Assembly: GCA_947493215.1 (NCBI GenBank)
Contig: CANLQE010000001.1
Coordinates: forward strand, 62,001-126,000
DNA from: an uncultured Sphingomonadaceae bacterium
GTDB lineage: Bacteria > Pseudomonadota > Alphaproteobacteria > Sphingomonadales > Sphingomonadaceae
DNA length: 64,000 nucleotides
Direction: 5' to 3'
In this document: one piece after another, positions 1 through 64,000 of the stretch
Position numbering within the stretch: the first letter of the stretch is position 1
Layout: each line of letters begins with the position of its first letter
Notes under the pieces: generated by a model
Database searches by the model: none
Seen by the model: the letters and a program-made list of their open reading frames with translations, nothing else
Told to the model about the DNA's origin: nothing
Made by a program: the position numbers and the translations under genes

Positions 1-123
1 AGACGGTCCAGCGTAACCGCTAATGTAACTGGTGCATTCATAGATAAACTCAATAGATCTCAGTTGCGACTGATTATCAATATTGACTGGCTCTGGCGAG
101 TCTTTTGTTTGCGCTGCCAACAT
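1..123 (-). CDS. partial unknown protein, N-terminal 41 residues
   Basis: An ATG on the minus strand opens a frame that stays open for 41 codons to the left edge, so only the N-terminus is present. The peptide starts MLAAQTKDSPEPVNI and is polar, with no signal peptide and no motif I recognise. A weak purine-rich site (AAGAGAA) precedes the ATG. It begins about 32 bases after the stop of the COQ9 gene on the same strand, so the two could be co-transcribed. The product is unknown; the call rests only on the open frame and its position. Confidence 0.4.
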   Translation of the reverse strand, partial: MLAAQTKDSPEPVNIDNQSQLRSIEFIYECTSYISGYAGPS

Positions 124-155
124 ATTCTCTTGATAAGCCTTGCAGAAATCTATCA

Positions 156-833
156 TCAGATCCCGCGATAGCGCAGCCGCCCAATAAAGCGGGCCATGCT
201 GAACCGGTCAACGCCGGGCCGGGTAATCTTGGCTTTTACCTTCTCAAACTGCATGACATTTTCAATCCGCCGATCCAGAAAAGCCTTGGTTTCGGCATAG
301 CTGTCGCTTTCATCGTCAAGAAACACGCTAATCGTGCTGCCGTAAACGGCGGACAGCAACGTCCGCTTGGTATAATGATTATAGTCGGTCGCCGTATCGC
401 CAGCCAGCCGCCACATTTTATCTGCTGCGCGCCAGCCAAGTTTTGCCGCGGTGGGAAGGTTCGGCGGCGCTGCGAGGATTGCCAGCGCCCGGCGCAAGCC
501 TTCGCGATCTGATTCCAATGCTTCGAGCCGCGCAACCACCAGTGCTGTGATCCGCTCGCGAATTTTCATCGCGCCCAGTTCGTCTTCTGAAAATTTCGCT
601 ATCATGGCGGCGTCGACAGCTTGAAACCAAGTATCGATCATATCGACCGGGCCTTCGTTAAACGCCAGACCAGCCATCTCGGCATCAACGCCCGCTTGCT
701 CTGCCGCAGCTTCGACCGCTTTTTCATTCCAACCGTCAAAAGCCGCCTGCGACGCCAAAAGTGGTGCAAGATAGGTCCGGACTTCATCCAGCGTCGGATC
801 ATCGCGTAACGGTTGGGGTTGTTTTGCAGGCAT
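156..833 (-). CDS. COQ9 family protein (ubiquinone biosynthesis accessory)
   Basis: A 225-residue protein resembling the alphaproteobacterial COQ9 family, lipid-binding helical proteins of the TetR-like fold that assist ubiquinone biosynthesis (in eukaryotes, COQ9 helps the COQ7 hydroxylase). Visible features are the helical N-terminal part followed by the family's FNEGPVDMIDTW and YTKRTLLSAVYGSTISVFL-type stretches in the second half, the latter being the most recognisable piece. I chose the ATG at 833 because an AAGGAA site sits just upstream; an upstream extension to 926 has no such site and an unlikely sequence. It is divergent from the old-yellow-enzyme gene. Recognition is by sequence look alone. 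Confidence 0.8.
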   Translation of the reverse strand: MPAKQPQPLRDDPTLDEVRTYLAPLLASQAAFDGWNEKAVEAAAEQAGVDAEMAGLAFNEGPVDMIDTWFQAVDAAMIAKFSEDELGAMKIRERITALVVARLEALESDREGLRRALAILAAPPNLPTAAKLGWRAADKMWRLAGDTATDYNHYTKRTLLSAVYGSTISVFLDDESDSYAETKAFLDRRIENVMQFEKVKAKITRPGVDRFSMARFIGRLRYRGI

Positions 834-986
834 GTCGTAAAGTTCCTTGCGCGGGCGACCCGTAAGCGGGGGCCAATAAAAGGGATATAGGCTGAAAGAA
901 AAGATTTTCAAACCATTGCATTGCAAAGCGCTACTGGCCTGACTAGCTATTCATCAAGCAATTAAAAACAGCGAAAGAGCATATCT

Positions 987-2099
987 ATGAGCACATTATT
1001 TGATCCCATCACCCTTGGCGCAATCGAAGCGCCGAACCGCATGCTTATGGCCCCCCTGACCCGGTGCCGCTCGACGATGGAACATGTGCCGACCCCGATC
1101 ATGGGCGAATATTATTCGCAGCGCGCCGGTGCTGGCCTGATTATTTCCGAAGCCACCGGCATTAGCCAACAAGGCTTGGGCACCCCTTTTGCACCGGGCA
1201 TCTGGAATGACGAACAAACCGAAGCATGGAAACCGATTATCGAGCAAGTCCACGCCGCGGGCGGACGGATCATCTGTCAATTATGGCATATGGGCCGCAT
1301 CGTTCATCCCGATTTTCTCGGCGGCGAAAAGCCGGTTTCCTCTTCAGCGACAACTGCGCCCGGCAGCGTGCGCACCTATCAAGGCAAACGCGACTATGTC
1401 GAAGCACGCCCGATGGAATTGGATGATATTTCGAGCCTGCTCGACGATTATACCAACGCCGCTGAAAATGCTAAAAAAGCAGGCTTTGATGGCGTGCAAT
1501 TGCATAGTGCGAATGGCTATCTGATCGACCAGTTTATCCGCTCCGGCACCAATTTCCGTACGGATCAATATGGCGGCTCTATCGAGAACCGTATCCGCTT
1601 GCTTGGTGAAGTGACACAGCGATTGGTTGACGTTTGGGGCGGCGACCGGGTTTCTGTCCGCCTTTCTCCCAATGGCGATTCCCAAGGGGCAGACGATGCA
1701 ACACCGGTAGAGACCTTTACGGCAGCTGCGAAATTGCTCGACAGTCTCGGCATTGCGTTTCTCGAACTGCGTGAACCGCCAGCCCATGGCACTTATGGTA
1801 ATACCGATGTACCCAGGGTTAGCCCCGACATTCGTCCGGTATTCAGCAAGCCATTAGTTCTCAACAGCGACTATTTTTACGATAGTGGGACAGAGGCGCT
1901 GGCCGACGATAAAGGCGATGCGATCAGCTTTGGCCGGACATTCATGACCAATCCCGACCTGCCGGAACGTTTCCGCACTGGCGCAGAACTCAACCCGATC
2001 GACTTTACGCCAACATGGTATAGTCAGGGTCCTGAAGGCTATGTGGATTATCCGACGATGGGCCAAAGCAAGGCGACTCAGGACAAAGCCAGCGCCTGA
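987..2099 (+). CDS. alkene reductase, old yellow enzyme family
   Basis: A 370-residue FMN-dependent ene-reductase (NemA/XenB/OYE class) that reduces activated C=C bonds or nitro-compounds with NAD(P)H in the cytoplasm. The TIM-barrel landmarks are visible: N-terminal MAPLTRCRS, the substrate-anion pair H173 and N176 in HSANGYLIDQF, then the phosphate-binding stretch around YGGSIENR. Length is normal for the family. It is divergent from COQ9 and convergent with rcdA, so it is probably transcribed alone. The ribosome-binding site is weak (AAAGAG). The physiological substrate cannot be read from sequence. Confidence 0.92.
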   Translation: MSTLFDPITLGAIEAPNRMLMAPLTRCRSTMEHVPTPIMGEYYSQRAGAGLIISEATGISQQGLGTPFAPGIWNDEQTEAWKPIIEQVHAAGGRIICQLWHMGRIVHPDFLGGEKPVSSSATTAPGSVRTYQGKRDYVEARPMELDDISSLLDDYTNAAENAKKAGFDGVQLHSANGYLIDQFIRSGTNFRTDQYGGSIENRIRLLGEVTQRLVDVWGGDRVSVRLSPNGDSQGADDATPVETFTAAAKLLDSLGIAFLELREPPAHGTYGNTDVPRVSPDIRPVFSKPLVLNSDYFYDSGTEALADDKGDAISFGRTFMTNPDLPERFRTGAELNPIDFTPTWYSQGPEGYVDYPTMGQSKATQDKASA

Positions 2100-2130
2100 A
2101 CCTAGATATCCTGAACCGAGATATAGAGAA

Positions 2131-2586
2131 TCAAAAGGAGCTTTGGAGCCGCCGGAACATGTTATGGACCGCTGGCTCTGAAGCTTCTTGCTGTTCAAGC
2201 CGTGCAGAAAGACGCTGCAGACGCTGAAAAAGCTCTTCGCTGGAATCAATAATATAGCGCGCCTCATCCGGGAATAACTCTACCATCGGACGATCGCTGG
2301 CAGCCGCATAACCCAATTCCCGATCATGGTTCCATGCCTCACCATCGGTCATGTCTTCGCCGTGCAACGCCCGCTGGTTTAACAACCACGCGATGCAATG
2401 CATCAAACGGGTCGTAACTTTCAAAGACTCGCATGAAAAGGATACCGACAGCGTCGCGTCATCCTGGCACTGCTCGTTAAACCGGCCGGACTCAAAATAG
2501 GATCGCGCCTCATCAGCAAGCACCATCGACTCGGTATAGAGCGCATCCAGTAATTTGGGCGTAATCAATGCTTCGCTGTCAGCCAT
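2131..2586 (-). CDS. rcdA: RcdA/DUF1465 family, CtrA-degradation adaptor-like protein
   Basis: A 151-residue, mostly helical protein matching the DUF1465 family whose Caulobacter member RcdA is an adaptor in ClpXP-mediated proteolysis of the cell-cycle regulator CtrA. The family stretches are present: TESMVLADEARSYFE, TTRLMHCIAWLLNQRAL, and the central acidic segment before RYIIDSSEELFQRLQRL. No signal peptide or membrane segment is present, as expected for a cytoplasmic adaptor. It stands alone between the convergent reductase gene and a YdcH-like gene. Its upstream region carries four GTTAA elements and an inverted repeat (separate entry). Adaptor function is inferred from the family. Confidence 0.8.
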   Translation of the reverse strand: MADSEALITPKLLDALYTESMVLADEARSYFESGRFNEQCQDDATLSVSFSCESLKVTTRLMHCIAWLLNQRALHGEDMTDGEAWNHDRELGYAAASDRPMVELFPDEARYIIDSSEELFQRLQRLSARLEQQEASEPAVHNMFRRLQSSF

Positions 2587-2622
2587 TTAAACTATGTAGC
2601 AAATTTTACATGAGCAAGGACA

Positions 2623-2715
2623 GTTAAAATTCACACGCCACAGGGTTAATTTGCAAGATGTTTCAATGTGACACGTCGCGTCACACGGAGTTAATTAGTG
2701 GACAGAGAAAGTTAA
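2623..2715 (-). promoter_or_regulatory. rcdA upstream region: four TTAAC elements and an inverted repeat
   Basis: The 160-base gap before rcdA contains four GTTAA elements on the plus strand (TTAAC on the rcdA strand) at 2623, 2645, 2690 and 2711, spaced 22, 45 and 21 bases, plus the inverted repeat TGTGAC-N7-GTCACA at 2667-2685. TTAAC resembles the half-site of the CtrA box (TTAA-N7-TTAA), but no full box with 7-base spacing is present. A regulatory role is inferred from position only. Confidence 0.35.
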
Positions 2716-2746
2716 TTTGGGTGACCGACGCCAAAAGCCGCCACAA

Positions 2747-2950
2747 TCATGCAATAATATCGGGTATCAGCTGATTTTCGATCTGAATGATGCGGTCGCG
2801 CAAATGTAATTTGCGTTTTTTTAGGCGCGCTGCACGCAGTTGATCATGGCTGCCCGATTCCAGCAAGGCCGCGATCGCGTCATCCAGATCGCGATGTTCA
2901 ACCTTCAGCAGTTCAAGCCGCTGTCGCAACTCTTGATCGGATATCGCCAT
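2747..2950 (-). CDS. YdcH/DUF465 family small coiled-coil protein
   Basis: A 67-residue protein of the DUF465 (YdcH) family, short helical-hairpin proteins common in alphaproteobacteria and of unknown function. It shows the signature ELRQRLELLKVEHRDLDDAI followed by LKKRKLHLRDRIIQIE, that is two heptad-rich helices with a short turn. I chose the ATG giving MAISDQEL because family members usually begin there; an upstream in-frame ATG at 2974 is also possible and neither has a clear ribosome-binding site. It lies upstream of rcdA on the same strand and is divergent from a second, shorter member at 3139. Confidence 0.8.
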   Translation of the reverse strand: MAISDQELRQRLELLKVEHRDLDDAIAALLESGSHDQLRAARLKKRKLHLRDRIIQIENQLIPDIIA

Positions 2951-3138
2951 AATGGATTCATTCACCCCTTGCATGCCTGCAACAAATTTGTATTCTTCCT
3001 CCTATTCATGGTTCTTGTCTAAACCAAGACAATAATATCATGTGATCTGCCGCCGCTTCATGCCAAGCGTACGGCTAAAGGAAAGGGACACCCGCAACCA
3101 CTTTCAATCCAGCAACATTATATAATCAGGAGAAAATT

Positions 3139-3297
3139 ATGGATCAGAATCATGTATCAGCCCTGCGCGGAAAGCACGAAGCTCTCGACCGCAAGATCAG
3201 CGAAGAAGAGGCCCGCCCGGTTCCAGATACAATTCGACTCCATGACCTGAAAAAACAAAAGTTGCGATTGAAGGATGAGTTATTGGCGGACGCCTGA
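3139..3297 (+). CDS. YdcH/DUF465 family small protein, second copy
   Basis: A 52-residue protein starting MDQNHVSALRGKHEALD, preceded by a good CAGGAG site. It has the same helix-turn-helix coiled-coil layout as the neighbour at 2747-2950: a first helix with KHEALDRKI (compare EHRDLDDAI) and a second with LHDLKKQKLRLKDEL (compare ARLKKRKLHLRD). It is shorter, with more abrupt ends. The two genes are divergent and look like distant paralogues. Function of the family is not known to me; SlyX-like coiled-coil adaptors are a loose comparison. Confidence 0.75.
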   Translation: MDQNHVSALRGKHEALDRKISEEEARPVPDTIRLHDLKKQKLRLKDELLADA

Positions 3298-3465
3298 AAC
3301 TCTTTGTGATTCAGTCTAACCCATCAGACCGCATTTCGATAAGCCCCTGACACCCGCAAACCAGTCTGAATCGCTCCGGTTAATCCACCTAAATTATTCA
3401 CGTCATTGACTTACTCTTCCGTTTCCCCAAGGTTTGGGGCGATTCATAAAAAGAGGACAGTCCCC

Positions 3466-4485
3466 ATGACCACAAACCAGATTTGGTATTTACGCAAACG
3501 CCCTGTCGGTAAAATTGCGGAAGGGGATCTGGAGCTGGTCACGGAAGAAATGGCCCCACTCGGCCCCGACATGATACGAGTAAGAACCATCTATCTCTCG
3601 CTCGACCCCACCAACCGGATATGGATGAGCGACGTCGACGGCTATTTGCCGCCGGTTCCAATCGATGATCCCATGCGCGGTGGCGGCATCGGGGTCGTGG
3701 AAGAAAGCAATTTCGATGCTATACCGGTTGGCGCCCTCATCAACACCGGTCTTTCCACTTGGGCCATGTATAATGACATCCCGGGCGGTATGGCGAGCGT
3801 ATTACCATCCATCCCCGGCGTACCTTTAACCGCTTATATGGGGCCATTGGGTGCCACAGGCATGACCGCTTACTTCGGGCTGATGGACATCGGCAAACCA
3901 AAAGAAGGCGATACGCTGGTGGTTTCTGCTGCGGCTGGCGCGGTCGGTTCCATGGTCGGGCAAATCGGCAAAATTCACGGATGTCATGTTGTCGGCATTG
4001 CCGGATCTGATGACAAATGCAAATGGCTCACCCAAGAAGCCGGGTTTGATGCTGCCATAAACTACAAGACGGAAGATGTTGGCGCCGCACTCGACAAACA
4101 TTGCCCGAACGGGATTGATATCAACTTTGAAAGTGTTGGTGGAGAAATTATGGATGCCGTGATAGCGCGGCTGAACGATTTTTCACGCATGCCATTATGC
4201 GGACTGATATCCACCTATAATGATTTGGATGGATCATCAGGACCGTCAAATTTTGCCAATCTATTGATGCGGCGGACAACATTGCGCGGATTCATCATCC
4301 TCGATTATTTTGACCGCTTTCCCGAAGGCGCGCAGGCAATGGCTGGATGGATGATGGAAGGTCACCTGAAATTCGAGACGGATATAGTGCAGGGCATTGA
4401 AAATGCTCCCGCTTCTGTTGACCGCCTTTTCACCGGCGCCAATTTGGGCAAGCTTGCAGTTCAGTTCGGTCCGGAACCGGACTAA
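3466..4485 (+). CDS. zinc-free NADP-dependent oxidoreductase (CurA/leukotriene B4 dehydrogenase type)
   Basis: A 339-residue medium-chain dehydrogenase/reductase of the zinc-independent CurA/PTGR group, which reduce alpha,beta-unsaturated carbonyls with NADPH. Landmarks are the N-terminal IWYLRKRPVG and SLDPTNRIWM, the cofactor-binding turn VVSAAAGAVGSMVGQIGKIHGCHVVGIAGSD split by its glycine-rich loop, and NFESVGGEIMDAVI. No catalytic zinc ligands are apparent. The ATG at 3466 follows AGAGGAC and gives the usual family start; the longer frame from 3406 adds 20 residues without homologous look. It is followed about 100 bases later by ptsP but probably has its own transcript. Confidence 0.9.
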   Translation: MTTNQIWYLRKRPVGKIAEGDLELVTEEMAPLGPDMIRVRTIYLSLDPTNRIWMSDVDGYLPPVPIDDPMRGGGIGVVEESNFDAIPVGALINTGLSTWAMYNDIPGGMASVLPSIPGVPLTAYMGPLGATGMTAYFGLMDIGKPKEGDTLVVSAAAGAVGSMVGQIGKIHGCHVVGIAGSDDKCKWLTQEAGFDAAINYKTEDVGAALDKHCPNGIDINFESVGGEIMDAVIARLNDFSRMPLCGLISTYNDLDGSSGPSNFANLLMRRTTLRGFIILDYFDRFPEGAQAMAGWMMEGHLKFETDIVQGIENAPASVDRLFTGANLGKLAVQFGPEPD

Positions 4486-4590
4486 ATTCCAAGCAAATAT
4501 AGCGCGCAAACCACAGGGTAATATGTATTTTCTGGCCGATAGCCTGATTTGCATATCGCACCTGTCAGAGGTTTCTGCTAGGCTAACGGC

Positions 4591-6873
4591 ATGGCCACCA
4601 AACACACGCCCAGCCTTGTAACCGCCCGTAATATTTTGACCGGGCTGCGGTCGATTATGGCCTCTCCCGGTAATGCCCAGACCAAACTCAACCATGTCGT
4701 GGAAACCATTGGCGAGGCGGTCAGCAGCGAGGTTTGTTCCATATATTTGCGGCGCGAAGGCGTTCTCGAACTATATGCGACGCGCGGCCTCAACCAGGAA
4801 GCAGTCCATGTTACCAAATTGGCTTTTGGTGAGGGGTTAACCGGATATATTGCAAAAAATGTTGAAACGTTGAATCTCGACGAAGCGGCCAGCCATCCCG
4901 ATTTCCAATATCGCCCGGAAACCGGGGAAGAAAAATTCCATAGCTTTGCCGGGGTGCCAATCATCCGTAATCAGCAAGCCGTCGGTGTTTTATGCGCCCA
5001 GCATATAGACCCGCGCAAATATTCCGAGGAAGAGATTGAATCGTTCCAGACGGCCGCGATGGTCCTGTCAGAACTGATTTCCAACGCGGAGTTGGTCGAT
5101 GTAGAATCGGTGGATGCCCCCAATGCGCGCAACAGTGGCGCGGATCGGCTCAGCGGCCTGCAGCTGGTTAAAGGAAAAGCCAGCGGTTTCGCCGTCTTCC
5201 ACCAACCGCGCGTGAAAATCGAACATACCGTGGCAGAAGATACAGAGGCTGAGCGCCATCGGGTCTATTCGGCTTTCGACAAGATGCGCAGCCAGATTGA
5301 CCAGATGACCAATCAGGCCGAATTTGGAGTGGGTGGGGAGCATGAAGAGGTACTGCAAACCTACAAGATGTTCGCCTATGACGAAGGCTGGAGCCGCAGG
5401 ATCAATGAAGCGATTGATAGCGGCCTGACCGCCGAAGCGGCCATTGAGCGCGTGCAACAACATACCCGGATGCGGATGCGCCAGATTGATGATCCTTTGC
5501 TTGCCGAAAGGATGCATGATCTGGAGGATCTTGCTAACCGCTTGCTGCGCATTGTCTCTGGCCAAATGGGCACAGCAGCTACCATGGGTCTGCGCCAGGA
5601 CACGATATTGGTCGCGCGGAATTTAGGGCCAGCCGAATTGCTGGAATATGATCGCCGACGCCTCAAAGGTGTGGTGCTGGAAGAGGGTTCGCTAACCGCC
5701 CATGTCACAATCATCGCGCGGGCGATGGACATACCGATTCTGGGTCAGGTTAAAAATGTCCGACAGATTGTCCGAGAAAACGATCTGCTGCTGCTTAATG
5801 TAGACGACAATGCATTGTTTGTCCGTCCCAGCCCATCGATAGAAGATGCGTTTGAAACGCAGATCGAACTGACCCAGAAAAAGCGTGCGGCCTATGCCGA
5901 ATTGAAGGCCAAGGAACCGATCACCACAGACGGGACGCGGATTACGCTGAACATCAATGCGGGTTTGCGCGACGATATGGCAATGCTGACCTTGACCGGT
6001 GCCGATGGCATTGGCTTGTTCCGCACCGAATTCCAGTTTCTCGTCGCCGCCACCATGCCGAGCCGGGCCGGGCAGTTGCGCTTCTACCGAGATGTGTTGG
6101 ACGCCGCTGGCGACAAGCCAGTCATTTTCCGGACTGTTGATATTGGCGGCGACAAGCCCTTGCCTTATTTTCAAGCCAGCGAAGTGAAGGAAGAAAATCC
6201 CGCGATGGGCTGGCGCGCGCTGCGCATCGGTTTGGAACGCGATGCGCTAATGAAAGTACAGGCACGCTCGCTTATCGAGGCCGCTGCGGGACGGAAACTG
6301 AACGTCATGTTCCCGATGATCGCCGAGCCTTGGGAATTTGATGAAGCCAAGGCGGTGTTCGAGAAACAGCTCCAATATTTGCGAGACCGCAAGAAACAGT
6401 TGCCATTGTCCATTCGCTATGGCGCAATGCTCGAAGTCCCTGCGCTTGCCGAATGTCTAGATCAGCTGGCAACACGGCTCGATTTTTTGTCGATTGGCAC
6501 CAATGATCTCACTCAGTTTCTGTTCGCAGCAGACCGCAGCAATCCAAAATTAGCGGAGCGATTTGATTGGCTCAGTCCAGCCATCCTGCGCTTCATCGAC
6601 CGGGTTTCCAGGCAAGCTGATGATCTGGGCATTGAACTCAGCGTGTGCGGCGAAATGGGTGGCCGACCGCTTGAAGCAATGGCTTTACTCGGCCTGGGCA
6701 TCAAGCGCCTGTCGATTACGCCAGCATCTATCGGCCCGATCAAGGCGATGGTACGCTCCTTGGATCTCGGCGCGGCGCAGGAACAGCTGTCAGCAATATT
6801 ATCCGGTCCACCAAATGATCCTAGAAGCGCACTGGAAAAATGGGCGCAAGAGCATCAGGTCGACCTCGGCTAA
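4591..6873 (+). CDS. ptsP: phosphoenolpyruvate--protein phosphotransferase, nitrogen PTS enzyme I
   Basis: A 760-residue EI-Ntr. It autophosphorylates from phosphoenolpyruvate and passes the phosphate to NPr and EIIA-Ntr, a regulatory phosphorelay linked to nitrogen and potassium homeostasis. Domains in order: GAF sensor (about 18-165, with GEGLTGYIA and HSFAGVPIIR), enzyme I N-terminal HPr-binding domain (about 185-300), swivelling phosphohistidine domain with the active-site His371 in EGSLTAHVTIIARAMDIP, and the PEP-binding TIM barrel with GIGLFRTEFQF, SIGTNDLTQF and SVCGEMGG near residue 686. All catalytic motifs are intact. There is no PTS partner gene adjacent. Confidence 0.95.
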   Translation: MATKHTPSLVTARNILTGLRSIMASPGNAQTKLNHVVETIGEAVSSEVCSIYLRREGVLELYATRGLNQEAVHVTKLAFGEGLTGYIAKNVETLNLDEAASHPDFQYRPETGEEKFHSFAGVPIIRNQQAVGVLCAQHIDPRKYSEEEIESFQTAAMVLSELISNAELVDVESVDAPNARNSGADRLSGLQLVKGKASGFAVFHQPRVKIEHTVAEDTEAERHRVYSAFDKMRSQIDQMTNQAEFGVGGEHEEVLQTYKMFAYDEGWSRRINEAIDSGLTAEAAIERVQQHTRMRMRQIDDPLLAERMHDLEDLANRLLRIVSGQMGTAATMGLRQDTILVARNLGPAELLEYDRRRLKGVVLEEGSLTAHVTIIARAMDIPILGQVKNVRQIVRENDLLLLNVDDNALFVRPSPSIEDAFETQIELTQKKRAAYAELKAKEPITTDGTRITLNINAGLRDDMAMLTLTGADGIGLFRTEFQFLVAATMPSRAGQLRFYRDVLDAAGDKPVIFRTVDIGGDKPLPYFQASEVKEENPAMGWRALRIGLERDALMKVQARSLIEAAAGRKLNVMFPMIAEPWEFDEAKAVFEKQLQYLRDRKKQLPLSIRYGAMLEVPALAECLDQLATRLDFLSIGTNDLTQFLFAADRSNPKLAERFDWLSPAILRFIDRVSRQADDLGIELSVCGEMGGRPLEAMALLGLGIKRLSITPASIGPIKAMVRSLDLGAAQEQLSAILSGPPNDPRSALEKWAQEHQVDLG

Positions 6874-7052
6874 GCGCCTATTCGTAATAACTTGTATCGG
6901 CATTCCCGCAAATGCGGCAGCGGTCCGGTCATTATGTCCATGCGCCTAGGGTTTCTGCACTGATAATCATTGACTTTTCACCACTCTAGTGGCTTTTCTA
7001 TGCGATCAGTAAAAATCGGGGTCGCACCGCGAACCGGCCAAAGGAGAGTTTG

Positions 7053-7925
7053 ATGGCCGAAGAAATAGACGCAGAGGATACAGGCGAAGAAAATGCCGAG
7101 CTGAGCCTGCACAGCGTGGGTGATATGTTGCGTCATGCGCGCGAGCAGAAAAACCTCGGCATTGAAGATGTTGCAAAGACGACACGTATTCCGCAGCGTC
7201 ATTTGGCATCCATTGAATCTGGTGATTTTGGAGCATTGCCTGGCCGCACTTATGCGATCGGCTTTGCCAAATCCTATGCGCGCACTGTGGGGCTCAGCGA
7301 AGTCACCATTGGTAGTCAGTTGCGCGAAGAAATGGATGATCAGGGACACAGCGCCTATGAGCCGGAAACCAGCGGCTATTCACCGGCCAATCCCAGCAAT
7401 GTTCCGCCTAAATATCTTGCCTTTACAGCCGCAGGCATCGGTGCTGTTTTGCTGGTCGGCTTTTTGATTTGGCGGGTGCTATATCTGGAACCAACCGATT
7501 TCATGGATGGTGAATCAGACACAGAATTTACTGAGAATGATGCCGGTATAGACACATTGGGCGGCACCATAGAACCGGTCGGCCCAGCGCCCTCGGCAAC
7601 CGGTACGGTAACGCTGACCGCAACCGAGACCGTATGGCTGAAAATCTATGACGAAGAGGGTGAGCGTCTATTTGAAAAAGAAATGTCCGCTGGTGAACAA
7701 TATACCGTACCGGCGGATGCCAATGGGCCGCAGATACTGACCGGCCGGCCGGACGCATTGACGGTAACAATTGACGGCGCCGTTGTCCCGCCACTCGGCA
7801 CTCCGGATCGTACGATCAAAGATGTCGGCATCAGCGCTGCGGCGTTGCTGGCTCGCACAGACCTCGGCGGTTCAACGACGGACACGGCTACCGAGCCCTC
7901 AGGCGGACAAAATAGCACGCCATAG
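7053..7925 (+). CDS. RodZ-like helix-turn-helix membrane protein (DUF4115)
   Basis: A 290-residue bitopic inner-membrane protein. Residues about 22-85 form a Cro/RodZ-type helix-turn-helix (VGDMLRHAREQKNLGIEDVAKTT, GALPGRTYAIGF), followed by an acidic linker, one transmembrane segment (about 128-150, AAGIGAVLLVGFLIWRVLYL) and a periplasmic C-terminal DUF4115 domain (LTATETVWLKIYDEEGERLF). This is the architecture of RodZ, which links MreB to the membrane and cell-shape machinery. The ATG at 7053 sits 6 bases after AAGGAGAG. It lies between ptsP and cpoB in the same direction. A role in cell shape is inferred from the architecture. Confidence 0.85.
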   Translation: MAEEIDAEDTGEENAELSLHSVGDMLRHAREQKNLGIEDVAKTTRIPQRHLASIESGDFGALPGRTYAIGFAKSYARTVGLSEVTIGSQLREEMDDQGHSAYEPETSGYSPANPSNVPPKYLAFTAAGIGAVLLVGFLIWRVLYLEPTDFMDGESDTEFTENDAGIDTLGGTIEPVGPAPSATGTVTLTATETVWLKIYDEEGERLFEKEMSAGEQYTVPADANGPQILTGRPDALTVTIDGAVVPPLGTPDRTIKDVGISAAALLARTDLGGSTTDTATEPSGGQNSTP

Positions 7926-8027
7926 TCGGACTGGTTAAACGCTTGATATCGCTATGAATCACGGTAAATCTATTTACTTTCCTACGGCATATATGGTTAA
8001 TGCGACCATTATATTTGGAGGCTCCCT

Positions 8028-8906
8028 ATGAAACCCGTCTTGTTCTCGACGTTATTCGCAACACTATCTGCCAGTCTGTTGGTTGCAACGCCCGTTGCTG
8101 CGCAAAATGGCAATGTCGACAAGCGGGTAGATCGGCTGGAACAAGAAATGCGCGCGGTCCAGCGCAAGGTATTTCCTGGCGGTTCATCGCGTTTTTTTGA
8201 ACCGGAAATCAAACCCGATGCGACCACGACGGTTACGCCATCGACGACCACCTCCGCCGTATCAGATCTCATAGCGCGGGTCGACACGCTGGAGCGCAGC
8301 CTCGCGTCACTGACGGGCCAGGTTGAACAGAATGATTTCCGGATAAAACAAATTGAAGATAAAATGGCGGCAGCGGTCCCGCCCGTCAGCACCAATCCTG
8401 GCGCGTTATCCACTACGCCGTCTGGCGGCCCGGATGCGGTTAGCGCCGGGACCACTAGCACTCCTGATCCGGAACGGGTGACGGGCGTCGCATCGATTGT
8501 AATGCCCGATACCGGTGATATCGGGGAAGATGCTTATATTTACGGCTACCGGCTGTGGGAGGCGAAATATTATCCCGAAGCCCAGACCCAGCTTAAGAAA
8601 GCCGCCGCTGATCACCCCAAGCATCGCCGCGCCAGTTTTGCCAAAAACCTTTTGGGCCGCGCCTATCTTGATGATGGCAAGCCGGCACTCGCCTCCGTTG
8701 CGCTATACGAAAATTATCAGGAGCTGCCGCGCGGGGAACGCGCCGCCGACAGCCTCTATTTCCTGAGCACCGCGTTGGTTGAACTTAAAAAGAAAGCGGA
8801 TGCTTGCCGCGTGCTATCCGAATTGCAGGACGTCTATCCCGGCGAAGCGGCCGGCCGCTTGAGCGCCCGTGTTGCACGGGGAAAGTCAGCGGCAGATTGC
8901 AGCTAA
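8028..8906 (+). CDS. cpoB: CpoB/YbgF-like periplasmic TPR protein
   Basis: A 292-residue exported protein with a signal peptide (cleavage near VAAQ-NG, residue 26), an N-terminal coiled coil (about 28-50 and again 85-115, VDKRVDRLEQEMRAVQRKV) and C-terminal TPR repeats (about 165-285, YIYGYRLWEAKYYPEAQTQL, then AGRAYLDD-like and ADSLYFLSTALVEL). This is the layout of CpoB (YbgF), which couples Tol-Pal envelope constriction to peptidoglycan synthesis. Here it is unlinked from the Tol-Pal cluster at 39-43 kb and instead precedes tilS and ftsH. The ribosome-binding site is GGAGG. The C-terminus ends AADCS. Confidence 0.88.
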   Translation: MKPVLFSTLFATLSASLLVATPVAAQNGNVDKRVDRLEQEMRAVQRKVFPGGSSRFFEPEIKPDATTTVTPSTTTSAVSDLIARVDTLERSLASLTGQVEQNDFRIKQIEDKMAAAVPPVSTNPGALSTTPSGGPDAVSAGTTSTPDPERVTGVASIVMPDTGDIGEDAYIYGYRLWEAKYYPEAQTQLKKAAADHPKHRRASFAKNLLGRAYLDDGKPALASVALYENYQELPRGERAADSLYFLSTALVELKKKADACRVLSELQDVYPGEAAGRLSARVARGKSAADCS

Positions 8907-8931
8907 TGGCGCATAGCAACCAGCACAGCCG

Positions 8932-9879
8932 ATGACGGACGACGCGCTCCCGGACCGCTTCCGCGAAACGGTGTCAGCGCTTGTCCCGGATTTTGACAAT
9001 AGCGAAGATATATTGGGGCTGGCGGTTTCCGGTGGACCAGACAGCATCGCATTGTTGCTGTTGGCTCATGCTAGTTTCCCGGGCCGAATTGCCGCTGCCA
9101 GTGTCGATCATGGACTACGCACGGAAGCCCGCGGCGAATGCGAGTTTGTAGCCGCGCTCTGCGCCGAAAGGGGAATTCCCCACCAGATATTGAAACCCGC
9201 CACTCCCATTCGCGGAAGCATCCAGATGGAAGCCCGCAAGGCTCGCTATTCATTGCTCAATGGCTGGGTGGAACATGAAAATATTACATGGCTGGCGACC
9301 GCGCACCATGCCGATGATCAGCTTGAAACACTGATCATGCGGGTTTTGCGGGGCAGCGGTATCGACGGCATGTCAGCAATTCGTGCAAAACGCGGTTCTA
9401 TCATTCGGCCGCTATTGCGCTTTTCAAAGGATATGTTGATCCAATTTGTCGCGGACCAAGGCGTTAATCCGGTGGATGATCCTTCCAACAGGGACCTGAG
9501 CTTTGACCGCGTCCGGGTGCGCGAAGCGCTGTCCAAACTTTCGGGCTTTGACGTGAGTTTGGCCAGTCAGAGTGCAGCGGCGCTGGATGACGCGCGCACG
9601 GCAATCCATTGGATGGTGGATGAATTGACCGCAGTCCATATCAAGCAAACGGATGATGGCTGCGCGCTGGATAAATATGATTTCCCGCATGAAATTGTCC
9701 GGCGATTATTGCTGAAATGCCTGCATATCTGCGATCCGGCGCTATCTCCGCGCGGCAGCCAGCTGGAGCCATTAATAGCTGCTCTCAAGCAAGGTCAAAC
9801 CCAGACGATCGGTAATATCTTGTGCAAAGGCGGAAAGACGTGGCGCTTCGCTCCAGCACCAAGACGCAATAATATTTAA
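8932..9879 (+). CDS. tilS: tRNA(Ile)-lysidine synthase
   Basis: A 315-residue tRNA-modifying enzyme that attaches lysine to C34 of tRNA-Ile(CAU), changing its identity from Met to Ile; essential in most bacteria. The PP-loop SGGPDS (33-38) binds ATP, followed by SVDHGLR, and the later MEARKARYSLL and TAHHADDQLETLIMRVLRGSG motifs are intact. It is shorter than the Escherichia coli protein and appears to lack the full C-terminal tRNA-binding domain; compact forms are usual in alphaproteobacteria. The start lacks a good ribosome-binding site and lies only 25 bases after cpoB, suggesting translational dependence on that gene. Confidence 0.95.
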   Translation: MTDDALPDRFRETVSALVPDFDNSEDILGLAVSGGPDSIALLLLAHASFPGRIAAASVDHGLRTEARGECEFVAALCAERGIPHQILKPATPIRGSIQMEARKARYSLLNGWVEHENITWLATAHHADDQLETLIMRVLRGSGIDGMSAIRAKRGSIIRPLLRFSKDMLIQFVADQGVNPVDDPSNRDLSFDRVRVREALSKLSGFDVSLASQSAAALDDARTAIHWMVDELTAVHIKQTDDGCALDKYDFPHEIVRRLLLKCLHICDPALSPRGSQLEPLIAALKQGQTQTIGNILCKGGKTWRFAPAPRRNNI

Positions 9880-10037
9880 ATATTTCAATATGTTGTCGGA
9901 AAACCCGGATAGCCGATCAGTCTGATCAGTAAAAACATTTACCCTCATATTGTCATCCCGCGCAAAACCCCTATCTTTAATGAGATAGATTCGGCGAAAA
10001 TATGGGCCGACGATACCAACACAGGACGATAAACAAC

Positions 10038-11990
10038 ATGAATGACGAACAGGATCCAAAGGAAAATCCGTGGATGAAAAGCATGCTCATCTGGGCAGGC
10101 GTCATCGTCGCTCTGTTGTTGACGGTTTCCATGTTTGGCGCTGGCGCCGGCGCTGATGCCGGCGATGCGATCAGCTACTCCTCTTTCCGCGCGAAAGTGG
10201 CTGAGGGCAGCGTTGAGACGGTTGCCATTGCCCCGGACAAGATCACCGGCGAAATGACCAATGGCGATAAATTCTCAACGACACCGGTTGGTAACGACCC
10301 AAGCCTTGTCAAATTGCTTGATGAAAAGGGCGTTGAATATAGCGGCCAGGCCGAAGAAAGCCCTAGCATCTGGCAATATCTGTTAATTCAGTCACTTCCC
10401 TTCCTGCTCATTCTCGGCATCGCGTTTTTTGTTCTGCGCCAAATGCAAAAAGGCAGCGGCTCGGGCGCGATGGGCTTTGGCAAATCCAAGGCAAAAATGC
10501 TGACCGAAAAGCAAGGCAAAGTAACCTTTGAAGATGTTGCTGGTATTGATGAAGCGCGCGAAGAATTGGAAGAAATCGTAGAATTTCTGAAAAATCCGAC
10601 CCGTTTCTCAAAACTGGGTGGGCAAATTCCCAAAGGCGCATTGCTCGTGGGCTCTCCCGGTACCGGTAAAACATTGCTGGCGCGCGCAATTGCGGGTGAA
10701 GCTGGCGTTCCCTTTTTCACAATCTCCGGTTCCGACTTTGTTGAAATGTTCGTCGGCGTGGGTGCCAGCCGCGTCCGCGACATGTTTGAACAGGCCAAGA
10801 AAAGCGCGCCATGTATCGTCTTTATCGATGAGATTGACGCTGTCGGTCGCCACCGTGGTGCCGGTCTTGGTAATGGCAATGACGAGCGCGAACAGACATT
10901 GAACCAACTTCTCGTCGAGATGGATGGTTTTGAAGCCAATGAAGGCATTATCATTATCGCCGCGACCAACCGTCCTGACGTACTCGACCCTGCGCTGCTG
11001 CGTCCGGGCCGCTTTGATCGTCAGGTTGTTGTTCCGCATCCCGATATTGAAGGTCGCGAGAAGATCCTTCAAGTTCATATGAAAAAAGTGCCTTTGGCGC
11101 CTGATGTCGACGCGCGCATCATTGCACGGGGAACCCCGGGTTTCTCGGGTGCCGATCTCGCTAATCTCGTCAATGAAGCGGCTTTGATGGCTGCCCGTCG
11201 TGGCAAACGTCTGGTCGCGATGGACGAATTTGAGACCGCCAAGGACAAGGTCATGATGGGTACGGAACGCCGTTCCATGGTGATGACCGAAGATGAGAAG
11301 AAAATGACTGCCTATCATGAAGCCGGTCACGCGATTGTCGCGGTTCACGAGCCGGCCTCTGACCCTATCCATAAGGCGACCATCATTCCGCGCGGCCGTG
11401 CGCTGGGTATGGTTATGCGCCTGCCAGAACGGGATAGCTACAGCTATCACCGGGACAAGATGCACGCGAATATGGCTGTGTCCATGGGCGGACGCGTGGC
11501 CGAGGAAATTATCTTCGGCTATGATAAAGTCTCGTCCGGTGCCTCTGGTGACATCCAATATGCCACCAAATTGGCCCGCGATATGGTTACGCAATGGGGC
11601 ATGTCTGATGAAATGGGTCCGTTGCAATATGAAGAAGAGCAAGGTGAAACCTTCCTCGGCTATTCGCAATCCCAGCGCGCCCATATGTCCGATGAAACTG
11701 CCAAGAAGATCGACAGCGAAATTCGTGGTCTTGTTGATGCAGGCTATGATCGTGCCAAAGACGTGCTGACCAAGCATGAAAAACAGCTACACTTGCTGGC
11801 CAATGCGTTGCTTGAATATGAAACCATGTCTGGCGATGAAATTAACTCGCTGGTCGAAGATGGCAAATTTGAGCGTCCCGATGGCGGCGTGGTGAAACCG
11901 TCTTCTGTGCCAACCGTGGGTACGTCGATACCCAAGGCCGGTAAGAAGCGGAAAGGTCCATTTGGTGATCCCAATCCACAAGGCGCCTAG
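10038..11990 (+). CDS. ftsH: ATP-dependent zinc metalloprotease FtsH
   Basis: A 650-residue inner-membrane AAA protease that degrades misfolded membrane proteins and short-lived cytoplasmic regulators. Domains: transmembrane segment 1 (about 16-36), periplasmic domain, transmembrane segment 2 (about 113-135), AAA module with Walker A GSPGTGKT near 205, Walker [13 protein letters not shown] and the second region of homology [21 protein letters not shown], then the zinc-protease site HEAGH at 427. The C-terminal tail is Pro/Lys-rich. I chose ATG at 10038 after AGGACG; the frame opens earlier at 10002. An intrinsic terminator follows at 12047-12078. Confidence 0.97.
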
Positions 11991-12046
11991 GCCATCACTG
12001 TATTAGGTATATAATTCACCTAATATTCAGATAAATAAAGACAAAA

Positions 12047-12078
12047 GGTCTTCTTCGACAATGAAGGAGGTCTTTTTT
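12047..12078 (+). terminator. ftsH terminator that also contains the SD of the next gene
   Basis: A 10-pair stem (12047-12056 with 12063-12072, three G-U pairs in RNA), six-base loop GACAAT, then six T. The 3' arm contains AAGGAGG (12064-12070), which is the Shine-Dalgarno sequence for the GTG at 12080. A competing short hairpin pairs AAGAC (12038-12042) with GTCTT (12048-12052) and would disrupt the terminator stem. Confidence 0.75.
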
Positions 12079-12079
12079 C

Positions 12080-12451
12080 GTGAAGCAGTCAGTCCCAATT
12101 TTCGGCAGCGCTATCCTGCTATCGATCGCCGTTCCCGCGTCCGCCATGCCGGTATCGGAATTTCTGCCCCAGGCCGACAAGCTTGTAAATGCGGGAATGG
12201 GCGCGATGTTCTCAAAGCACCGCAAACCGGTCATGGCGGAAATGAAAAAGGTCACCAAAGGCTATCGCTCTGATATTCTGGTAGCCCGCGCAGCCGGTAA
12301 AACACCATCCAGCTGCCCGCCACCCAAAGGCAAAGGGAAGCTTAACGCCAAGGAATTTCTTGCCCATCTCAAAACCATCCCGGTGGCGCGGCGCAATATG
12401 GAAGTGAAGACTGCTTTTCACGGCTTTATGAAGACAAAATATCCCTGCTGA
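12080..12451 (+). CDS. small exported protein of unknown function
   Basis: A 123-residue protein with a signal peptide (cleavage near ASAMP, about residue 22). The mature part is basic and rich in Lys, with two cysteines, one in SSCPPPKGKGKL and one at the extreme C-terminus (KTKYPC), so a periplasmic disulfide is possible. I do not recognise the family. The start is GTG at 12080, supported by a perfect AAGGAGG nine bases upstream. That site lies inside the ftsH terminator hairpin, so its expression may depend on hairpin opening or read-through from ftsH. Confidence 0.7.
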   Translation: MKQSVPIFGSAILLSIAVPASAMPVSEFLPQADKLVNAGMGAMFSKHRKPVMAEMKKVTKGYRSDILVARAAGKTPSSCPPPKGKGKLNAKEFLAHLKTIPVARRNMEVKTAFHGFMKTKYPC

Positions 12452-12579
12452 TCGCTATAGAAAAGAAACGCGCCGCGAAACAGAAAGGCGCTTCCTGAAT
12501 GTGAAGCCAGTGAAGTGCGCGGGGGACGGATATTCGTCGGCGGCCTTGCACCCGCTCCTCTAAACTGCGACAAAAGAGC

Positions 12580-13446
12580 ATGTCCTTTCTCGAACAATAT
12601 GAGAGCATCATCAGGCTCAGCAGCTTTGCTGGTATATTCCTGATTATGGCGATGCTCGAGATCGCAATGCCACGCAAACAGCGTGTCCTTGGGAAGGGTC
12701 AGCGCTGGTTCACCAATATATCGCTGGTCCTTGTCAATACATTGGCTCTGCGGCTGATCATGCCGATATTGGCGGTCGGCATGGCCCATTATGCAGCGGA
12801 GCAAGGCTGGGGCCTTTTGGCATTCGTCAATCTGCCGATCTGGGTCGAGATTATCGTAGCCTTCATCCTCCTCGACATGCTCATCTATGCCCAGCATATC
12901 GCGTTCCACAAAGTCCCGATCCTTTGGCGCTTTCATAAAGTTCACCATGCTGACCGTGATCTCGATGTGACCAGCGGCGCGCGCTTTCACCCGGTCGAGG
13001 CCGTCTTGTCCATGGCCTATAAACTAGTGTGTATTGTCCTCATCGGCCCTGCGGCCTTTGCGGTATTCTTGTTTGAAGTCGTGCTGAATGCCGCTTCCAT
13101 GTTCAACCATGCCAATGTGCGATTACCCCTAAGGCTAGACCGTCTATTGCGGCTGCTAATTGTGACCCCGGACATGCACCGGGTCCATCATTCCGTGATC
13201 GAACGGGAAACCAACAGCAATTACAGTTTCTTCCTGACCATCTGGGATCGGATGTTCCGAACCTATACCGCCCAGCCCGAAAAAGGGCATGATGGGATGA
13301 CGGTGGGCCTATCTGAATATCAAGATAGCAAACCGGCCAATCTGATCTGGAGTCTGCTGGTGCCGTTTAAGACGAATAAAGATGACCCAATAAAAACAGG
13401 CGGCAACTCTACAAAAGAGCACCGCCCGGTTTTAAAGTCAGACTAA
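12580..13446 (+). CDS. sterol desaturase / fatty acid hydroxylase family membrane protein
   Basis: A 288-residue integral membrane di-iron oxygenase-like protein. About four transmembrane segments are seen between residues 12 and 180. The histidine clusters that bind the two irons are present: HIAFH and HKVHH in the first half (HIAFHKVPILWRFHKVHHAD), and NHANV then HRVHHS in the second half. Members hydroxylate or desaturate lipids such as sterols, carotenoids or fatty acids; which substrate applies here cannot be read. The gene stands alone and is convergent with rpoZ, the stops being only about 25 bases apart. The ribosome-binding site is AAAGAG. Confidence 0.88.
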   Translation: MSFLEQYESIIRLSSFAGIFLIMAMLEIAMPRKQRVLGKGQRWFTNISLVLVNTLALRLIMPILAVGMAHYAAEQGWGLLAFVNLPIWVEIIVAFILLDMLIYAQHIAFHKVPILWRFHKVHHADRDLDVTSGARFHPVEAVLSMAYKLVCIVLIGPAAFAVFLFEVVLNAASMFNHANVRLPLRLDRLLRLLIVTPDMHRVHHSVIERETNSNYSFFLTIWDRMFRTYTAQPEKGHDGMTVGLSEYQDSKPANLIWSLLVPFKTNKDDPIKTGGNSTKEHRPVLKSD

Positions 13447-13471
13447 AGAGCTAGCCTATTAGCGTCCCGCT

Positions 13472-13819
13472 TTAACGGCGGCCATAATCACCAGATACGC
13501 CCGCGCTGCGTGGCGGAGCCGCCGCTGTAAGGCGCAACGCCTCAGCAGACTGGCTGATCGAACCAATTTCATCCGGCGTATCATCATCGTCAATCTGCAC
13601 TTTCTGCAGAGACTGAACGAGGCTTTCTTCCAGATCTTTCGGTTTGATTGTCTCTTCTGCAATTTCCCGCAGCGAGACAACCGGATTTTTATCACGGTCG
13701 CGGTCTATGGTCAGCTCAGCGCCGCCAGAAATCTCACGTGCACGCTGCGATGCAAATAGGACCAAATCAAACCGATTGGTGACTTTATCAACGCAATCTT
13801 CAACGGTAACGCGAGCCAT
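13472..13819 (-). CDS. rpoZ: RNA polymerase omega subunit
   Basis: A 115-residue omega subunit, which binds the beta-prime subunit and helps RNA polymerase assembly. The N-terminal core [30 protein letters not shown] is diagnostic, followed by [14 protein letters not shown]. The C-terminal tail (about 70-115) is acidic and then Ala/Pro/Arg-rich and variable, as is usual in this group. A CAGGAG site precedes the ATG. It is divergent from the phospholipase-D-like gene and convergent with the desaturase-like gene, so it is probably monocistronic. In many relatives rpoZ is next to spoT; that is not so here. Confidence 0.95.
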
Positions 13820-13953
13820 AAGGCGCTCCTGATTCTCTAAAATTCATGAAAGAGCACCGCGTCTAAGGTTTACGTCCAGTTTTGTCAACAAATTGGATAG
13901 TCTCAACGGTGCTTTGCGCTGTTAAGCAATTGTCGGTTCGGGACGAATAATCT

Positions 13954-15192
13954 ATGGCCAATATTATGCCCCCCCACGCTTCGAGTTCCTTACCAGACGA
14001 TATGGTCACCGAAAAATCCAGGAATGACACCTGGTTTAATGTCGGCGGCAACCAATTGAAGCTGGTCTATCGTCCCGATGATCGTTTGCGCGAACTAGCC
14101 ACTTTAATTGAGCAGGCAGAGCATAAGCTAAAACTGTTCTTCTACATGTTCGAGGGCGACGATATCGGGCAAACCGTTCTTGATATGCTGATCGCAGCCT
14201 GCAATCGCGGCGTAGCGGTAGAATTAATGGTCGATAGTTTTGGTTCCAACGGCGCGCCAAAGGACTTTTTTGATCCATTCGAACAAGCGGGCGGATATTT
14301 CGCAAAGTTTAGCCCCCGATTTTCAACAAGCTATTTTGTCCGCAACCATCAGAAAATCGTGATCGCCGATGGCCAACGCGCGATGATCGGCGGGTTTAAC
14401 ATCGCCAACCAGTATTTTGACCGGCACTCCGCCGACGAGGATAGCGATGACAACGAAACAAGTTGGGAGGATTTAGGCATCATCATCGATGGGCCCGAAG
14501 TCGCGAAACTCGCCGACTATTATGGCCTGTTATCAGATTGGGTCGGTCACAATAACGGCAATATCCGACTGTTACAGAAAATGGTGCGTCAGTGGGATGC
14601 TGGTGATGGCAAAATTCGGTGGCTGCTTGGCGGTCCCAGCAATCGCCTCAGCCGATGGGCTCAAGCGATCAAGAAGGACCTAGAACATGGCAAGCGGCTT
14701 GATCTAATCAGCGCCTATTTCTCTCCTGGCCAAGGACTGCTGCGACGGATTGCTCGGCTGTCAAAACGTGGGGGCCAAAATCGCCTCATTCTGCCTGGGA
14801 AGACCGACAATGCGGCTACTATAGGCGCAAGCCGCCTGCTCTATGGTTATCTGTTAAAACGCGGCGTAAAAATTTACGAATATCAACCCAAGCGACTGCA
14901 TATGAAATTGGTGATAGTCGATAACGCCGCCTATATTGGGTCTGCTAATTTCGACCTGCGGAGTCTGTTTATTAATGTCGAAATAATGGCGCGTATAGAG
15001 GATAAAGCCTTTGCGGATCACGTGCGCATCGTGGTGGATGAGATGTGCGCTAACGCTCTGCCGATTTCCAGAGAACTCCATAAGACGCGCAGAGGCCTGC
15101 TGAACCGGTTGCGCTGGACCTTATCCTATTTCGTAGTGAACATATTGGATTATACCGTTACCCGCAGGCTCAATTTCGGTGTGAAGAAATAA
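13954..15192 (+). CDS. cardiolipin synthase-like phospholipase D family protein
   Basis: A 412-residue member of the phospholipase D superfamily with two complete HKD motifs, H132-x-K-x4-D in HQKIVIADGQRAMIGG and H316-x-K-x4-D in HMKLVIVDNAAYIGSANFDLRS. The two-motif layout fits cardiolipin synthases, which condense phospholipids to cardiolipin at the inner membrane. The N-terminal transmembrane hairpin of ClsA is missing, so it resembles the ClsB (YbhO) subtype; a hydrophobic C-terminal stretch (FVVNILDY) could touch the membrane. No close partner gene is present. Substrate specificity is inferred. Confidence 0.87.
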   Translation: MANIMPPHASSSLPDDMVTEKSRNDTWFNVGGNQLKLVYRPDDRLRELATLIEQAEHKLKLFFYMFEGDDIGQTVLDMLIAACNRGVAVELMVDSFGSNGAPKDFFDPFEQAGGYFAKFSPRFSTSYFVRNHQKIVIADGQRAMIGGFNIANQYFDRHSADEDSDDNETSWEDLGIIIDGPEVAKLADYYGLLSDWVGHNNGNIRLLQKMVRQWDAGDGKIRWLLGGPSNRLSRWAQAIKKDLEHGKRLDLISAYFSPGQGLLRRIARLSKRGGQNRLILPGKTDNAATIGASRLLYGYLLKRGVKIYEYQPKRLHMKLVIVDNAAYIGSANFDLRSLFINVEIMARIEDKAFADHVRIVVDEMCANALPISRELHKTRRGLLNRLRWTLSYFVVNILDYTVTRRLNFGVKK

Positions 15193-15347
15193 TATCTGCG
15201 CTTGGTCGTACGTCCAGAATCATTCACCGCAAACACTGGTTTTGTCTCTGTTCAGGGACAATCCCGCATTTAGAAGACTAGTTTACCTTCAAGGGCATGG
15301 GTTTCCGTCTGATCACTGCCATTCGAAACAGGGAATAATGAGTTCAT

Positions 15348-16445
15348 ATGTTTTATTTTCGTACGCTGATCATAGTCTTTTGCCTCAGCATTCTGACAGC
15401 CTGCGTTGCCCCGTCCGAGGGACGGCCAGCGGCATCTAATCAACGGGTAGAAAACCCGCCATCGCGCTACAATCCGCGACCGCCAGAACCTGCCAAAGCC
15501 ACACCATCGCGCAACCGCCCAAATCCTGCTTTGGAACAGCAAATAGCGGACTTGTGGCGCAGCTTCCCGGGCAAAACAGGGATAGCGGTGAGAAGCATTG
15601 ACGGCGGCTGGAGTATTGGCCACCGCGCGGATCAGAATTTCCCGCAGCAAAGCGTATCGAAGCTATGGGTCGCGATGACGGTACTCGACAAAGTCGATCA
15701 AGGCCGCATCTCACTATCCGATTCCATTCGTATCGGCCCAGACGACCTAACACTCTTCTATCAACCGCTTGCCGCAGAAGTGAAACGTGAGGGCACCGTT
15801 ATCAAAAGCGTCTATACTCTGCTCGAGCGAGCCCTAGCCTTTAGTGATAATACCGCAAATGATGCGCTCCTGCGTCATGCCGGCGGGCCGGATGCCGTGA
15901 ATGACTTTATCCGCCGTAGTCGCCTCGGTAAAATCAAATTCGGGCCCGGTGAACGATTGATGCAAAGCAAGATCGCTGGTCTCAAATGGAATCAAAGCCT
16001 ATCGCAAGGCCGGAAATTCTATACCGCACGCGCAAATTTACCAATAGAAACCCGTAAACAAGCGTTGGCCGATTATCTCGCCGACCCGATCGATGGCGCT
16101 AGCCCCGATGCGATTGTCAATGCCTTTGATCAGCTCGCGCGCGGGAAATTATTGTCGGCAAACTCGACCCAATTGCTCCAATCCATATTAAAACGGACAC
16201 GCAGCGGCCCCAACCGCCTGAAAGCAGGAGTCCCATCCGGCTGGGAGTTTCTTCACAAAACTGGGACCGGCCAAGTTTTGGGCGCTGTATCAACCGGCTA
16301 TAATGATGTTGGCATGATGACCGCCCCAGATGGCAGCCGCTATGCCGTCGCGGTAATGTTGGGCGACACCACAGCGTCCGTTCCAGAGCGCATGCGGATG
16401 ATGCAAGCAGTGACCCGTGCCGTTGCTCGCTACCACAACCGTTAG
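15348..16445 (+). CDS. class A beta-lactamase-like serine hydrolase lipoprotein
   Basis: A 365-residue penicillin-recognising serine hydrolase. A lipobox (ILTAC, Cys19) predicts anchoring as a lipoprotein, followed by a Pro-rich linker (22-60). The catalytic motifs are S102-V-S-K105, S166-D-N168 and K304-T-G, the set typical of class A beta-lactamases and low-molecular-weight PBPs. I do not see the ExxLN omega-loop motif carrying the class A deacylating Glu166, and an extra segment (about 205-255) lies between the SDN and KTG regions. It is therefore better called a beta-lactamase-related hydrolase than a resistance enzyme. It ends next to a convergent lipoprotein gene. Confidence 0.85.
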   Translation: MFYFRTLIIVFCLSILTACVAPSEGRPAASNQRVENPPSRYNPRPPEPAKATPSRNRPNPALEQQIADLWRSFPGKTGIAVRSIDGGWSIGHRADQNFPQQSVSKLWVAMTVLDKVDQGRISLSDSIRIGPDDLTLFYQPLAAEVKREGTVIKSVYTLLERALAFSDNTANDALLRHAGGPDAVNDFIRRSRLGKIKFGPGERLMQSKIAGLKWNQSLSQGRKFYTARANLPIETRKQALADYLADPIDGASPDAIVNAFDQLARGKLLSANSTQLLQSILKRTRSGPNRLKAGVPSGWEFLHKTGTGQVLGAVSTGYNDVGMMTAPDGSRYAVAVMLGDTTASVPERMRMMQAVTRAVARYHNR

Positions 16446-16447
16446 CG

Positions 16448-16645
16448 TTACTCTAACTGCGATGGAGCTTTCGTGGTTGTTGTGTCGTCTTCGGGCGGCG
16501 CATTTCGTTCATCCAACATCTCTGCGGCGGCGTCCAGCGCCTGCGCTTCTCCAACCGTAACACCGCCCGGACCAGGATCATTTTGAGCAGGGCCACAGGC
16601 TGCTAGCCAAAGCAAACCCGAATATAGGACGTATCGATTCTTCAT
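16448..16645 (-). CDS. small lipoprotein of unknown function
   Basis: A 65-residue predicted lipoprotein: a basic start (MKNRY), a short hydrophobic segment and the lipobox LAAC-G with Cys17, followed by about 48 residues of low-complexity, acidic, Pro/Thr-rich sequence (PPEDDTTTTKAPSQLE). There is no recognisable domain. The stop lies 2 bases from the stop of the convergent serine hydrolase gene. The lipobox and plausible reading frame support it as real, but its shortness leaves doubt. Confidence 0.6.
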   Translation of the reverse strand: MKNRYVLYSGLLWLAACGPAQNDPGPGGVTVGEAQALDAAAEMLDERNAPPEDDTTTTKAPSQLE

Positions 16646-16713
16646 ATTCTCGTGCCTTCTATCACAATCAAACTACTGAAAATTCAGTACAGGAAAATGC
16701 GTTTTGTGCACAA

Positions 16714-16745
16714 AAAAAGGGCCGCCAATCAGGCAGCCCTTTTTC
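16714..16745 (-). terminator. intrinsic terminator after the Ala-rich lipoprotein gene
   Basis: The sequence reads A-rich, AGGGC-CGCC, loop AATCA, GGCA-GCCCT, T-rich, so it can terminate in both directions. On the minus strand it lies 19 bases after the stop of the lipoprotein gene at 16764-17126 and before the next lipoprotein gene. Confidence 0.8.
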
Positions 16746-16763
16746 AAATCATGTCAAAAAGGC

Positions 16764-17126
16764 CTATTCAACTGCACTTTTTGCAGCGTCTGCGCCCTTT
16801 TCGATCAGATCGTTAGCGGCGCCTTTGGCAGCATCTTTTGCTTTGTCAGCGACAGAGTCTGCGGCTTCGCCAGCAGCGTCGGTAGCTTCAGCAGCAGCGC
16901 CTTCAGCGGCTTCACCAGCTTCTTCAGTTGCTTCTGCGGCAGCTTCGCCCATGGCGTCTGCAGAACCTTCAGCAGCGTCCATTGCATCGTCCGCAGCTTC
17001 TTCGGCAGTGGCTTCTGAACCTTCTACGGCTTCTTCAGCACCAGCTTCTGCATTTTCAGCAGCACCGGAACACGCAGCCAGCCCGAGAGCAGCAGCTAGA
17101 ACGATTGATGTTGTAACTTTTTTCAT
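16764..17126 (-). CDS. Ala/Glu-rich low-complexity lipoprotein
   Basis: A 120-residue predicted lipoprotein with lipobox GLAAC-S (Cys19). The mature protein is almost entirely Ala, Glu, Asp, Gly and Ser with one short basic stretch (ADKAKDAAKGAANDL). It has imperfect 4- and 11-residue periodicity (EEAADDAMDAAEGSADAMGE, then EATEEAGEAAEGAAAEAT), suggesting long amphipathic helices as in LEA-like or Lpp-like surface proteins. Overlapping frames on the other strand are long only because of the repetitive GC pattern. The function is unknown; an outer-membrane or periplasmic spacer role is a guess. The gene has its own terminator. Confidence 0.75.
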   Translation of the reverse strand: MKKVTTSIVLAAALGLAACSGAAENAEAGAEEAVEGSEATAEEAADDAMDAAEGSADAMGEAAAEATEEAGEAAEGAAAEATDAAGEAADSVADKAKDAAKGAANDLIEKGADAAKSAVE

Positions 17127-17319
17127 TGGGTAAACCCTTTATCTTTCCTCAATATAACATGCGAGCAGATGATTTTCTCCCTCATTCAACTCACGGAGCG
17201 TGCTATTAAACGGTTGAAAAAAGGATAGCAATGGCGAACACCCTTAAGCCATGATCCCTTTAGGTTTTTTTTGGTGCAGTCTGCAATATTGGTGATTTAA
17301 GCCCAGCAAATGTAATGGA

Positions 17320-17350
17320 TTGACTACATATAAAGAATTCTTTATATGTA
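17320..17350 (+). promoter_or_regulatory. promoter with 26-bp palindromic operator for the methionine-cycle operon
   Basis: A perfect 26-bp palindrome occupies 17325-17350 (half-site TACATATAAAGAA). It starts on the last base of a -35 match TTGACT (17320-17325) and covers the 17-base spacer and the -10-like TATATG (17343-17348). This promoter would start RNA near 17355, right at the ATG at 17358. The position fits autoregulation by the ArsR-type product encoded immediately downstream. Confidence 0.75.
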
Positions 17351-17357
17351 TTGGAAG

Positions 17358-18383
17358 ATGGACAAAATTTTGATCATATTCCGAGCACTAGCGGATCCCA
17401 CCCGGATACGAATCATGCTCTTATTGCTCAAAATGGAACTCGCGGTTGGCGAGCTTGCGCAAATTTTAGCGCAAAGTCAGCCACGCATTTCACGCCACAT
17501 AAAGATATTAGGTGAGGCAGGATTGGCCGAGCGAAGGAAAGAGGGAAGTTGGGTTTTCCTGAGGCCTGGTCAAGCAGCTGAACTAGATATGTTACGCCGC
17601 CTTTTTCGCTCCGACTCTGTTATTTCTTCGAAACAGGCAATCCTTGATGAAGCACAACTTAGCCTGGTTCGCAAAACGCGAGCCGAAATGGCAGAGCGTT
17701 ATTTTGACGCTCATGCTGAGGAATGGGATGCCATCCGGTCTTTGCATATTGCAGAAGACGATGTCGAACAGGCAATGCTGGCTTTGCTGAAGGACGTTAA
17801 CTTGGGGCATATGCTTGATATTGGCACAGGGACTGGTCGGATGATCGAACTATTCGGACCCAAATCGGAAAAAATTACCGCGCTGGACAAAAGTCCAGAG
17901 ATGCTCCGGCTGGCCCGCGCCAAGATATTAGGAAACGAAGCGGATCAGACGGAGCAAGCCGCGTTGGCGAGAAAAACTGAGCTTAAACTCGGCGATTTCA
18001 ATAATTTACCTATTGGTAATGGCCAGATTGATAGCGTCGTTTTGCATCAGGTTCTTCATTATGCCCAGCATCCCGAGGCGGTTCTTGCCGAAGTATCCCG
18101 CGTGCTTTGCAGTAACGGTACCATGATGATTGTTGATTTTGCTGCGCATGACCGCGAGGAACTGCGAACTGCGCATGCCCATGCTCGCCTTGGGTTTTCC
18201 GAAGACAGCATGAAAAGGTGGTTTGCCGCCTCACAGATCGACTTGGTGCAAAGCAGAACACTCGATGGTGGCGAGTTGACCGTCAAAATATGGGTTGGAC
18301 GAAAGTCCGCCCTGCCTCAGATCAACCCCGACGGCAGTTCGGCTTCCTTCTCCAATATTCCCAAAAAAAGAGCGTCCTTATGA
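17358..18383 (+). CDS. sahR: SahR-like ArsR regulator fused to a SAM-methyltransferase domain
   Basis: A 341-residue fusion. Residues 1-95 are an ArsR/SmtB winged helix (FRALADPTRIRIMLLL, recognition region SQPRISRHIKILGEAGL); residues about 135-300 are a class I methyltransferase fold with SAM-binding LDIGTGTGRM near 150. No metal-binding cysteines are seen. ArsR proteins controlling S-adenosylhomocysteine recycling (SahR) regulate metF, metH and ahcY in proteobacteria, and here metF follows with an ATGA overlap. I chose the second ATG (17358): it gives the usual ArsR start, whereas the ATG at 17346 lies inside the operator. The mRNA may be leaderless. The SahR assignment is by context. Confidence 0.8.
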   Translation: MDKILIIFRALADPTRIRIMLLLLKMELAVGELAQILAQSQPRISRHIKILGEAGLAERRKEGSWVFLRPGQAAELDMLRRLFRSDSVISSKQAILDEAQLSLVRKTRAEMAERYFDAHAEEWDAIRSLHIAEDDVEQAMLALLKDVNLGHMLDIGTGTGRMIELFGPKSEKITALDKSPEMLRLARAKILGNEADQTEQAALARKTELKLGDFNNLPIGNGQIDSVVLHQVLHYAQHPEAVLAEVSRVLCSNGTMMIVDFAAHDREELRTAHAHARLGFSEDSMKRWFAASQIDLVQSRTLDGGELTVKIWVGRKSALPQINPDGSSASFSNIPKKRASL

Positions 18384-19336
18384 CCGAACAGACAAGACCT
18401 TTAGGCCTGAGCGAATTAGAAGAAGCAAAGCGCGCGCTAGACATCCCCCTTTTTGCTGGCCTTAGCGGTGATGCGGACGTGTCCTTTGAGTTTTTTCCTC
18501 CGAAAAGCGAAAAAATGGAACAAACCCTGTGGGATAGCGTGGTGACCCTTGAGCCGCTTAACCCGCGGTTTGTGTCGGTGACTTACGGTGCTGGCGGATC
18601 CACGCGGGAGCGTACACATGCCACAGTCGCGCGAATTGCCAAGGAGACACAGATTCCTGCAGCGGCGCACCTGACCTGTGTTGGCGCCAGCAAGGCGGAA
18701 ATTGCTGAGGTTGCGCAGTCCTATTGGGAAGCGGGAGTGCGGCATATTGTCGCGTTGCGCGGTGATCCACCATCGGAAGGGCAAGCGTTTGAACCGCATC
18801 CCGAAGGTTACCAAAGTGCCGCGGAACTGGTTAAAGGGCTGAAAGACATTGCGCCGTTTGAGATTTCAGTGGCCGCTTATCCCGAAACACACCCGGAAGC
18901 GAGTTGTCCGCAGACTGATCTCGACAATCTGAAACGCAAGCTGGATGCCGGTGCAAGCCGCGCAATTACGCAGTTTTTCTTTACCGCTGAGGCCTTTTTC
19001 CGGTTCCGGGATGCTGCAGGCGCCGCAGGAATTGATGCTGAATTGGTTCCCGGCATACTGCCAGTTTCAAACGTGGCACAGACGCGGAAGTTTGCGGGCA
19101 TGTGCGGCGCAGAAATTCCCGTGTGGATGAACGACCTGTTTGAAGGCCTCGATGACCACCCGGCCGCGCGCCAGTTAATCGCAGCAACGGTAGCCGCGGA
19201 ATTGTGCCGCAAGCTTTATGCAGGCGGCGTCCGGCAGTTTCATTTCTACACCCTCAACCGCGCAGAGCTGAGCTATGCGATTTGCCACTTGCTCGGCAAA
19301 CGCCCGACCGGCGCGGCGCAGGAGAAAGCAGCATGA
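18380..19336 (+). CDS. metF: methylenetetrahydrofolate reductase
   Basis: A 318-residue flavoprotein that reduces 5,10-methylene-THF to 5-methyl-THF, the methyl donor for methionine synthase. Motifs include VSFEFFPPKSEKMEQTLW, FVSVTYGAGGSTRERT, HLTCVGASKAEI, VALRGDPP and the C-terminal VRQFHFYTLNRAELSY. The ATG overlaps the stop of the regulator gene as ATGA (18380-18383), and its own stop overlaps the next ATG in the same way, which points to translational coupling through the operon. Length is normal. Confidence 0.95.
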   Translation: MTEQTRPLGLSELEEAKRALDIPLFAGLSGDADVSFEFFPPKSEKMEQTLWDSVVTLEPLNPRFVSVTYGAGGSTRERTHATVARIAKETQIPAAAHLTCVGASKAEIAEVAQSYWEAGVRHIVALRGDPPSEGQAFEPHPEGYQSAAELVKGLKDIAPFEISVAAYPETHPEASCPQTDLDNLKRKLDAGASRAITQFFFTAEAFFRFRDAAGAAGIDAELVPGILPVSNVAQTRKFAGMCGAEIPVWMNDLFEGLDDHPAARQLIAATVAAELCRKLYAGGVRQFHFYTLNRAELSYAICHLLGKRPTGAAQEKAA

Positions 19337-20382
19337 CGAACCCGGGCGATCAGCTCCGCGCGATAGCGGCCGAACGCATCTTGGTCTTTGACGGCGGCTA
19401 TGGCACCGCCATCCAGAATCACGGCCTCGGCGAACGCGATTATCGGGGAAATTTGGAACTGACCGACGATCAGAAAGGCAATAATGACCTGCTCAGCCTG
19501 ACGCGGCCCGATATTATCGAAGGCATTCACTCCGCCTATCTCGAAGCCGGCGCCGATATTGTCGAGACCAATACGTTCAGCTCCACCAAGATTAGCCAAG
19601 CGGATTATAGCTGCGAACATCTGGTCAAAGACCTTAACATCAAATCAGCCGAAATCGCGCGCCGTGCTTGCGACAAGGCTGAGGCCAAAGACGGCCGCAA
19701 ACGCTTTGTCGCCGGTTCCATCGGCCCGACTAACAAGACTTTGTCGCTGTCTCCAGACGTCAACGACCCCGGCTTTCGCGAGATTGATTTCGATTATCTC
19801 AAGGGCGTTTATCGCGAGCAATGCGATGCGCTGATTGAAGGCGGTGTCGATTTTCTGTTGATCGAGACGATCTTTGATACGCTCAACGCCAAATGCGCGG
19901 GCATGGCCGCACAAGAAGCCGCCGATGCTTGCGGTCGTGATGTGCCACTGATGATTTCGATGACCCTGACCGACTTGTCAGGACGCAATCTGTCAGGCCA
20001 TACAGTCGAAGCTTTCTGGCACGCCGTTCGCCACTTGAAACCGCTCACCATCGGGCTCAATTGCTCTTTTGGCGCCGATCAACTGCGCCCACATCTCGCG
20101 ATGCTGACGAAGGAAGCAGATACGCTGATCATGGCCTATCCCAATGCTGGCCTGCCCAATGAACTGGGTGAATATGACGAGATGCCGGATCAAACCGCAG
20201 CGCTGATCAGCGAATGGCTGGACGACGGGCTCGTCAATATTGTCGGCGGATGCTGCGGCACCACACCAGAGCATATCGCGGCGATTGCCAAAGCGGTTGA
20301 AGGCGCCGAGCCCCGCGCCATGGCGTCGCCAATTATCCGGACGCGCTTATCCGGCCTTGAACCTTTCACGATGGCCGCCTGA
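19333..20382 (+). CDS. metH: methionine synthase, homocysteine-binding part (split MetH)
   Basis: A 349-residue protein equal to the N-terminal homocysteine S-methyltransferase domain of cobalamin-dependent methionine synthase. It begins with ILVFDGGYGTAIQ and carries the zinc ligands Cys244 (GLNCSFGAD) and Cys307/Cys308 (GGCCGTTPEH). The protein stops before the pterin domain, which is encoded by the next gene, so the enzyme is made as two polypeptides. The start overlaps metF as ATGA. A domain-splitting frameshift error is unlikely because the 36-base gap has a stop, and the next gene has a proper start. Confidence 0.93.
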   Translation: MTNPGDQLRAIAAERILVFDGGYGTAIQNHGLGERDYRGNLELTDDQKGNNDLLSLTRPDIIEGIHSAYLEAGADIVETNTFSSTKISQADYSCEHLVKDLNIKSAEIARRACDKAEAKDGRKRFVAGSIGPTNKTLSLSPDVNDPGFREIDFDYLKGVYREQCDALIEGGVDFLLIETIFDTLNAKCAGMAAQEAADACGRDVPLMISMTLTDLSGRNLSGHTVEAFWHAVRHLKPLTIGLNCSFGADQLRPHLAMLTKEADTLIMAYPNAGLPNELGEYDEMPDQTAALISEWLDDGLVNIVGGCCGTTPEHIAAIAKAVEGAEPRAMASPIIRTRLSGLEPFTMAA

Positions 20383-20418
20383 TCCGTTCACCGGCACGCT
20401 TCAAAAGAAAACTTATAA

Positions 20419-23037
20419 ATGACCACACCTCCATCTTCCGCGCAATTCGTCAATATTGGCGAGCGTACCAATGTCACCGGTTCCGCGCGGTTCAAAAAAC
20501 TCATCCTCAACGATGATTATGAAGCTGCGGTGGAAGTCGCGCGGCAACAGGTCGAAAATGGCGCGCAAATTATCGATGTGAATATGGATGAAGGCCTGCT
20601 CGACGCGGAACACGCGATGACGACCTTCCTCAAACTCATCTCTGCCGAGCCTGATATCGCGCGGGTTCCGGTGATGATCGACAGCTCCAAATGGTCGGTA
20701 ATCGAAGCGGGCCTGAAATGCGTATCCGGCAAACCGATCGTCAATTCCATCTCGATGAAGGAAGGCGAAGCGGAATTCCTGAAATATGCGCGTAAGTGCA
20801 TGGCTTATGGCGCGGCCGTCGTGGTCATGGCGTTTGATGAAACCGGGCAAGCGGACACCAAGGAACGCAAAGTTGAAATATGCAGCCGCGCCTATGAATT
20901 GCTCACCGGCATCGGCTTTCCGCCAGAAGATATTATCTTTGACCCTAATGTGTTCGCGGTCGCGACCGGCATTGAAGAGCATCGCCGCTATGGGCTCGAT
21001 TTTATCGAAGCCACAGCAGAGATTAAGAAACGCTGCCCGCATGTCCATATTTCGGGCGGCCTATCCAACCTGTCCTTCAGTTTTCGCGGCAACGAACCTG
21101 TGCGCCGCGCGATGCACAGTGTTTTCCTCTATCACGCCATTCCCGCTGGCATGGATATGGCCATCGTCAACGCGGGTCAGCTCGACATTTATGACGATAT
21201 TGATACGGAACTGCGCGAACATTGCGAAGACGTGGTCTTTGACCGCCGCGATGATGCGACCGACCGGCTGATCACACTGGCAGAGAAATTTCGCGGCACC
21301 GATGTCGCTGCGGAAAAAGCGGCTGCCGAATGGCGCGGCTATGATGTCGTGAAGCGCCTCGAACATGCTCTGGTCAAAGGCATTGATGCGCATATTATCG
21401 AAGATACCGAAGAAATGCGGCTGTCCGTCAAAGACGCGGGCGGGCGTCCGATCGAAGTTATCGAAGGCCCATTGATGGACGGCATGAATGTTGTCGGCGA
21501 TCTATTCGGGTCAGGGAAAATGTTCCTGCCGCAAGTGGTCAAATCCGCGCGCGTTATGAAAAAAGCCGTCGCCCATCTCTTCCCCTATATTGAGGCGGAA
21601 AAGGAAGAAGGCGCGAAGGGCAAGGGCAAGATCATCATGGCGACCGTTAAAGGCGACGTGCATGATATCGGCAAAAATATCGTCGGCGTCGTCCTGCAGT
21701 GTAACGGTTTTGAGGTCGTCGATCTGGGTGTCATGGTGCCGTGGACGGACATCATAAAAGCCGCGAATGAAAATGATGCAGATATGATCGGTCTGTCTGG
21801 TCTGATCACACCATCGCTCGACGAAATGGTTACCGTTTCCGAAGAAATGGAGCGTGCCAAGATGACCATGCCGTTGCTCATTGGCGGCGCGACAACTTCC
21901 AAGACCCATACCGCCTTGCGCATTGAGCCTGCTTATTCGGGCCCGACCATCTATGTGCTCGATGCCAGCCGCGCCGTCGGTGTCGCCTCCCAACTGGTCA
22001 GCGATACGCAGGCCGAGGGCTTTATCGCCAGCACCCGTGAAGATTACGAGCAAGTCCGGATTGCGCGCGCCGGCAAGACCGCCAAGAAACTCGCTTCGCT
22101 CAATGAAGCCCGCGCCAATGGTGCTGCCGTAGACATGAGTAAGAAACCACCCGCGCCGAAAAAGCCGGGCATACATGTTTATGACGACTGGGATTTAGCG
22201 GATTTACGAGACTATATTGACTGGACGCCGTTTTTCCGCGCTTGGGAATTGGCCGGCACCTATCCCGCCATCCTGACCGACGACGTGGTCGGCGAAAGCG
22301 CGAGCGATTTGTTCAAAGATGCGCAAGCCATGCTCGATACAATTATCGCGGAAAAATGGCTGACCGCGAAAGGTGTCGCAGGCTTATGGCGCGCACGACG
22401 GGACGGTGATGACATCATGGTCTCTCCGGAAAATGAAGAAGTCGCCTTGCCCATGCTCCGCCAGCAGGTCAGCAAGCGGTCCGGCAAATCAAACAACTGC
22501 CTCGCTGATTTTATCGACACATCAGACGACTGGATGGGCGGCTTTGCGGTCACCGCTGGTCATGGCATTGACGAGCATGTCCAGCGGTTTGAGGCGGACA
22601 AGGATGATTATAACAGCATCCTGATCAAGGCGCTGGCCGACCGGCTCGCCGAAGCTTTTGCCGAGCGTATGCACGAACATGTCCGCAAAGACCTTTGGGG
22701 CTATGCGCCGGATGAGAATCTCGACAATAAGGCACTGGTCCAAGAGAAATATCAAGGTATCCGCCCGGCCCCCGGCTATCCCGCCTGCCCTGACCATAGT
22801 CTGAAACCGATATTATTCGATATGCTGGATGCGACCACCAATACCGGACTGGAACTCACCAGCAGCTTTGCGATGACCCCGACAGCCGCCGTTTCCGGCT
22901 TTTATTTCGGCCACCCGCAAGCCGATTATTTCGGCGTGGCACGGATTGGCGAGGATCAAGTCGAGGATTATGCAACGCGGCGTGCTATTCCGCTGGATCG
23001 TGCACGGCAGTGGTTGCGGCCCAATTTGAACGAATAG
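20419..23037 (+). CDS. metH: methionine synthase, folate/cobalamin/reactivation part (split MetH)
   Basis: An 872-residue protein with the remaining MetH modules. Residues about 8-270 are the pterin-binding barrel ([28 protein letters not shown]), about 300-400 the cap helices, about 405-540 the cobalamin-binding domain with the axial-ligand motif DVHDIGKN (His415), and about 560-870 the SAM-dependent reactivation domain ([13 protein letters not shown]). Together with the preceding protein it transfers the methyl group from 5-methyl-THF to homocysteine. All key motifs look intact. It is the last gene of the SahR-metF-metH operon. Confidence 0.95.
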
Positions 23038-23175
23038 GCGGGCATAAACAGGGCTGTTAACTTTTGACCTCCATGATGACGCACTCTGGGACAGCATGAT
23101 CGTCGATATTGTTTTGAAATACGCATCGCTTTATAGAAAAGCTGAGATAACCCCCGCTTTTCAGGAGCTTCGTAC

Positions 23176-24120
23176 GTGAGATTTTCGGTCCCAACCCTTA
23201 TTGCAGGCCTTTTAGCGATCGCCAACAGCACAGCAGCAGTCGCTCAAGATAGCGCGCCCTTCACAATCGCGGAAAACGGGCAAGGTTTCTACAGCCTGTC
23301 AGATGCCGTCGAAGCGATTGGCAATCGTCGGGGAACGATCGTCATTGCATCTGGGGCATATGGCGATTGCGCCGTACAAACCGAAGGACAGATTACCTAT
23401 CGCGCAGCCGTTGCCGGACAAGCGATCCTTGATGGCGGAATTTGCGAAGGCAAAGCAGCCTTGGTCTTTCGCGGCCAATCCGCCATTGTTGATGGCATCA
23501 TCTTTCAAAATCAACGCGTACCCGATGGCAATGGCGCGGGCATCCGTCTGGAGCGCGGGAACCTGACGATTACCAATGCGCTGTTCCGCAACAGTGAACA
23601 GGGTTTGCTAACCGCCGATGACGCCAGTGGCAGCATTGTCATCGACCGTTCGACCTTCCAACGGCTGGGACGCTGTGACCGCGGCCTATCCTGTGCGCAC
23701 AGCATCTATATCGGTGATTATGGTTCGCTCAGCGTCACCAACAGCCGTTTTGAAAAAGGCAATGGCGGCCATTATGTCAAAAGCCGCGCGCCGCGTATCA
23801 CCGTCACCAATAGCAGCTTTGACGACACAAAAGGCAGCACCACCAATTACATGATCGACCTGCCTGCTGGCGCCTCTGGCGTGATCAGCGGCAATGTGTT
23901 TGTGCAGGGTGAAAATAAGGAAAATTGGAGCGCCTTTGTAGCGGTTGCCGCCGAGGGCAAAAAACATAGTTCTGCTGGCCTGAACATCCATTCCAACAGC
24001 GCGTCCCTGGCCAAGGGCGTCGAGCGCAATACCTGGTTTGTCGCCGACTGGAGCGGTGACAAGATGCGGATTGCGAACAACCGTTTAGGCCGGGGATTGA
24101 CCCGTTACGATCAGCGATAA
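23176..24120 (+). CDS. exported right-handed beta-helix repeat protein
   Basis: A 314-residue secreted protein with a signal peptide (cleavage near AVAQ-DS) and a parallel beta-helix made of N-rich coils such as GNLTITNALFRNSEQGL, GSLSVTNSRFEKGNGGHYV and APRITVTNSSFDDTKG. This fold is typical of polysaccharide lyases and hydrolases, but I cannot identify a catalytic set or substrate. Two cysteines (GRCDRGLSCAHS) may form a disulfide. The start is GTG, supported by CAGGAG eight bases upstream. It is convergent with the phosphatase gene and not obviously in an operon. Confidence 0.78.
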   Translation: MRFSVPTLIAGLLAIANSTAAVAQDSAPFTIAENGQGFYSLSDAVEAIGNRRGTIVIASGAYGDCAVQTEGQITYRAAVAGQAILDGGICEGKAALVFRGQSAIVDGIIFQNQRVPDGNGAGIRLERGNLTITNALFRNSEQGLLTADDASGSIVIDRSTFQRLGRCDRGLSCAHSIYIGDYGSLSVTNSRFEKGNGGHYVKSRAPRITVTNSSFDDTKGSTTNYMIDLPAGASGVISGNVFVQGENKENWSAFVAVAAEGKKHSSAGLNIHSNSASLAKGVERNTWFVADWSGDKMRIANNRLGRGLTRYDQR

Positions 24121-24138
24121 GGTTTTGCGTTGCTGCGC

Positions 24139-25812
24139 CTATTGGCAGCTATTCTCCGGACCGCCATCAATATCCAGACAGCGACCGTCAAATTCGCCTT
24201 GGGGAACATCCAGACCAATAACCGATGCTAAGGTCGGAGCAATATCAACGGTTTGAACAGACACTGGCTGTTCGAAATGGCTCATGCCTTCGCGCCAAAA
24301 CATAATCGGAACGCGCCGGTCATAGTCCCAAGGACTGCCGTGGGTAGCAACATAGCCGCGCATAGCCTTAGTAATTGGCGTAACCGCTTTTTTCAGCAGC
24401 ACAATGAAATCGCCAGACCGGTCAGGATGGAAAGACGCCCGTGTACGCTCGGCCATCGTCCACTCCTCTACCGGTCCTTGCGGCATCGGCATTGCGGCGA
24501 GATCTGCTCCGTCAAATACGGCATGGACCTGGGGGTGACCGCTTAACTGTTTGATCGCTTCGGCCCTCACTCTGGCCTTGGTATCGGCATCCAGCGCCAG
24601 ACTGACATAATAGTCGCCAAACGGGCTGTCGGCATAAAGCACCGGTTCCTCGCCAGTCAGGGACAGCGCCTGTTTGACCTGCGCGCCGATATCTTTCGCA
24701 TTGAGTTTGGCGTCGACCCGTTGCGCTTCGGGAACGCCCTGCTGTTTCAAACGTTCAGGCAAGTCATGGCCGCCATGGTCGGCAGTGAGTACGACCAGAT
24801 AGTCGCGATCCATTTTGTCCAGACTGTCAAAAAATTGCCCAAGATTTCTATCCAGCTCAGACAGGTTGATGCACATTTCAACGCCGCCGGTGCCAAAGGC
24901 ATGACCGACATAATCTGTCGCGGAAAGGCCGATATTCAAGATATCGGTAAATTCAAACGTACCCAGCCGTTCATCCGTGATCATCTTTGTCGCCAGCGCC
25001 AATATCGCAGCATCAAAATCTGGAGACGCGCGAAAGATACGCGCTCCATTTTCCGGTCGCTGGAACCTATAAGTACCAATCGGATTGTCGGCGCTAACCG
25101 GAATGGGCCGATTGCGGGTTTCGCAATGGGCAGGCATAGCGATGGGCGCGCGTGGCTTGGCAAGCATGGCCTTAAGCTCTGCATTAAATTTCGGCAGCGC
25201 AGGCAGCATCAAACCGCCTTGTTTGGTTTGAAATCCCTCGCCCTTCCACCAGAATATCATGTCCGGCGCATTGCCGCCCATCATCAAGGCCGCTCGGTCT
25301 TTGCCGGACACCGCCATATTGCGGGAATCGGGAGATATTGTCTTCAGTCGCTCCCCCAGAGTAGGAACGAGCAAATGCCAGGCCGAAGCCACATAATCGC
25401 CCTGCGTCGCAGCGGTGATGCTGCCAAAGCTAGTGCCCTCAATCCGTTCGTCTTCTGCGCAATAAACGGTTTTGTCGTCGCGCATCACGCCCAGATCAAT
25501 CCAGTTATTGGCGATAATACCAGCGCGCCCTGGATGGACGCCAGTCATGATGGTTGCGTGGCCCGGACAGGTTTCGGTTGCGGCATGCCCCTGATATCCC
25601 GATGGGAAAACGGCACCGCCCGCCAGACGTTTCAGGCCGCCGGTAAAACTGCTACGATATTCGCTGAACAGATCAGAGGAAAACTGGTCCACCGATATCG
25701 CGATTACCAGTTTCGGTTTATCGGGTTTCGCTTCACTGTGATTTTCGGCATTGGCGGTGGTGGAAATTGCGATAAAAGCTATCAGACTTGTAACATATTT
25801 AATGACGCGCAC
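24139..25812 (-). CDS. PafA-like alkaline phosphatase family protein
   Basis: A 557-residue exported metallohydrolase of the alkaline phosphatase superfamily, closest in look to PafA-type phosphate-monoester phosphatases. A signal peptide ends near residue 22 (TTANAEN). The metal site is built from VDQ (41-43), the nucleophile region T79-E-T-C-P-G-H-A, and later LSATDYVGHAFG, TADHGGHD and the C-terminal THGSPWDYD. Many sphingomonads and flavobacteria use these enzymes to scavenge phosphate. It is divergent from the DsbD-like gene. I see no clear Pho box in the 83-base promoter gap, so regulation by phosphate is not shown. Confidence 0.88.
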   Translation of the reverse strand: MRVIKYVTSLIAFIAISTTANAENHSEAKPDKPKLVIAISVDQFSSDLFSEYRSSFTGGLKRLAGGAVFPSGYQGHAATETCPGHATIMTGVHPGRAGIIANNWIDLGVMRDDKTVYCAEDERIEGTSFGSITAATQGDYVASAWHLLVPTLGERLKTISPDSRNMAVSGKDRAALMMGGNAPDMIFWWKGEGFQTKQGGLMLPALPKFNAELKAMLAKPRAPIAMPAHCETRNRPIPVSADNPIGTYRFQRPENGARIFRASPDFDAAILALATKMITDERLGTFEFTDILNIGLSATDYVGHAFGTGGVEMCINLSELDRNLGQFFDSLDKMDRDYLVVLTADHGGHDLPERLKQQGVPEAQRVDAKLNAKDIGAQVKQALSLTGEEPVLYADSPFGDYYVSLALDADTKARVRAEAIKQLSGHPQVHAVFDGADLAAMPMPQGPVEEWTMAERTRASFHPDRSGDFIVLLKKAVTPITKAMRGYVATHGSPWDYDRRVPIMFWREGMSHFEQPVSVQTVDIAPTLASVIGLDVPQGEFDGRCLDIDGGPENSCQ

Positions 25813-25895
25813 GAATAATCCCCATGGTATAAAGCGGCTGTGGCAAGAGGGCCGTCGATAGACTAACAGCGTTAAAGATAAAATGGTGAGTTTTT

Positions 25896-28022
25896 ATGAC
25901 ATCTAAACCCTCTTTGAGGACAATCTGGACGAGCTTCCAGCTTTTGCTCGCTGCTCTCTTGGTGCCGGCACTGATCGGCATCAGCCCAGCTGCAGCGCAG
26001 GTTGATCTCAACAAGCGTGAGCTGAATGTACCGGCCACGCTGGTTGCAGAATCGCAGCAAGTACAGGCGGGGCAAAGTGTCACCCTCGCCTTTGTCATGA
26101 ACCCCAAACCCACCTGGCACGGCTATTGGGAAAATCCCGGAGATGCGGGCATCGGAATGAGCTTCGACTGGAAGCTGCCAGACGGTGTCACCGCTGGCAA
26201 AGCGCGATATCCTGTACCCGACAGACTGCTGATCTCTGGCATCATGAACTATATTTACAAGGGCGATTATGCGGTCCTCGTCAATCTGGTTGTGTCCGAG
26301 AAAGTGAAGCCGGGACCATTGCCGATATCGGTCAAGTCCGAATGGCTCGCCTGTACCGATGAAGTCTGCGTACCCGAGCAGGACGAACTGTCGATCAATT
26401 TGCAAGTCGTCGGACCGGATGCAGCGGTTTCTCTAAACAATGCTTTCAATGCTTATAGGGAAGCTCTGCCGCGCCAACTGGGCAGCGCGGCGACCTTCAC
26501 GGTCAAGGATGATTTATTCCGTCTGTCCGTTCCTTTCCCCGCGAATATCGACGTAGCAACACCCTATTTCTTCATCAAGGAAGACGGGATCGTCGACTAT
26601 GCCGCGCCGCAAAAGGTCAACCGCGATGGCGATAAACTAATCATAGAAACGGCCGCGCGCGGGGATGCGTTGCAGAATATCTCGGGCGTCGTCAAAATCG
26701 GCCCTAGTTCCGGATTTTCGATCAAGGCGGCCAGCGGTGATGTGAAAATGTCCGGAACACCGCTTATCGGAAGTGGAGACAGCGGAAATTTTATTGGTGG
26801 TGGCGACCAATCTAACGCCTCTCTGCTGTTGATAGCGCTTGGCGGAGCGATTGTCGGGGGATTGCTGCTCAACCTGATGCCCTGCGTGTTTCCGATCCTT
26901 AGCCTGAAGGCCATCAGCCTTGCCAAAGCGGGCGGCAACGAAGCTGTCGTGCGCCGCGATGCGCTGGCCTACACCGCTGGCGTGGTTGTTGTCGCCACGG
27001 CTCTGGGCGGACTGCTACTGACCTTGCGTGCAAGCGGCGCAGCTGTCGGCTGGGCGTTCCAGCTGCAAGACCCCAAAATCATCTTTGTCCTGCTTGCATT
27101 GGTGACCGCCATCGGCTTCAATCTCGCTGGCCTGTTCGAACTGCCCAATGTCAATTTCGGCAACAAGCTGGCCCAGAAGGACGGCGCTGGAGGCTCTTTT
27201 TGGACAGGAGCGCTCGCCGCCTTTGTTGCCACGCCTTGTACCGGCCCGTTCATGGCGGCTGCCCTGGGCGCAACCATCGTGCTGCCCCCTATTGCTGCCC
27301 TGATAATCTTTGCTGGATTGGGCGTCGGCCTGGCTCTGCCCTTCCTGCTTATCGCCTTCGTTCCGGCGATCCGCAATCGGCTACCCAAACCGGGCGCTTG
27401 GCTGGACAGTTTCCGCAAGGTCATGGCCATTCCGATGTTCCTCACCGCGATCGGTTTAATCTGGTTACTAGGGCGGCAAATCGGGACCAATGCACTGGGG
27501 CTATCACTCATCTTCCTGCTGCTCGTCACATTGATATTATGGTGGTTCGGTGGCGGCCAAATGAAAGGTCTGTCACGCGGAACATGGGCTACCGGAGCGC
27601 TGACCGCAGCGATGGTCGGCGGTGTTTTGTTACAGCCCAATGCCGAGGCGATGGATAATCAGAACGTCGCTAGGACATCGTCCGCGACTCTGCCCAGCGA
27701 GCCTTTTAGCGAGGAAAGATTGTCTGAATTGCGCGCATCCAATCAGCCGATTTTCGCCTATTTCACAGCGGACTGGTGCATTACCTGCAAAGCCAATGAA
27801 GCCGCGGCTGTCCAGCGACAAGAAACTGCGGATGCCTTTGCTGAAGCTAATGTTGCAGTGCTGATGGGCGACTGGACCCGTCCTGATCCCGTTATCAGCA
27901 AGTTTCTCGAAAAACATGGCCGTGCTGGTGTGCCGCTCTACCTCTATTATGCACCGGGCGAAGAGCCTGTTATATTACCGCAGATACTGACCGTTGGCAC
28001 GCTAACCGATCTGGTCACGTAG
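25896..28022 (+). CDS. DsbD/ScsB-like thiol:disulfide interchange protein
   Basis: A 708-residue membrane protein that carries electrons from cytoplasmic thioredoxin to the periplasm. It has a signal sequence (about 1-35), an N-terminal immunoglobulin-like domain with C153-x4-C158 (CTDEVC), about eight membrane segments (310-570) containing the paired cysteines C330 (LMPCVFP) and C448 (ATPCTGP), and a C-terminal thioredoxin domain with C628-I-T-C631. All three redox pairs are therefore intact. The N-terminal domain type is closer to ScsB than to classical DsbD. A secreted redoxin gene follows 44 bases later and is a plausible electron acceptor. Confidence 0.9.
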   Translation: MTSKPSLRTIWTSFQLLLAALLVPALIGISPAAAQVDLNKRELNVPATLVAESQQVQAGQSVTLAFVMNPKPTWHGYWENPGDAGIGMSFDWKLPDGVTAGKARYPVPDRLLISGIMNYIYKGDYAVLVNLVVSEKVKPGPLPISVKSEWLACTDEVCVPEQDELSINLQVVGPDAAVSLNNAFNAYREALPRQLGSAATFTVKDDLFRLSVPFPANIDVATPYFFIKEDGIVDYAAPQKVNRDGDKLIIETAARGDALQNISGVVKIGPSSGFSIKAASGDVKMSGTPLIGSGDSGNFIGGGDQSNASLLLIALGGAIVGGLLLNLMPCVFPILSLKAISLAKAGGNEAVVRRDALAYTAGVVVVATALGGLLLTLRASGAAVGWAFQLQDPKIIFVLLALVTAIGFNLAGLFELPNVNFGNKLAQKDGAGGSFWTGALAAFVATPCTGPFMAAALGATIVLPPIAALIIFAGLGVGLALPFLLIAFVPAIRNRLPKPGAWLDSFRKVMAIPMFLTAIGLIWLLGRQIGTNALGLSLIFLLLVTLILWWFGGGQMKGLSRGTWATGALTAAMVGGVLLQPNAEAMDNQNVARTSSATLPSEPFSEERLSELRASNQPIFAYFTADWCITCKANEAAAVQRQETADAFAEANVAVLMGDWTRPDPVISKFLEKHGRAGVPLYLYYAPGEEPVILPQILTVGTLTDLVT

Positions 28023-28066
28023 TTCGCACACACCCTGAGCTGGATTGAATGAATAGGAGACCCCCC

Positions 28067-28684
28067 ATGTTTTATAAGACCGCCGTTACATCCCTCGCCG
28101 CTGTCGCTGCTATTAGCATGGCGACACCGTTAGCCGCCGCCCAGAAAACCGGAGCCGTCGCTCAGGACTTTAAACTGACGGATATGTATGGAAAAACTGT
28201 TCAACTTTCCAGCTTTCGCGGCAAGACCGTGGTGATGGAATGGCACAATCCGGGATGCCCTTTTGTCGTGAAACATTATGATAGCGGCAATATGCAGAAG
28301 ACTCAGGCCGCGGCCCGAAAACAAGGTGTAGTCTGGCTCACCATCAATAGCGGCGCGCAGGGGAAACAGGGTTATATGAAAGGCCCGGCGGCACAAAAGC
28401 TCGCCAAAGATCAGGGTATGAACTCTGACCATTATCTGCTTGATACCAAAGGGGTGGTTGGCAAAGCCTATGCCGCCAAAACGACACCGCATATGTATAT
28501 CATCGATGCGTCAGGCAAGCTGGTTTATCAGGGCGGCATTGATGACAAACCGACCGCGAATAAGGCGGATATCAAAGGCGCGCGTAATCACGTCACGGCC
28601 GCTCTAACGGAGCTGAAGGCAGGCCAAAGCGTCAGTGTAGCGCAATCCCGGCCCTATGGCTGCTCGGTCAAATATGCCAGCTAA
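28067..28684 (+). CDS. exported thioredoxin-like redoxin
   Basis: A 205-residue secreted protein of the AhpC/TSA-redoxin group, with a signal peptide (cleavage near AAAQ-KT). The active-site region is HNPGCPFVVKHY, with one conserved cysteine that lacks the partner of a CxxC motif, as in peroxiredoxin-like or TlpA-like redoxins; a second cysteine is near the C-terminus (PYGCSVKY) and may be the resolving residue. TTPHMYIIDASGKLVYQGGIDD is the thioredoxin cis-Pro region. The ATG at 28067 follows AGGAG. Being just after the DsbD-like gene, it is probably reduced by it; that is inference. Confidence 0.85.
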   Translation: MFYKTAVTSLAAVAAISMATPLAAAQKTGAVAQDFKLTDMYGKTVQLSSFRGKTVVMEWHNPGCPFVVKHYDSGNMQKTQAAARKQGVVWLTINSGAQGKQGYMKGPAAQKLAKDQGMNSDHYLLDTKGVVGKAYAAKTTPHMYIIDASGKLVYQGGIDDKPTANKADIKGARNHVTAALTELKAGQSVSVAQSRPYGCSVKYAS

Positions 28685-28707
28685 CGATTAGGATAGATGA
28701 AACGGAA

Positions 28708-28890
28708 AGTAGGGCCGTCGCGCGATACACAACCAGCGCGCCAGCCCTACTCCCAAAAGTCCGGCGGCTTGCAAACCCCCTGAAAGCCCCCGTATAACGG
28801 AATGCCGGACCTAAATTGTAAGCACCAAATGCTTATTCCTGATCAAAGGATCGGGAGACAGATTTAATACGCAACCCAAATCTGTCCCCC
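28708..28890. repeat. inverted-repeat cluster in the 250-base gap after the redoxin gene
   Basis: Five consecutive inverted repeats fill this gap: AGTAGGGC/GCCCTACT (28708-28715, 28744-28751) with an inner GCGCG/CGCGC stem; GTCCGGC/GCCGGAC (28759-28765, 28804-28810) with inner GGCTT/AAGCC; TAAGCA/TGCTTA (28819-28835); TCCTGATC/GATCGGGA (28837-28856); and GACAGATTT/AAATCTGTC (28857-28865, 28878-28886). None has a T-run, so they are not ordinary terminators. The last one resembles REP-type elements ending in AAATCTGTCCCC. It could be a structured RNA or REP-derived DNA. Confidence 0.5.
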
Positions 28891-28935
28891 GCCTTTGTTC
28901 CGACGACATGCGACCCTAAGCCGCCGCCGGTCAAA

Positions 28936-29322
28936 CTAGTGACCCGTCAGGTTGAACTTCTTGGTGCCATTGGCGCCAACCAGTTCAATGCCCTTTTTAC
29001 CTGACAGGCCAGAAAGCGGCATAGATTTCTCATAACGTTCGACCCCCATCGAAACGTCATGGTCATTTGCCGCGCGCGTGTCCCAAGTTAACTCAATCTG
29101 CTGATACTCAGGCTGCGTGTCGCCCAGTATCGGTAGCAATCTTATATGCGCGCCTGGTTTTGGGCTTGGCCCTGATACGATCAGGTACAAGCCCTGATCC
29201 AAAGTTGGTCCAGCGCGCAGCTCGGCAGAGTCGAAAGCAGCAGCGTTTCTGCGGCCGGACTTACCGGGCGCGGCCATCATGCCAGCCTTCATCTGTTCGT
29301 CATTGTTCACAACAAGCTCCAT
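28936..29322 (-). CDS. unknown cytoplasmic protein with complex upstream region
   Basis: A 128-residue protein without signal peptide, membrane segment or known motif. It has a Gly/Ala/Arg-rich N-terminal part (PGKSGRRNAAAFDSAEL), a hydrophobic middle (LYLIVSGPSPKPGAHIRLLPIL) and a polar C-terminus (GIELVGANGTKKFNLTGH). The predicted pattern is mostly beta strand. I do not recognise the family. The ATG at 29322 follows GAGAGG; an upstream GTG-type extension to 29340 is less likely. The 10-bp repeat array 130 bases upstream suggests dedicated regulation. Confidence 0.65.
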   Translation of the reverse strand: MELVVNNDEQMKAGMMAAPGKSGRRNAAAFDSAELRAGPTLDQGLYLIVSGPSPKPGAHIRLLPILGDTQPEYQQIELTWDTRAANDHDVSMGVERYEKSMPLSGLSGKKGIELVGANGTKKFNLTGH

Positions 29323-29452
29323 AAGAACCTCTCTGTCCAAAACCGAGATGCTGACCGCGGCTCATCATTGTGGCCGGTGTTTCACTTTTCGTGTCAGCTC
29401 GTAACTACGCAACTTATGTAGGACTCTTTAGCGCAACTGGGCCTGAACAGTC

Positions 29453-29492
29453 TTGTAAACTATTGTAACTCTTCGTAAAGTATTGAAATTAT
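29453..29492 (-). promoter_or_regulatory. four tandem 10-bp repeats upstream of the unknown gene
   Basis: The plus strand reads TTGTAAACTA, TTGTAACTCT, TCGTAAAGTA and TTGAAATTAT, four consecutive 10-base units with consensus TTGTAAA-like. Tandem repeats of one DNA turn are typical of binding sites for OmpR/PhoB-type response regulators. The array lies in the 323-base gap 29323-29646 between two minus-strand genes; the rest of this gap holds the terminator at 29565 and nothing else I can identify. Confidence 0.45.
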
Positions 29493-29564
29493 ATTACAAA
29501 TTAGCGTAATTTAATCGTTAAACGCTCATCACGCTTTGCCAAAAATGCTGCACTGCACAAAAAA

Positions 29565-29588
29565 TCGGGGCGAATCGATTCGCCCCGA
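29565..29588 (-). terminator. intrinsic terminator of the methyltransferase gene
   Basis: A perfect 24-bp palindrome (TCGGGGCGAATC and its complement) followed on the minus strand by six T. It lies 58 bases beyond the stop of the methyltransferase gene at 29647. Confidence 0.92.
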
Positions 29589-29646
29589 CCTTCATTTCAC
29601 GATGTCATTCGATGACATTTGCGGTTGGCAGCCAAGCTAGGACAGC

Positions 29647-30447
29647 TCAGCCAGGCTTACGGAACTTCATCACAAAGCGGTTGGTTTTGCCGCGCACGGA
29701 TGGATCGAACACGTTTTTCTCCAGATCATCGTCCGGATTGGCGAACATATCGCTCTGCGCCTCCAGCACAAAACCTGCTTTTTCAAAATCGGCCTTAGCC
29801 GTGGCCGGACTAATCCGATGGGCTTTCTCGACCACCACTCTTGTGTCTCCCGCATTGCCGACATGATCGACCACCGCAACCACAGCGCCGGGCTTCATAC
29901 CCTTGTAAAGCTTGGTCAGAAAAGCCGCAGGATCCATTCGCGCCACTTTGAACTTTTCGCTTTCCCAGTAAAGGTCATGATAGATGAGATGCATCATCGC
30001 AAAATCATAGCTATTGGCTTCCGGCGTAAAATCACCCAATTGCGACGGCACCATCGACACGCCGGGCTGCCGCGCGGAAATCCCTGCCCATTTGGCCTTT
30101 GCAGCATCGCTGGATACAAATTGCGGTGGGTTTACTGCTACCACGGACCCACCCGAACCAACGGCTGCGCCCATAATTTCGCTATAATAGCCGCCACCTG
30201 CAAAGATATCGAGCACGGCATCGCCCGTTTCCAATCCCATGAAAGCCAAAATTGCGGCGGGCTGCCGGCTGGCATCCAATTTCACATCGCCTTCCTCGCG
30301 GCCGGGCGCGGCTACTGCTGCAGCGAAATCAGGGGCCGCCTGTGCCGCAGCCCCAGATGAAGCGGACGCGGTGTCACCATTATCGTAAGAACAAGCGCCG
30401 AGTGCCAAGGCGGAACTTGCCAAGGCCGTTAAAAATACTGCTCGCAT
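29647..30447 (-). CDS. exported class I SAM-dependent methyltransferase-like lipoprotein
   Basis: A 266-residue protein with a lipobox (LALGAC, Cys19) and an Ala/Ser-rich linker, followed by a methyltransferase fold: motif I in VLDIFAGGGYYSEIMG, and later NSYDFAMMHLIYHDLYW and PGAVVAVVDHVGNAGD. The family (COG4798-like predicted methyltransferases) is commonly exported, which is odd because SAM is not known to be available in the periplasm. The domain may bind another ligand or be catalytically idle. The ATG is preceded by a GGGGAGA site. It is transcribed alone, with its own terminator at 29565. Confidence 0.82.
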   Translation of the reverse strand: MRAVFLTALASSALALGACSYDNGDTASASSGAAAQAAPDFAAAVAAPGREEGDVKLDASRQPAAILAFMGLETGDAVLDIFAGGGYYSEIMGAAVGSGGSVVAVNPPQFVSSDAAKAKWAGISARQPGVSMVPSQLGDFTPEANSYDFAMMHLIYHDLYWESEKFKVARMDPAAFLTKLYKGMKPGAVVAVVDHVGNAGDTRVVVEKAHRISPATAKADFEKAGFVLEAQSDMFANPDDDLEKNVFDPSVRGKTNRFVMKFRKPG

Positions 30448-30573
30448 AAAATCTCTCCCCTAAAATTATTGAGGGAAGCATGGACCTGCGCGCTGCCTTG
30501 TTCAAGGCGCGCCCAAGCCGTTGGTCTATAAAGGAATGTCGTTGGTCGAGAAGGAGGCTGACAATCTAGAAGG

Positions 30574-32751
30574 TCAAAATTTCTTCTGTGTCCGACCAAA
30601 GCCCATTTTGCGCGTGCCGGGTTTGCCTTCGGTGGCCCTGCCCTTTGGCTTAGCGACCTGCAAATCGGTGGGTATGCCCAGTTCATCCGCCTCTAACTTG
30701 CGGATTTCATCGCGCAGACGCCCGGCTTCTTCAAATTCCAGATCAGCCGCCGCATCCCGCATCCGTTTTTCAAGGCTTTCAATATGGCTGCGCAGATTGT
30801 GGCCGACGAGATGCTCCGTATCATCGTCAATGGGTATGGTGACCTGATCTTTGCTCGCAACATGGGCAACAATATCACCGATATTTTTCTTGATTGAAAT
30901 CGGCGTGATACCGTGCAGCTTATTATAAGCCTCTTGCTTCTCACGCCGCCGCCCGGTCTCGTTCAGAGCGCGCTCCATTGAACCGGTAATGCGATCCGCA
31001 TAAAGGATCACACGGCCATCCACGTTACGCGCCGCACGGCCAATGGTCTGGATCAACGATGTTTCGGAGCGCAAAAAGCCCTCTTTATCCGCGTCCAATA
31101 TCGCCACCAATCCGCATTCTGGAATATCCAAACCCTCGCGGAGCAGGTTAATCCCGACCAAGACATCATAAACGCCCAGCCGCAAATCCCGGATCAGCTC
31201 AATCCGTTCCAGCGTCTCCACATCGCTATGCATATAACGGACCTTCAAACCCGCTTCATGCATAAACTCGGTCAGGTCTTCCGACATCCGCTTGGTTAGC
31301 GTCGTAACCAAGGTGCGATAGCCTTGCTGAGCGACCTTTCTACATTCATTGACCAGATCATCGACCTGATCTTCGACCGGTTTAATCTCGACGGGCGGGT
31401 CAATCAGGCCGGTGGGCCGGATCACCTGTTCGGCAAACACGCCACTGGTCTGTTCCATTTCCCATTTACCCGGCGTCGCCGATACGCTCACCGTCTGCGG
31501 CCGCATCGCGTCCCACTCGTTAAACCGCAGCGGACGGTTATCGATACAGCTAGGTAGCCGGAAACCATATTCGGCAAGGTTAATTTTCCGCCGGTGATCG
31601 CCCTTTGACATGGCCCCGATTTGCGGCACCGTCTGATGGCTTTCATCGACAAACAACAAGGCATTATCGGGCAAATATTCAAACAAAGTCGGCGGCGGTT
31701 CGCCGGGCAGACGGCCAGTCAGAAAGCGGGAGTAGTTTTCAATACCCGCGCAGCTGCCGGTCGCGCCGATCATCTCTAGGTCGAAATGGGTGCGCTGCTC
31801 CAGCCTTTGGTGCTCGATCAGCTTCCCTTCCGCCTCCAGCTCTTTCAGCCGCACGCCAAGTTCCAGCTTAATCGCCTCCATCGCCTGCTTCATCGTCGGC
31901 CCGGGCGTCACATGATGTGAATTGGCATAGACGCGGACGCTGTTAAGGCTGGCGCCCTTCTTGCCGGTTAGCGGATCAAATTCGACAATCTCCTCAATTT
32001 CGTCGCCAAAGAAGGATATCCGCCACGCCATGTCTTCATAATGTGAGGGGAATATTTCAAGATTGTCGCCGCGCACCCGGAAATTGCCACGGGCAAAGGC
32101 CTGATCATTGCGCTTATATTGCAGCGACACCAGCTTGCGGATGATATCGCGCTGATCCACAGCCTGCTCTTTTTTGAGATCAAAGATCATCGCCGAATAG
32201 GTTTCAACCGAGCCGATACCATAGAGACATGATACAGACGCGACGATAATCACATCATCCCGCTCCAGCAGTGACCGGGTGGCACTATGGCGCATCCTAT
32301 CAATCGCTTCGTTTACCGAGCTTTCCTTCTCGATATAAGTATCCGACCGGGCAACATAGGCTTCCGGTTGATAATAGTCATAGTAGCTGACGAAATATTC
32401 GACCGCGTTGTTGGGGAAGAAATTCTTGAACTCGCCATATAATTGTGCGGCGAGAATCTTGTTCGGCGCCAATATCAGGGCCGGGCGCTGGGTCTTCTCG
32501 ATAATCTTGGCCATGGTAAAGGTCTTGCCCGACCCGGTAACGCCGAGCAGCACTTGATCCAGATCATCGTCAACTATCCCCTGCACCAGTTCTTTAATCG
32601 CCGTCGGTTGATCGCCAGAGGGCTCAAAATCGCTGACCAGTTCAAAAGCCTTGCCGCCTTCTGATTTTTCAGGCCGAACCGGTTTATGCGGAACGAAATT
32701 TTCATCGGTTTGCGGTTCCGCTAAACCTTCTCTAATCACCAGCTTTGCCAT
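30574..32751 (-). CDS. uvrB: excinuclease ABC subunit B
   Basis: A 725-residue UvrB, the helicase-like damage-verification subunit of nucleotide excision repair. Walker A is GVTGSGKT (residues 70-77), which is about 30 residues further in than in Escherichia coli, so an N-terminal extension (about 1-35, [19 protein letters not shown]) is present. The beta-hairpin region [24 protein letters not shown], the helicase motifs and the C-terminal UVR motif (about 645-685, [20 protein letters not shown]) are intact. I chose ATG at 32751; no good ribosome-binding site is seen there, and I find no LexA site with GAAC-N7-GAAC in the promoter gap. Confidence 0.96.
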
Positions 32752-32891
32752 GATCAAGATATGGAACAAAACGGGTCCATTGTCATCCCCCAATATTTCT
32801 ATATTCAAGACGTTACACTTCGCAAATTTACAATATTGATGAACCGGGTTATGTGAAAAATGAGTACCGTATCAAAATGAGGGAAATTCAA

Positions 32892-33428
32892 GTGAAGAGA
32901 TTAGTTTTATCGGTTGCCGCCGTAGCATTATTGGCGGGCTGCTCCAGTAACGAGGCGGATGCCGATGGTGACGGAAATATCAGCGCTGATGAAGTGGCGA
33001 AAGTCATGAACGAAGTAACGCTGGAGCCTGGTGAATGGGAAAATACGGTTGAAATCGTAGACGTCGAAGTCGAGGGCTTGCCAGACGGCGTACCTGCCAA
33101 TGCGATGGACGCCATGAAGACGACAACCGTCAGCAAGACGTGCATCACAGAAGAACAGGCAAAAAACCCGGGCGCAGAGTTTTTTGCAGCGCAGGAACAG
33201 GCCGATTGTAAAGTGAAGAAATTTGACATGAGCGGCGGCGCGATCTCGTCTGAAATGTCATGCTCGCCAGCCGGCACGCCCGGTGAAATGACCATGGCAA
33301 TGGAAGGTCAATATGGACCTAGCAGCTATGACATGACCATGAAAATGAATGGCGGTGCTGGCGGGATGAAAATGAACATCACCGCCAAAAGCAACGGCAA
33401 GCGGATCGGCAATTGCCCAGCGGGCTAA
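32892..33428 (+). CDS. DUF3617-like lipoprotein
   Basis: A 178-residue predicted lipoprotein with lipobox LLAGC-S. After the cysteine comes a Ca-binding-like loop DADGDGNISADE, then the DUF3617-type body: LEPGEWENTVEIVDVEVEGLP, four cysteines (two in KTCITEEQ and QADCKVK) and a Met-rich C-terminal stretch (TMAMEGQYGPSSYDMTMKMNGG). DUF3617 proteins are common in sphingomonads and unassigned. The GTG at 32892 has GGGA seven bases upstream and gives a perfect lipoprotein signal; two earlier in-frame ATGs lack such support. An intrinsic terminator lies directly behind, inside the next gene's start. Confidence 0.75.
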   Translation: MKRLVLSVAAVALLAGCSSNEADADGDGNISADEVAKVMNEVTLEPGEWENTVEIVDVEVEGLPDGVPANAMDAMKTTTVSKTCITEEQAKNPGAEFFAAQEQADCKVKKFDMSGGAISSEMSCSPAGTPGEMTMAMEGQYGPSSYDMTMKMNGGAGGMKMNITAKSNGKRIGNCPAG

Positions 33429-33432
33429 TCCG

Positions 33433-34632
33433 TTGATCCGGAAAACCATAAAGAACGGAGCAAAGGCCAAGCGCTTTTGCTCCGTTTTCTTTTGGCTGAT
33501 CGGACTGTCGTCCCTGACTGTCTCAGCCCAGACCCCAGTAAAGACCGACGCGCCGCCCGCTGCGGTGATGGTGCAATTTGATCCCGATCAGATCGCCACC
33601 ACCGCCATTCAGGGCTTATCAAACCACAGCACAGGTCGCGCCTTGATGCCTGATGATCCCGTTCGGATCGCATCCATCTCGAAGACATTTGTTGGCCTCG
33701 CGGTCATGCGGCTGGTCGAGCAGCAGGCGCTAGACCTTGATAGCGATGTCTCAGGCTATCTCGGTTGGTCTTTGCAGCACCCCGCCCATCGCGATGTTCC
33801 GATAACCTTGCGCTTGTTACTCTCCCATCAATCGGGGCTGCGGGACGGTATTAATTACGCGCTGCCGATGGACGCGCAGTTGGAAACCGAACTACAAAAT
33901 CCAAAGGCATGGGACGCCGAACACCCGCCCGGTGCTTATTTCGCTTATGCCAATCTCAACTTTCCGGTCATCGCTGCGGTCATGGAGGCGGCGACAGGCA
34001 AGCGCTTTGACCATATCATGAAGTCCCAAGTCTTTGATCCCCTGAAACTGGACGCTTGTTTCAATTGGACCTTGTGTAGCGATGCAAAACTGATCGCCGC
34101 TGTCACTCTCTATCGCGCCACAGGAGAGGTTGCCCGTGATGACCTGCGCGGGATAAGGGAAAGCTGTCCGGTGGTCCCTGCCCGCGATGGCAACTGTGAC
34201 ATCACGCGCTATCAGCTTGGTCAAACAGGATCGATTTTCAGCCCACAAGGCGGATTACGCACCTCCGCCAGTGATCTCGCCAAAGTTGGGCAAATATTTT
34301 TGCGCAATGATGGCAGTTATCTGAGCCCAACCAGCATCGCCCTGATGACCAATCCCATTTGGCAATATGATGACAATAATGGTGACAGCGAAAATGGTTA
34401 TTTCTGCGCTTATGGCCTGGCCATTCACATCCTTGCCGCGCCGCGGCGGCCCGCGTCCTGCAAGGATGATCCGTTTGGAGATGGTGCCATGCGCTTTGGC
34501 CATAGCGGAGAAGCCTATGCCCTGAAATCAGGCCTATGGATTAACCCCGCGAAAAAGGAAGGCATTGCCTTCTATCGTACACAAGTTCCCGAAAATGATC
34601 CTTCAGGTCATTGCATCTATTTCTGCGACTGA
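33433..34632 (+). CDS. class C beta-lactamase-like serine hydrolase, exported
   Basis: A 399-residue exported serine hydrolase of the AmpC/DD-peptidase-like group. The signal peptide is basic then hydrophobic (KAKRFCSVFFWLIGLSSL), cleaved near SAQ. Catalytic motifs are S81-I-S-K84, Y172-A-N174 and the HSG triad of FGHSGEAYAL near 355. The only start before the signal peptide is a TTG at 33433, four bases after the preceding stop and without a good ribosome-binding site. A terminator-like hairpin lies inside codons 8-18. Substrate is unknown; esterase or peptidase roles are as likely as beta-lactamase. Confidence 0.78.
   Translation: MIRKTIKNGAKAKRFCSVFFWLIGLSSLTVSAQTPVKTDAPPAAVMVQFDPDQIATTAIQGLSNHSTGRALMPDDPVRIASISKTFVGLAVMRLVEQQALDLDSDVSGYLGWSLQHPAHRDVPITLRLLLSHQSGLRDGINYALPMDAQLETELQNPKAWDAEHPPGAYFAYANLNFPVIAAVMEAATGKRFDHIMKSQVFDPLKLDACFNWTLCSDAKLIAAVTLYRATGEVARDDLRGIRESCPVVPARDGNCDITRYQLGQTGSIFSPQGGLRTSASDLAKVGQIFLRNDGSYLSPTSIALMTNPIWQYDDNNGDSENGYFCAYGLAIHILAAPRRPASCKDDPFGDGAMRFGHSGEAYALKSGLWINPAKKEGIAFYRTQVPENDPSGHCIYFCD
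33454..33493 (+). terminator. strong intrinsic-terminator-like hairpin inside the 5' end of the hydrolase gene
   Basis: An 11-bp perfect stem (33454-33464 with 33476-33486, AACGGAGCAAA and complement), 11-base loop, followed by TTTTCTTTT. It would end the DUF3617 transcript, but the hydrolase frame, which starts at 33433, runs through it. It therefore works either as a terminator with read-through or as an attenuator. Confidence 0.7.
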
Positions 34633-34681
34633 TAGGTTTCACTCCGAAACCGAATCAAACACCCCCATCAGGAGAGAAACT

Positions 34682-35065
34682 ATGATCGCATACACAATGC
34701 TGGGCACCAACGACAAAGACAAATCCGTTGCCTTTTACGACAAGCTTTTTGAAGGCACGGATATCAAGAAATTATTCCAGACACCTTTGGGTGGTCAGTT
34801 TTATGGCCGCAAGCCGGGTCAGCCAATGATCTGCATCACCAATCCTTATGATGGCAACGAAGCCTGCTTCGGCAATGGCACCATGATCGCGCTGGCTTTC
34901 GATGATACTGACCAGATTGATGCACTCCACGCCAAAGCCCTGGAACTGGGCGCGGCTGATGAAGGCGCTCCCGGCTGGCGCGCACCAGATGTCTTTTACG
35001 GTGCCTATTTCCGTGATCTCGACGGCAACAAGCTGTGTGTCTGCAAAATGAACATGGGCGGCTAA
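34682..35065 (+). CDS. VOC family (glyoxalase/bleomycin-resistance fold) protein
   Basis: A 127-residue protein with the vicinal-oxygen-chelate fold: MIAYTMLGTNDKDKSVAFYDKLF at the start and FYGAYFRDLDGNKLCVCKM at the end, each half being one beta-alpha-beta-beta-beta unit. Members are metal-dependent lyases, dioxygenases or binding proteins; metal ligands cannot be pinned down here. The ATG follows AGGAGAG. A second VOC gene starts 26 bases after its stop, and the two are likely co-transcribed and paralogous. Confidence 0.85.
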   Translation: MIAYTMLGTNDKDKSVAFYDKLFEGTDIKKLFQTPLGGQFYGRKPGQPMICITNPYDGNEACFGNGTMIALAFDDTDQIDALHAKALELGAADEGAPGWRAPDVFYGAYFRDLDGNKLCVCKMNMGG

Positions 35066-35090
35066 ACCCAGTTTTAGAAGGAGAATGAAA

Positions 35091-35483
35091 ATGATTGGTT
35101 ATGTGACATTGGGCGTCAATAACATCGAGCAAGCGCAGCAATATTATGATGCGTTGCTTGGTGAAGTCGGCGCGAAACGATTGATGGAACTCGAAGAGGG
35201 CGGTTTCACGCTTTATGGCGCTGAAATGGGCGCGCCCTCGCTTGCCATCACCCAACCTTATAATGGCAAAGCCGCCGTCCCGGGCAATGGCAATATGATC
35301 GCCATTCCCTTGGAGCAAAGAGCCCAGGTTGACGGTTTTTACAACAAGGGAATCGAACTGGGTGGCAGCGATGAGGGCGCACCGGGCGTTCGCGGCGAAG
35401 AAGGGCCTCAAGCCTTTTACGCAGCCTATTTTCGGGATCCGGAAGGCAACAAGCTTTGCGCTTTTCGCGTCGGGCCTGCATAA
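35091..35483 (+). CDS. VOC family protein, paralogue of the preceding gene
   Basis: A 130-residue VOC-fold protein (IGYVTLGVNNIEQAQQYYDALLGE; YAAYFRDPEGNKLCAF). It shares the spacing and terminal motif YFRDxxGNKLC with its neighbour, so the pair probably arose by tandem duplication. I chose the ATG at 35091 because AGAAGGAG is 7 bases upstream; an ATG at 35085 is too close to it. The M20 amidohydrolase gene follows after 22 bases, which suggests a three-gene transcript of VOC-VOC-amidohydrolase. Confidence 0.85.
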   Translation: MIGYVTLGVNNIEQAQQYYDALLGEVGAKRLMELEEGGFTLYGAEMGAPSLAITQPYNGKAAVPGNGNMIAIPLEQRAQVDGFYNKGIELGGSDEGAPGVRGEEGPQAFYAAYFRDPEGNKLCAFRVGPA

Positions 35484-35505
35484 GAAAGAAAATAGGGAGA
35501 AAAAC

Positions 35506-36852
35506 GTGAAGCATTTCATCTTGGCTTTGGCCATCAGCAGCGCATTGGTTTCAACACAACCGGCGCTGGCACAATCAGAACCTGTCGCTGATCTAAGTAA
35601 AGCGGTTGCAGCAGATTATGATCAAAAGCTGGAAGCTTTGTTTCTCGATTTTCACAAAAACCCGGAACTGTCTTACAAGGAAACCCGCACCGCTGGCATT
35701 ATTGCAAAAGAATGGCGCGCTGTGGGGTGGGATGTCACGGAACAAGTAGGCGGCACCGGCGTCGTTGCTGTCATGAAAAATGGCGACGGCCCGACGCTGA
35801 TGCTGCGCGCCGATATGGACGGATTGCCTTTGGTCGAAGATAGCGGGCTGGATTATATGTCGACCGTCAAACAGGTCAGCATTGATGGCGAAGAAAAACC
35901 GGTCATGCATGCATGCGGTCATGATGTGCATATCACTTCGCTTATCGGAACCGCGCGGCGTTTGTCGGCGATGAAGGACCAATGGCGGGGCACGATTGTG
36001 CTGGTTGCCCAACCGGCCGAAGAGCGGATTGGCGGGGCCAAAATGATGATGGATGATGGTCTTTATAGCCGCTTTCCAAAACCTGATTTTGCGATGGCAT
36101 TTCATGTCAGCGCAGACACACCCACTGGTAAATTGGCGCTGAACGAGGGGATTAGCTATTCGTCGGTCGATACCGTCGACATCATCGTTCACGGCGTTGG
36201 CGCGCATGGTGCTTCACCCCATCGCGGCAAAGACCCGATTGTCATGGGCGCGCAAATTATCATGGGTCTTCAAACCATCATCAGCCGCGAAATAGCGCCA
36301 CTGAAACCCGCTGTGATAACCGTTGGATCCTTTCATAGTGGTTTCAAACATAATATTATTTCGGACCGTGCCGTCCTGCAACTAACGGTGCGTTCTGACG
36401 AAGATGAAACGCGGCAAAAATTGCTGTCTGGTATCAAACGTGTGGCAGCAAATGTTGGCAGAATGAACGACATGCCCGAAGACAAACTGCCCGAAGTAAA
36501 AGTATCGCATGAAGCAACTCCGGCCGTCTATAATGACGCGGCCCTGACGAAACGCGTGCAGGCGCTGTTTAAGGATCGCTTTGGCGCGGATATTTTCGAC
36601 AATAAACCGCGCCAGGGCATGGGCGGTGAAGATTTTGCCTATTTCGTCTCCCCCAATACCGATGTGCCGGGCGTCTATTTTAACGTCGGCGGAACGCCAC
36701 AAGCTGATTTTGATGCAGAAGAAGCGGGCGGAAAGCCGGTTCCATCTCATCACTCGCCGTTTTTCAAAGTCATGCCGCGCGAGTCCGTAACCTTGGGAAC
36801 CGAAGCAATGACCGCAGCCGCCTTGGATTTTCTTGCGCCCAAGGCAGAGTAA
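35506..36852 (+). CDS. exported M20 family metallopeptidase/amidohydrolase
   Basis: A 448-residue exported enzyme of the M20D amidohydrolase group (hippuricase/IAA-amino-acid hydrolase type), which releases acyl groups from N-acyl amino acids or peptides. The signal peptide ends near QPALAQ. Metal and catalytic motifs are HACGHDVH, AEERIGGAKMM (catalytic Glu-Glu) and the C-terminal GMGGEDFAYFV. The start is GTG at 35506 after AGGGAG. The closeness to the VOC pair suggests co-transcription, though no shared pathway is clear. The physiological substrate is unknown. Confidence 0.9.
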   Translation: MKHFILALAISSALVSTQPALAQSEPVADLSKAVAADYDQKLEALFLDFHKNPELSYKETRTAGIIAKEWRAVGWDVTEQVGGTGVVAVMKNGDGPTLMLRADMDGLPLVEDSGLDYMSTVKQVSIDGEEKPVMHACGHDVHITSLIGTARRLSAMKDQWRGTIVLVAQPAEERIGGAKMMMDDGLYSRFPKPDFAMAFHVSADTPTGKLALNEGISYSSVDTVDIIVHGVGAHGASPHRGKDPIVMGAQIIMGLQTIISREIAPLKPAVITVGSFHSGFKHNIISDRAVLQLTVRSDEDETRQKLLSGIKRVAANVGRMNDMPEDKLPEVKVSHEATPAVYNDAALTKRVQALFKDRFGADIFDNKPRQGMGGEDFAYFVSPNTDVPGVYFNVGGTPQADFDAEEAGGKPVPSHHSPFFKVMPRESVTLGTEAMTAAALDFLAPKAE

Positions 36853-36858
36853 ACGGAG

Positions 36859-37206
36859 ATGGCCGACGATCTATCCAAAAGCCAGATCGCGGCTCTGAAA
36901 AATCTCTTGCTCGAACGGCAGGCTGAGCTCAAAGCGCTGGATGAAGAAGCTGCTGGCTGGAGCGATACCGTCGAACTCGACCAGCAAAGCGTTGGCCGCC
37001 TCTCGCGTATGGATGCCCTCCAGCAACAGGAAATGGCACAGGCCGAGGCGCGTCGGCGCACTAGTGATCTGGCACGGATCGATGTTGCGCTGAAACGCAT
37101 CGAGGCGGACGAATATGGCTGGTGCGCCGAATGCGGTGACCCCATTGCTTACAAGCGCCTCGAGATTGATCCGGCAGCAGCGCTGTGCATCGGTTGCGCG
37201 TCATGA
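36859..37206 (+). CDS. TraR/DksA-type C4 zinc-finger protein
   Basis: A 115-residue DksA/TraR-family protein: a coiled-coil N-terminal half (about 5-70, LKNLLLERQAELKALDEEA) followed by a zinc finger C89-A-E-C92 and C110-I-G-C113. DksA proteins bind RNA polymerase through the secondary channel and modulate transcription with ppGpp. The coil tip here is SRMDALQQ; the DksA D-A acidic pair is D52-A53 (RMDAL), so polymerase binding is plausible. It is shorter than DksA itself. The stop overlaps the next ATG as ATGA, suggesting coupling with the membrane protein gene. Confidence 0.88.
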   Translation: MADDLSKSQIAALKNLLLERQAELKALDEEAAGWSDTVELDQQSVGRLSRMDALQQQEMAQAEARRRTSDLARIDVALKRIEADEYGWCAECGDPIAYKRLEIDPAAALCIGCAS

Positions 37207-37796
37207 GTTTATTGAAATCCCGCTGGACACCGCTTCTTATCGGCCTGCTTCTGAGCATCGGTGCGGTTGGGGCGGGCTTCATCACGGGCACAGAGCATAT
37301 CCAAGGCGCACAGCTTTCCGCACGCTGGACCTCGCGGGTGGGTGTGCCTGTATTTCTGACCGTTTACCTTGCCTCGACGCTTTTCCGACTCTCCAAAAAT
37401 GACCTAACCAAAACCCTGGTGCGGCGGAGGCGACAATGGGGACTGGCCTTTGCATGGACACATAGCGTGCATCTGGCGGCACTGATCTATTATCTGGCCA
37501 TCGCTAAAACGCCGCCAGATTTAATTACGGTATTAGGCGGCGGGCTTGCCTATTTCATGATCTATGTGATGGCATTGACGTCCAACGACTGGTCAATGAA
37601 ACTTTTGGGCAAAAACTGGAAACGGCTTCATGTTGTTGGAATCCATTATATCTGGTTAATCTATGTTTTTACCTATTTCGGGCGACTGGCCGATCCAGAA
37701 CTAAATCATGTCGGCATAGTTGGTTCCGGCATATTGTTCGTAGCACTAATCATTCGGCTCTATGCCAAATGGCGCAAACCCCTCGAAAAGCATTAA
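37203..37796 (+). CDS. ferric reductase-like transmembrane protein (MsrQ-like)
   Basis: A 197-residue membrane protein with about six transmembrane segments. Paired histidines on neighbouring helices (H87 in AWTHSVHLAA, and HVVGIHYIWLIYVFTY) fit b-type heme binding, as in MsrQ and the ferric-reductase-like family. It begins with an ATGA overlap after the DksA-type gene. No MsrP-type partner (methionine sulfoxide reductase catalytic subunit) is present in the window, so the electron acceptor is unknown. It ends at a terminator. Confidence 0.78.
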   Translation: MSLLKSRWTPLLIGLLLSIGAVGAGFITGTEHIQGAQLSARWTSRVGVPVFLTVYLASTLFRLSKNDLTKTLVRRRRQWGLAFAWTHSVHLAALIYYLAIAKTPPDLITVLGGGLAYFMIYVMALTSNDWSMKLLGKNWKRLHVVGIHYIWLIYVFTYFGRLADPELNHVGIVGSGILFVALIIRLYAKWRKPLEKH

Positions 37797-37820
37797 AGAC
37801 TGGCCCAAAGGAGTCTTTTT
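37795..37820 (+). terminator. intrinsic terminator of the DksA-type/membrane protein pair
   Basis: Stem AAAGACT/AGTCTTT (37795-37801 with 37812-37818), 10-base loop, continuing into T-run. It starts at the stop codon of the membrane protein gene. Confidence 0.75.
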
Positions 37821-38052
37821 TGCGTGCTGCGTTTATTGTACGGTCCTTTGAGCTATTTTCATCGCGTCATTCGAAGCCAAAGTTCACACATATCACACCC
37901 CTTTTGTGGAGAGGTTTGCCGAAGATGGCAATGTGTAGGATTGATATTCAGAACTGAGAAAGAGCAGCAATAAGTTTAGCTTTTCCGGGCAATGTAGGAA
38001 AGCCTGTGACCGCTGAATCCAGCATGGACATCTACCTCGCGGAACAAATATC

Positions 38053-38080
38053 TTGACATGCAACTATATGGTTGCATAAT
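38053..38080 (+). promoter_or_regulatory. promoter and ArsR-type operator of the ArsR-SRPBCC operon
   Basis: A perfect -35 TTGACA (38053-38058) and -10 CATAAT (38075-38080) are 16 bases apart. The inverted repeat ATGCAAC-N6-GTTGCAT (38058-38077) fills the spacer. Transcription would start near 38087, at the ATG of the ArsR gene at 38088. An ArsR product binding here would repress its own operon. Confidence 0.75.
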
Positions 38081-38087
38081 AGCAAGC

Positions 38088-38426
38088 ATGACAGATGTAT
38101 TCCACGCCCTTGCCGATGAGTCGCGCCGCCAGCTTCTCGACCGCCTGTTTGAAAAAGGCGGGCAGAGTCTGAATGACCTTTGCCAAGGCTTTCCCATGTC
38201 TCGCCAAGCCGTCGCAAAACATCTCGGGATATTGGAAAAAGCCAATCTGGTTTCTGTTCACTGGCAGGGCCGGACCAAGCTCCATTATCTCAATCCCTTG
38301 CCGCTAGGCGACATTGTCCACCGCTGGGTCGGTAAGTTTGAAGATGCACGCATCGCTGCACTGACCGATTTCAAAGATCAGATTGAAGAAGACCAAAAGC
38401 CCAAACAGGAGAAACGCCGTGCCTGA
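38088..38426 (+). CDS. ArsR family winged-helix regulator of an SRPBCC gene
   Basis: A 112-residue ArsR-type repressor: FHALADESRRQLLDRLFEKGGQSLNDLC, recognition helix MSRQAVAKHLGILEKANLV, and wing HWQGRTKLHYL. No metal-binding cysteine cluster is apparent. ArsR-SRPBCC pairs are common in proteobacteria and actinobacteria. I chose the ATG at 38088; the earlier ATG at 38058 is inside the promoter and operator. The mRNA looks leaderless. It overlaps the next gene by 8 bases. Confidence 0.88.
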   Translation: MTDVFHALADESRRQLLDRLFEKGGQSLNDLCQGFPMSRQAVAKHLGILEKANLVSVHWQGRTKLHYLNPLPLGDIVHRWVGKFEDARIAALTDFKDQIEEDQKPKQEKRRA

Positions 38427-38922
38427 TACAGCCCCCCTAGAAACCATCCCCACTCGCGCATCCACCGGTGAAATATGCGCCCCTGATTTCGTCTACACCA
38501 TCTATATCGCCGCCAGCCCGGAAAAAGTCTGGAATGGCTTGATCGACCGCGAGATGACCAAGGCTTATTGGGGTCATTATAATGAATCGGACTGGAAACA
38601 GGGCTCGCGCTGGGAACATGTTGTCAGCAATGGCAGCGGCAAGGTCGATGTCAGAGGTCAGATTATCGAAATTGATCCGCCGCATAAGATGGTCTGGAGT
38701 TGGGCCTTCGCAAGTGAGGCAGAGGAACCGGCCAAGCTGTCGCGAGTAACTTATGAACTTGTTGCACTGGGCCCTGACACCAAACTCACGGTCACTCATA
38801 GTGAACTTGAACCCGGTTCTTCGATGGACAAAGGGGTTCGGGAAGGCTGGTCTGCTGTGCTCAGCAATCTCAAAAGCATGGTGGAAACCGGAAAAGCCAT
38901 GTCGGAAGATGACTGGAAATGA
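38419..38922 (+). CDS. SRPBCC/AHSA1-like domain protein
   Basis: A 167-residue SRPBCC (START/Bet-v-1) protein with the AHSA1-type signature: VYTIYIAASPEKVWNGLID, YWGHYNESDWKQGSRWEH, and the C-terminal GWSAVLSNLKSMVETG helix. The fold makes a hydrophobic cavity for small ligands; the ligand is unknown. The start is GTG at 38419, after CAGGAG, overlapping the ArsR stop. As an ArsR-controlled partner it may be part of a stress or toxin response. Confidence 0.88.
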   Translation: MPDTAPLETIPTRASTGEICAPDFVYTIYIAASPEKVWNGLIDREMTKAYWGHYNESDWKQGSRWEHVVSNGSGKVDVRGQIIEIDPPHKMVWSWAFASEAEEPAKLSRVTYELVALGPDTKLTVTHSELEPGSSMDKGVREGWSAVLSNLKSMVETGKAMSEDDWK

Positions 38923-39016
38923 TTTTCAGCGGTTAACCGCCAAAAAGACTCAATTTTACGCTGAACGGAACGTTTCACGCTTTCCCCTTTGAAATCAGAA
39001 GACTAATGTCCCGTTG

Positions 39017-39493
39017 ATGGACGCCATCAGCAATCTTCCCACCGATATCACCCCGCATGAAGGTCAGTTTCGCGACCATCACCATTATTTTGCGTGCCGG
39101 GTCTACTATGAAGACACAGATTTCTCTGGGATTGTCTATCATGCCGGCTACCTGAAATTTATGGAACGGGCGCGGTCTGATATGCTGCATCAGCTGGGTA
39201 TGGATCAGCGTGCCGCCTTTGAAGCCGATGAAGGCGCTTATGCGGTGGTCGATTTGCACATTAAATATATTGCACCGGCCAAATTTCAGGATAATCTCCT
39301 CGTCATCAGTCGCGTCACAAAATTGCGTAAAGCGAGCGTAGAAATCGAGCAAATCATCATGCGGGGAGACGAGAAGATAGCGTCAGCCAGCGTTCAGGCA
39401 GCCTTCCTTACGCCCGCCGGGCGACCAAGACGGCAGCCACAGGCATGGACGAAAGCCTTTGCAGCTGTCATCGATGATAACGAACAGAAATAA
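39017..39493 (+). CDS. ybgC: YbgC-type acyl-CoA thioesterase of the Tol-Pal cluster
   Basis: A 158-residue hotdog-fold thioesterase: YEDTDFSGIVYHAGYLKFMERARSDML contains the active-site Asp and His region. YbgC acts on short-chain acyl-CoA or acyl-ACP and is routinely the first gene of the Tol-Pal operon, where its link to phospholipid metabolism is not fully resolved. I chose ATG at 39017; a TTG at 39014 is also possible. tolQ follows after 12 bases. Confidence 0.93.
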   Translation: MDAISNLPTDITPHEGQFRDHHHYFACRVYYEDTDFSGIVYHAGYLKFMERARSDMLHQLGMDQRAAFEADEGAYAVVDLHIKYIAPAKFQDNLLVISRVTKLRKASVEIEQIIMRGDEKIASASVQAAFLTPAGRPRRQPQAWTKAFAAVIDDNEQK

Positions 39494-39505
39494 GAGGATA
39501 AACCC

Positions 39506-40204
39506 TTGTTAGACAGTCTTTCGATCCACGCAGTATCCGGTGAGTTTTCGCCTTTTGCCTTGTTTTTACAAGCGGACATCATCGTGAAGGCGGTGATGAT
39601 TGGCCTCTTGCTCGCTAGCGTCTGGACCTGGACAATCATCGTCAGTTTCGCGTTGAAAATCAGCAAGACGACGAAAAAATCCGATCGATTTGAGCATGCT
39701 TTTGCCAAAGCCGAAAATGCTGACGAATTTTATCAGGACCACGGCAAGTCATCCCTGCCAATGGCCAGAGTATTAAATGCCGGTATGCGCGAGTGGCGTC
39801 GTTCGACCGCGCGCGGTCCAATTGATCGCGATGGCACACGTCAGCGGCTTGCGACCACGATGAATGCCACAATTGAGCATGAGGTGGACAAGCTGGCGGA
39901 TCGGCTGAATTTCCTCGCCACCGTCGGCAGCGTCGCACCCTTTGTCGGCCTGTTCGGGACTGTCTGGGGCATTATGCGCAGTTTTTCGGCCATTGCCGCA
40001 GAACAGAATAGTTCGCTTGCGGTGGTTGCGCCCGGCATCGCCGAAGCGCTGTTTGCCACCGCTATTGGCCTCTTTGCCGCTATCCCGGCGGTTATCGCCT
40101 ATAACCGCTTCTCCCACCGGCTCAACAAACTGGAATCCCGTATGGGCCGCTTTGCCGATGGATTTCATGCGACCTTGAGCCGAGAGCTGGAATTGGGGGA
40201 TTAA
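39506..40204 (+). CDS. tolQ: Tol-Pal system proton-channel subunit TolQ
   Basis: A 232-residue inner-membrane protein with three transmembrane segments (about 20-45, 130-155, 170-195) and the ExbB/TolQ signature LATVGSVAPFVGLFGTVWGIM. With TolR it converts proton-motive force into movement of TolA during envelope constriction. The start is TTG (39506), supported by AAGAGGA seven bases upstream. Operon spacing is tight on both sides. Confidence 0.95.
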   Translation: MLDSLSIHAVSGEFSPFALFLQADIIVKAVMIGLLLASVWTWTIIVSFALKISKTTKKSDRFEHAFAKAENADEFYQDHGKSSLPMARVLNAGMREWRRSTARGPIDRDGTRQRLATTMNATIEHEVDKLADRLNFLATVGSVAPFVGLFGTVWGIMRSFSAIAAEQNSSLAVVAPGIAEALFATAIGLFAAIPAVIAYNRFSHRLNKLESRMGRFADGFHATLSRELELGD

Positions 40205-40207
40205 ACA

Positions 40208-40648
40208 ATGGCGATGAACCTTGCCCCGGGCAATGGCCGCCGCAGTCGTGGCCGCGCACCGATGTCAGAGATTAACGTCACGCCTTTCGTTGACGTGATG
40301 TTGGTGCTGCTGATCATCTTCATGATCACCGCGCCTTTGTTGGTGACCGGTGTACCCGTCGACCTTCCAGAAAGCCGCGCCAATGCGCTGGATCAGGATC
40401 AGGAACCGGTACAAATATCCATCGATCAAGAAGGCCGGATTTACCTTGATGATGAGGAAATGAGCCGAAATGGCCTCGCGACGCGATTAAACGAAATCGC
40501 CGCAAATCAGAGCCCTGAAGACCCCCGCCAGATCATGCTACGGGGCGACAAAACCTTAGACTATGGGCTGATCATGGGGGTGATGGGAGAGCTTAATCGG
40601 GCGGGCCTAAACCGGGTGTCATTAGTCACAACAGGTTCATCAAAGTGA
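40208..40648 (+). CDS. tolR: Tol-Pal system subunit TolR
   Basis: A 146-residue ExbD/TolR protein with one N-terminal transmembrane segment (about 24-46) holding the proton-carrying Asp in VTPFVDVMLVLLIIFMI, and a periplasmic domain with the family ending (ADKTLDYG-like, GDKTLDYGLIMGVMG). It forms the motor with TolQ. It begins 3 bases after tolQ. Confidence 0.95.
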   Translation: MAMNLAPGNGRRSRGRAPMSEINVTPFVDVMLVLLIIFMITAPLLVTGVPVDLPESRANALDQDQEPVQISIDQEGRIYLDDEEMSRNGLATRLNEIAANQSPEDPRQIMLRGDKTLDYGLIMGVMGELNRAGLNRVSLVTTGSSK

Positions 40649-40669
40649 ATTTAGAAATCACAGGCTGTT

Positions 40670-41422
40670 ATGGAAAGAGCTGAAAAAATTGGCTTGGGCG
40701 TCGCGGCTGGCGGACATATTGTCCTGTTCGGCGTGCTTTCGCTTAGCCTGCTTTCCCAGCCGGATGAGGCATATAAGCCCAAGTCCATTGAAGTGATGAT
40801 CGCTGACGAGGTCGGACTGGAAAGCGCCTCGCCCAATCCCGCCTTGGTCCCGCCCGCCACCAGCGTGGCCCCAGAACTGGGCGATCCCGATCCGGCAGAC
40901 CTCAGCCAGCCGGATCCTGTGGAACTCACCCCGGCGCCAGATGTAAAGCCGGCGCCGCCACGTGAGAAACCGGCTGCTAAGCCCAAGCCAGAACCCAAGG
41001 CGAAACCCAAACCAAAGCCCAAAGGATCGCGTCTCGGCAAGGATTTCCTGAAAGGCGTGACCGATCAATCCTCGGTCAGTCGCAACCAGAATATTTCAGC
41101 AGAGAAAGCCTCAGCAAGCGCGGTTGCCTCTTTGCGCCGAGAGTTGCTACGGCAGGTCAAACCGCACTGGAGACCGCCAACCGGCGCGGATGCCGAGAAA
41201 TTGCGCACAAAGGTCACCGCACGGCTCGACCGCAGCGGCAATATTGTCGGCACGCCGTCTGCCACCACATCCGGCGTCAACGCCAGCAATCGATCACAAG
41301 CCGCAATCCACAAGGAACGCGCCATTGCTGCGGTCAAACTGGCCGCGCCATTTAAAACATTTCCCGAGAAATTTTATGATGAGTGGCAGGTGATCGAACC
41401 TGTCCTCTTCCTCGGTGTATAG
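40670..41422 (+). CDS. tolA: TolA-like energy-transducing protein
   Basis: A 250-residue TonB/TolA-like protein: an N-terminal transmembrane helix (about 8-28, GVAAGGHIVLFGVLSLSLL), a Pro/Lys-rich periplasm-spanning linker (about 85-122, PKPEPKAKPKPKPKG) and a C-terminal globular domain (about 150-250) that would contact Pal and TolB. It is much shorter than enterobacterial TolA and lacks the long Ala-rich helix, as is usual in alphaproteobacteria. Position between tolR and tolB makes the assignment firm. Confidence 0.9.
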   Translation: MERAEKIGLGVAAGGHIVLFGVLSLSLLSQPDEAYKPKSIEVMIADEVGLESASPNPALVPPATSVAPELGDPDPADLSQPDPVELTPAPDVKPAPPREKPAAKPKPEPKAKPKPKPKGSRLGKDFLKGVTDQSSVSRNQNISAEKASASAVASLRRELLRQVKPHWRPPTGADAEKLRTKVTARLDRSGNIVGTPSATTSGVNASNRSQAAIHKERAIAAVKLAAPFKTFPEKFYDEWQVIEPVLFLGV

Positions 41423-41431
41423 GAGAGTATC

Positions 41432-42772
41432 ATGGCTATATTGGGCCTTAAGCATATGAAATCGTGGTTTGTTGCCATCACCCTGTCGGTTGGTTTGGCG
41501 TTGCCCGCACAGGCCCAGTTGACAGTCGATGTTGAAAATACAGCTGCGGATGAACTGACCATCGCGGTGCCCGGCCTGACAACGCCGCAAAGCAACGAAA
41601 CACCAGCAGGTACGACGGCAGAACTGGGCAATAAAATCAGCGATGTAATCGTCAGCAACTTGCGCTCCAGCGGGTTGTTCAAACCGCTCGGCCGCAATCA
41701 GGTGCGCGGCATCAGTTTTAGCGAGGTGACCGCGCCACAATTTCCCTATTGGAATGGAACGAGCGCATCTGCCCTAATCCAGGGTTTTGTTCGCTCCAAT
41801 GGCGATGGCAAGCTGACCGTGGGTTGTTATCTCTATGACGTGGCGCTCGAAACCGAGCTCACCCGGACAGGTTTTGTTGTCGATCCCGGTGACTGGCGGC
41901 GTGCGGCGCATAAATGTGCCGACAGCATCTATTCGCGGCTGACCGGGGAATCGCCATTTTTCGACAGCCGGATTGCTTATATTGCCGAAACCGGCCCCAA
42001 AGGTAACCGCCGGAAAAGGCTGGCAATCATGGACAGCGATGGCGCCAATCACCGGTTCATCACCAATGGTCAGGCAACCGCACTGACGCCGCGCTTTTCG
42101 CCAGACTATAAGCAAATCGTCTATCTCAGCTTTCTCGACGGCAATCCGCGCATCTATGTCTACGAAATTGGCACCGGACGGCAACGATTGATCACCCAGA
42201 GCACCAATCCGACCTTCGCGCCGCGCTGGTCGCCCGATGGGAAGACGATTCTCTATTCAATGGCCATTGCCGGCAATACCGATATCTACAAAGTATCAGC
42301 CCAAGGTGGCCAACCGACACGGCTGACGTCCTCGCCCGGCATCGACATCGGCGGTAGCTTCTCGCCGGACGGCAGTAGAATCGTGTTTGAAAGCGATCGT
42401 TCGGGCAGCCAGCAGCTTTATGTCATGAGCGCAAATGGCGGTGGCGAAAGACGGATCAGCTTTGGCGGCGGACGTTTTGCTACACCCGAATGGAGCCCTC
42501 GCGGAGATTTGATCGCTTTCACCAAAATGGCTGGCAATTTTCGGGTTGGAGTCATGACCCCGAGCGGCGGCGGGCAGCGTTTGTTGACCAATAGCTGGCA
42601 GGACGAGGCCCCGACATGGGCGCCCAATGGCCGGATCATCCAGTTTTTCCGCACCACGCGCGGCAGCGGTAAGACCGGTATCTGGCAAGTCGATCTAACC
42701 GGCCGGAATGAACGGCAATTGCCAACACCAGTCAATGGCTCTGACCCTGCATGGGGACCTTTATTGCCATAA
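41432..42772 (+). CDS. tolB: Tol-Pal system beta-propeller protein TolB
   Basis: A 446-residue periplasmic protein with a signal peptide (cleavage near AQAQ-LT), an N-terminal domain (about 30-165) and a six-bladed WD40-like propeller (about 180-440), seen as repeated SPDG blocks (RFSPDYKQIVYLS, RWSPDGKTILYSM, SFSPDGSRIVFES, EWSPRGDLIAFTK). It binds Pal and regulates the complex. AGGAGAG five bases before the ATG at 41432 supports this start over the ATG at 41456. Confidence 0.96.
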   Translation: MAILGLKHMKSWFVAITLSVGLALPAQAQLTVDVENTAADELTIAVPGLTTPQSNETPAGTTAELGNKISDVIVSNLRSSGLFKPLGRNQVRGISFSEVTAPQFPYWNGTSASALIQGFVRSNGDGKLTVGCYLYDVALETELTRTGFVVDPGDWRRAAHKCADSIYSRLTGESPFFDSRIAYIAETGPKGNRRKRLAIMDSDGANHRFITNGQATALTPRFSPDYKQIVYLSFLDGNPRIYVYEIGTGRQRLITQSTNPTFAPRWSPDGKTILYSMAIAGNTDIYKVSAQGGQPTRLTSSPGIDIGGSFSPDGSRIVFESDRSGSQQLYVMSANGGGERRISFGGGRFATPEWSPRGDLIAFTKMAGNFRVGVMTPSGGGQRLLTNSWQDEAPTWAPNGRIIQFFRTTRGSGKTGIWQVDLTGRNERQLPTPVNGSDPAWGPLLP

Positions 42773-42849
42773 GGTGTAACTAAACGCGACAAGTGACTGA
42801 AAACAGGTTATAACTACCCGTAAGGGCAAATTAGACTAGGAGCAGAAAT

Positions 42850-43356
42850 ATGTTGAGATATGCGACCCCCCTCCTGATTACCTCAAGCTTGGTTCTTGCA
42901 GGCTGCGCAAAGAAAGCACCCGAAGAATTGCCACCGGCTCCTACGGGCACAAGCCAGCCGACCGCGCCGCCACCCTCTGGCCCCGGCTATGCGCCTGGCT
43001 CGCAAGGTGATTTCCTGGCCAACACAATGTCAGACCGCATTCTATTTGATACTGACCGCTATAATGTTGATGCACAGGATCAAGTCGTCCTGCAAAGTCA
43101 GGCACAATGGATGGCACAACATCCTAATTCGCGGGTTACTATTGAAGGCCATGCCGACGAGCGCGGTACACGGGATTATAACCTCGCGCTTGGTGAACGC
43201 CGTGCCAACGCTGCGAAAAATTACCTCGCGTCTCTGGGCGTTAGCCCCACGCGGATGACCACGGTCAGCTATGGCAAGGAACGCCCTGATGCTTTGGGTT
43301 CAAATGAATCTGCATGGGCACAAAACCGCCGTGCAGTCAGCGTTGTCGTTCAATAA
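42850..43356 (+). CDS. pal: peptidoglycan-associated lipoprotein Pal
   Basis: A 168-residue outer-membrane lipoprotein. The lipobox is LVLAGC (Cys19), followed by a Pro-rich linker (30-55) and an OmpA-like peptidoglycan-binding domain (about 60-168) with [35 protein letters not shown] and the C-terminal [10 protein letters not shown]. It ties the outer membrane to peptidoglycan during division. It is the last gene of the Tol-Pal cluster and is followed by a terminator. Confidence 0.97.
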
Positions 43357-43372
43357 GCGCGTAAAGAATTAA

Positions 43373-43410
43373 AAAAAGGCCGCTAACCCGATTGGGCAGC
43401 GGCCTTTTTT
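43373..43410. terminator. bidirectional intrinsic terminator between pal and the convergent gene
   Basis: Stem AAAAAGGCCGCT...AGCGGCCTTTTTT with an inner CCC/GGG pair and loop GATT; T-rich on both strands. It ends the Tol-Pal transcript and can also end the minus-strand gene at 43428-43724. Confidence 0.93.
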
Positions 43411-43427
43411 ATGTCTGCAATAATAGC

Positions 43428-43724
43428 TTATTTTTTGGTGCCGCTCATCGCCATTTCACCAAAGGCGCCAGCGTTGACAGAACCGGTCAGAACGCCGTCA
43501 GCAACCGTTGCGGTGCCTTCTAGTTTCATTGGCATAGGCACGGTCATGTTCATGACCCATGTCAACGTATCGCCGTCAATCTTGCCATCTTCCAATTCCA
43601 TGGAACCCATAGCGCCTTCATTGGTGCCGGTGAACGTATCGCCATTGGTGACAATCGTCACGACAGAGGCTTGGTCACCCATGGGGGATTTGGTTACGCA
43701 ATCATATGAACCATCAATCGACAT
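43428..43724 (-). CDS. small conserved-looking protein of unknown function
   Basis: A 98-residue protein, all beta in character, with no signal peptide: YDCVTKSPMGDQASVVTIVTNGDTFTG, ELEDGKIDGDTLTWVMNMTVPMPMKLEGTATV, and a Gly/Met-rich C-terminus. The repeated pattern of short strands (TGTNEG, TGSVNAG) resembles a small beta-sandwich such as a lipocalin-like domain. AAGGAGA before the ATG supports expression. It lies 37 bases upstream of the M16 gene's stop region on the same strand. The function is unknown. Confidence 0.7.
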   Translation of the reverse strand: MSIDGSYDCVTKSPMGDQASVVTIVTNGDTFTGTNEGAMGSMELEDGKIDGDTLTWVMNMTVPMPMKLEGTATVADGVLTGSVNAGAFGEMAMSGTKK

Positions 43725-43761
43725 ATTATTCTCCTTTTAAATCTAAGCTCTGAACCGGCGA

Positions 43762-46680
43762 TCAGTCTTGACCGACTGCCGAATCGTTTGAACTGCTTGC
43801 CTTACTAACATCGGTGTTACCAGCTTCATAGCCGCGATATTCAATCGGCATATCAAGCGCTTCCAGCTGCGTCTTGATCTTGTCTGCATCGCCGACAATC
43901 ACCCAGGTAAATTTGTCGGGATCAATCGCACTCGCCATGGCTTTGTTGAGATCGTCAGCCGTCAACGCTTTGTAACGATCAGCTACGATTTCGGCATAGT
44001 TGGACGGACGCTTGAACATCACATCCCCTTGCATCTGGCCCAGCACCCGGCGTGATTGCTCAAACTGTCCTGGCAGCTGACGAACGTTCCCATTGATGGT
44101 GCGCTCCAGTTCGGCCTGCGTCACGCCTTTGTCACCGAGAAAGTCCTTCACTTGGCTCATGATGGCTGCAACCGCCGGACCCGTTTGATTGGTCTGAACC
44201 GGCGCGCGCATTATATAGGGCACATCATGTTCGCCGCGCAAAAGGCTGTTGCGGGTACCATAGCTCCACCCCTTGGTCTCACGCAGATCCATATTAATCC
44301 GCGACAGGAAGTTCCCGCCCAAAACTTCATTGGCAGCATTCAACGTCAGCAGATCATCGGTTCCCTTATAGGGCAGAACTTGCCCGGCAAGGATCATCGA
44401 CTGCGGTGAATTGGCACGATGAATGACAATGATTTTACCTTGAGCTTCTGGAATCGGCGCATCGAAATTTTTCGCTGGCGCGGCTTGCCCTTCGACCGAC
44501 CACTGGCCAAAGCGCATTTCCAGTTTCTCCAGCAGCGCCTGACGGTCAATCTGGCCAACCGCAAAAATGGTCGCATTTTCAGGGCGCATCCAGCTTTGAT
44601 GGAAATTGACCAGATCATCACGGGTGATCGCGGCAACCGATGCTTTGGTACCATTGCCAGATAGTCCGCGACCATAAGGGTGCGCGTCACCAAATAATAG
44701 CGGCGGCAAAGCATTGGTCGCCACGCTGCGGGGATTGCTTTCTTCCCGATCGATAGCGGTCAATTGCTGGACCCGGATGCGTTCCATATCATCCGTCTTA
44801 AAGGCCGGATTTTTGACGATATCGGCCATGAGGTCGAGCGACGCGTCAAGATTGGGATTAACCGCACTGAGATTAACGCTGGTTCGGTCGCGCCCGCCGC
44901 CGACGCTGACACCTGCGCCCAAACGCTCTTGTTGCTCAGCAATTTGTACCGAAGTCAGGCTAGTCGTGCCTTCCTCCATCATGGCCGTGACAAAATTATG
45001 CAGGCCAATTTTATCGACGGGGTCAGCGGTTGCTCCGGCGTCGAATGACAGGTTCACGCGCGTCATCGGCACCGCGTCGCGACGGGCAAAATAAACTTTG
45101 ATTCCGTTAGACAATGTCGATGTCTCGACATCCGGGAAATCAACATTGGGGACTTCTCCAACGGGCGGAAGAGAGGACCGATCCACCGTCACCGTTCCAA
45201 TTTCTTCGCCATCGTCTTGCATATAAAAAGCCGGAGACGTGAGCGTTCCGGTGCGTGCGCCTTTGCCCGAATCAACTTCCTGATAGGCTTCGCGTTCCCC
45301 CGGTATCACCCTGATGCCAACAACAGGCCGAGTCAGCCATTTCTTCATCGCTGCCGTTACGGATGCCGGCGTCGTCGAAGCCAGGCGCTCCAGTTCCTTC
45401 TTATAATATTTCGGATCATCGGAATAAAGCTCGCCCTTGGCCAGTGCCGACGCCTTTCCACTAAATCCGCCGACTTGTTCTAACCCGGCAATTCGCGAGG
45501 CTGCATCGCGCGTGGCAACACGTTGCACTTCATCTTCGGTAGGACCAGTTTGAATATAGTCCGCAATAATATCGTCCAACCGCTTGGCAACGACATCTGC
45601 ATCTTCACCCGGCTTCACATCAGCCTGGATTTGCACGAGACTGCCATGGACGAAGGGCAGGACAAAAGCCGATACCGCCACCGCATTTTTTTCTTCGCGG
45701 ACCATGATATTGTCGAGCCGCGAACTCGCCAGACCGCCGAGCACCGCCATACCGACATCAAGCGGTGTGTAATCGGGATCGTTCAAACCCGGCACCACCC
45801 AGTTGCGATAGATACGTGTGGTCGCGACCTTGTCTTTCATCACGTCGAAAATCGGCTCGTCCAATGTCGGTAATTCCGGGTTTAATTCCGGAATCGGCTT
45901 GCCCTTTGCAATTGCACCAAACCATTTTTCAACCAATGGCTTGGCTGCTGCTGCATCAATATCGCCGGCGAGTACCAATATCGCGTTATTTGGGCCGTAA
46001 TGATCGGTGAACCATTGCTTCATATCATCCAGCGAAGCCGCTTCCAAATCTTCGAGCGACCCGATCGTATCATGACCATAAGGATGGCCTTCCCCTGGGA
46101 AGAGCAACTCGGTCTGGCGATAGCCGACCAGACCATAAGGTTGATTGTCGCCTTGACGTTTTTCGTTGGAAACCACACCGATCTGGTTATCGAGCTTCTC
46201 TTGCGTCACGGCGTTGAGCAGATGCCCCATACGGTCGCTTTCAAGGAACAGTGCTACTTCCAAAGCGGATTTTGGAACCGTCTGGAAATAGTTGGTCCGG
46301 TCGAGCCAAGTCGTACCATTTAAATCGGTTGCCCCGATCTGACGCAGCGGCTCAAAATAGTCGCCCGGTGCATTTTCGGAACCATTGAACATAATATGCT
46401 CGAATAGGTGAGCATAGCCAGTCTTACCCTTAGGTTCATTAGCGGAACCAACACCATACCAGATGGACACTGCGACAATTGGGGCCTTGCGATCGGTGTG
46501 GACCAATACTTTAAGGCCATTATCGAGCGTGAAGCGCTCGTAGGGAATATCGACGGCGTCGACCAGTTCACTCACCGGAGCGGGTTTAGCGCTCTTATGG
46601 TCATCAGCAAAAGCCGGGGCGGCAAATGCCAAGGCGGTGGAGGTTAGCGCAATCGCGATTGTGCGGGAAAAACGTGGCAT
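43762..46680 (-). CDS. M16 family metallopeptidase, two-domain, exported
   Basis: A 972-residue exported zinc peptidase (pitrilysin/PqqL type) with a signal peptide (cleavage near AFAD). The N-terminal M16 unit carries the inverted zinc motif HxxEH (HLFEH near residue 90) plus a downstream Glu in the second helix; a second M16-like unit begins about residue 530 (TLSNGIKVYFARRDAVPM) and lacks the full motif, as expected for the inactive half. Such enzymes cleave peptides in the periplasm. The ATG at 46680 follows AGAGGAA; the frame upstream to 46968 is not coding-like. Confidence 0.9.
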   Translation of the reverse strand: MPRFSRTIAIALTSTALAFAAPAFADDHKSAKPAPVSELVDAVDIPYERFTLDNGLKVLVHTDRKAPIVAVSIWYGVGSANEPKGKTGYAHLFEHIMFNGSENAPGDYFEPLRQIGATDLNGTTWLDRTNYFQTVPKSALEVALFLESDRMGHLLNAVTQEKLDNQIGVVSNEKRQGDNQPYGLVGYRQTELLFPGEGHPYGHDTIGSLEDLEAASLDDMKQWFTDHYGPNNAILVLAGDIDAAAAKPLVEKWFGAIAKGKPIPELNPELPTLDEPIFDVMKDKVATTRIYRNWVVPGLNDPDYTPLDVGMAVLGGLASSRLDNIMVREEKNAVAVSAFVLPFVHGSLVQIQADVKPGEDADVVAKRLDDIIADYIQTGPTEDEVQRVATRDAASRIAGLEQVGGFSGKASALAKGELYSDDPKYYKKELERLASTTPASVTAAMKKWLTRPVVGIRVIPGEREAYQEVDSGKGARTGTLTSPAFYMQDDGEEIGTVTVDRSSLPPVGEVPNVDFPDVETSTLSNGIKVYFARRDAVPMTRVNLSFDAGATADPVDKIGLHNFVTAMMEEGTTSLTSVQIAEQQERLGAGVSVGGGRDRTSVNLSAVNPNLDASLDLMADIVKNPAFKTDDMERIRVQQLTAIDREESNPRSVATNALPPLLFGDAHPYGRGLSGNGTKASVAAITRDDLVNFHQSWMRPENATIFAVGQIDRQALLEKLEMRFGQWSVEGQAAPAKNFDAPIPEAQGKIIVIHRANSPQSMILAGQVLPYKGTDDLLTLNAANEVLGGNFLSRINMDLRETKGWSYGTRNSLLRGEHDVPYIMRAPVQTNQTGPAVAAIMSQVKDFLGDKGVTQAELERTINGNVRQLPGQFEQSRRVLGQMQGDVMFKRPSNYAEIVADRYKALTADDLNKAMASAIDPDKFTWVIVGDADKIKTQLEALDMPIEYRGYEAGNTDVSKASSSNDSAVGQD

Positions 46681-46813
46681 CCGGAAATTCCTCTTCAACA
46701 TATGGTATAGTTGGAAACTACTATGAACATGCGGACTTGTCGCGCAAGTCCTGTTTGATCTTCGACAAACAGTCGGCCAGCATCGACCAACAACAACGCA
46801 TTGGCAAAGGCGG

Positions 46814-47440
46814 TTATTTCTTTTTCCACCCCCAGAATAAATGACACGGCAATATATTCCATGCGGAATAGCCATTATCGATACGATCAAAATGCGGCGC
46901 CATGAAATCACGCGCGCGTTTGACAAATTGATAGACCAGAAAAGCGCCGCCCGGGCGCAGCGCGTCATAAGTCTCTTTTGCTATTTTGGGGCCCAGCTGA
47001 TTGGGTAAGGTGGAAAAGGGCAAGCCGGACAAGATATAGTCCGCCTTTTCATGTCCCAGATCCTGAATAATTTTCTGCACGTCGGCAGCCGAACCGTGAA
47101 TGGCATAGAAGCGGCTGTCGCCGATGCTTCTGCTCAAATAATCAATAAAATCAGGATTCAGATCGATGACGACCAACGTCGCATCAGGTTTCATCCGTTC
47201 CAGTACGGGGCGGCAAAATGTGCCCACTCCGGGGCCATATTCAACGAACAGGTCGCAGTCGTCCCAGTTAACCGGTTCCAGCATCTTCTTGATAGTTACG
47301 GTCGAAGACGGAATGATTGATCCCACCATCACCGGATGCTTTAGAAAACCTTTGAAGAACACGCCCCATGCACCAAATATCCGGGCTGCGCGCAGCTTGA
47401 TTCGGCCCCATATTGGCGCTTTTGCAATGCTGTTAGTCAA
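46814..47440 (-). CDS. phospholipid N-methyltransferase-like SAM methyltransferase
   Basis: A 208-residue class I methyltransferase of the PmtA/COG3963 type. Motif I is FVEYGPGVGTFCRP, followed by VVIDLNPDF, and an N-terminal amphipathic stretch (FFKGFLKHPVMVGSIIPSS) that may touch the membrane. Family members convert phosphatidylethanolamine to methylated forms and phosphatidylcholine. The start is TTG at 47440, with AGGAG seven bases upstream. Whether the cell makes phosphatidylcholine is not shown here. It is on the same strand as the M16 gene. Confidence 0.8.
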   Translation of the reverse strand: MTNSIAKAPIWGRIKLRAARIFGAWGVFFKGFLKHPVMVGSIIPSSTVTIKKMLEPVNWDDCDLFVEYGPGVGTFCRPVLERMKPDATLVVIDLNPDFIDYLSRSIGDSRFYAIHGSAADVQKIIQDLGHEKADYILSGLPFSTLPNQLGPKIAKETYDALRPGGAFLVYQFVKRARDFMAPHFDRIDNGYSAWNILPCHLFWGWKKK

Positions 47441-47544
47441 TCAAATTCTCCTGCTATCATCCGGCTGTCTTACTAAGCCAGAACAGTGACAGTTTCAAAC
47501 ATCTTCGCGCTTGTCCGAGGCTGAGAGAAGTTTAAAAGGGTGAC

Positions 47545-47892
47545 ATGGACTTGCACCCCCCTGGCTGTATTGCCGTAATCTTTTGCGCGCAGCGCACCGA
47601 AACTGATGGCGAAGCCTATGCGGCGGCAGCGGGCGTCATGAGCAATCTCGCAGCACAGCAAGCCGGCTATCTCGGACAGGATAGCAGCCGCTCGGAAGAC
47701 GGATTGGGCATTACCGTCAGCTATTGGGAAAATGATGCTGCCGCCAAGGCATGGCGCGATCACCCAGTCCACACCGCCATTCGCGACCAAGGCCGAGGCA
47801 AATGGTATGAAAGCTATACGCTGCATGTCGCGAAGATAGAACGCAGCTATGATTGGAATAAATCTGGGATTGAAAAAAATAGCGTGCCATAG
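47545..47892 (+). CDS. antibiotic biosynthesis monooxygenase-like (ABM fold) protein
   Basis: A 115-residue ABM/dimeric alpha-beta-barrel protein: GCIAVIFCAQRT, GYLGQDSSRSEDGLGITVSYWENDAAAKAWRDHPVH and RGKWYESYTLHVAKIERSY are the usual strand-helix pieces. Members oxidise quinone-like substrates or act as heme-handling proteins; no specific residues tell which. The MFS transporter gene starts 9 bases after its stop, so the pair is probably co-transcribed. Confidence 0.85.
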   Translation: MDLHPPGCIAVIFCAQRTETDGEAYAAAAGVMSNLAAQQAGYLGQDSSRSEDGLGITVSYWENDAAAKAWRDHPVHTAIRDQGRGKWYESYTLHVAKIERSYDWNKSGIEKNSVP

Positions 47893-47900
47893 GGGCGTTC

Positions 47901-49259
47901 ATGGCTGATTCTCCCGCACCATCAATGGCCGCCAAAAAGCATAAGCCGATCGACAGCACTCGCATGACGGTGTTGTTTGCGGTGATGCTTGTCACAGCGT
48001 CGGGCAATACGGCGATGCAGTCCATATTACCGACCATCGGGACGCAGCTAGACATTCCGGATTTCTGGGTCAGCGCCGCGTTCAGCTGGTCCGCTTTGCT
48101 GTGGGTTTATACCGCTCCCAAATGGGCGCGTTTGTCCGATCATCGCGGGCGCAAGGCATTGATGCGGCTGGGCATGATCGGCTTTACGTCGTCCATGGCC
48201 TTGGCTGGCCTTGCGCTCTTTCTCGGGCTGCTCGGCTGGTATAGCGCCATCTGGACCTTCATATTATTTGCGATTTTCCGAAGTCTTTATGGCGGACTAG
48301 GGTCCGCCGCTCCGCCTGCGGTTCAGGCTTATGTCGCTGCCCGTACAGCCCGTGCAGATCGCACCAAGGCGCTCTCGCTTATCTCCTCATCCTTTGGTCT
48401 GGGCACGATTGTTGGTCCCGCCATCGCGCCCTTGTTGATCCTGCCGGTACTGGGCCTGTCGAGTCCGATGTTTGCCTTTGCTCTTATCGGGATCGTTGTG
48501 ATGATCGCGCTGGCGCTTAAACTGCCCAATGATGATCCCGGTTTTGAAGCCCGCGGCGTTGTGACGTCGGAGCCTTATAGTGCAGCGCCATCAGCGGGCA
48601 GCCTGAAAGACGATGGTCATGAGGACCAACCGGTTGGAAAGCCGTCACCTGATGCCATACCGCCGCGACTGCGCTGGGGCGACAAGCGCATCAAACCATG
48701 GCTAATCACCGGCATCATGGGCGGTAATGCCCACGCGATTATATTGGGCGTTATCGGCTTTCTGGTGCTGGACCGGCTGGGATTGAGAGATGACCCGAAA
48801 ACCGCGATTGAGATGACCGGTATAGTCCTGATGTCCGGGGCAGCGGCGACCTTGCTGGCACAATGGGGCTTAATCCCGCTGCTGCAAATGGGACCACGGT
48901 CATCGGTATTGTGGGGCATGTTGCTCGCCGCCTTGGGCTGTCTCATCATCGGAATATCTCCCGATCTTTACGGTATCATCATCGGCTTTGCGGTCAGCTC
49001 GCTCGGCTTTGGCCTGTTCCGCCCGGGTTTTACCGCAGGGGCTTCATTGGCTGTAGACCGATCCGAACAAAATGGCGTGGCCGGGATAGTCGCGTCGGTA
49101 AACGGCATGGCCTTCATCGCCTCTCCAGCGCTGGGCGTGCTGATTTACACTTATTTCAGCGCGCTGCCCTTCTGGATAGCCGTCACCATGTGTTTGTTCA
49201 TCTTTGGCTGGGGCCTCAAAACGCTGAAGCTTGATGAAGCCCCTGACCTAGATCGCTAA
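47901..49259 (+). CDS. MFS transporter, multidrug-type
   Basis: A 452-residue major facilitator superfamily transporter with twelve hydrophobic segments. The loop after TM2 holds a typical ARLSDHRGRKALM (motif A); the middle loop (about 215-255) is polar. It resembles drug:H+ antiporters, but no drug can be inferred. It follows the ABM-fold gene closely and overlaps the CDC48 stop by 4 bases on the opposite strand (convergent). Confidence 0.88.
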   Translation: MADSPAPSMAAKKHKPIDSTRMTVLFAVMLVTASGNTAMQSILPTIGTQLDIPDFWVSAAFSWSALLWVYTAPKWARLSDHRGRKALMRLGMIGFTSSMALAGLALFLGLLGWYSAIWTFILFAIFRSLYGGLGSAAPPAVQAYVAARTARADRTKALSLISSSFGLGTIVGPAIAPLLILPVLGLSSPMFAFALIGIVVMIALALKLPNDDPGFEARGVVTSEPYSAAPSAGSLKDDGHEDQPVGKPSPDAIPPRLRWGDKRIKPWLITGIMGGNAHAIILGVIGFLVLDRLGLRDDPKTAIEMTGIVLMSGAAATLLAQWGLIPLLQMGPRSSVLWGMLLAALGCLIIGISPDLYGIIIGFAVSSLGFGLFRPGFTAGASLAVDRSEQNGVAGIVASVNGMAFIASPALGVLIYTYFSALPFWIAVTMCLFIFGWGLKTLKLDEAPDLDR

Positions 49260-51592
49260 AACTCGTGCTTGCTGTCGCGCACTGGCGTCAGCATGCCGGG
49301 GGAGACAAAGCCGATTGGTTCTGCCCGCATGGCATTTTGTTTCAGCGACGCCTCCATTTTGGAATATTCTTCCTCCATTTCCGGCGTGACCGAGGCACGG
49401 CTCTCTTTCAGCGCTTTCTCAAAATGCTTCATCGACACTTTCTCGACCAGCCCACCATATTCGCGCAACGCATAAAGTCCGGCACGGCGCACCAGGTCTT
49501 CCAGATCAGCACCGGAATAGCGTTCCGCCCGTTCGGCGATATCATCAAGGTCAACATCCTTGGCCATCGGCATTTTCGAGGTGTGGATCGCCAATATGCG
49601 ACGACGACCATCTTTTTCCGGAACCGGGACATAGACCAGCTCGTCAAAGCGGCCGGGCCGCAACAAGGCCGGGTCAACCAAACCGGGCCGATTGGTGGCG
49701 CCGATCAAGATGACCGACTGCATTTCTTCCAGCCCGTCCATTTCGGCCAAGATCGTGTTAACCACCCGTTCGGTCGCTTGCGGTTCGCCCATGCCACTCC
49801 CCCGCGCTGGGACTAGGCTGTCAATCTCATCGATAAACAATATCGTCGGAGCGACCTGCCGGGCCCGCGCGAAGAGACGCGCGATTTGTTGCTCGCTCTC
49901 GCCGTACCATTTCGACAAAAGGTCACTCGATTTGATCGCGATAAAATTGGCTTCAGCTTCCCGCGCGACCGCTTTGGCAAGCAAGGTCTTCCCGGTACCC
50001 GGCGGTCCATAGAGCAGGAATCCCTTGGCCGGACGGATACCCAGACGGATAAACGCTTCCGGGTTTTTCATGGGCAATTCAATGCCTTCTTTCAAACGCA
50101 TCTGTGCATCGTCCAGACCGCCAATATCTTCCCATCGCACATCAGGCATTTGCACCATCACCTCGCGCATAGCGGACGGTTGCACACGCTTGAGCGCCTC
50201 GACAAAATCATCGCGGCGGACCACGAGTTCCTCAAGCACTTCTGGCGGGACGGTTTCGGATTCCAGATCAAGCTTTGGCATGATCCGGCGAACAGCTTCA
50301 ATTGCGGCTTCGCGGGTTAAGGCAGCAAGATCAGCACCCACAAACCCATAGGTGGTGCGGGCCAGTTCGGTCAGATCGACGGCCGGCTCCAAAGGCATAC
50401 CGCGCGTGTGGATGCCCAAAATCTCTTTACGGCCTCGAACGTCGGGAACACCGACAACGATTTCGCGATCAAACCGGCCCGGACGGCGCAACGCTTCATC
50501 AATCGCCTCGGGACGATTGGTGGCCGCAATCACGACCAGATTGAGCCGCGATTCGAGGCCATCCATCAAGGTCAGCAACTGCGCCACCAGACGTTTCTCG
50601 GTTTCGCCCTGCACTTCGCCGCGTTTGGGCGCGATCGAATCGATTTCATCGATGAACAGGATCGATGGCGCAGCCTTGGTTGCCGCTTCAAAAACTTCGC
50701 GCAGCTTTTTCTCGGACTCGCCATAGGCCGAGCCCATGATTTCGGGCCCGTTGATCAGGAAAAACTCCGCATCACTTTCATTGGCGACCGCACGCGCCAG
50801 ACGGGTTTTGCCTGTCCCCGGAGGACCATGCAACAACACGCCGCGTGGCGGATCAACGCCAAGGCGCGTAAATAATTGCGGATAGCGCAACGGAAGCTCG
50901 ACCATCTCGCGCAGTTGATCAATCGTTTCATGCAGTCCGCCAACATCATCATAAGTCACATCCGCGCGGCGATGTTCGGTCGATTCCTCATATTCAGGAC
51001 GCAGCTCGACTTCGGTATTCTCGTCAATATGCACAAAGCCTTTGGGAACCGTGGATACCACCATCAGCCGGATTTGGGTCAGCGAAAAAGCCGGAGCCGC
51101 CAGCATTTGCTGCAATTGCGGCGGCATATCGCTACGGTCGACCTGCTGCTGGCCATGGGTTGCGACAAAATCGCCGGCATTTAAAGGACGCCCCATGAAG
51201 CTGCGTTTCAGACCAGCACCACTGCCATGCAGGCGCAAATCTTTTTGCGCCGGCGCAAAAATAACTTTCTTCGCAGCTTTTGATTCGACCTTACGGATTT
51301 CGACAAAATCGCCGGAGCCGACGCCAGCATTGGCGCGCTGCAAACCGTCAAGCCGAACGAAGTCCAATCCCTCATCTTCAGGATAAGGCAAGACAGCGCG
51401 CGCCGGTGTCGCCTGCTTGCCGCCTATCTCGACAACATCACCTTCCATCAGGCCCAATTTACTCAAATTGTCTCGTGACAGGCGCGCTAGGCCACGTCCG
51501 CTATCTTCCGGCCGCGCATTGGCGACTTGTAATTTGATCATCTGGGAATCGGATTCAGGTTCAGATGAGGAATCAGATTTGGGATCAGCCAT
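49256..51592 (-). CDS. bacterial CDC48-family AAA+ ATPase
   Basis: A 778-residue tandem AAA+ protein with the full p97/VAT architecture. Residues about 17-190 form the N-terminal double-psi barrel and the p97-N-like domain (IKLQVANARPEDSGRGLARL), then D1 with Walker A GPPGTGKT near 256 and Walker B ILFIDEIDSIAPKRG, and D2 with Walker A near 528 and ILFIDEIDSLVPARG. Both ATPase domains look intact, with second-region arginines in GRFDREIV and GRFDELVYV. The C-terminus (MLTPVRDSKHEF) has no HbYX proteasome-binding motif. Such proteins unfold protein complexes. The ATG follows CAGGAG. Confidence 0.93.
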   Translation of the reverse strand: MADPKSDSSSEPESDSQMIKLQVANARPEDSGRGLARLSRDNLSKLGLMEGDVVEIGGKQATPARAVLPYPEDEGLDFVRLDGLQRANAGVGSGDFVEIRKVESKAAKKVIFAPAQKDLRLHGSGAGLKRSFMGRPLNAGDFVATHGQQQVDRSDMPPQLQQMLAAPAFSLTQIRLMVVSTVPKGFVHIDENTEVELRPEYEESTEHRRADVTYDDVGGLHETIDQLREMVELPLRYPQLFTRLGVDPPRGVLLHGPPGTGKTRLARAVANESDAEFFLINGPEIMGSAYGESEKKLREVFEAATKAAPSILFIDEIDSIAPKRGEVQGETEKRLVAQLLTLMDGLESRLNLVVIAATNRPEAIDEALRRPGRFDREIVVGVPDVRGRKEILGIHTRGMPLEPAVDLTELARTTYGFVGADLAALTREAAIEAVRRIMPKLDLESETVPPEVLEELVVRRDDFVEALKRVQPSAMREVMVQMPDVRWEDIGGLDDAQMRLKEGIELPMKNPEAFIRLGIRPAKGFLLYGPPGTGKTLLAKAVAREAEANFIAIKSSDLLSKWYGESEQQIARLFARARQVAPTILFIDEIDSLVPARGSGMGEPQATERVVNTILAEMDGLEEMQSVILIGATNRPGLVDPALLRPGRFDELVYVPVPEKDGRRRILAIHTSKMPMAKDVDLDDIAERAERYSGADLEDLVRRAGLYALREYGGLVEKVSMKHFEKALKESRASVTPEMEEEYSKMEASLKQNAMRAEPIGFVSPGMLTPVRDSKHEF

Positions 51593-51701
51593 TGGGGGAT
51601 ATACTCCTGCCGTTCTTATTGTTTCCAATAAGATAGGGAGCTGGCTTCCATTATGCGACCCTGAATTTGACAAGCCCGTCGAGCAGAGCAGGGTTTCAGA
51701 C

Positions 51702-51732
51702 AAAAAAAAGGCCAATCCCGAAGGACTGGCCT
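51702..51732 (-). terminator. orphan minus-strand terminator upstream of the CDC48 gene
   Basis: Stem AGGCCA/TGGCCT with a second pair TCC/GGA and loop CGAA (51709-51732), followed on the minus strand by eight T (complement of 51702-51709). It lies about 117 bases before the CDC48 start codon in the 343-base gap to the LysR gene. No clear gene precedes it on the minus strand, so it may attenuate CDC48 transcription or end a small RNA. Confidence 0.6.
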
Positions 51733-51935
51733 ATAAAAGTTTTTAGGAGAGGATGCCTGAAAGGCGAGTTCTATTTGGCCGAGAATCATTTATGTTGCAA
51801 GTGCGAAAAGAACATCGCGAGTTGCACGTTATGCAACCTTATATTTGTTTTAGGGTAGCTATTTAGCCAGTCTATGCGGATTTGATGCAGTTTTGCGTTG
51901 CACAATTCGCATTTAACTCCGATATCAACCGCACC

Positions 51936-52814
51936 ATGCGACGTCTCCCTCCCCTTCGCTCCTTGGAAGCCTTTATCCGGGTCGCCCGACTCGGCTCTTC
52001 CAAGGCGGCTGCCGCCGAATTGGCGCTATCCGCCCCTGCTTTGAGTCGCCGAATCAAATCGCTCGAAGAGCATATCGGAAAATCGCTATTTGAACGCCGC
52101 AACCAATCAATGGTCCTTAACGACGATGGGCAATTGCTACTTGATGCTGTGGCGCCTGCGATGGAAACCATTGGCGAAGCTGTCGATCAAATGACGGTCA
52201 GCGGCGGCGATTTGCGCCTTCGCTTGGGCGTTCTCCCACTTTTTGGTGCCACGCGTCTGGTGCCCCGGTTGCCAGAGCTTAGAAAGCTCTATCCCAAGCT
52301 GCATATTGATGTGGACACTTCTACCCATGCTGAAAATATGCTGGGAGATGTGATTGATGCGGCGATCATCATCGCTGACCACGTCGATCCCAATCTGTAT
52401 GCGGTCAAGCTGGATAGCAACAAGGTTTATGCCATCGCGGCCGCCGATCTTGTCAATGGTGCCAATGCAATCAAAACACCGGAAGATTTGCAGGATCACA
52501 ATATCCTTATCCACAGCGATATGGCCAAAGCCTTTGATCGCTGGAAGGAAGCAGTAGGCCTGCCAAACCTCGATCCCGCTAGCATCGATCATATGAATAG
52601 CGGTCCGTTGATGCTCGAGGCCGCTGCCCAGGGCCTCGGCGTAGCGATCATGCACGGCGGCCATTTTTCAGACGCCAACGACCCGCGCCTCGCACGATTA
52701 TTCGATTATGATATCGACAGTCCTTATTCCTATTGGTTCGTGTGTCGGAAACGGGACAAGAAAAACCGCGCAGTGCGAATATTCCACGATTGGGTTGTAA
52801 AAGCAGGGCTTTAA
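51936..52814 (+). CDS. LysR family transcriptional regulator (GcvA-like)
   Basis: A 292-residue LysR-type regulator. The helix-turn-helix spans about 5-60 (LPPLRSLEAFIRVARLGSSKAAAAELALSAPALSRRIKSLE, reported here by its start and end motifs only in meaning), and the effector domain covers about 90-290 with GVAIMHGGHF near 250. I chose the ATG giving MRRLPPLRSL because GcvA/AmpR-type members start there. No obviously divergent target gene is near; the closest divergent unit is CDC48. The effector is unknown. Confidence 0.85.
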   Translation: MRRLPPLRSLEAFIRVARLGSSKAAAAELALSAPALSRRIKSLEEHIGKSLFERRNQSMVLNDDGQLLLDAVAPAMETIGEAVDQMTVSGGDLRLRLGVLPLFGATRLVPRLPELRKLYPKLHIDVDTSTHAENMLGDVIDAAIIIADHVDPNLYAVKLDSNKVYAIAAADLVNGANAIKTPEDLQDHNILIHSDMAKAFDRWKEAVGLPNLDPASIDHMNSGPLMLEAAAQGLGVAIMHGGHFSDANDPRLARLFDYDIDSPYSYWFVCRKRDKKNRAVRIFHDWVVKAGL

Positions 52815-52939
52815 ACGACGAAGTGTGCCAGTTTAACTGTCACCCTCCATGACGTTATTCCAATTTTATGATAAATAACTGAAATCGTCACGCGTTTCCG
52901 GCAACTATTGTCGTAAAACCAAATATTTGGGAACCATAA

Positions 52940-52954
52940 TACGAATCTTTCGTA
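52940..52954 (+). promoter_or_regulatory. inverted repeat upstream of the small exported protein
   Basis: TACGAA-TCT-TTCGTA is a perfect inverted repeat 37 bases before the start of the 84-residue protein gene, with a -10-like TAATAT (52953-52958) overlapping its 3' end. It could be an operator or a leader hairpin. No regulator is assigned. Confidence 0.35.
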
Positions 52955-52990
52955 ATATAGTTTTCCTCGATAAAATATTGGAGAAAATGC

Positions 52991-53245
52991 ATGCGTTTCA
53001 ATACTTTGGCTGCCTTAGCAGCTCTATCCCTCTCGACAGCACCGGTTATGGCGCAGTCACAAGCGGTCGCTCCTGTGACCAGTGCAAGCGTTGAGCGTGT
53101 TTCTGCGACTCAGGAACAGGCGAATAATCTAGGCGGCGGCAGCGACACCATCATCGCCGTACTGGCCGGCGCTATTGCTGTTGGATTTATAACACTGACC
53201 GTAATCAACAACGATGACGACGACGATACACCGACAAGCCCCTGA
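52991..53245 (+). CDS. small exported protein with transmembrane segment and acidic tail
   Basis: An 84-residue protein: signal peptide (cleavage near VMAQ), a polar segment (QAVAPVTSASVERVSATQEQ), a Gly-rich turn, one hydrophobic helix (IIAVLAGAIAVGFITLTVI) and a Asp-rich C-terminus (NNDDDDDTPTSP). The GGAGAA site before the ATG supports translation. Small proteins with this glycine-hydrophobic-acidic layout are frequent in sphingomonads; I know no function. It has its own terminator. Confidence 0.7.
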   Translation: MRFNTLAALAALSLSTAPVMAQSQAVAPVTSASVERVSATQEQANNLGGGSDTIIAVLAGAIAVGFITLTVINNDDDDDTPTSP

Positions 53246-53292
53246 CAGAAGTGAAAGCGAATTTCACTTCACACCCGCGATAATCCCTTAAG

Positions 53293-53318
53293 ATCAGGCC
53301 CTGTTTTCAGGGCCTGAT
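53293..53318. terminator. intrinsic terminator between two convergent genes
   Basis: Perfect 10-bp stem ATCAGGCCCT/AGGGCCTGAT with loop GTTTTC, followed by TTTGCATT. It lies between the 84-residue protein gene and the convergent Mpl-like gene (ends 53335). Confidence 0.75.
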
Positions 53319-53334
53319 TTGCATTCGATGGGTC

Positions 53335-54735
53335 CTATGGCTTGGCAGCCAGTTGGGCCAATATATCTGATGCAAATATACTGAGCGTATCATCGCGCGC
53401 GCCCATGATCACGATGCGATCTCCAGGTTGGGCCATGTCAACAATATGCGCGCCACAATCCGCGCGGTCCGCTATATGCTCAGCGGTTCCGCCTGCAGCA
53501 TTCACCGCATCGGTGATAAATTCACTGCCAATGTTGCGATCCACCGTGCCGCCGAAATAGACCGGATCACAAAGGATCACGCGATCATCCTCATCCAAAA
53601 TATCCGCAAAAACCTCGGCTAGCTCCGCGCCCATTTTGTGAATCGGCCCAAAACCATGCGGCTGGAAAAAAGCGATGATACGGCCGGGAAAGGTTTTCAT
53701 CGTTTTCAAGGTTGCAGCAATCTTGTCTGGATTGTGACCGAAATCATCGATCACACTGATATCATTCGCTGTGCCAACAACATCGAAACGCCGGGCAAGG
53801 CCTTTAAATTGGGCAATCGCGGCGACACTTGTTGCCACCGGCACACCGACGGCGGACGCTGCAGCGATGGCAGCCAGCGCATTGGCAACATTATGACGGC
53901 CCGGCACCTGCATTTTGACCTCAAAATCACGCCCCTCAGCAGACAATGTGAAGTGAGAGCTGATCGGGGCTTCCTCGATATCGCTGGCTCGGAAATCTGC
54001 CTCTTTCGAAAAACCGAAGCTGATGGCGTCACTCAAATCGAGCGCGCCTACTAAAGCGGCTGTCTCAGAGTCATCCAGATTCCAGATACAATATTTGGCT
54101 ATACCAGCGAAGTCGCCGAAGAGCTGCCGCAATTCCTCAAGGCTTTTGTGATCGAGGCTCACGTTATTCAGTACGGCTATTTCCGGATCAAACAAAGCGA
54201 TAGATCCATCGCTTTCATCGACTTCGCTGACCATTATGCCGCCATCACCGACCCGCGAACTAGCAAAGGGCGCGTCATCCGCGACGAAGTTTTTCATCAC
54301 AGCGCCGTTCATGATCGTCGGGTCCAAACCAGCTTCGGTCAATATCCAACCGATCATGCCGGTCACGGTTGATTTGCCGCTTGTCCCGCCAATGGCAATG
54401 CTGCGCGGCGAGCCGTTAAACTGCTCTGCGAGCAATTCCGCGCGGGTCATCCGAGCACAGCCCAAACCATTGGCCTTGGCAACATCCGGCACACTGTCTT
54501 CGATCGCCGCCGATGCGATTAATATCTGGTCACCCGAGGTCAGTCCGCTGCCATCTTGAGCAAACAGGCCGATGCCTTTGGCTTTCAGCCATTCAAACTT
54601 GGTAGCCAGCCGTCCTTGATCGAGCGCTCGGTCGGAACCAGCGACCACAGCGCCGTTTTCCCGAACAATCATAGCGAGCGGCAACATGCCTGATCCACCG
54701 ATGCCGCAAAAATAATAGGATTTGTCTTTGGTCAT
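53335..54735 (-). CDS. mpl: Mur ligase, UDP-N-acetylmuramate:tripeptide ligase (Mpl)-like
   Basis: A 466-residue Mur ligase. It has the N-terminal nucleotide-sugar fold (YFCGIGGSGMLPLAMI), ATP-binding GGTSGKSTVTGMIG near residue 115, SEVDESDGS, the hinge NNVSLDHKSLEE and the C-terminal FGHNPDKI. It belongs to the MurC/Mpl branch. I favour Mpl, which reattaches recycled murein tripeptide to UDP-MurNAc, because it is isolated from a division/cell-wall cluster and divergent from an LD-carboxypeptidase gene; MurC cannot be excluded without a family tree. Confidence 0.75.
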   Translation of the reverse strand: MTKDKSYYFCGIGGSGMLPLAMIVRENGAVVAGSDRALDQGRLATKFEWLKAKGIGLFAQDGSGLTSGDQILIASAAIEDSVPDVAKANGLGCARMTRAELLAEQFNGSPRSIAIGGTSGKSTVTGMIGWILTEAGLDPTIMNGAVMKNFVADDAPFASSRVGDGGIMVSEVDESDGSIALFDPEIAVLNNVSLDHKSLEELRQLFGDFAGIAKYCIWNLDDSETAALVGALDLSDAISFGFSKEADFRASDIEEAPISSHFTLSAEGRDFEVKMQVPGRHNVANALAAIAAASAVGVPVATSVAAIAQFKGLARRFDVVGTANDISVIDDFGHNPDKIAATLKTMKTFPGRIIAFFQPHGFGPIHKMGAELAEVFADILDEDDRVILCDPVYFGGTVDRNIGSEFITDAVNAAGGTAEHIADRADCGAHIVDMAQPGDRIVIMGARDDTLSIFASDILAQLAAKP

Positions 54736-54791
54736 AGTCCCCCGCTATGGCCTCGACAGCTTTTTGGCAATTGTGTTGGGGTAAAATTTTC

Positions 54792-55625
54792 GTGAAACAG
54801 GTCAGGATCGGTATTTGCGCGCCATCAACGCCCCTCTACGAGGAAGAAGCGCAGCAGCTCATTGCTCACACAAGCAAAAGTCACCCCGAAGCAGAACTGG
54901 TCTTTCACGATCAATGTTTTGCCATAGAAGGACATTTTGCCGGTAAAGACGACCTGCGATGCTCTGCCTTTGTGTCTCTCGCAAATGATCCGTCTCTTGA
55001 CGCCATCTGGTTTGCCCGCGGCGGATATGGCGCCGCGCGAATTGCCGACAGCATCTTGACGCAACTCGGACCCGCGGCACGGAATAAAACCTATATGGGT
55101 TACAGCGACGGCGGAAACCTGTTGGGCGCGCTATACGAGGCTGGAATAGGAACGCAGGCGCATGGACCAATGCCAGTCGACATGCGGCGCGATGGCGGCA
55201 TGGTGGCCGTCGAGCGCGGGCTCGACTGGCTGGTAAGAAGAGACCCAACTGCGCTGGAATCGCATGTCCAAGGCGGACAGAAATATGCTGCGTTTAATCT
55301 CATGACTCTGGCGATGATGGTCGGCACGCCGCTGCTACCCGATCTGGAAGGCCATGTCCTGATGATCGAGGAAATCGCCGAATATCTCTATGCGTTCGAT
55401 CGCGCGCTGTTCAATGTCACCAGCCACCTGTCCGATAAAGGTCTTGCCGGGATACGTTTGGGACGGGTCAGTGATGTGCCCGAGAATAATCGACCCTTTG
55501 GCGAAGAAGCCGAAGAGATCGTGCAGCGCTTATGCGCGCGTTTTGATATTCCATATTTGGGAGGCGCGGATATCGGTCACGATGTCGAAAACAAGGTCGT
55601 GCCTTTTGGCACCATCGCCGCTTAG
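54792..55625 (+). CDS. LD-carboxypeptidase (peptidase S66)
   Basis: A 277-residue S66 peptidase that removes the terminal D-Ala from murein tetrapeptides in the cytoplasm, a step of peptidoglycan recycling. Motifs: IGICAPSTPLYEEEAQQL, FARGGYGAARIAD, the nucleophile Ser in YMGYSDGGNLL, and the C-terminal IGHDVENKVVPFG with catalytic His. The GTG at 54792 gives the usual family start; an upstream ATG at 54747 is only 12 bases from the divergent mpl start and lacks a ribosome-binding site. The divergent pairing with an Mpl-like gene supports the recycling role. Confidence 0.88.
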   Translation: MKQVRIGICAPSTPLYEEEAQQLIAHTSKSHPEAELVFHDQCFAIEGHFAGKDDLRCSAFVSLANDPSLDAIWFARGGYGAARIADSILTQLGPAARNKTYMGYSDGGNLLGALYEAGIGTQAHGPMPVDMRRDGGMVAVERGLDWLVRRDPTALESHVQGGQKYAAFNLMTLAMMVGTPLLPDLEGHVLMIEEIAEYLYAFDRALFNVTSHLSDKGLAGIRLGRVSDVPENNRPFGEEAEEIVQRLCARFDIPYLGGADIGHDVENKVVPFGTIAA

Positions 55626-56185
55626 CCTTTTAGATCAGGATCCAGCTCCAAACCTTCATCGAGCTGCACGCCATAGCTGTTCAGCATCATTGACACTTGC
55701 GTATATTGCCCGACGGTCATGACGAGGTCCATCCGCTGTTTTTCGGTCAGCTCCGAAAGACCCGCCCATGTTGCATCGGACACAAAGCCGTCGCTGGTCA
55801 GTTCATCGGTGGCCCGCAACATGGCCGCTTCCAAAGGCTCCCATCCCGTTGCATCCGGACCCTGCTTGATCCACTCAATCTCTTCGTCCGTTATCCCGCA
55901 ATCTTTGCCGATGCGAACATGCTGCGCCCATTCATAGCCGGATTTCCAGTTAAACCCGGTCCGCAATATGATGATTTCCCGCTCACGCTCTGGCAGGCTG
56001 TTGTGGCGCGACAGCATATAGCCGCCCCACCACATGAACGCCTTAAACGCCTTTGGTGCGCGGGCCAGTGTTCGGAAAATGTTGAGCACGGGACCTTGCC
56101 GGAACCGCTCGCCCAGCATGGCCTTTTGCTCGTCATCCATCTCCGCATCAGACAGCGGAGCAATGCGCGCTTTGCTGAGCCGCAT
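55622..56185 (-). CDS. carboxymuconolactone decarboxylase family protein
   Basis: A 187-residue AhpD/CMD-family protein: EREIIILRTGFNWKSGYEWAQHVRIGKDCGI is the family core. There is a cysteine in GKDCGI but not the paired CxxC of AhpD, so a peroxide-reducing role is uncertain. The ATG overlaps the stop of the YghU-like gene by one base (TAATG), which points to co-transcription and coupling. It is convergent with the LD-carboxypeptidase gene, sharing four bases. Confidence 0.88.
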   Translation of the reverse strand: MRLSKARIAPLSDAEMDDEQKAMLGERFRQGPVLNIFRTLARAPKAFKAFMWWGGYMLSRHNSLPEREREIIILRTGFNWKSGYEWAQHVRIGKDCGITDEEIEWIKQGPDATGWEPLEAAMLRATDELTSDGFVSDATWAGLSELTEKQRMDLVMTVGQYTQVSMMLNSYGVQLDEGLELDPDLKG

Positions 56186-57081
56186 TATTCTGGCGCCTCA
56201 ACCTCTCCGCGCGCGATTCTTTTGTCCTGTGTATTGGTTTCAAAATCGCTGGCATCATGACGCTCGTGCAACTGCGTCTCCGGCTCGCCATAAGGACGGT
56301 TGACCATCATGCCGCGTTTTACTGCTGGACGGTCACCGAGTTGCGCGGTCCAGCGCTGAACGTTTTTATAGTCCTGTACAGACAGAAATTCGCCGGCTTC
56401 ATACAAAACGCCGCGCGCCAACCCGCCATACCATGGGAAGATCGCCATATCTGCGATACTATATTCATCGCCGCCGAAATATTCATTGTCCGCGAGATGG
56501 CGGTCGAGCACATCCATTTGCCGCTTCACTTCCATCGCATAGCGATTGATCGGATATTCATATTTTTCCGGTGCATAAGCATAGAAATGCCCAAAACCGC
56601 CGCCGAGGAAGGGCGCGCTGCCCATTTGCCACATCACCCAGTTCAGGGTTTCTGCGCGCGTCGGCTGGTCTTTCGACAGGAATTTATCAAATTTTTCGGC
56701 GAGATAAATCAGCATCGAACCGGATTCAAATAGTCGCGTTGGCGGCGTGGTGCTGTGATCCATCAGTGCTGGAATTTTGCTGTTCGGGTTAATATCGACA
56801 AAACCGCTGCCAAATTGCGCGCCTTCGCCAATATTGACCAGCCATGCATCATATTCCGCCGCGTTCAGCCCAGCTTCCAACAGCTCTTCGAACATGATCG
56901 TGACTTTCACCCCATTGGGTGTGCCAAGGGAATAGAGCTGAAAAGGATGCTTGCCGACCGGTAGGTCCTTGTCATGAGTGGGCCCTGCAATCGGGCGATT
57001 GATATTGGCGAAACGTCCACCGCTTTCCGTATCCCATGTCCAGACTTTGGGCGGGGTATATTCGGGGAGTTTATCGGTCAT
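56185..57081 (-). CDS. yghU: YghU-type glutathione S-transferase
   Basis: A 298-residue GST of the YghU/nu class, which binds two glutathiones or glutathionylspermidine-like disulfides and reduces them. Characteristic pieces are the N-terminal tail YTPPKVWTWDTESGGRFANINRPIAGPTHDKDLPVG, reported only by its start and end here, and then QLYSLGTPNGVKVTIMFEELLEAG, NPNSKIPALMDHS and ESGSMLIYLAEKF. I chose the ATG at 57081 after GGAGGC. A CMD-family gene overlaps its stop. Confidence 0.9.
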   Translation of the reverse strand: MTDKLPEYTPPKVWTWDTESGGRFANINRPIAGPTHDKDLPVGKHPFQLYSLGTPNGVKVTIMFEELLEAGLNAAEYDAWLVNIGEGAQFGSGFVDINPNSKIPALMDHSTTPPTRLFESGSMLIYLAEKFDKFLSKDQPTRAETLNWVMWQMGSAPFLGGGFGHFYAYAPEKYEYPINRYAMEVKRQMDVLDRHLADNEYFGGDEYSIADMAIFPWYGGLARGVLYEAGEFLSVQDYKNVQRWTAQLGDRPAVKRGMMVNRPYGEPETQLHERHDASDFETNTQDKRIARGEVEAPE

Positions 57082-57103
57082 GTACTTGCCTCCAGATATC
57101 AAA

Positions 57104-57529
57104 TTATTTTTGCCGCGTGAACCGGAATGTCCTTCCACGTAAAGCATGAATGTAACTCAGCTTCTCTTCTGACACGGAATAAAGCAGATAGCAGACTGGT
57201 TTTTCTTTTCCGCGTAAAATGAATGCTTTGCCTTCGAAGTCAGGCACCTGCGTCTTGCAAGTATCGACGAATATGATCGCGGCATCATCTTGTGGCTCAC
57301 CATCAACGATATTCTGAAAGTTGCTGCCGTCTATCAGGATGGTATTTTTGGCGTCCTCATCGGACGTCCAGCGGCCTTGCATTTGCGCAAGCGGACCGGT
57401 TTTGGCAGCGGCCGGATCAATGGCCGCTGTCACTTCATTGTTGGGGCCATCTGTTTCGCCGTCTCCGGCCGCACAAGACACCAGCAACAAGCTGGTAGTT
57501 GTAAGGCCGGAGAGAAAGGCTGTTTTCAC
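57104..57529 (-). CDS. lipoprotein of unknown function
   Basis: A 141-residue predicted lipoprotein: signal with lipobox LLVSC (Cys19), Asp/Glu/Pro-rich linker, and a C-terminal domain of about 90 residues beginning GRWTSDEDAKNTILIDGSNFQNIVDG and containing two cysteines (DTCKTQ, KPVCYLL). The body resembles the small lipocalin-like domains often written as META- or DUF-type lipoproteins, but I do not recognise it. It sits between the YghU-like gene and the cyclophilin gene on the same strand. Confidence 0.72.
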   Translation of the reverse strand: MKTAFLSGLTTTSLLLVSCAAGDGETDGPNNEVTAAIDPAAAKTGPLAQMQGRWTSDEDAKNTILIDGSNFQNIVDGEPQDDAAIIFVDTCKTQVPDFEGKAFILRGKEKPVCYLLYSVSEEKLSYIHALRGRTFRFTRQK

Positions 57530-57549
57530 AGATGGATCGTGCGGTGTTT

Positions 57550-57999
57550 TTAACCGAGTGTCACGCTTTTGATCGAACCTGGCTGCGCAGGTGGCTCGCC
57601 CTTGGGCAGTGCATCCACGGCATCCATGCCGCTCGTGACTTCGCCCCAGACGGTATATTGGCCGTCCAAGAAGCCGGCATCGTCGAGACAGATGAAGAAC
57701 TGGCTGTTCGCGCTATTGGGGTCCATCGTACGGGCCATGGAACAGACACCGCGTGCATGCGGCTCCTGACTGAATTCTGCTGCAATATCGGGCTTGTCGG
57801 AACCGGACATGCCTGTGCCGGTTGGATCACCGCCTTGAGCCATGAAACCGTCAATCACGCGGTGGAAAACAACGCCGTCATAAAAACCTTCAGAAGCAAG
57901 CTCGGTAATCCGCTCAACATGGCCGGGCGCCAGATCGGCGCGCAGTTTGATTTCAACGTCGCCGGTGTCGAGGTGGAGGGTCATTTTTTCGTGCGCCAT
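57550..57999 (-). CDS. ppiB: peptidyl-prolyl cis-trans isomerase, cyclophilin type
   Basis: A 149-residue cytoplasmic cyclophilin. The catalytic region is VVFHRVIDGFMAQGGDPTGTGMSG, followed by GVCSMARTMDPNSANSQFFICLDDAGFLDGQYTVWGEV-type segments. No signal peptide is present, so this is the PpiB rather than the PpiA form. AAGGAA precedes the ATG. It is 20 bases upstream of the lipoprotein gene on the same strand; the two may be co-transcribed. Confidence 0.95.
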   Translation of the reverse strand: MAHEKMTLHLDTGDVEIKLRADLAPGHVERITELASEGFYDGVVFHRVIDGFMAQGGDPTGTGMSGSDKPDIAAEFSQEPHARGVCSMARTMDPNSANSQFFICLDDAGFLDGQYTVWGEVTSGMDAVDALPKGEPPAQPGSIKSVTLG

Positions 58000-58170
58000 G
58001 GGCTATTCCTTATAATTACTGTTTAGGTCGTGAATCTTCTGGCCATGCATATAGGGGGACCATTCGGAAAAATCACCCGCTGCGTTCGATAAATGTCACA
58101 AAAGATTGCAATTATAGCCGTACAGCTACTACAAACCGGCGATATGTGACGCCAAACAGGGAGCATCGCC

Positions 58171-59580
58171 ATGACCGAGATGACAGACGCTCCCGAAGCG
58201 GAAGATATCGCACCGCCCAGCCTGGACGAGGACAACCGTCTGACCGACGAATTTGTGCGGTCGGTTTCCGATGCCGTGGACGAAGGCGATAGCAACCTCG
58301 CCCAGGAACTGGTCAACCCGCTGCACAATGCCGATATTGCTGATCTGTTTGAGCTGATCGACGAAGACGAACGCGCGCCATTGGCTGGCGCGCTTGGTGA
58401 TTTGGTCAGCGCAGATGTGCTCGCCGAGATGAACGAGCATGTTCGCGAAGATCTCATTGAAGTGCTGGAACCCGGTCAGATCGCGGACCTGACGGAACAG
58501 CTTGAGACTGATGACGCCGTTGCGATTATCGAGGATCTTGAGGAAGACGAGCAAAAAGCGGTTCTCGCGGAACTTGAACCGGAAGATCGGGCGGCAATTG
58601 AAAGCGCCCTCACCTATCCGGAAGAATCCGCTGGCCGGATCATGCAGCGCGATCTGGTGGCTGTGCCAGAGCATATGAATGTCGGGCAGCTGATCGATTA
58701 TCTGCGCGAACATGGCGATTTGACCACCGAATTCTGGGAAGTCTATGTCGTCGATCCAGCCCATAGGCCGGTTGGCACTTGTCAACTCAGCTGGATATTA
58801 CGCGTACCGCGTGACATTGCAGTTTCCGACATTATGAAGCGGGAACAGTCGCTGATCCCAGTTGATATGGATCAGGAAGAAGTCGCGCTGCGTTTCCAGA
58901 AATATAATCTGATTTCCGCCGCTGTGGTCAACGAGGACGGCCGCTTGATCGGTATGATCACGGTAGACGACATATTGCACATTGTCGAAGATGAGGCGAG
59001 CGAGGATGTCTTGCTGCTCTCCGGTGCTGGCGAAGGCGATATTAACGAACCCATCCGCGACAGTTATACAGCGCGCGTCCGTTGGTTGATAGCCAATCTC
59101 GCCACCGCGATGGTGGCGAGTTTTGTGATCTCGATATTCGGCGCGGCAATTGAAGAAATGGTGGCGCTAGCGATATTGATGCCGATCGTGGCGTCTATTG
59201 GCGGCAATGCCGGCACCCAAACCATGGCGGTTTCAGTCCGCGCGCTCGCAATGAATGAACTGACCAGGTCGAACACACGCAGGATTATAGGGCGCGAATT
59301 CCGCATTGCCATATTGAATGGCGGGACAATTGCGGTGCTCATCGGCATAGGTACCGCCATCGCCTTTACCAACCCCATGCTGGGCGGTGTGATCGCCGCA
59401 GCCATGCTGATCAATATCGTAGTTGCGGGATTTGCCGGGATATTTGTTCCGGTCACGCTTGAGCGTATGAAACAGGATCCAGCGCTTGCTTCGTCGGTAT
59501 TCGTAACCATGATTACCGATACGATGGGGTTTTTGGCCTTCCTCGGCCTTGCCGTCGCCAGCGGGATGGTCAGTTTTTAG
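58171..59580 (+). CDS. mgtE: magnesium transporter MgtE
   Basis: A 469-residue Mg2+ channel. The N-terminal helical regulatory domain (about 20-150) is acidic, followed by two CBS domains (about 155-275, with MITVDDILHIVEDEASED at the end) and five transmembrane helices (about 295-465, with VASIGGNAGTQTMAVSVRAL, the Asn/Gly-rich pore region). Cytosolic Mg2+ closes the channel through the N and CBS domains in known members. CAGGGAG precedes the ATG. The upstream gap shows no obvious Mg2+ riboswitch. Confidence 0.95.
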   Translation: MTEMTDAPEAEDIAPPSLDEDNRLTDEFVRSVSDAVDEGDSNLAQELVNPLHNADIADLFELIDEDERAPLAGALGDLVSADVLAEMNEHVREDLIEVLEPGQIADLTEQLETDDAVAIIEDLEEDEQKAVLAELEPEDRAAIESALTYPEESAGRIMQRDLVAVPEHMNVGQLIDYLREHGDLTTEFWEVYVVDPAHRPVGTCQLSWILRVPRDIAVSDIMKREQSLIPVDMDQEEVALRFQKYNLISAAVVNEDGRLIGMITVDDILHIVEDEASEDVLLLSGAGEGDINEPIRDSYTARVRWLIANLATAMVASFVISIFGAAIEEMVALAILMPIVASIGGNAGTQTMAVSVRALAMNELTRSNTRRIIGREFRIAILNGGTIAVLIGIGTAIAFTNPMLGGVIAAAMLINIVVAGFAGIFVPVTLERMKQDPALASSVFVTMITDTMGFLAFLGLAVASGMVSF

Positions 59581-59589
59581 GTCACAGAT

Positions 59590-60102
59590 ATGATTGAAAC
59601 CAAGCGATTATTGCTCCGCCCTCACATCGTTGATGATTTTGATGCATTCAAAGCCATGTCGCAAGATGCTGAGGTCATGCGATATATTGGCCGGGAACCA
59701 TCTACAGCGGACGAGGCATGGCTTAGGTTTCTAGCGCATTTCGGGCGGTGGGAAATTCAAGGGTACGGCATGTTTGCGATCATTGAAAAAGAGACCGGTC
59801 AATTTATCGGCGATGCCGGTTTCAGTGATTTTCACCGGGACTTGGGTCCAAGTTTTGATCCTTTTCACGAAGCGGCATGGGTATTATCCACAGCTGGTCA
59901 AAATAAAGGATATGCCTTTGAGGCCATGGCGGCGGCCCATATTTGGCTGGAGAAACAATTCAAACCGGACAAAACAGTATGTATCATCAGCCCTGAAAAT
60001 GAACCTTCCATCAAACTGGCCGACAAGCTGGGATATCAAGAGACAGGTCCTGGCCGCTATAAAGATAGCGACGTCATCATGTTCGAACGCATTTGTTCTT
60101 AA
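59590..60102 (+). CDS. GNAT family N-acetyltransferase
   Basis: A 170-residue acetyltransferase of the RimJ/RimL branch. The start IETKRLLLRPHIVDDFDAFKAM, the acetyl-CoA region AAWVLSTAGQNKGYAFEAMAAAHIW and the C-terminal NEPSIKLADKLGYQETG are typical. RimJ/L proteins acetylate N-termini or amines; the substrate is unknown. It begins 9 bases after mgtE, so read-through is likely. Confidence 0.92.
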   Translation: MIETKRLLLRPHIVDDFDAFKAMSQDAEVMRYIGREPSTADEAWLRFLAHFGRWEIQGYGMFAIIEKETGQFIGDAGFSDFHRDLGPSFDPFHEAAWVLSTAGQNKGYAFEAMAAAHIWLEKQFKPDKTVCIISPENEPSIKLADKLGYQETGPGRYKDSDVIMFERICS

Positions 60103-60162
60103 AGCTCAAACCAACACAATGCCGCGTCTATAGAAAAAGCCAGCCCATTATCTGCCAGACTG

Positions 60163-60594
60163 TCATCTGTTCGCCGCTCGCGTCCCATAGACCGCAGCAA
60201 AATTCACCATATCAAGATAAATTCGATCGCGACTGCTCGGGTCGATCATCTCACAAATCAGCGCATCAAACGACGGGCGATTGCGGTTCACTGCGTGGCG
60301 CATCATTTGGAGCAGCAATATCTCATCTGGCATAGTGTGCGGACAACAGGCGCGAGCGATTGTCACGCTCTCGGGCCATGCACCGCCAATAGCTTCGACC
60401 AGAATCAGAAAGCGGCTAACCGCGCGTTCACTGCCAAGCCGGTCTTCCAGATAGGGCCGCGCATCACGATAGCATTTCTGGCTCATCACCGCGACACGCA
60501 ACGCCATGATAATCCGTGCCTCTGCGCTTGGGAGCGACATCAAGTCGGGCAAAGGCGTTACCAGTTTTGCAAGATTTCCCGACCAGATACCCAT
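60163..60594 (-). CDS. unknown helical protein behind a Fur-box-like site
   Basis: A 143-residue mainly helical protein without a signal peptide or clear transmembrane helix: MALRVAVMSQKCYRDARPYLEDRLGSERAVSRF, reported by parts, and a C-terminal ICEMIDPSSRDRIYLDMVNFA. It contains four cysteines, two adjacent (RACCPHT), which could bind metal. It resembles a sphingomonad-restricted DUF that I cannot name with certainty. AGGAGA is placed 7 bases before the ATG. A TATAAT and a Fur-box-like element lie directly upstream, so iron control is the leading hypothesis. Confidence 0.72.
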   Translation of the reverse strand: MGIWSGNLAKLVTPLPDLMSLPSAEARIIMALRVAVMSQKCYRDARPYLEDRLGSERAVSRFLILVEAIGGAWPESVTIARACCPHTMPDEILLLQMMRHAVNRNRPSFDALICEMIDPSSRDRIYLDMVNFAAVYGTRAANR

Positions 60595-60623
60595 TAATCA
60601 TTCTCCTCTTTCAGAATAGAATG

Positions 60624-60652
60624 ATTATAGTATGCTATTGATAATCATTTGC
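60624..60652 (-). promoter_or_regulatory. Fur-box-like operator with overlapping -10 region
   Basis: The plus-strand segment 60634-60652 (GCTATTGATAATCATTTGC) matches the 19-base Fur consensus at 15 of 19 positions. A perfect -10 TATAAT (plus-strand ATTATA at 60624-60629) faces the minus-strand gene, so the Fur box lies in the -10 to -35 region. A Fur homologue could block this promoter when iron is sufficient. Confidence 0.65.
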
Positions 60653-60674
60653 AATACAAAATATGGAGAACGGG

Positions 60675-60731
60675 ATGAATCGTGACTTCGTGGCTGTGAG
60701 AGACGAATATGGCCCGAGGCCGCTTGACTAA
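60675..60731 (+). CDS. possible 18-codon micro-ORF downstream of the Fur box
   Basis: ATG at 60675 with GGAG six bases upstream gives MNRDFVAVRDEYGPRPLD and a stop. It is divergent from the Fur-box gene and 28 bases upstream of the DUF1489 gene. The good ribosome-binding site suggests it may be translated or a leader peptide; there is no other evidence. Confidence 0.25.
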   Translation: MNRDFVAVRDEYGPRPLD

Positions 60732-60758
60732 TCCGGCCGCGCCCCACACATAAGCGCC

Positions 60759-61172
60759 ATGCCGCTCAACATGACCAAAATCGCGTTTCGCAGCGAAAGC
60801 CCCGCGACTTTACGGGCATGGCTAGAATCGCATATTGGGCTTGAAGCGACAAATGGCGAAGCGCGGCTAACGACCCGCTATCTACCGAAACGACATGCAG
60901 AGATGGTTGGCGGCTCACTCTATTGGATCCACAGCAAGAAAATCGTTGGTCGCAGTCCGATCATCGGCTTTCAAGACAACGGAGAAGGCCGCCAATGGAT
61001 TCGGCTGGAGCCAAAACTGATCGCCGTTCAAACCATCCCCCGCCGTGCGCATCAGGGCTGGCGCTATCTCGAAGAGAAAGACGCACCCGTTGATCTGGGC
61101 CAAGGCGCAGAAGGCGCGGATGAAATGCCCGCAGAAATGCTAGGCGAGCTGTCCAAACTGGGTCTGGTTTGA
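60759..61172 (+). CDS. DUF1489 family protein
   Basis: A 137-residue protein of the alphaproteobacterial DUF1489 family, recognised by the start MTKIAFRSESPATLRAWLESH, GGSLYWIHSKKIVGRSPIIGFQ and YLEEKDAPVDLG. The family is uncharacterised; the fold looks cytoplasmic with no membrane segment. A later in-frame ATG (codon 5) is equally possible. It is convergent with the GST-like gene. Confidence 0.88.
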   Translation: MPLNMTKIAFRSESPATLRAWLESHIGLEATNGEARLTTRYLPKRHAEMVGGSLYWIHSKKIVGRSPIIGFQDNGEGRQWIRLEPKLIAVQTIPRRAHQGWRYLEEKDAPVDLGQGAEGADEMPAEMLGELSKLGLV

Positions 61173-61191
61173 AACTGCCTTTCCCGGGACC

Positions 61192-62217
61192 CTAGTTTTC
61201 CCCAGCAAATAGCGCTTCGCAACCGGTGTTCGCTAACGCGCCATCCACGGTCTTGCGCGCATCTTGGGACAAAGCAAAATAAGCCGCACGCAAAGCCATG
61301 AGGCATTTGGCCTGATAGGCGAAAACAGGCTGTTGCCATGGCCGTCCATCAATTTCGGCTTCAAACATATCCCGCCCCTTGGCCAGAGCGGTGCCGTTTG
61401 CGATCAGAACTGGTGCATAAACCCGGCCAATTTCCTGGAGTAGCTCGTTCAATTGACTCAGTTCGTTGTCAGCCAGCCAGGGTGCCTGGTCATATCCGGA
61501 CAAATCGTCGACTCGGTCAATCCATGCCCGCAAACGCGGCGAGTGTTTCGCCGCCAGCTTCGCCGATGTCGGTTCAATAATAGCCAGTTGGGTCAACTGC
61601 CCATAAAGCGCAAAGTCGGCTGATCCTGGCCGGCCACCTAGAATAAAACCGCTTGCCGCAATCCGTCGATCCAATATGCCCAGCAACCGAACGTAGCTCT
61701 CTTCGATGGTTTGTGCCGTCACAGCATTTGAGCCTACGACATAAAGCCTATCAATTTGTCGCTGCGAGAAACTATCTGCCAGTTTTTGTGCGTCCTGTGC
61801 CGGCATTTGCGGCCTGCCCCAATAGACCAAAAGCGGACCGGCATTGGTCGCATCCGCCTCAAAGGCCCAGCGATAATGGAACATCGCCTTGGTCAACCAT
61901 TCATCGGCGAAATCTTCGATCAGCAGATCGATAAACCGCAGGGCTTCATTGTCGGGAATGACCGACCGCGGTTGATGCATATCTTCCAGCCTGCGGATAA
62001 TAGGAGTGGAATCGACAACAGCCTCTTTATTCCCATGATCATCATAAAAGTAGAAGGTTGGCAGTAATTTCACCTTTGGCTCAGGATAGTCAGGCAATGG
62101 TTTGTCCATTCCCGTCCAGATAATATTATGAGGAATGTGCCGATAGCGCAGCAAAGCCAACATCTTCCGGGTATATGGAGAGCCCGGCGCACCCAGAAGT
62201 TCCAGACGCCTATCCAT
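61192..62217 (-). CDS. glutathione S-transferase family protein, extended form
   Basis: A 341-residue GST-like protein. The thioredoxin-like N-domain has LLGAPGSPYTRKMLALLRYRHIPHNI with SPYTRK in the place of the catalytic Ser/Cys site, followed by DSTPIIRRLEDMH. The C-terminal helical part is longer than in usual GSTs (about 100-330), ending in repeated small Cys/Ala residues. Substrate is unknown. It starts 3 bases after the nudC stop on the same strand and is part of a three-gene unit with nudC and a serine hydrolase. Confidence 0.8.
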   Translation of the reverse strand: MDRRLELLGAPGSPYTRKMLALLRYRHIPHNIIWTGMDKPLPDYPEPKVKLLPTFYFYDDHGNKEAVVDSTPIIRRLEDMHQPRSVIPDNEALRFIDLLIEDFADEWLTKAMFHYRWAFEADATNAGPLLVYWGRPQMPAQDAQKLADSFSQRQIDRLYVVGSNAVTAQTIEESYVRLLGILDRRIAASGFILGGRPGSADFALYGQLTQLAIIEPTSAKLAAKHSPRLRAWIDRVDDLSGYDQAPWLADNELSQLNELLQEIGRVYAPVLIANGTALAKGRDMFEAEIDGRPWQQPVFAYQAKCLMALRAAYFALSQDARKTVDGALANTGCEALFAGEN

Positions 62218-62220
62218 TAT

Positions 62221-63153
62221 TCACCGCTCTTGTTCATCCACCCAGTTTTTGAGCAAGTTATAGGCAATGGCAAAGGGCGGTGGCGCAATGAAGGGCGCAT
62301 CAGGATCACCGTTCATCGCCGCTTTCACTTCATCGAGCGAGAACCACGCCGCTTCCTCAATTTCTTCCTCGTCCAGCGTCAATGTCGGATCATCCGTGAC
62401 ACTGGTACAGGCCATCATCAACGAAGATGGAAAGGGCCAAGGCTGGCTCGCAATATAACGGACATTGCGAACCTTGATGCCCGCCTCTTCCCACAACTCG
62501 CGCGCGACGCCGCCCTCGATGCTTTCGCCCGGCTCAATAAAACCGGCGAGTGCGGAGAAGCGCTTGGGCGGGAAGCGCGGTTGCCGGCCGAGCAATATTT
62601 TGCCTTCACATTCAGCGAGCATGATCGCGACGGGATCGGTCCGCGGAAAATGTTCAGCGCCGCAACCTTGTTCTTCCTTGTTACACTGCCGTGCCCAGCC
62701 GCCTTTGCGAGATTCGGTGGGCTGGCCGCAGTTGGCGCAAAACCGGTGCCGGGCATGCCAGTCGACCAGACTGCGCGCCGTCGCATAGATGGCAGCTTGC
62801 TCTGGCGGCAAGACACCCAGCGATTGCCACAACCGCGGATCAGCGGTCGGCATGGCACTGCCCGCTCCGTTCAACTCAGCAAAACAGGGCGTGTCTCCAT
62901 CGATGCCCAACAAGAGCAAGTCATTATCGGGCGATGCCTCGTAAAGCGGGCCCCACGCCAGATCGCCGAGATTATCGAAAACCGGGCTTAGGCCGTCAAG
63001 TTTAAGCAATCGCGCATTCGGGCGCATCATTGCTTCTTTTAGCCGCTCGGGGTTAACCCGGACCTGATCCGCGCGATCGATTGTTCCGCCAGCAAAGGTC
63101 GGAATGATTGCACTCAAATCGCTTGTCATGATCGGGCTAACAGTATCGTTCAC
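62221..63153 (-). CDS. nudC: NAD(+) diphosphatase NudC
   Basis: A 310-residue Nudix hydrolase that cleaves NAD(H) to NMN and AMP and can remove NAD caps from RNA. It has the zinc-binding block CANCGQ...CNKEEQGC, the Nudix box GFIEPGESIEGGVARELWEEAGI and the NudC signature SQPWPFPSS. The start is GTG at 63153, which overlaps the stop of the upstream serine hydrolase gene (GTGA), so the two are translationally coupled. All catalytic motifs are intact. Confidence 0.94.
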   Translation of the reverse strand: MNDTVSPIMTSDLSAIIPTFAGGTIDRADQVRVNPERLKEAMMRPNARLLKLDGLSPVFDNLGDLAWGPLYEASPDNDLLLLGIDGDTPCFAELNGAGSAMPTADPRLWQSLGVLPPEQAAIYATARSLVDWHARHRFCANCGQPTESRKGGWARQCNKEEQGCGAEHFPRTDPVAIMLAECEGKILLGRQPRFPPKRFSALAGFIEPGESIEGGVARELWEEAGIKVRNVRYIASQPWPFPSSLMMACTSVTDDPTLTLDEEEIEEAAWFSLDEVKAAMNGDPDAPFIAPPPFAIAYNLLKNWVDEQER

Positions 63154-64000
63154 GGACTGGTTTTTCCTTCACCCGCTGACATAGCTTGCATCAGGTCGGC
63201 ATAGACATATTTCGGGAAATTGGACTGGAACGGATAGGCGTTCGATGGGATATATTGCGTGTATCCTCCTGCACGGAAACCATTACCGGTATCGACAAAG
63301 GCCGACGTTCCTGCCGCTCCGCCCCAGCCGAAGGTTCCGGCGGGACTTGCTGTCGTTCCCAGACCAGCTCTGCCACCCGCGCCAAAGCCATGATTGGCGA
63401 CCCAAGTACCTTTCATATCAGTGCCTTCAGGTAGAAGGTTGGACATGCCGAGCTTCGCCGTCTCTGGCTGCATGATCGCGGTGCCCTTAAAGGTTCCGAA
63501 ACCGAGTAGCATGGTCAGAAATTTATCATAATCTGCTGCGGAACCAACAAGACCCGCACCGCCAAAGGCAAAAGCAGGTTTGTCGAGATAGATGCTATTT
63601 TCTGCCGGATCGATCGGGATCAGGGTGCCACCAAAGGGCGAATAATTGTCCGTGAAATCTTTTACGCGGTCGGCGGGTAGGCGGAAGAATGTATCTTTCA
63701 TACCCAGCGGATCAAACATACGTTTCTGCAAAAAATCTTCCAGCGGCATACCGGAAGCGACTTCGACAACATAGCCGAGCAGGTCCAGACTCACCGAATA
63801 GCTCCACTTCGTGCCAGGCTCATAAACCAGCGGCAAGGACGCGAGATTTTTTGAAAAGGTTGCTGCATCGGGTGTCGGCGGGCCGGGTTGCGTACCGGGA
63901 AGGGGCATGCGGCTAACTACACCGGGCGTGATACCCTTTGCAAAATAAGCGGTTTGAATCGGCCCCTTGCTGATGATCGAATAGCCAAGACCAGCGGTAT
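63150..64000 (-). CDS. serine hydrolase (beta-lactamase family), partial at the right edge
   Basis: The minus-strand frame is open to the right edge, so the N-terminal part, including any SxxK motif, is outside the window. The visible 283 residues begin TAGLGYSIISKGPIQTAYF, the region after the typical LLTHTAGL, then KWSYSVSLDLLGYVVE (YxN-like YSV) and the C-terminal GWGGAAGTSAFVD (HxG-like turn). These resemble class C-type serine beta-lactamase/esterase-like proteins. It is followed by nudC with a GTGA overlap. Confidence 0.8.
   Translation of the reverse strand, partial: TAGLGYSIISKGPIQTAYFAKGITPGVVSRMPLPGTQPGPPTPDAATFSKNLASLPLVYEPGTKWSYSVSLDLLGYVVEVASGMPLEDFLQKRMFDPLGMKDTFFRLPADRVKDFTDNYSPFGGTLIPIDPAENSIYLDKPAFAFGGAGLVGSAADYDKFLTMLLGFGTFKGTAIMQPETAKLGMSNLLPEGTDMKGTWVANHGFGAGGRAGLGTTASPAGTFGWGGAAGTSAFVDTGNGFRAGGYTQYIPSNAYPFQSNFPKYVYADLMQAMSAGEGKTSP

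Follow-up and report, generated by a model that had tools for sequence, protein, structure and literature searches.

A predicted SahR operator that supplies the spacer and -10 element of a leaderless-type sahR-metF-metH promoter in Sphingomonadales

SahR of Proteobacteria has a methyltransferase-like sensor domain, and SAH releases the Desulfovibrio protein from DNA. The SahR regulon described for Proteobacteria, which the locus reported here resembles in its ArsR-type repressor, its 20-bp palindrome, and its targets, has a core of sahR, ahcY, metH, metF, and metK (PMC4239095). Data supporting SahR autoregulation have been given for Ensifer aridi in a report that also cites the SAH dependence of Desulfovibrio SahR (PMC8877191). 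SamR of the Xanthomonadales is a distant SahR homologue, which in Xanthomonas co-localizes with metH1 and metH2 (PMC4239095). The closest precedent for the arrangement at our locus is the acuR-acuI-dddL operon of Rhodobacter sphaeroides, in which the repressor gene comes first, the operator is an inverted repeat overlapping the promoter, and the repressor gene lacks a Shine-Dalgarno sequence whereas the downstream genes have one, as metF does in most scored loci here (PMC3017554). According to the same account, operator mutations cause constitutive expression, and the transcription start, predicted here, was mapped there to the ATG by 5′ RACE; AcuR differs further in belonging to the TetR family, in using acrylate as co-inducer, and in serving DMSP catabolism (PMC3017554). 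Lambda cI and Tn1721 tetR are named in that source as leaderless repressor mRNAs, the form predicted here for sahR (PMC3017554).

We analyzed a 64-kb stretch of DNA (the window) from an uncultured Sphingomonadaceae bacterium; the nearest named records to it, among the best 80 of 595, belong to Sphingorhabdus, Parasphingorhabdus, and uncultured Sphingomonadaceae. An earlier note on this DNA had named an ArsR-methyltransferase gene, and the domain matches bear this out: HTH_5 covers residues 13 to 58 of the sahR product and Methyltransf_11 residues 153 to 258 (Table 1). The product thus joins an ArsR-type HTH to a SAM-methyltransferase-like domain, the architecture that defines SahR. The motif D-x-G-T-G-x-G-R was invariant in 27 aligned SahR sequences, and a search of solved structures found no chain matching both SahR domains at E ≤ 1e-6. 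The gene order is sahR-metF-metH with sahR first, and sahR and metF overlap by 4 nt (ATGA). metF lay downstream of sahR in 106 of 108 Sphingomonadales-type loci; among the 95 of these 106 metF starts that were scored, 86 showed the 4-nt overlap and 69 were preceded by a Shine-Dalgarno sequence. Methionine synthase is split over two adjacent genes (19333-23037), the homocysteine domain preceding the other domains. A divergent gene on the minus strand (16764-17126) encodes a 120-aa Ala/Glu-rich lipoprotein-like protein; a Pfam search at E ≤ 0.001 left it unmatched, and a weak Ag473-lipoprotein match fell far below the cut-off. Elsewhere in the window, a 24-bp perfect palindrome (TCGGGGCGAATCGATTCGCCCCGA, 29565-29588), followed by a run of T on the minus strand, stands after the stop of an ORF at 29647-30447 (minus) and looks like an intrinsic terminator.

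Table 1. Positions of the sahR promoter elements and operon genes in the window.
Feature	Position	Strand	Basis or remark
-35 element TTGACT	17320..17325	+	sequence and one-sided conservation left of the core
SahR operator (predicted), 26-bp palindrome	17325..17350	.	sequence, genome copies, family conservation
Operator 20-bp core	17328-17347	.	about -27 to -8
Spacer, -35 to -10	17326-17342	+	17 bp
-10 element TATATG	17343..17348	+	supplied by the right operator half-site
Predicted transcription start	17355..17358	+	17355 if the discriminator is 6 nt; plausible range 17353-17358; Zymomonas rules and conserved spacing
sahR start codon ATG	17358	+	
sahR	17358..18383	+	ArsR-type HTH (HTH_5) and SAM-methyltransferase-like domain, 341 aa
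metF, methylenetetrahydrofolate reductase	18380..19336	+	overlaps the end of sahR by 4 nt (ATGA)
metH part 1, homocysteine methyltransferase domain	19333..20382	+	
metH part 2, pterin-, B12-binding and activation domains	20419..23037	+	

The perfect 26-bp palindrome upstream of sahR (TACATATAAAGAATTCTTTATATGTA) that the earlier note had reported was recovered both by reading the sequence and with a repeat finder; its two 13-nt arms (17325-17337 and 17338-17350) are 100% complementary and gap-free. Among the perfect palindromes of the window it is the longest, and a 13-bp half was reached in none of 200 Markov-1 simulated windows, half-lengths of 12 and 11 occurring once each. The pattern of its 20-bp core occurs once in the window, where 0.09 matches are expected at up to three mismatches. 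A chance AT-rich inverted repeat, or else an RNA hairpin or terminator, is a very improbable account of the palindrome, favored by its AT-richness and nothing else. Chance was rejected because the half-length exceeds that of all 200 simulations, a terminator because the terminator scan found none there, and an RNA element because no Rfam family reached its gathering score at the palindrome. The palindrome would, moreover, stand upstream of the transcript, its core is kept at three promoters and across many genera, and its conservation among relatives contradicts a neutral substitution pattern.

The promoter reading TTGACT-N17-TATATG held at the positions given in Table 1. The palindrome had also been said to span the spacer and -10 element exactly; it does cover both, but it overshoots slightly, taking in the final base of the -35 element and two bases 3′ of the -10. 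As a -10, TATATG is imperfect, and a strict E. coli-type promoter scan of 17100-17420 returned no promoter, because that scan demands T at position 6 of the -10. Zymomonas belongs to the Sphingomonadales. T at this position is unconserved in Zymomonas and Caulobacter promoters, and Zymomonas sigma-A promoters are described as TTGNNN-N17-TANNNN, with a commonest discriminator of 6 nt (PMC7566282). Applied to the window, these rules predict a start at 17355 and a 3-nt leader. Transcripts are classed as leaderless in Zymomonas when the leader is at most 5 nt (119 of 2,675 TSS-gene pairs; PMC7566282), so that the start on the ATG at 17358 proposed earlier stands as to class, whereas the exact base shifts to 17355 with a 6-nt discriminator. 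Since the right half-site doubles as the -10, transcription would begin a few nucleotides before the ATG. The ATG at 17346 was rejected as the sahR start because it falls within the -10 element, before the predicted transcript begins.

A search of the 3.69-Mb genome with the 24-mer at up to three mismatches yielded three sites, at sahR (0 mismatches), upstream of ahcY (2), and upstream of metK (3), and none with the reversed control. Such a search near methyl-cycle genes had been proposed in the earlier note, and the ahcY and metK copies are what it found. A looser 20-mer search, again at up to three mismatches, gave 19 forward matches versus 10 in the reversed control, so the looser sites beyond the main three are mostly noise; flanking genes were inspected at four of them. 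The sites at sahR-metF-metH, ahcY, and metK coincide with the published core regulon, and the 20-bp core upstream of sahR has the length and palindromic form described for SahR operators. Because copies stand upstream of the core-regulon genes ahcY and metK, the palindrome is very probably a SahR operator. With a 6-nt discriminator assumed at each promoter, the core takes three different positions: at sahR it lies between -35 and -10 (about -27 to -8), at ahcY (TTGCTT-N17-TAGAGA) immediately in front of the -35 (about -55 to -36), and at metK (TTGCCA-N17-TAAAGA) at +1 (about -2 to +18). RNA polymerase bound at the promoter would reach the operator in each of the three placements, in keeping with repression. 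In the family set, 43 of 50 ahcY loci have TTG directly against the core, and TA follows TTG at 16 to 18 bp in 40 of 50, compared with 15 of 602 for other spacings; the family metK promoters were read by eye, without counting. Both ahcY and metK are leadered in the source genome, and the metK start falls 8 to 11 nt after the core in 9 of 49 operator-bearing family metK upstream regions.

These targets also bear on the ligand. It is quite unlikely that the regulator answers to SAM or another ligand in a SamR-like manner rather than to SAH, a difference that would leave the operator logic unchanged. A ligand is not readable from sequence, and SamR is described as having no known effector; the same description, however, gives SamR regulons other than this one, without SAM-cycle genes except metK, and a 24-bp motif containing ATC-10 nt-GAT (PMC4239095). 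The motif found here differs, and ahcY is a conserved target with a site of its own.

The presence of SahR and that of its putative operators tend to go together. A search of 59 family genomes, each representing one genus, identified SahR in 53, and 60 of 114 class genomes also had it; for the comparison of operators, genome G056 was moved to the SahR-bearing group (54 in total) because its sahR gene is split over two contigs. At a cut-off of 15/20, ahcY operators occurred in 48 of 54 SahR-bearing and 2 of 5 SahR-lacking genomes (Fisher p = 0.02) and metK operators in 47 of 54 and 2 of 5, a comparison resting on five SahR-lacking genomes of which the two that keep sites are a fragmented assembly (G025) and a borderline case (G017, 15 and 16 of 20). 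The other three (G008, G014, and G026) lack operators at both genes. Together with the ahcY and metK copies and the family conservation described below, these three of five genomes support the repressor operator proposed in the earlier note as a prediction. SahR-bearing genomes with no core of at least 15/20 were G013, G019, G030, G032, G038, and G045 at ahcY and G013, G022, G027, G030, G032, G038, and G045 at metK; some of these subthreshold sites look diverged rather than lost. G013 encodes SahR with its own operator, yet has none at ahcY or metK.

To compare operator placement, we examined sahR upstream regions from 53 family genomes (30 plus 23 loci), 80 named loci (the best 80 of 595 confirmed stretches), and 28 class loci (the best-scoring of 58 matching non-family genomes). 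The start was taken as the first in-frame ATG or GTG at least 3 nt after the core, and distances were judged only where the core scored at least 15/20; the best core scores in 30 control stretches were 7 to 12 of 20. The 108 Sphingomonadales-type loci comprised 106 distinct upstream regions once two duplicates were dropped. Among these (the named ones being the best 80 of 595), the core was present in 104 of 106, and the start lay 6 to 13 nt after it in 98 of 104, most often 8 to 10 nt. Counted by family genome, the start was 5 to 13 nt after a core of at least 15/20 in 48 of 53 SahR-bearing genomes (27 of 30 in one subset, all but L018, L022, and L027, and 21 of 23 in the other, all but G032 and G045); in this second batch the core reached 15/20 in 21 of 23 loci, and all 21 had the 5- to 13-nt spacing. 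Within the genus, TTGAC, the core, and an ATG at 10 to 11 nt were found in 17 of 17 scored loci, with variable flanks. In contrast, of the 25 of 28 other class loci (best-scoring of 58) with a core of at least 15/20, only 5 had a start within 3 to 14 nt, and in 20 the first start codon was at least 15 nt away (15 to 80 nt). The difference in spacing (98/104 versus 5/25) gave a Fisher value of 6.6e-14, and such values overstate independence because the rows are related. What distinguishes our locus from the described SahR regulon is a predicted role of the operator as spacer and -10 of a leaderless-type promoter.

The exceptions were few. The start was displaced in L022 (166 nt), L027 (30 nt), L139 (23 nt), and L114 (15 nt). 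Two Novosphingobium loci (L126 and L142) carry tandem operators, the second beside the start codon; the scored distance was 28 nt in both, and an ATG stands 10 nt past the second core. The core was missing upstream of sahR in L018 and L147. In L018 (genome G034) it is gone at sahR and kept at ahcY (19/20) and metK (16/20), an apparent loss of autoregulation with the regulon retained. G032 has a diverged site at sahR. In G045, a variant palindrome (ATATAAGCGATTGCTTATAT) stands upstream of sahR (L232), 48 nt from the start, and the usual core is unmatched at ahcY and metK; the specificity of this SahR has perhaps changed.

Conservation of the -35 was one-sided. In 71 of 104 upstream regions TTGAC stood no more than 12 nt to the left of the core, and a TTG[ACT]/TTTAC element did so in 102 of 104, whereas to the right the mirrored GTCAA was found in 0 of 104 and a looser mirror in 8 of 104; the element therefore lies outside the palindrome and fits a -35. 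This asymmetry argues against the possibility that the SahR operator is real while the main transcript starts further upstream, giving sahR an ordinary leader and leaving the -10 likeness to the AT-rich operator. We consider such an arrangement unlikely. It would agree with the blank E. coli-type scan, with the distant operators of L022 and of 20 of 25 other alphaproteobacterial loci, and with 52 leaderless Zymomonas units, about half, that have an additional upstream promoter (PMC7566282). However, it leaves unaccounted for a TTGAC-like element on one side only, upstream of TATAT, as well as the 5- to 13-nt distance from core to start codon in 48 of 53 family genomes; L018, having lost its operator, still has TTGACC 32 nt before its ATG, a distance shared with the window, and no Shine-Dalgarno sequence is present to serve an alternative leader.

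The ATG at 17358 lacks a ribosome-binding site, as the earlier note had stated. None of 100 distinct sahR starts of near-operator geometry (Acetobacteraceae included) had a Shine-Dalgarno-like 4-mer at -17 to -4, compared with 55 of 56 scored ahcY starts (of 59), 47 of 58 scored metK starts (of 59), and, in other Alphaproteobacteria, 12 of 20 sahR genes with leaders. This absence is partly forced, because the operator fills much of -17 to -4, and since shuffled sahR upstream sequence contains such 4-mers in only 1.6%, it is permissive for a leaderless mRNA rather than proof of one. By the Zymomonas rules, the leader across the family equals the distance minus 7, mostly 1 to 3 nt, and from sequence a leader of 1 to 6 nt is indistinguishable from zero. 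With the near-fixed distance from operator to ATG across the family and in 17 of 17 genus loci, and with no Shine-Dalgarno sequence, a leaderless or nearly leaderless sahR mRNA, as the earlier note had predicted, is well supported. The operon shares with acuR both an operator, here a predicted one, that overlaps the core promoter and a first gene without a Shine-Dalgarno sequence. In the literature, supplements aside, we found no sphingomonad TSS data covering sahR, nor, judging by titles and abstract starts, a report of a leaderless sahR.

A quick tree of 82 of 139 SahR proteins (51 of 108 Sphingomonadales-type, the named ones sampled every fourth, all 3 Acetobacteraceae, and all 28 class proteins; SH-aLRT support only) separated the 28 other class proteins from the rest by a branch with support 100. 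The three Acetobacteraceae proteins (L118, L122, and L146) fell on the Sphingomonadales side, and all three of their loci carry the Sphingomonadales-type spacing, at 9 to 10 nt. Transfer of the sahR gene together with its promoter between the two groups is a possible reading; nesting within the Sphingomonadales side is itself only suggested, because the branches concerned are unstarred (86 to 91). The leaderless versus leadered label changed 7 times on 78 labelled rows of the tree, so similar spacing arose elsewhere too.

The sequence evidence covers the operator, two further copies, conservation, the near-fixed spacing of -35, operator, and ATG, and the absence of a Shine-Dalgarno sequence. 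We assign a probability of roughly 0.87 to the reading that the palindrome is a SahR autoregulatory operator forming the spacer and -10 of a leaderless or near-leaderless sahR-metF-metH promoter. A SahR dimer bound across these elements would exclude RNA polymerase; by analogy with Desulfovibrio SahR, a rise in SAH would release it and permit joint transcription of sahR, metF, metH, ahcY, and metK. Given the conserved geometry, sahR would be translated without a Shine-Dalgarno sequence from its leaderless or near-leaderless mRNA, and metF would be reached through the 4-nt ATGA overlap. SahR, its palindrome, and its targets were already known; as far as we have searched, the predicted conserved leaderless placement in Sphingomonadales is new. 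More tentatively, and with the odds against it, the operator may have become locked in as the leaderless spacer/-10 in this order (with Acetobacteraceae having it too, perhaps through transfer). Leaderless translation of the repressor would in that case evolve as a single unit with the strengths of operator and promoter, and a second layer of control would come from leaderless initiation, which would keep repressor synthesis low and sensitive to initiation factors ahead of metF-metH. The arrangement provides a testable rule for many genera: a single regulon has the same operator at three different places relative to its promoters, and its regulator would be leaderless. If true, a central metabolic regulator would join the leaderless, self-repressed operons headed by their own repressor. 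Lambda cI and Tn1721 tetR are unrelated to SahR in repressor, effector, and operator layout. The leadered SahR genes of other Alphaproteobacteria offer a natural comparison for the effect of leaderless translation on repressor levels.

At an adenosine kinase-like gene (a relative of PDB 3ubo), the start codon and a Shine-Dalgarno-like AAGGA both lie within a further SahR-like site (ATATAAGGACATCTTTATGA, G000 C1:590450-590469; L011 1501-1520 / L300). This site scored 15 to 17 of 20 in 6 of 19 genus loci, 9 to 11 in the other 13, and at most 12 of 20 in 29 other family loci. The gene may be a new SahR target specific to the lineage, its product removing the adenosine that AhcY makes; alternatively, the site is possibly a chance resemblance built on AAGGA.
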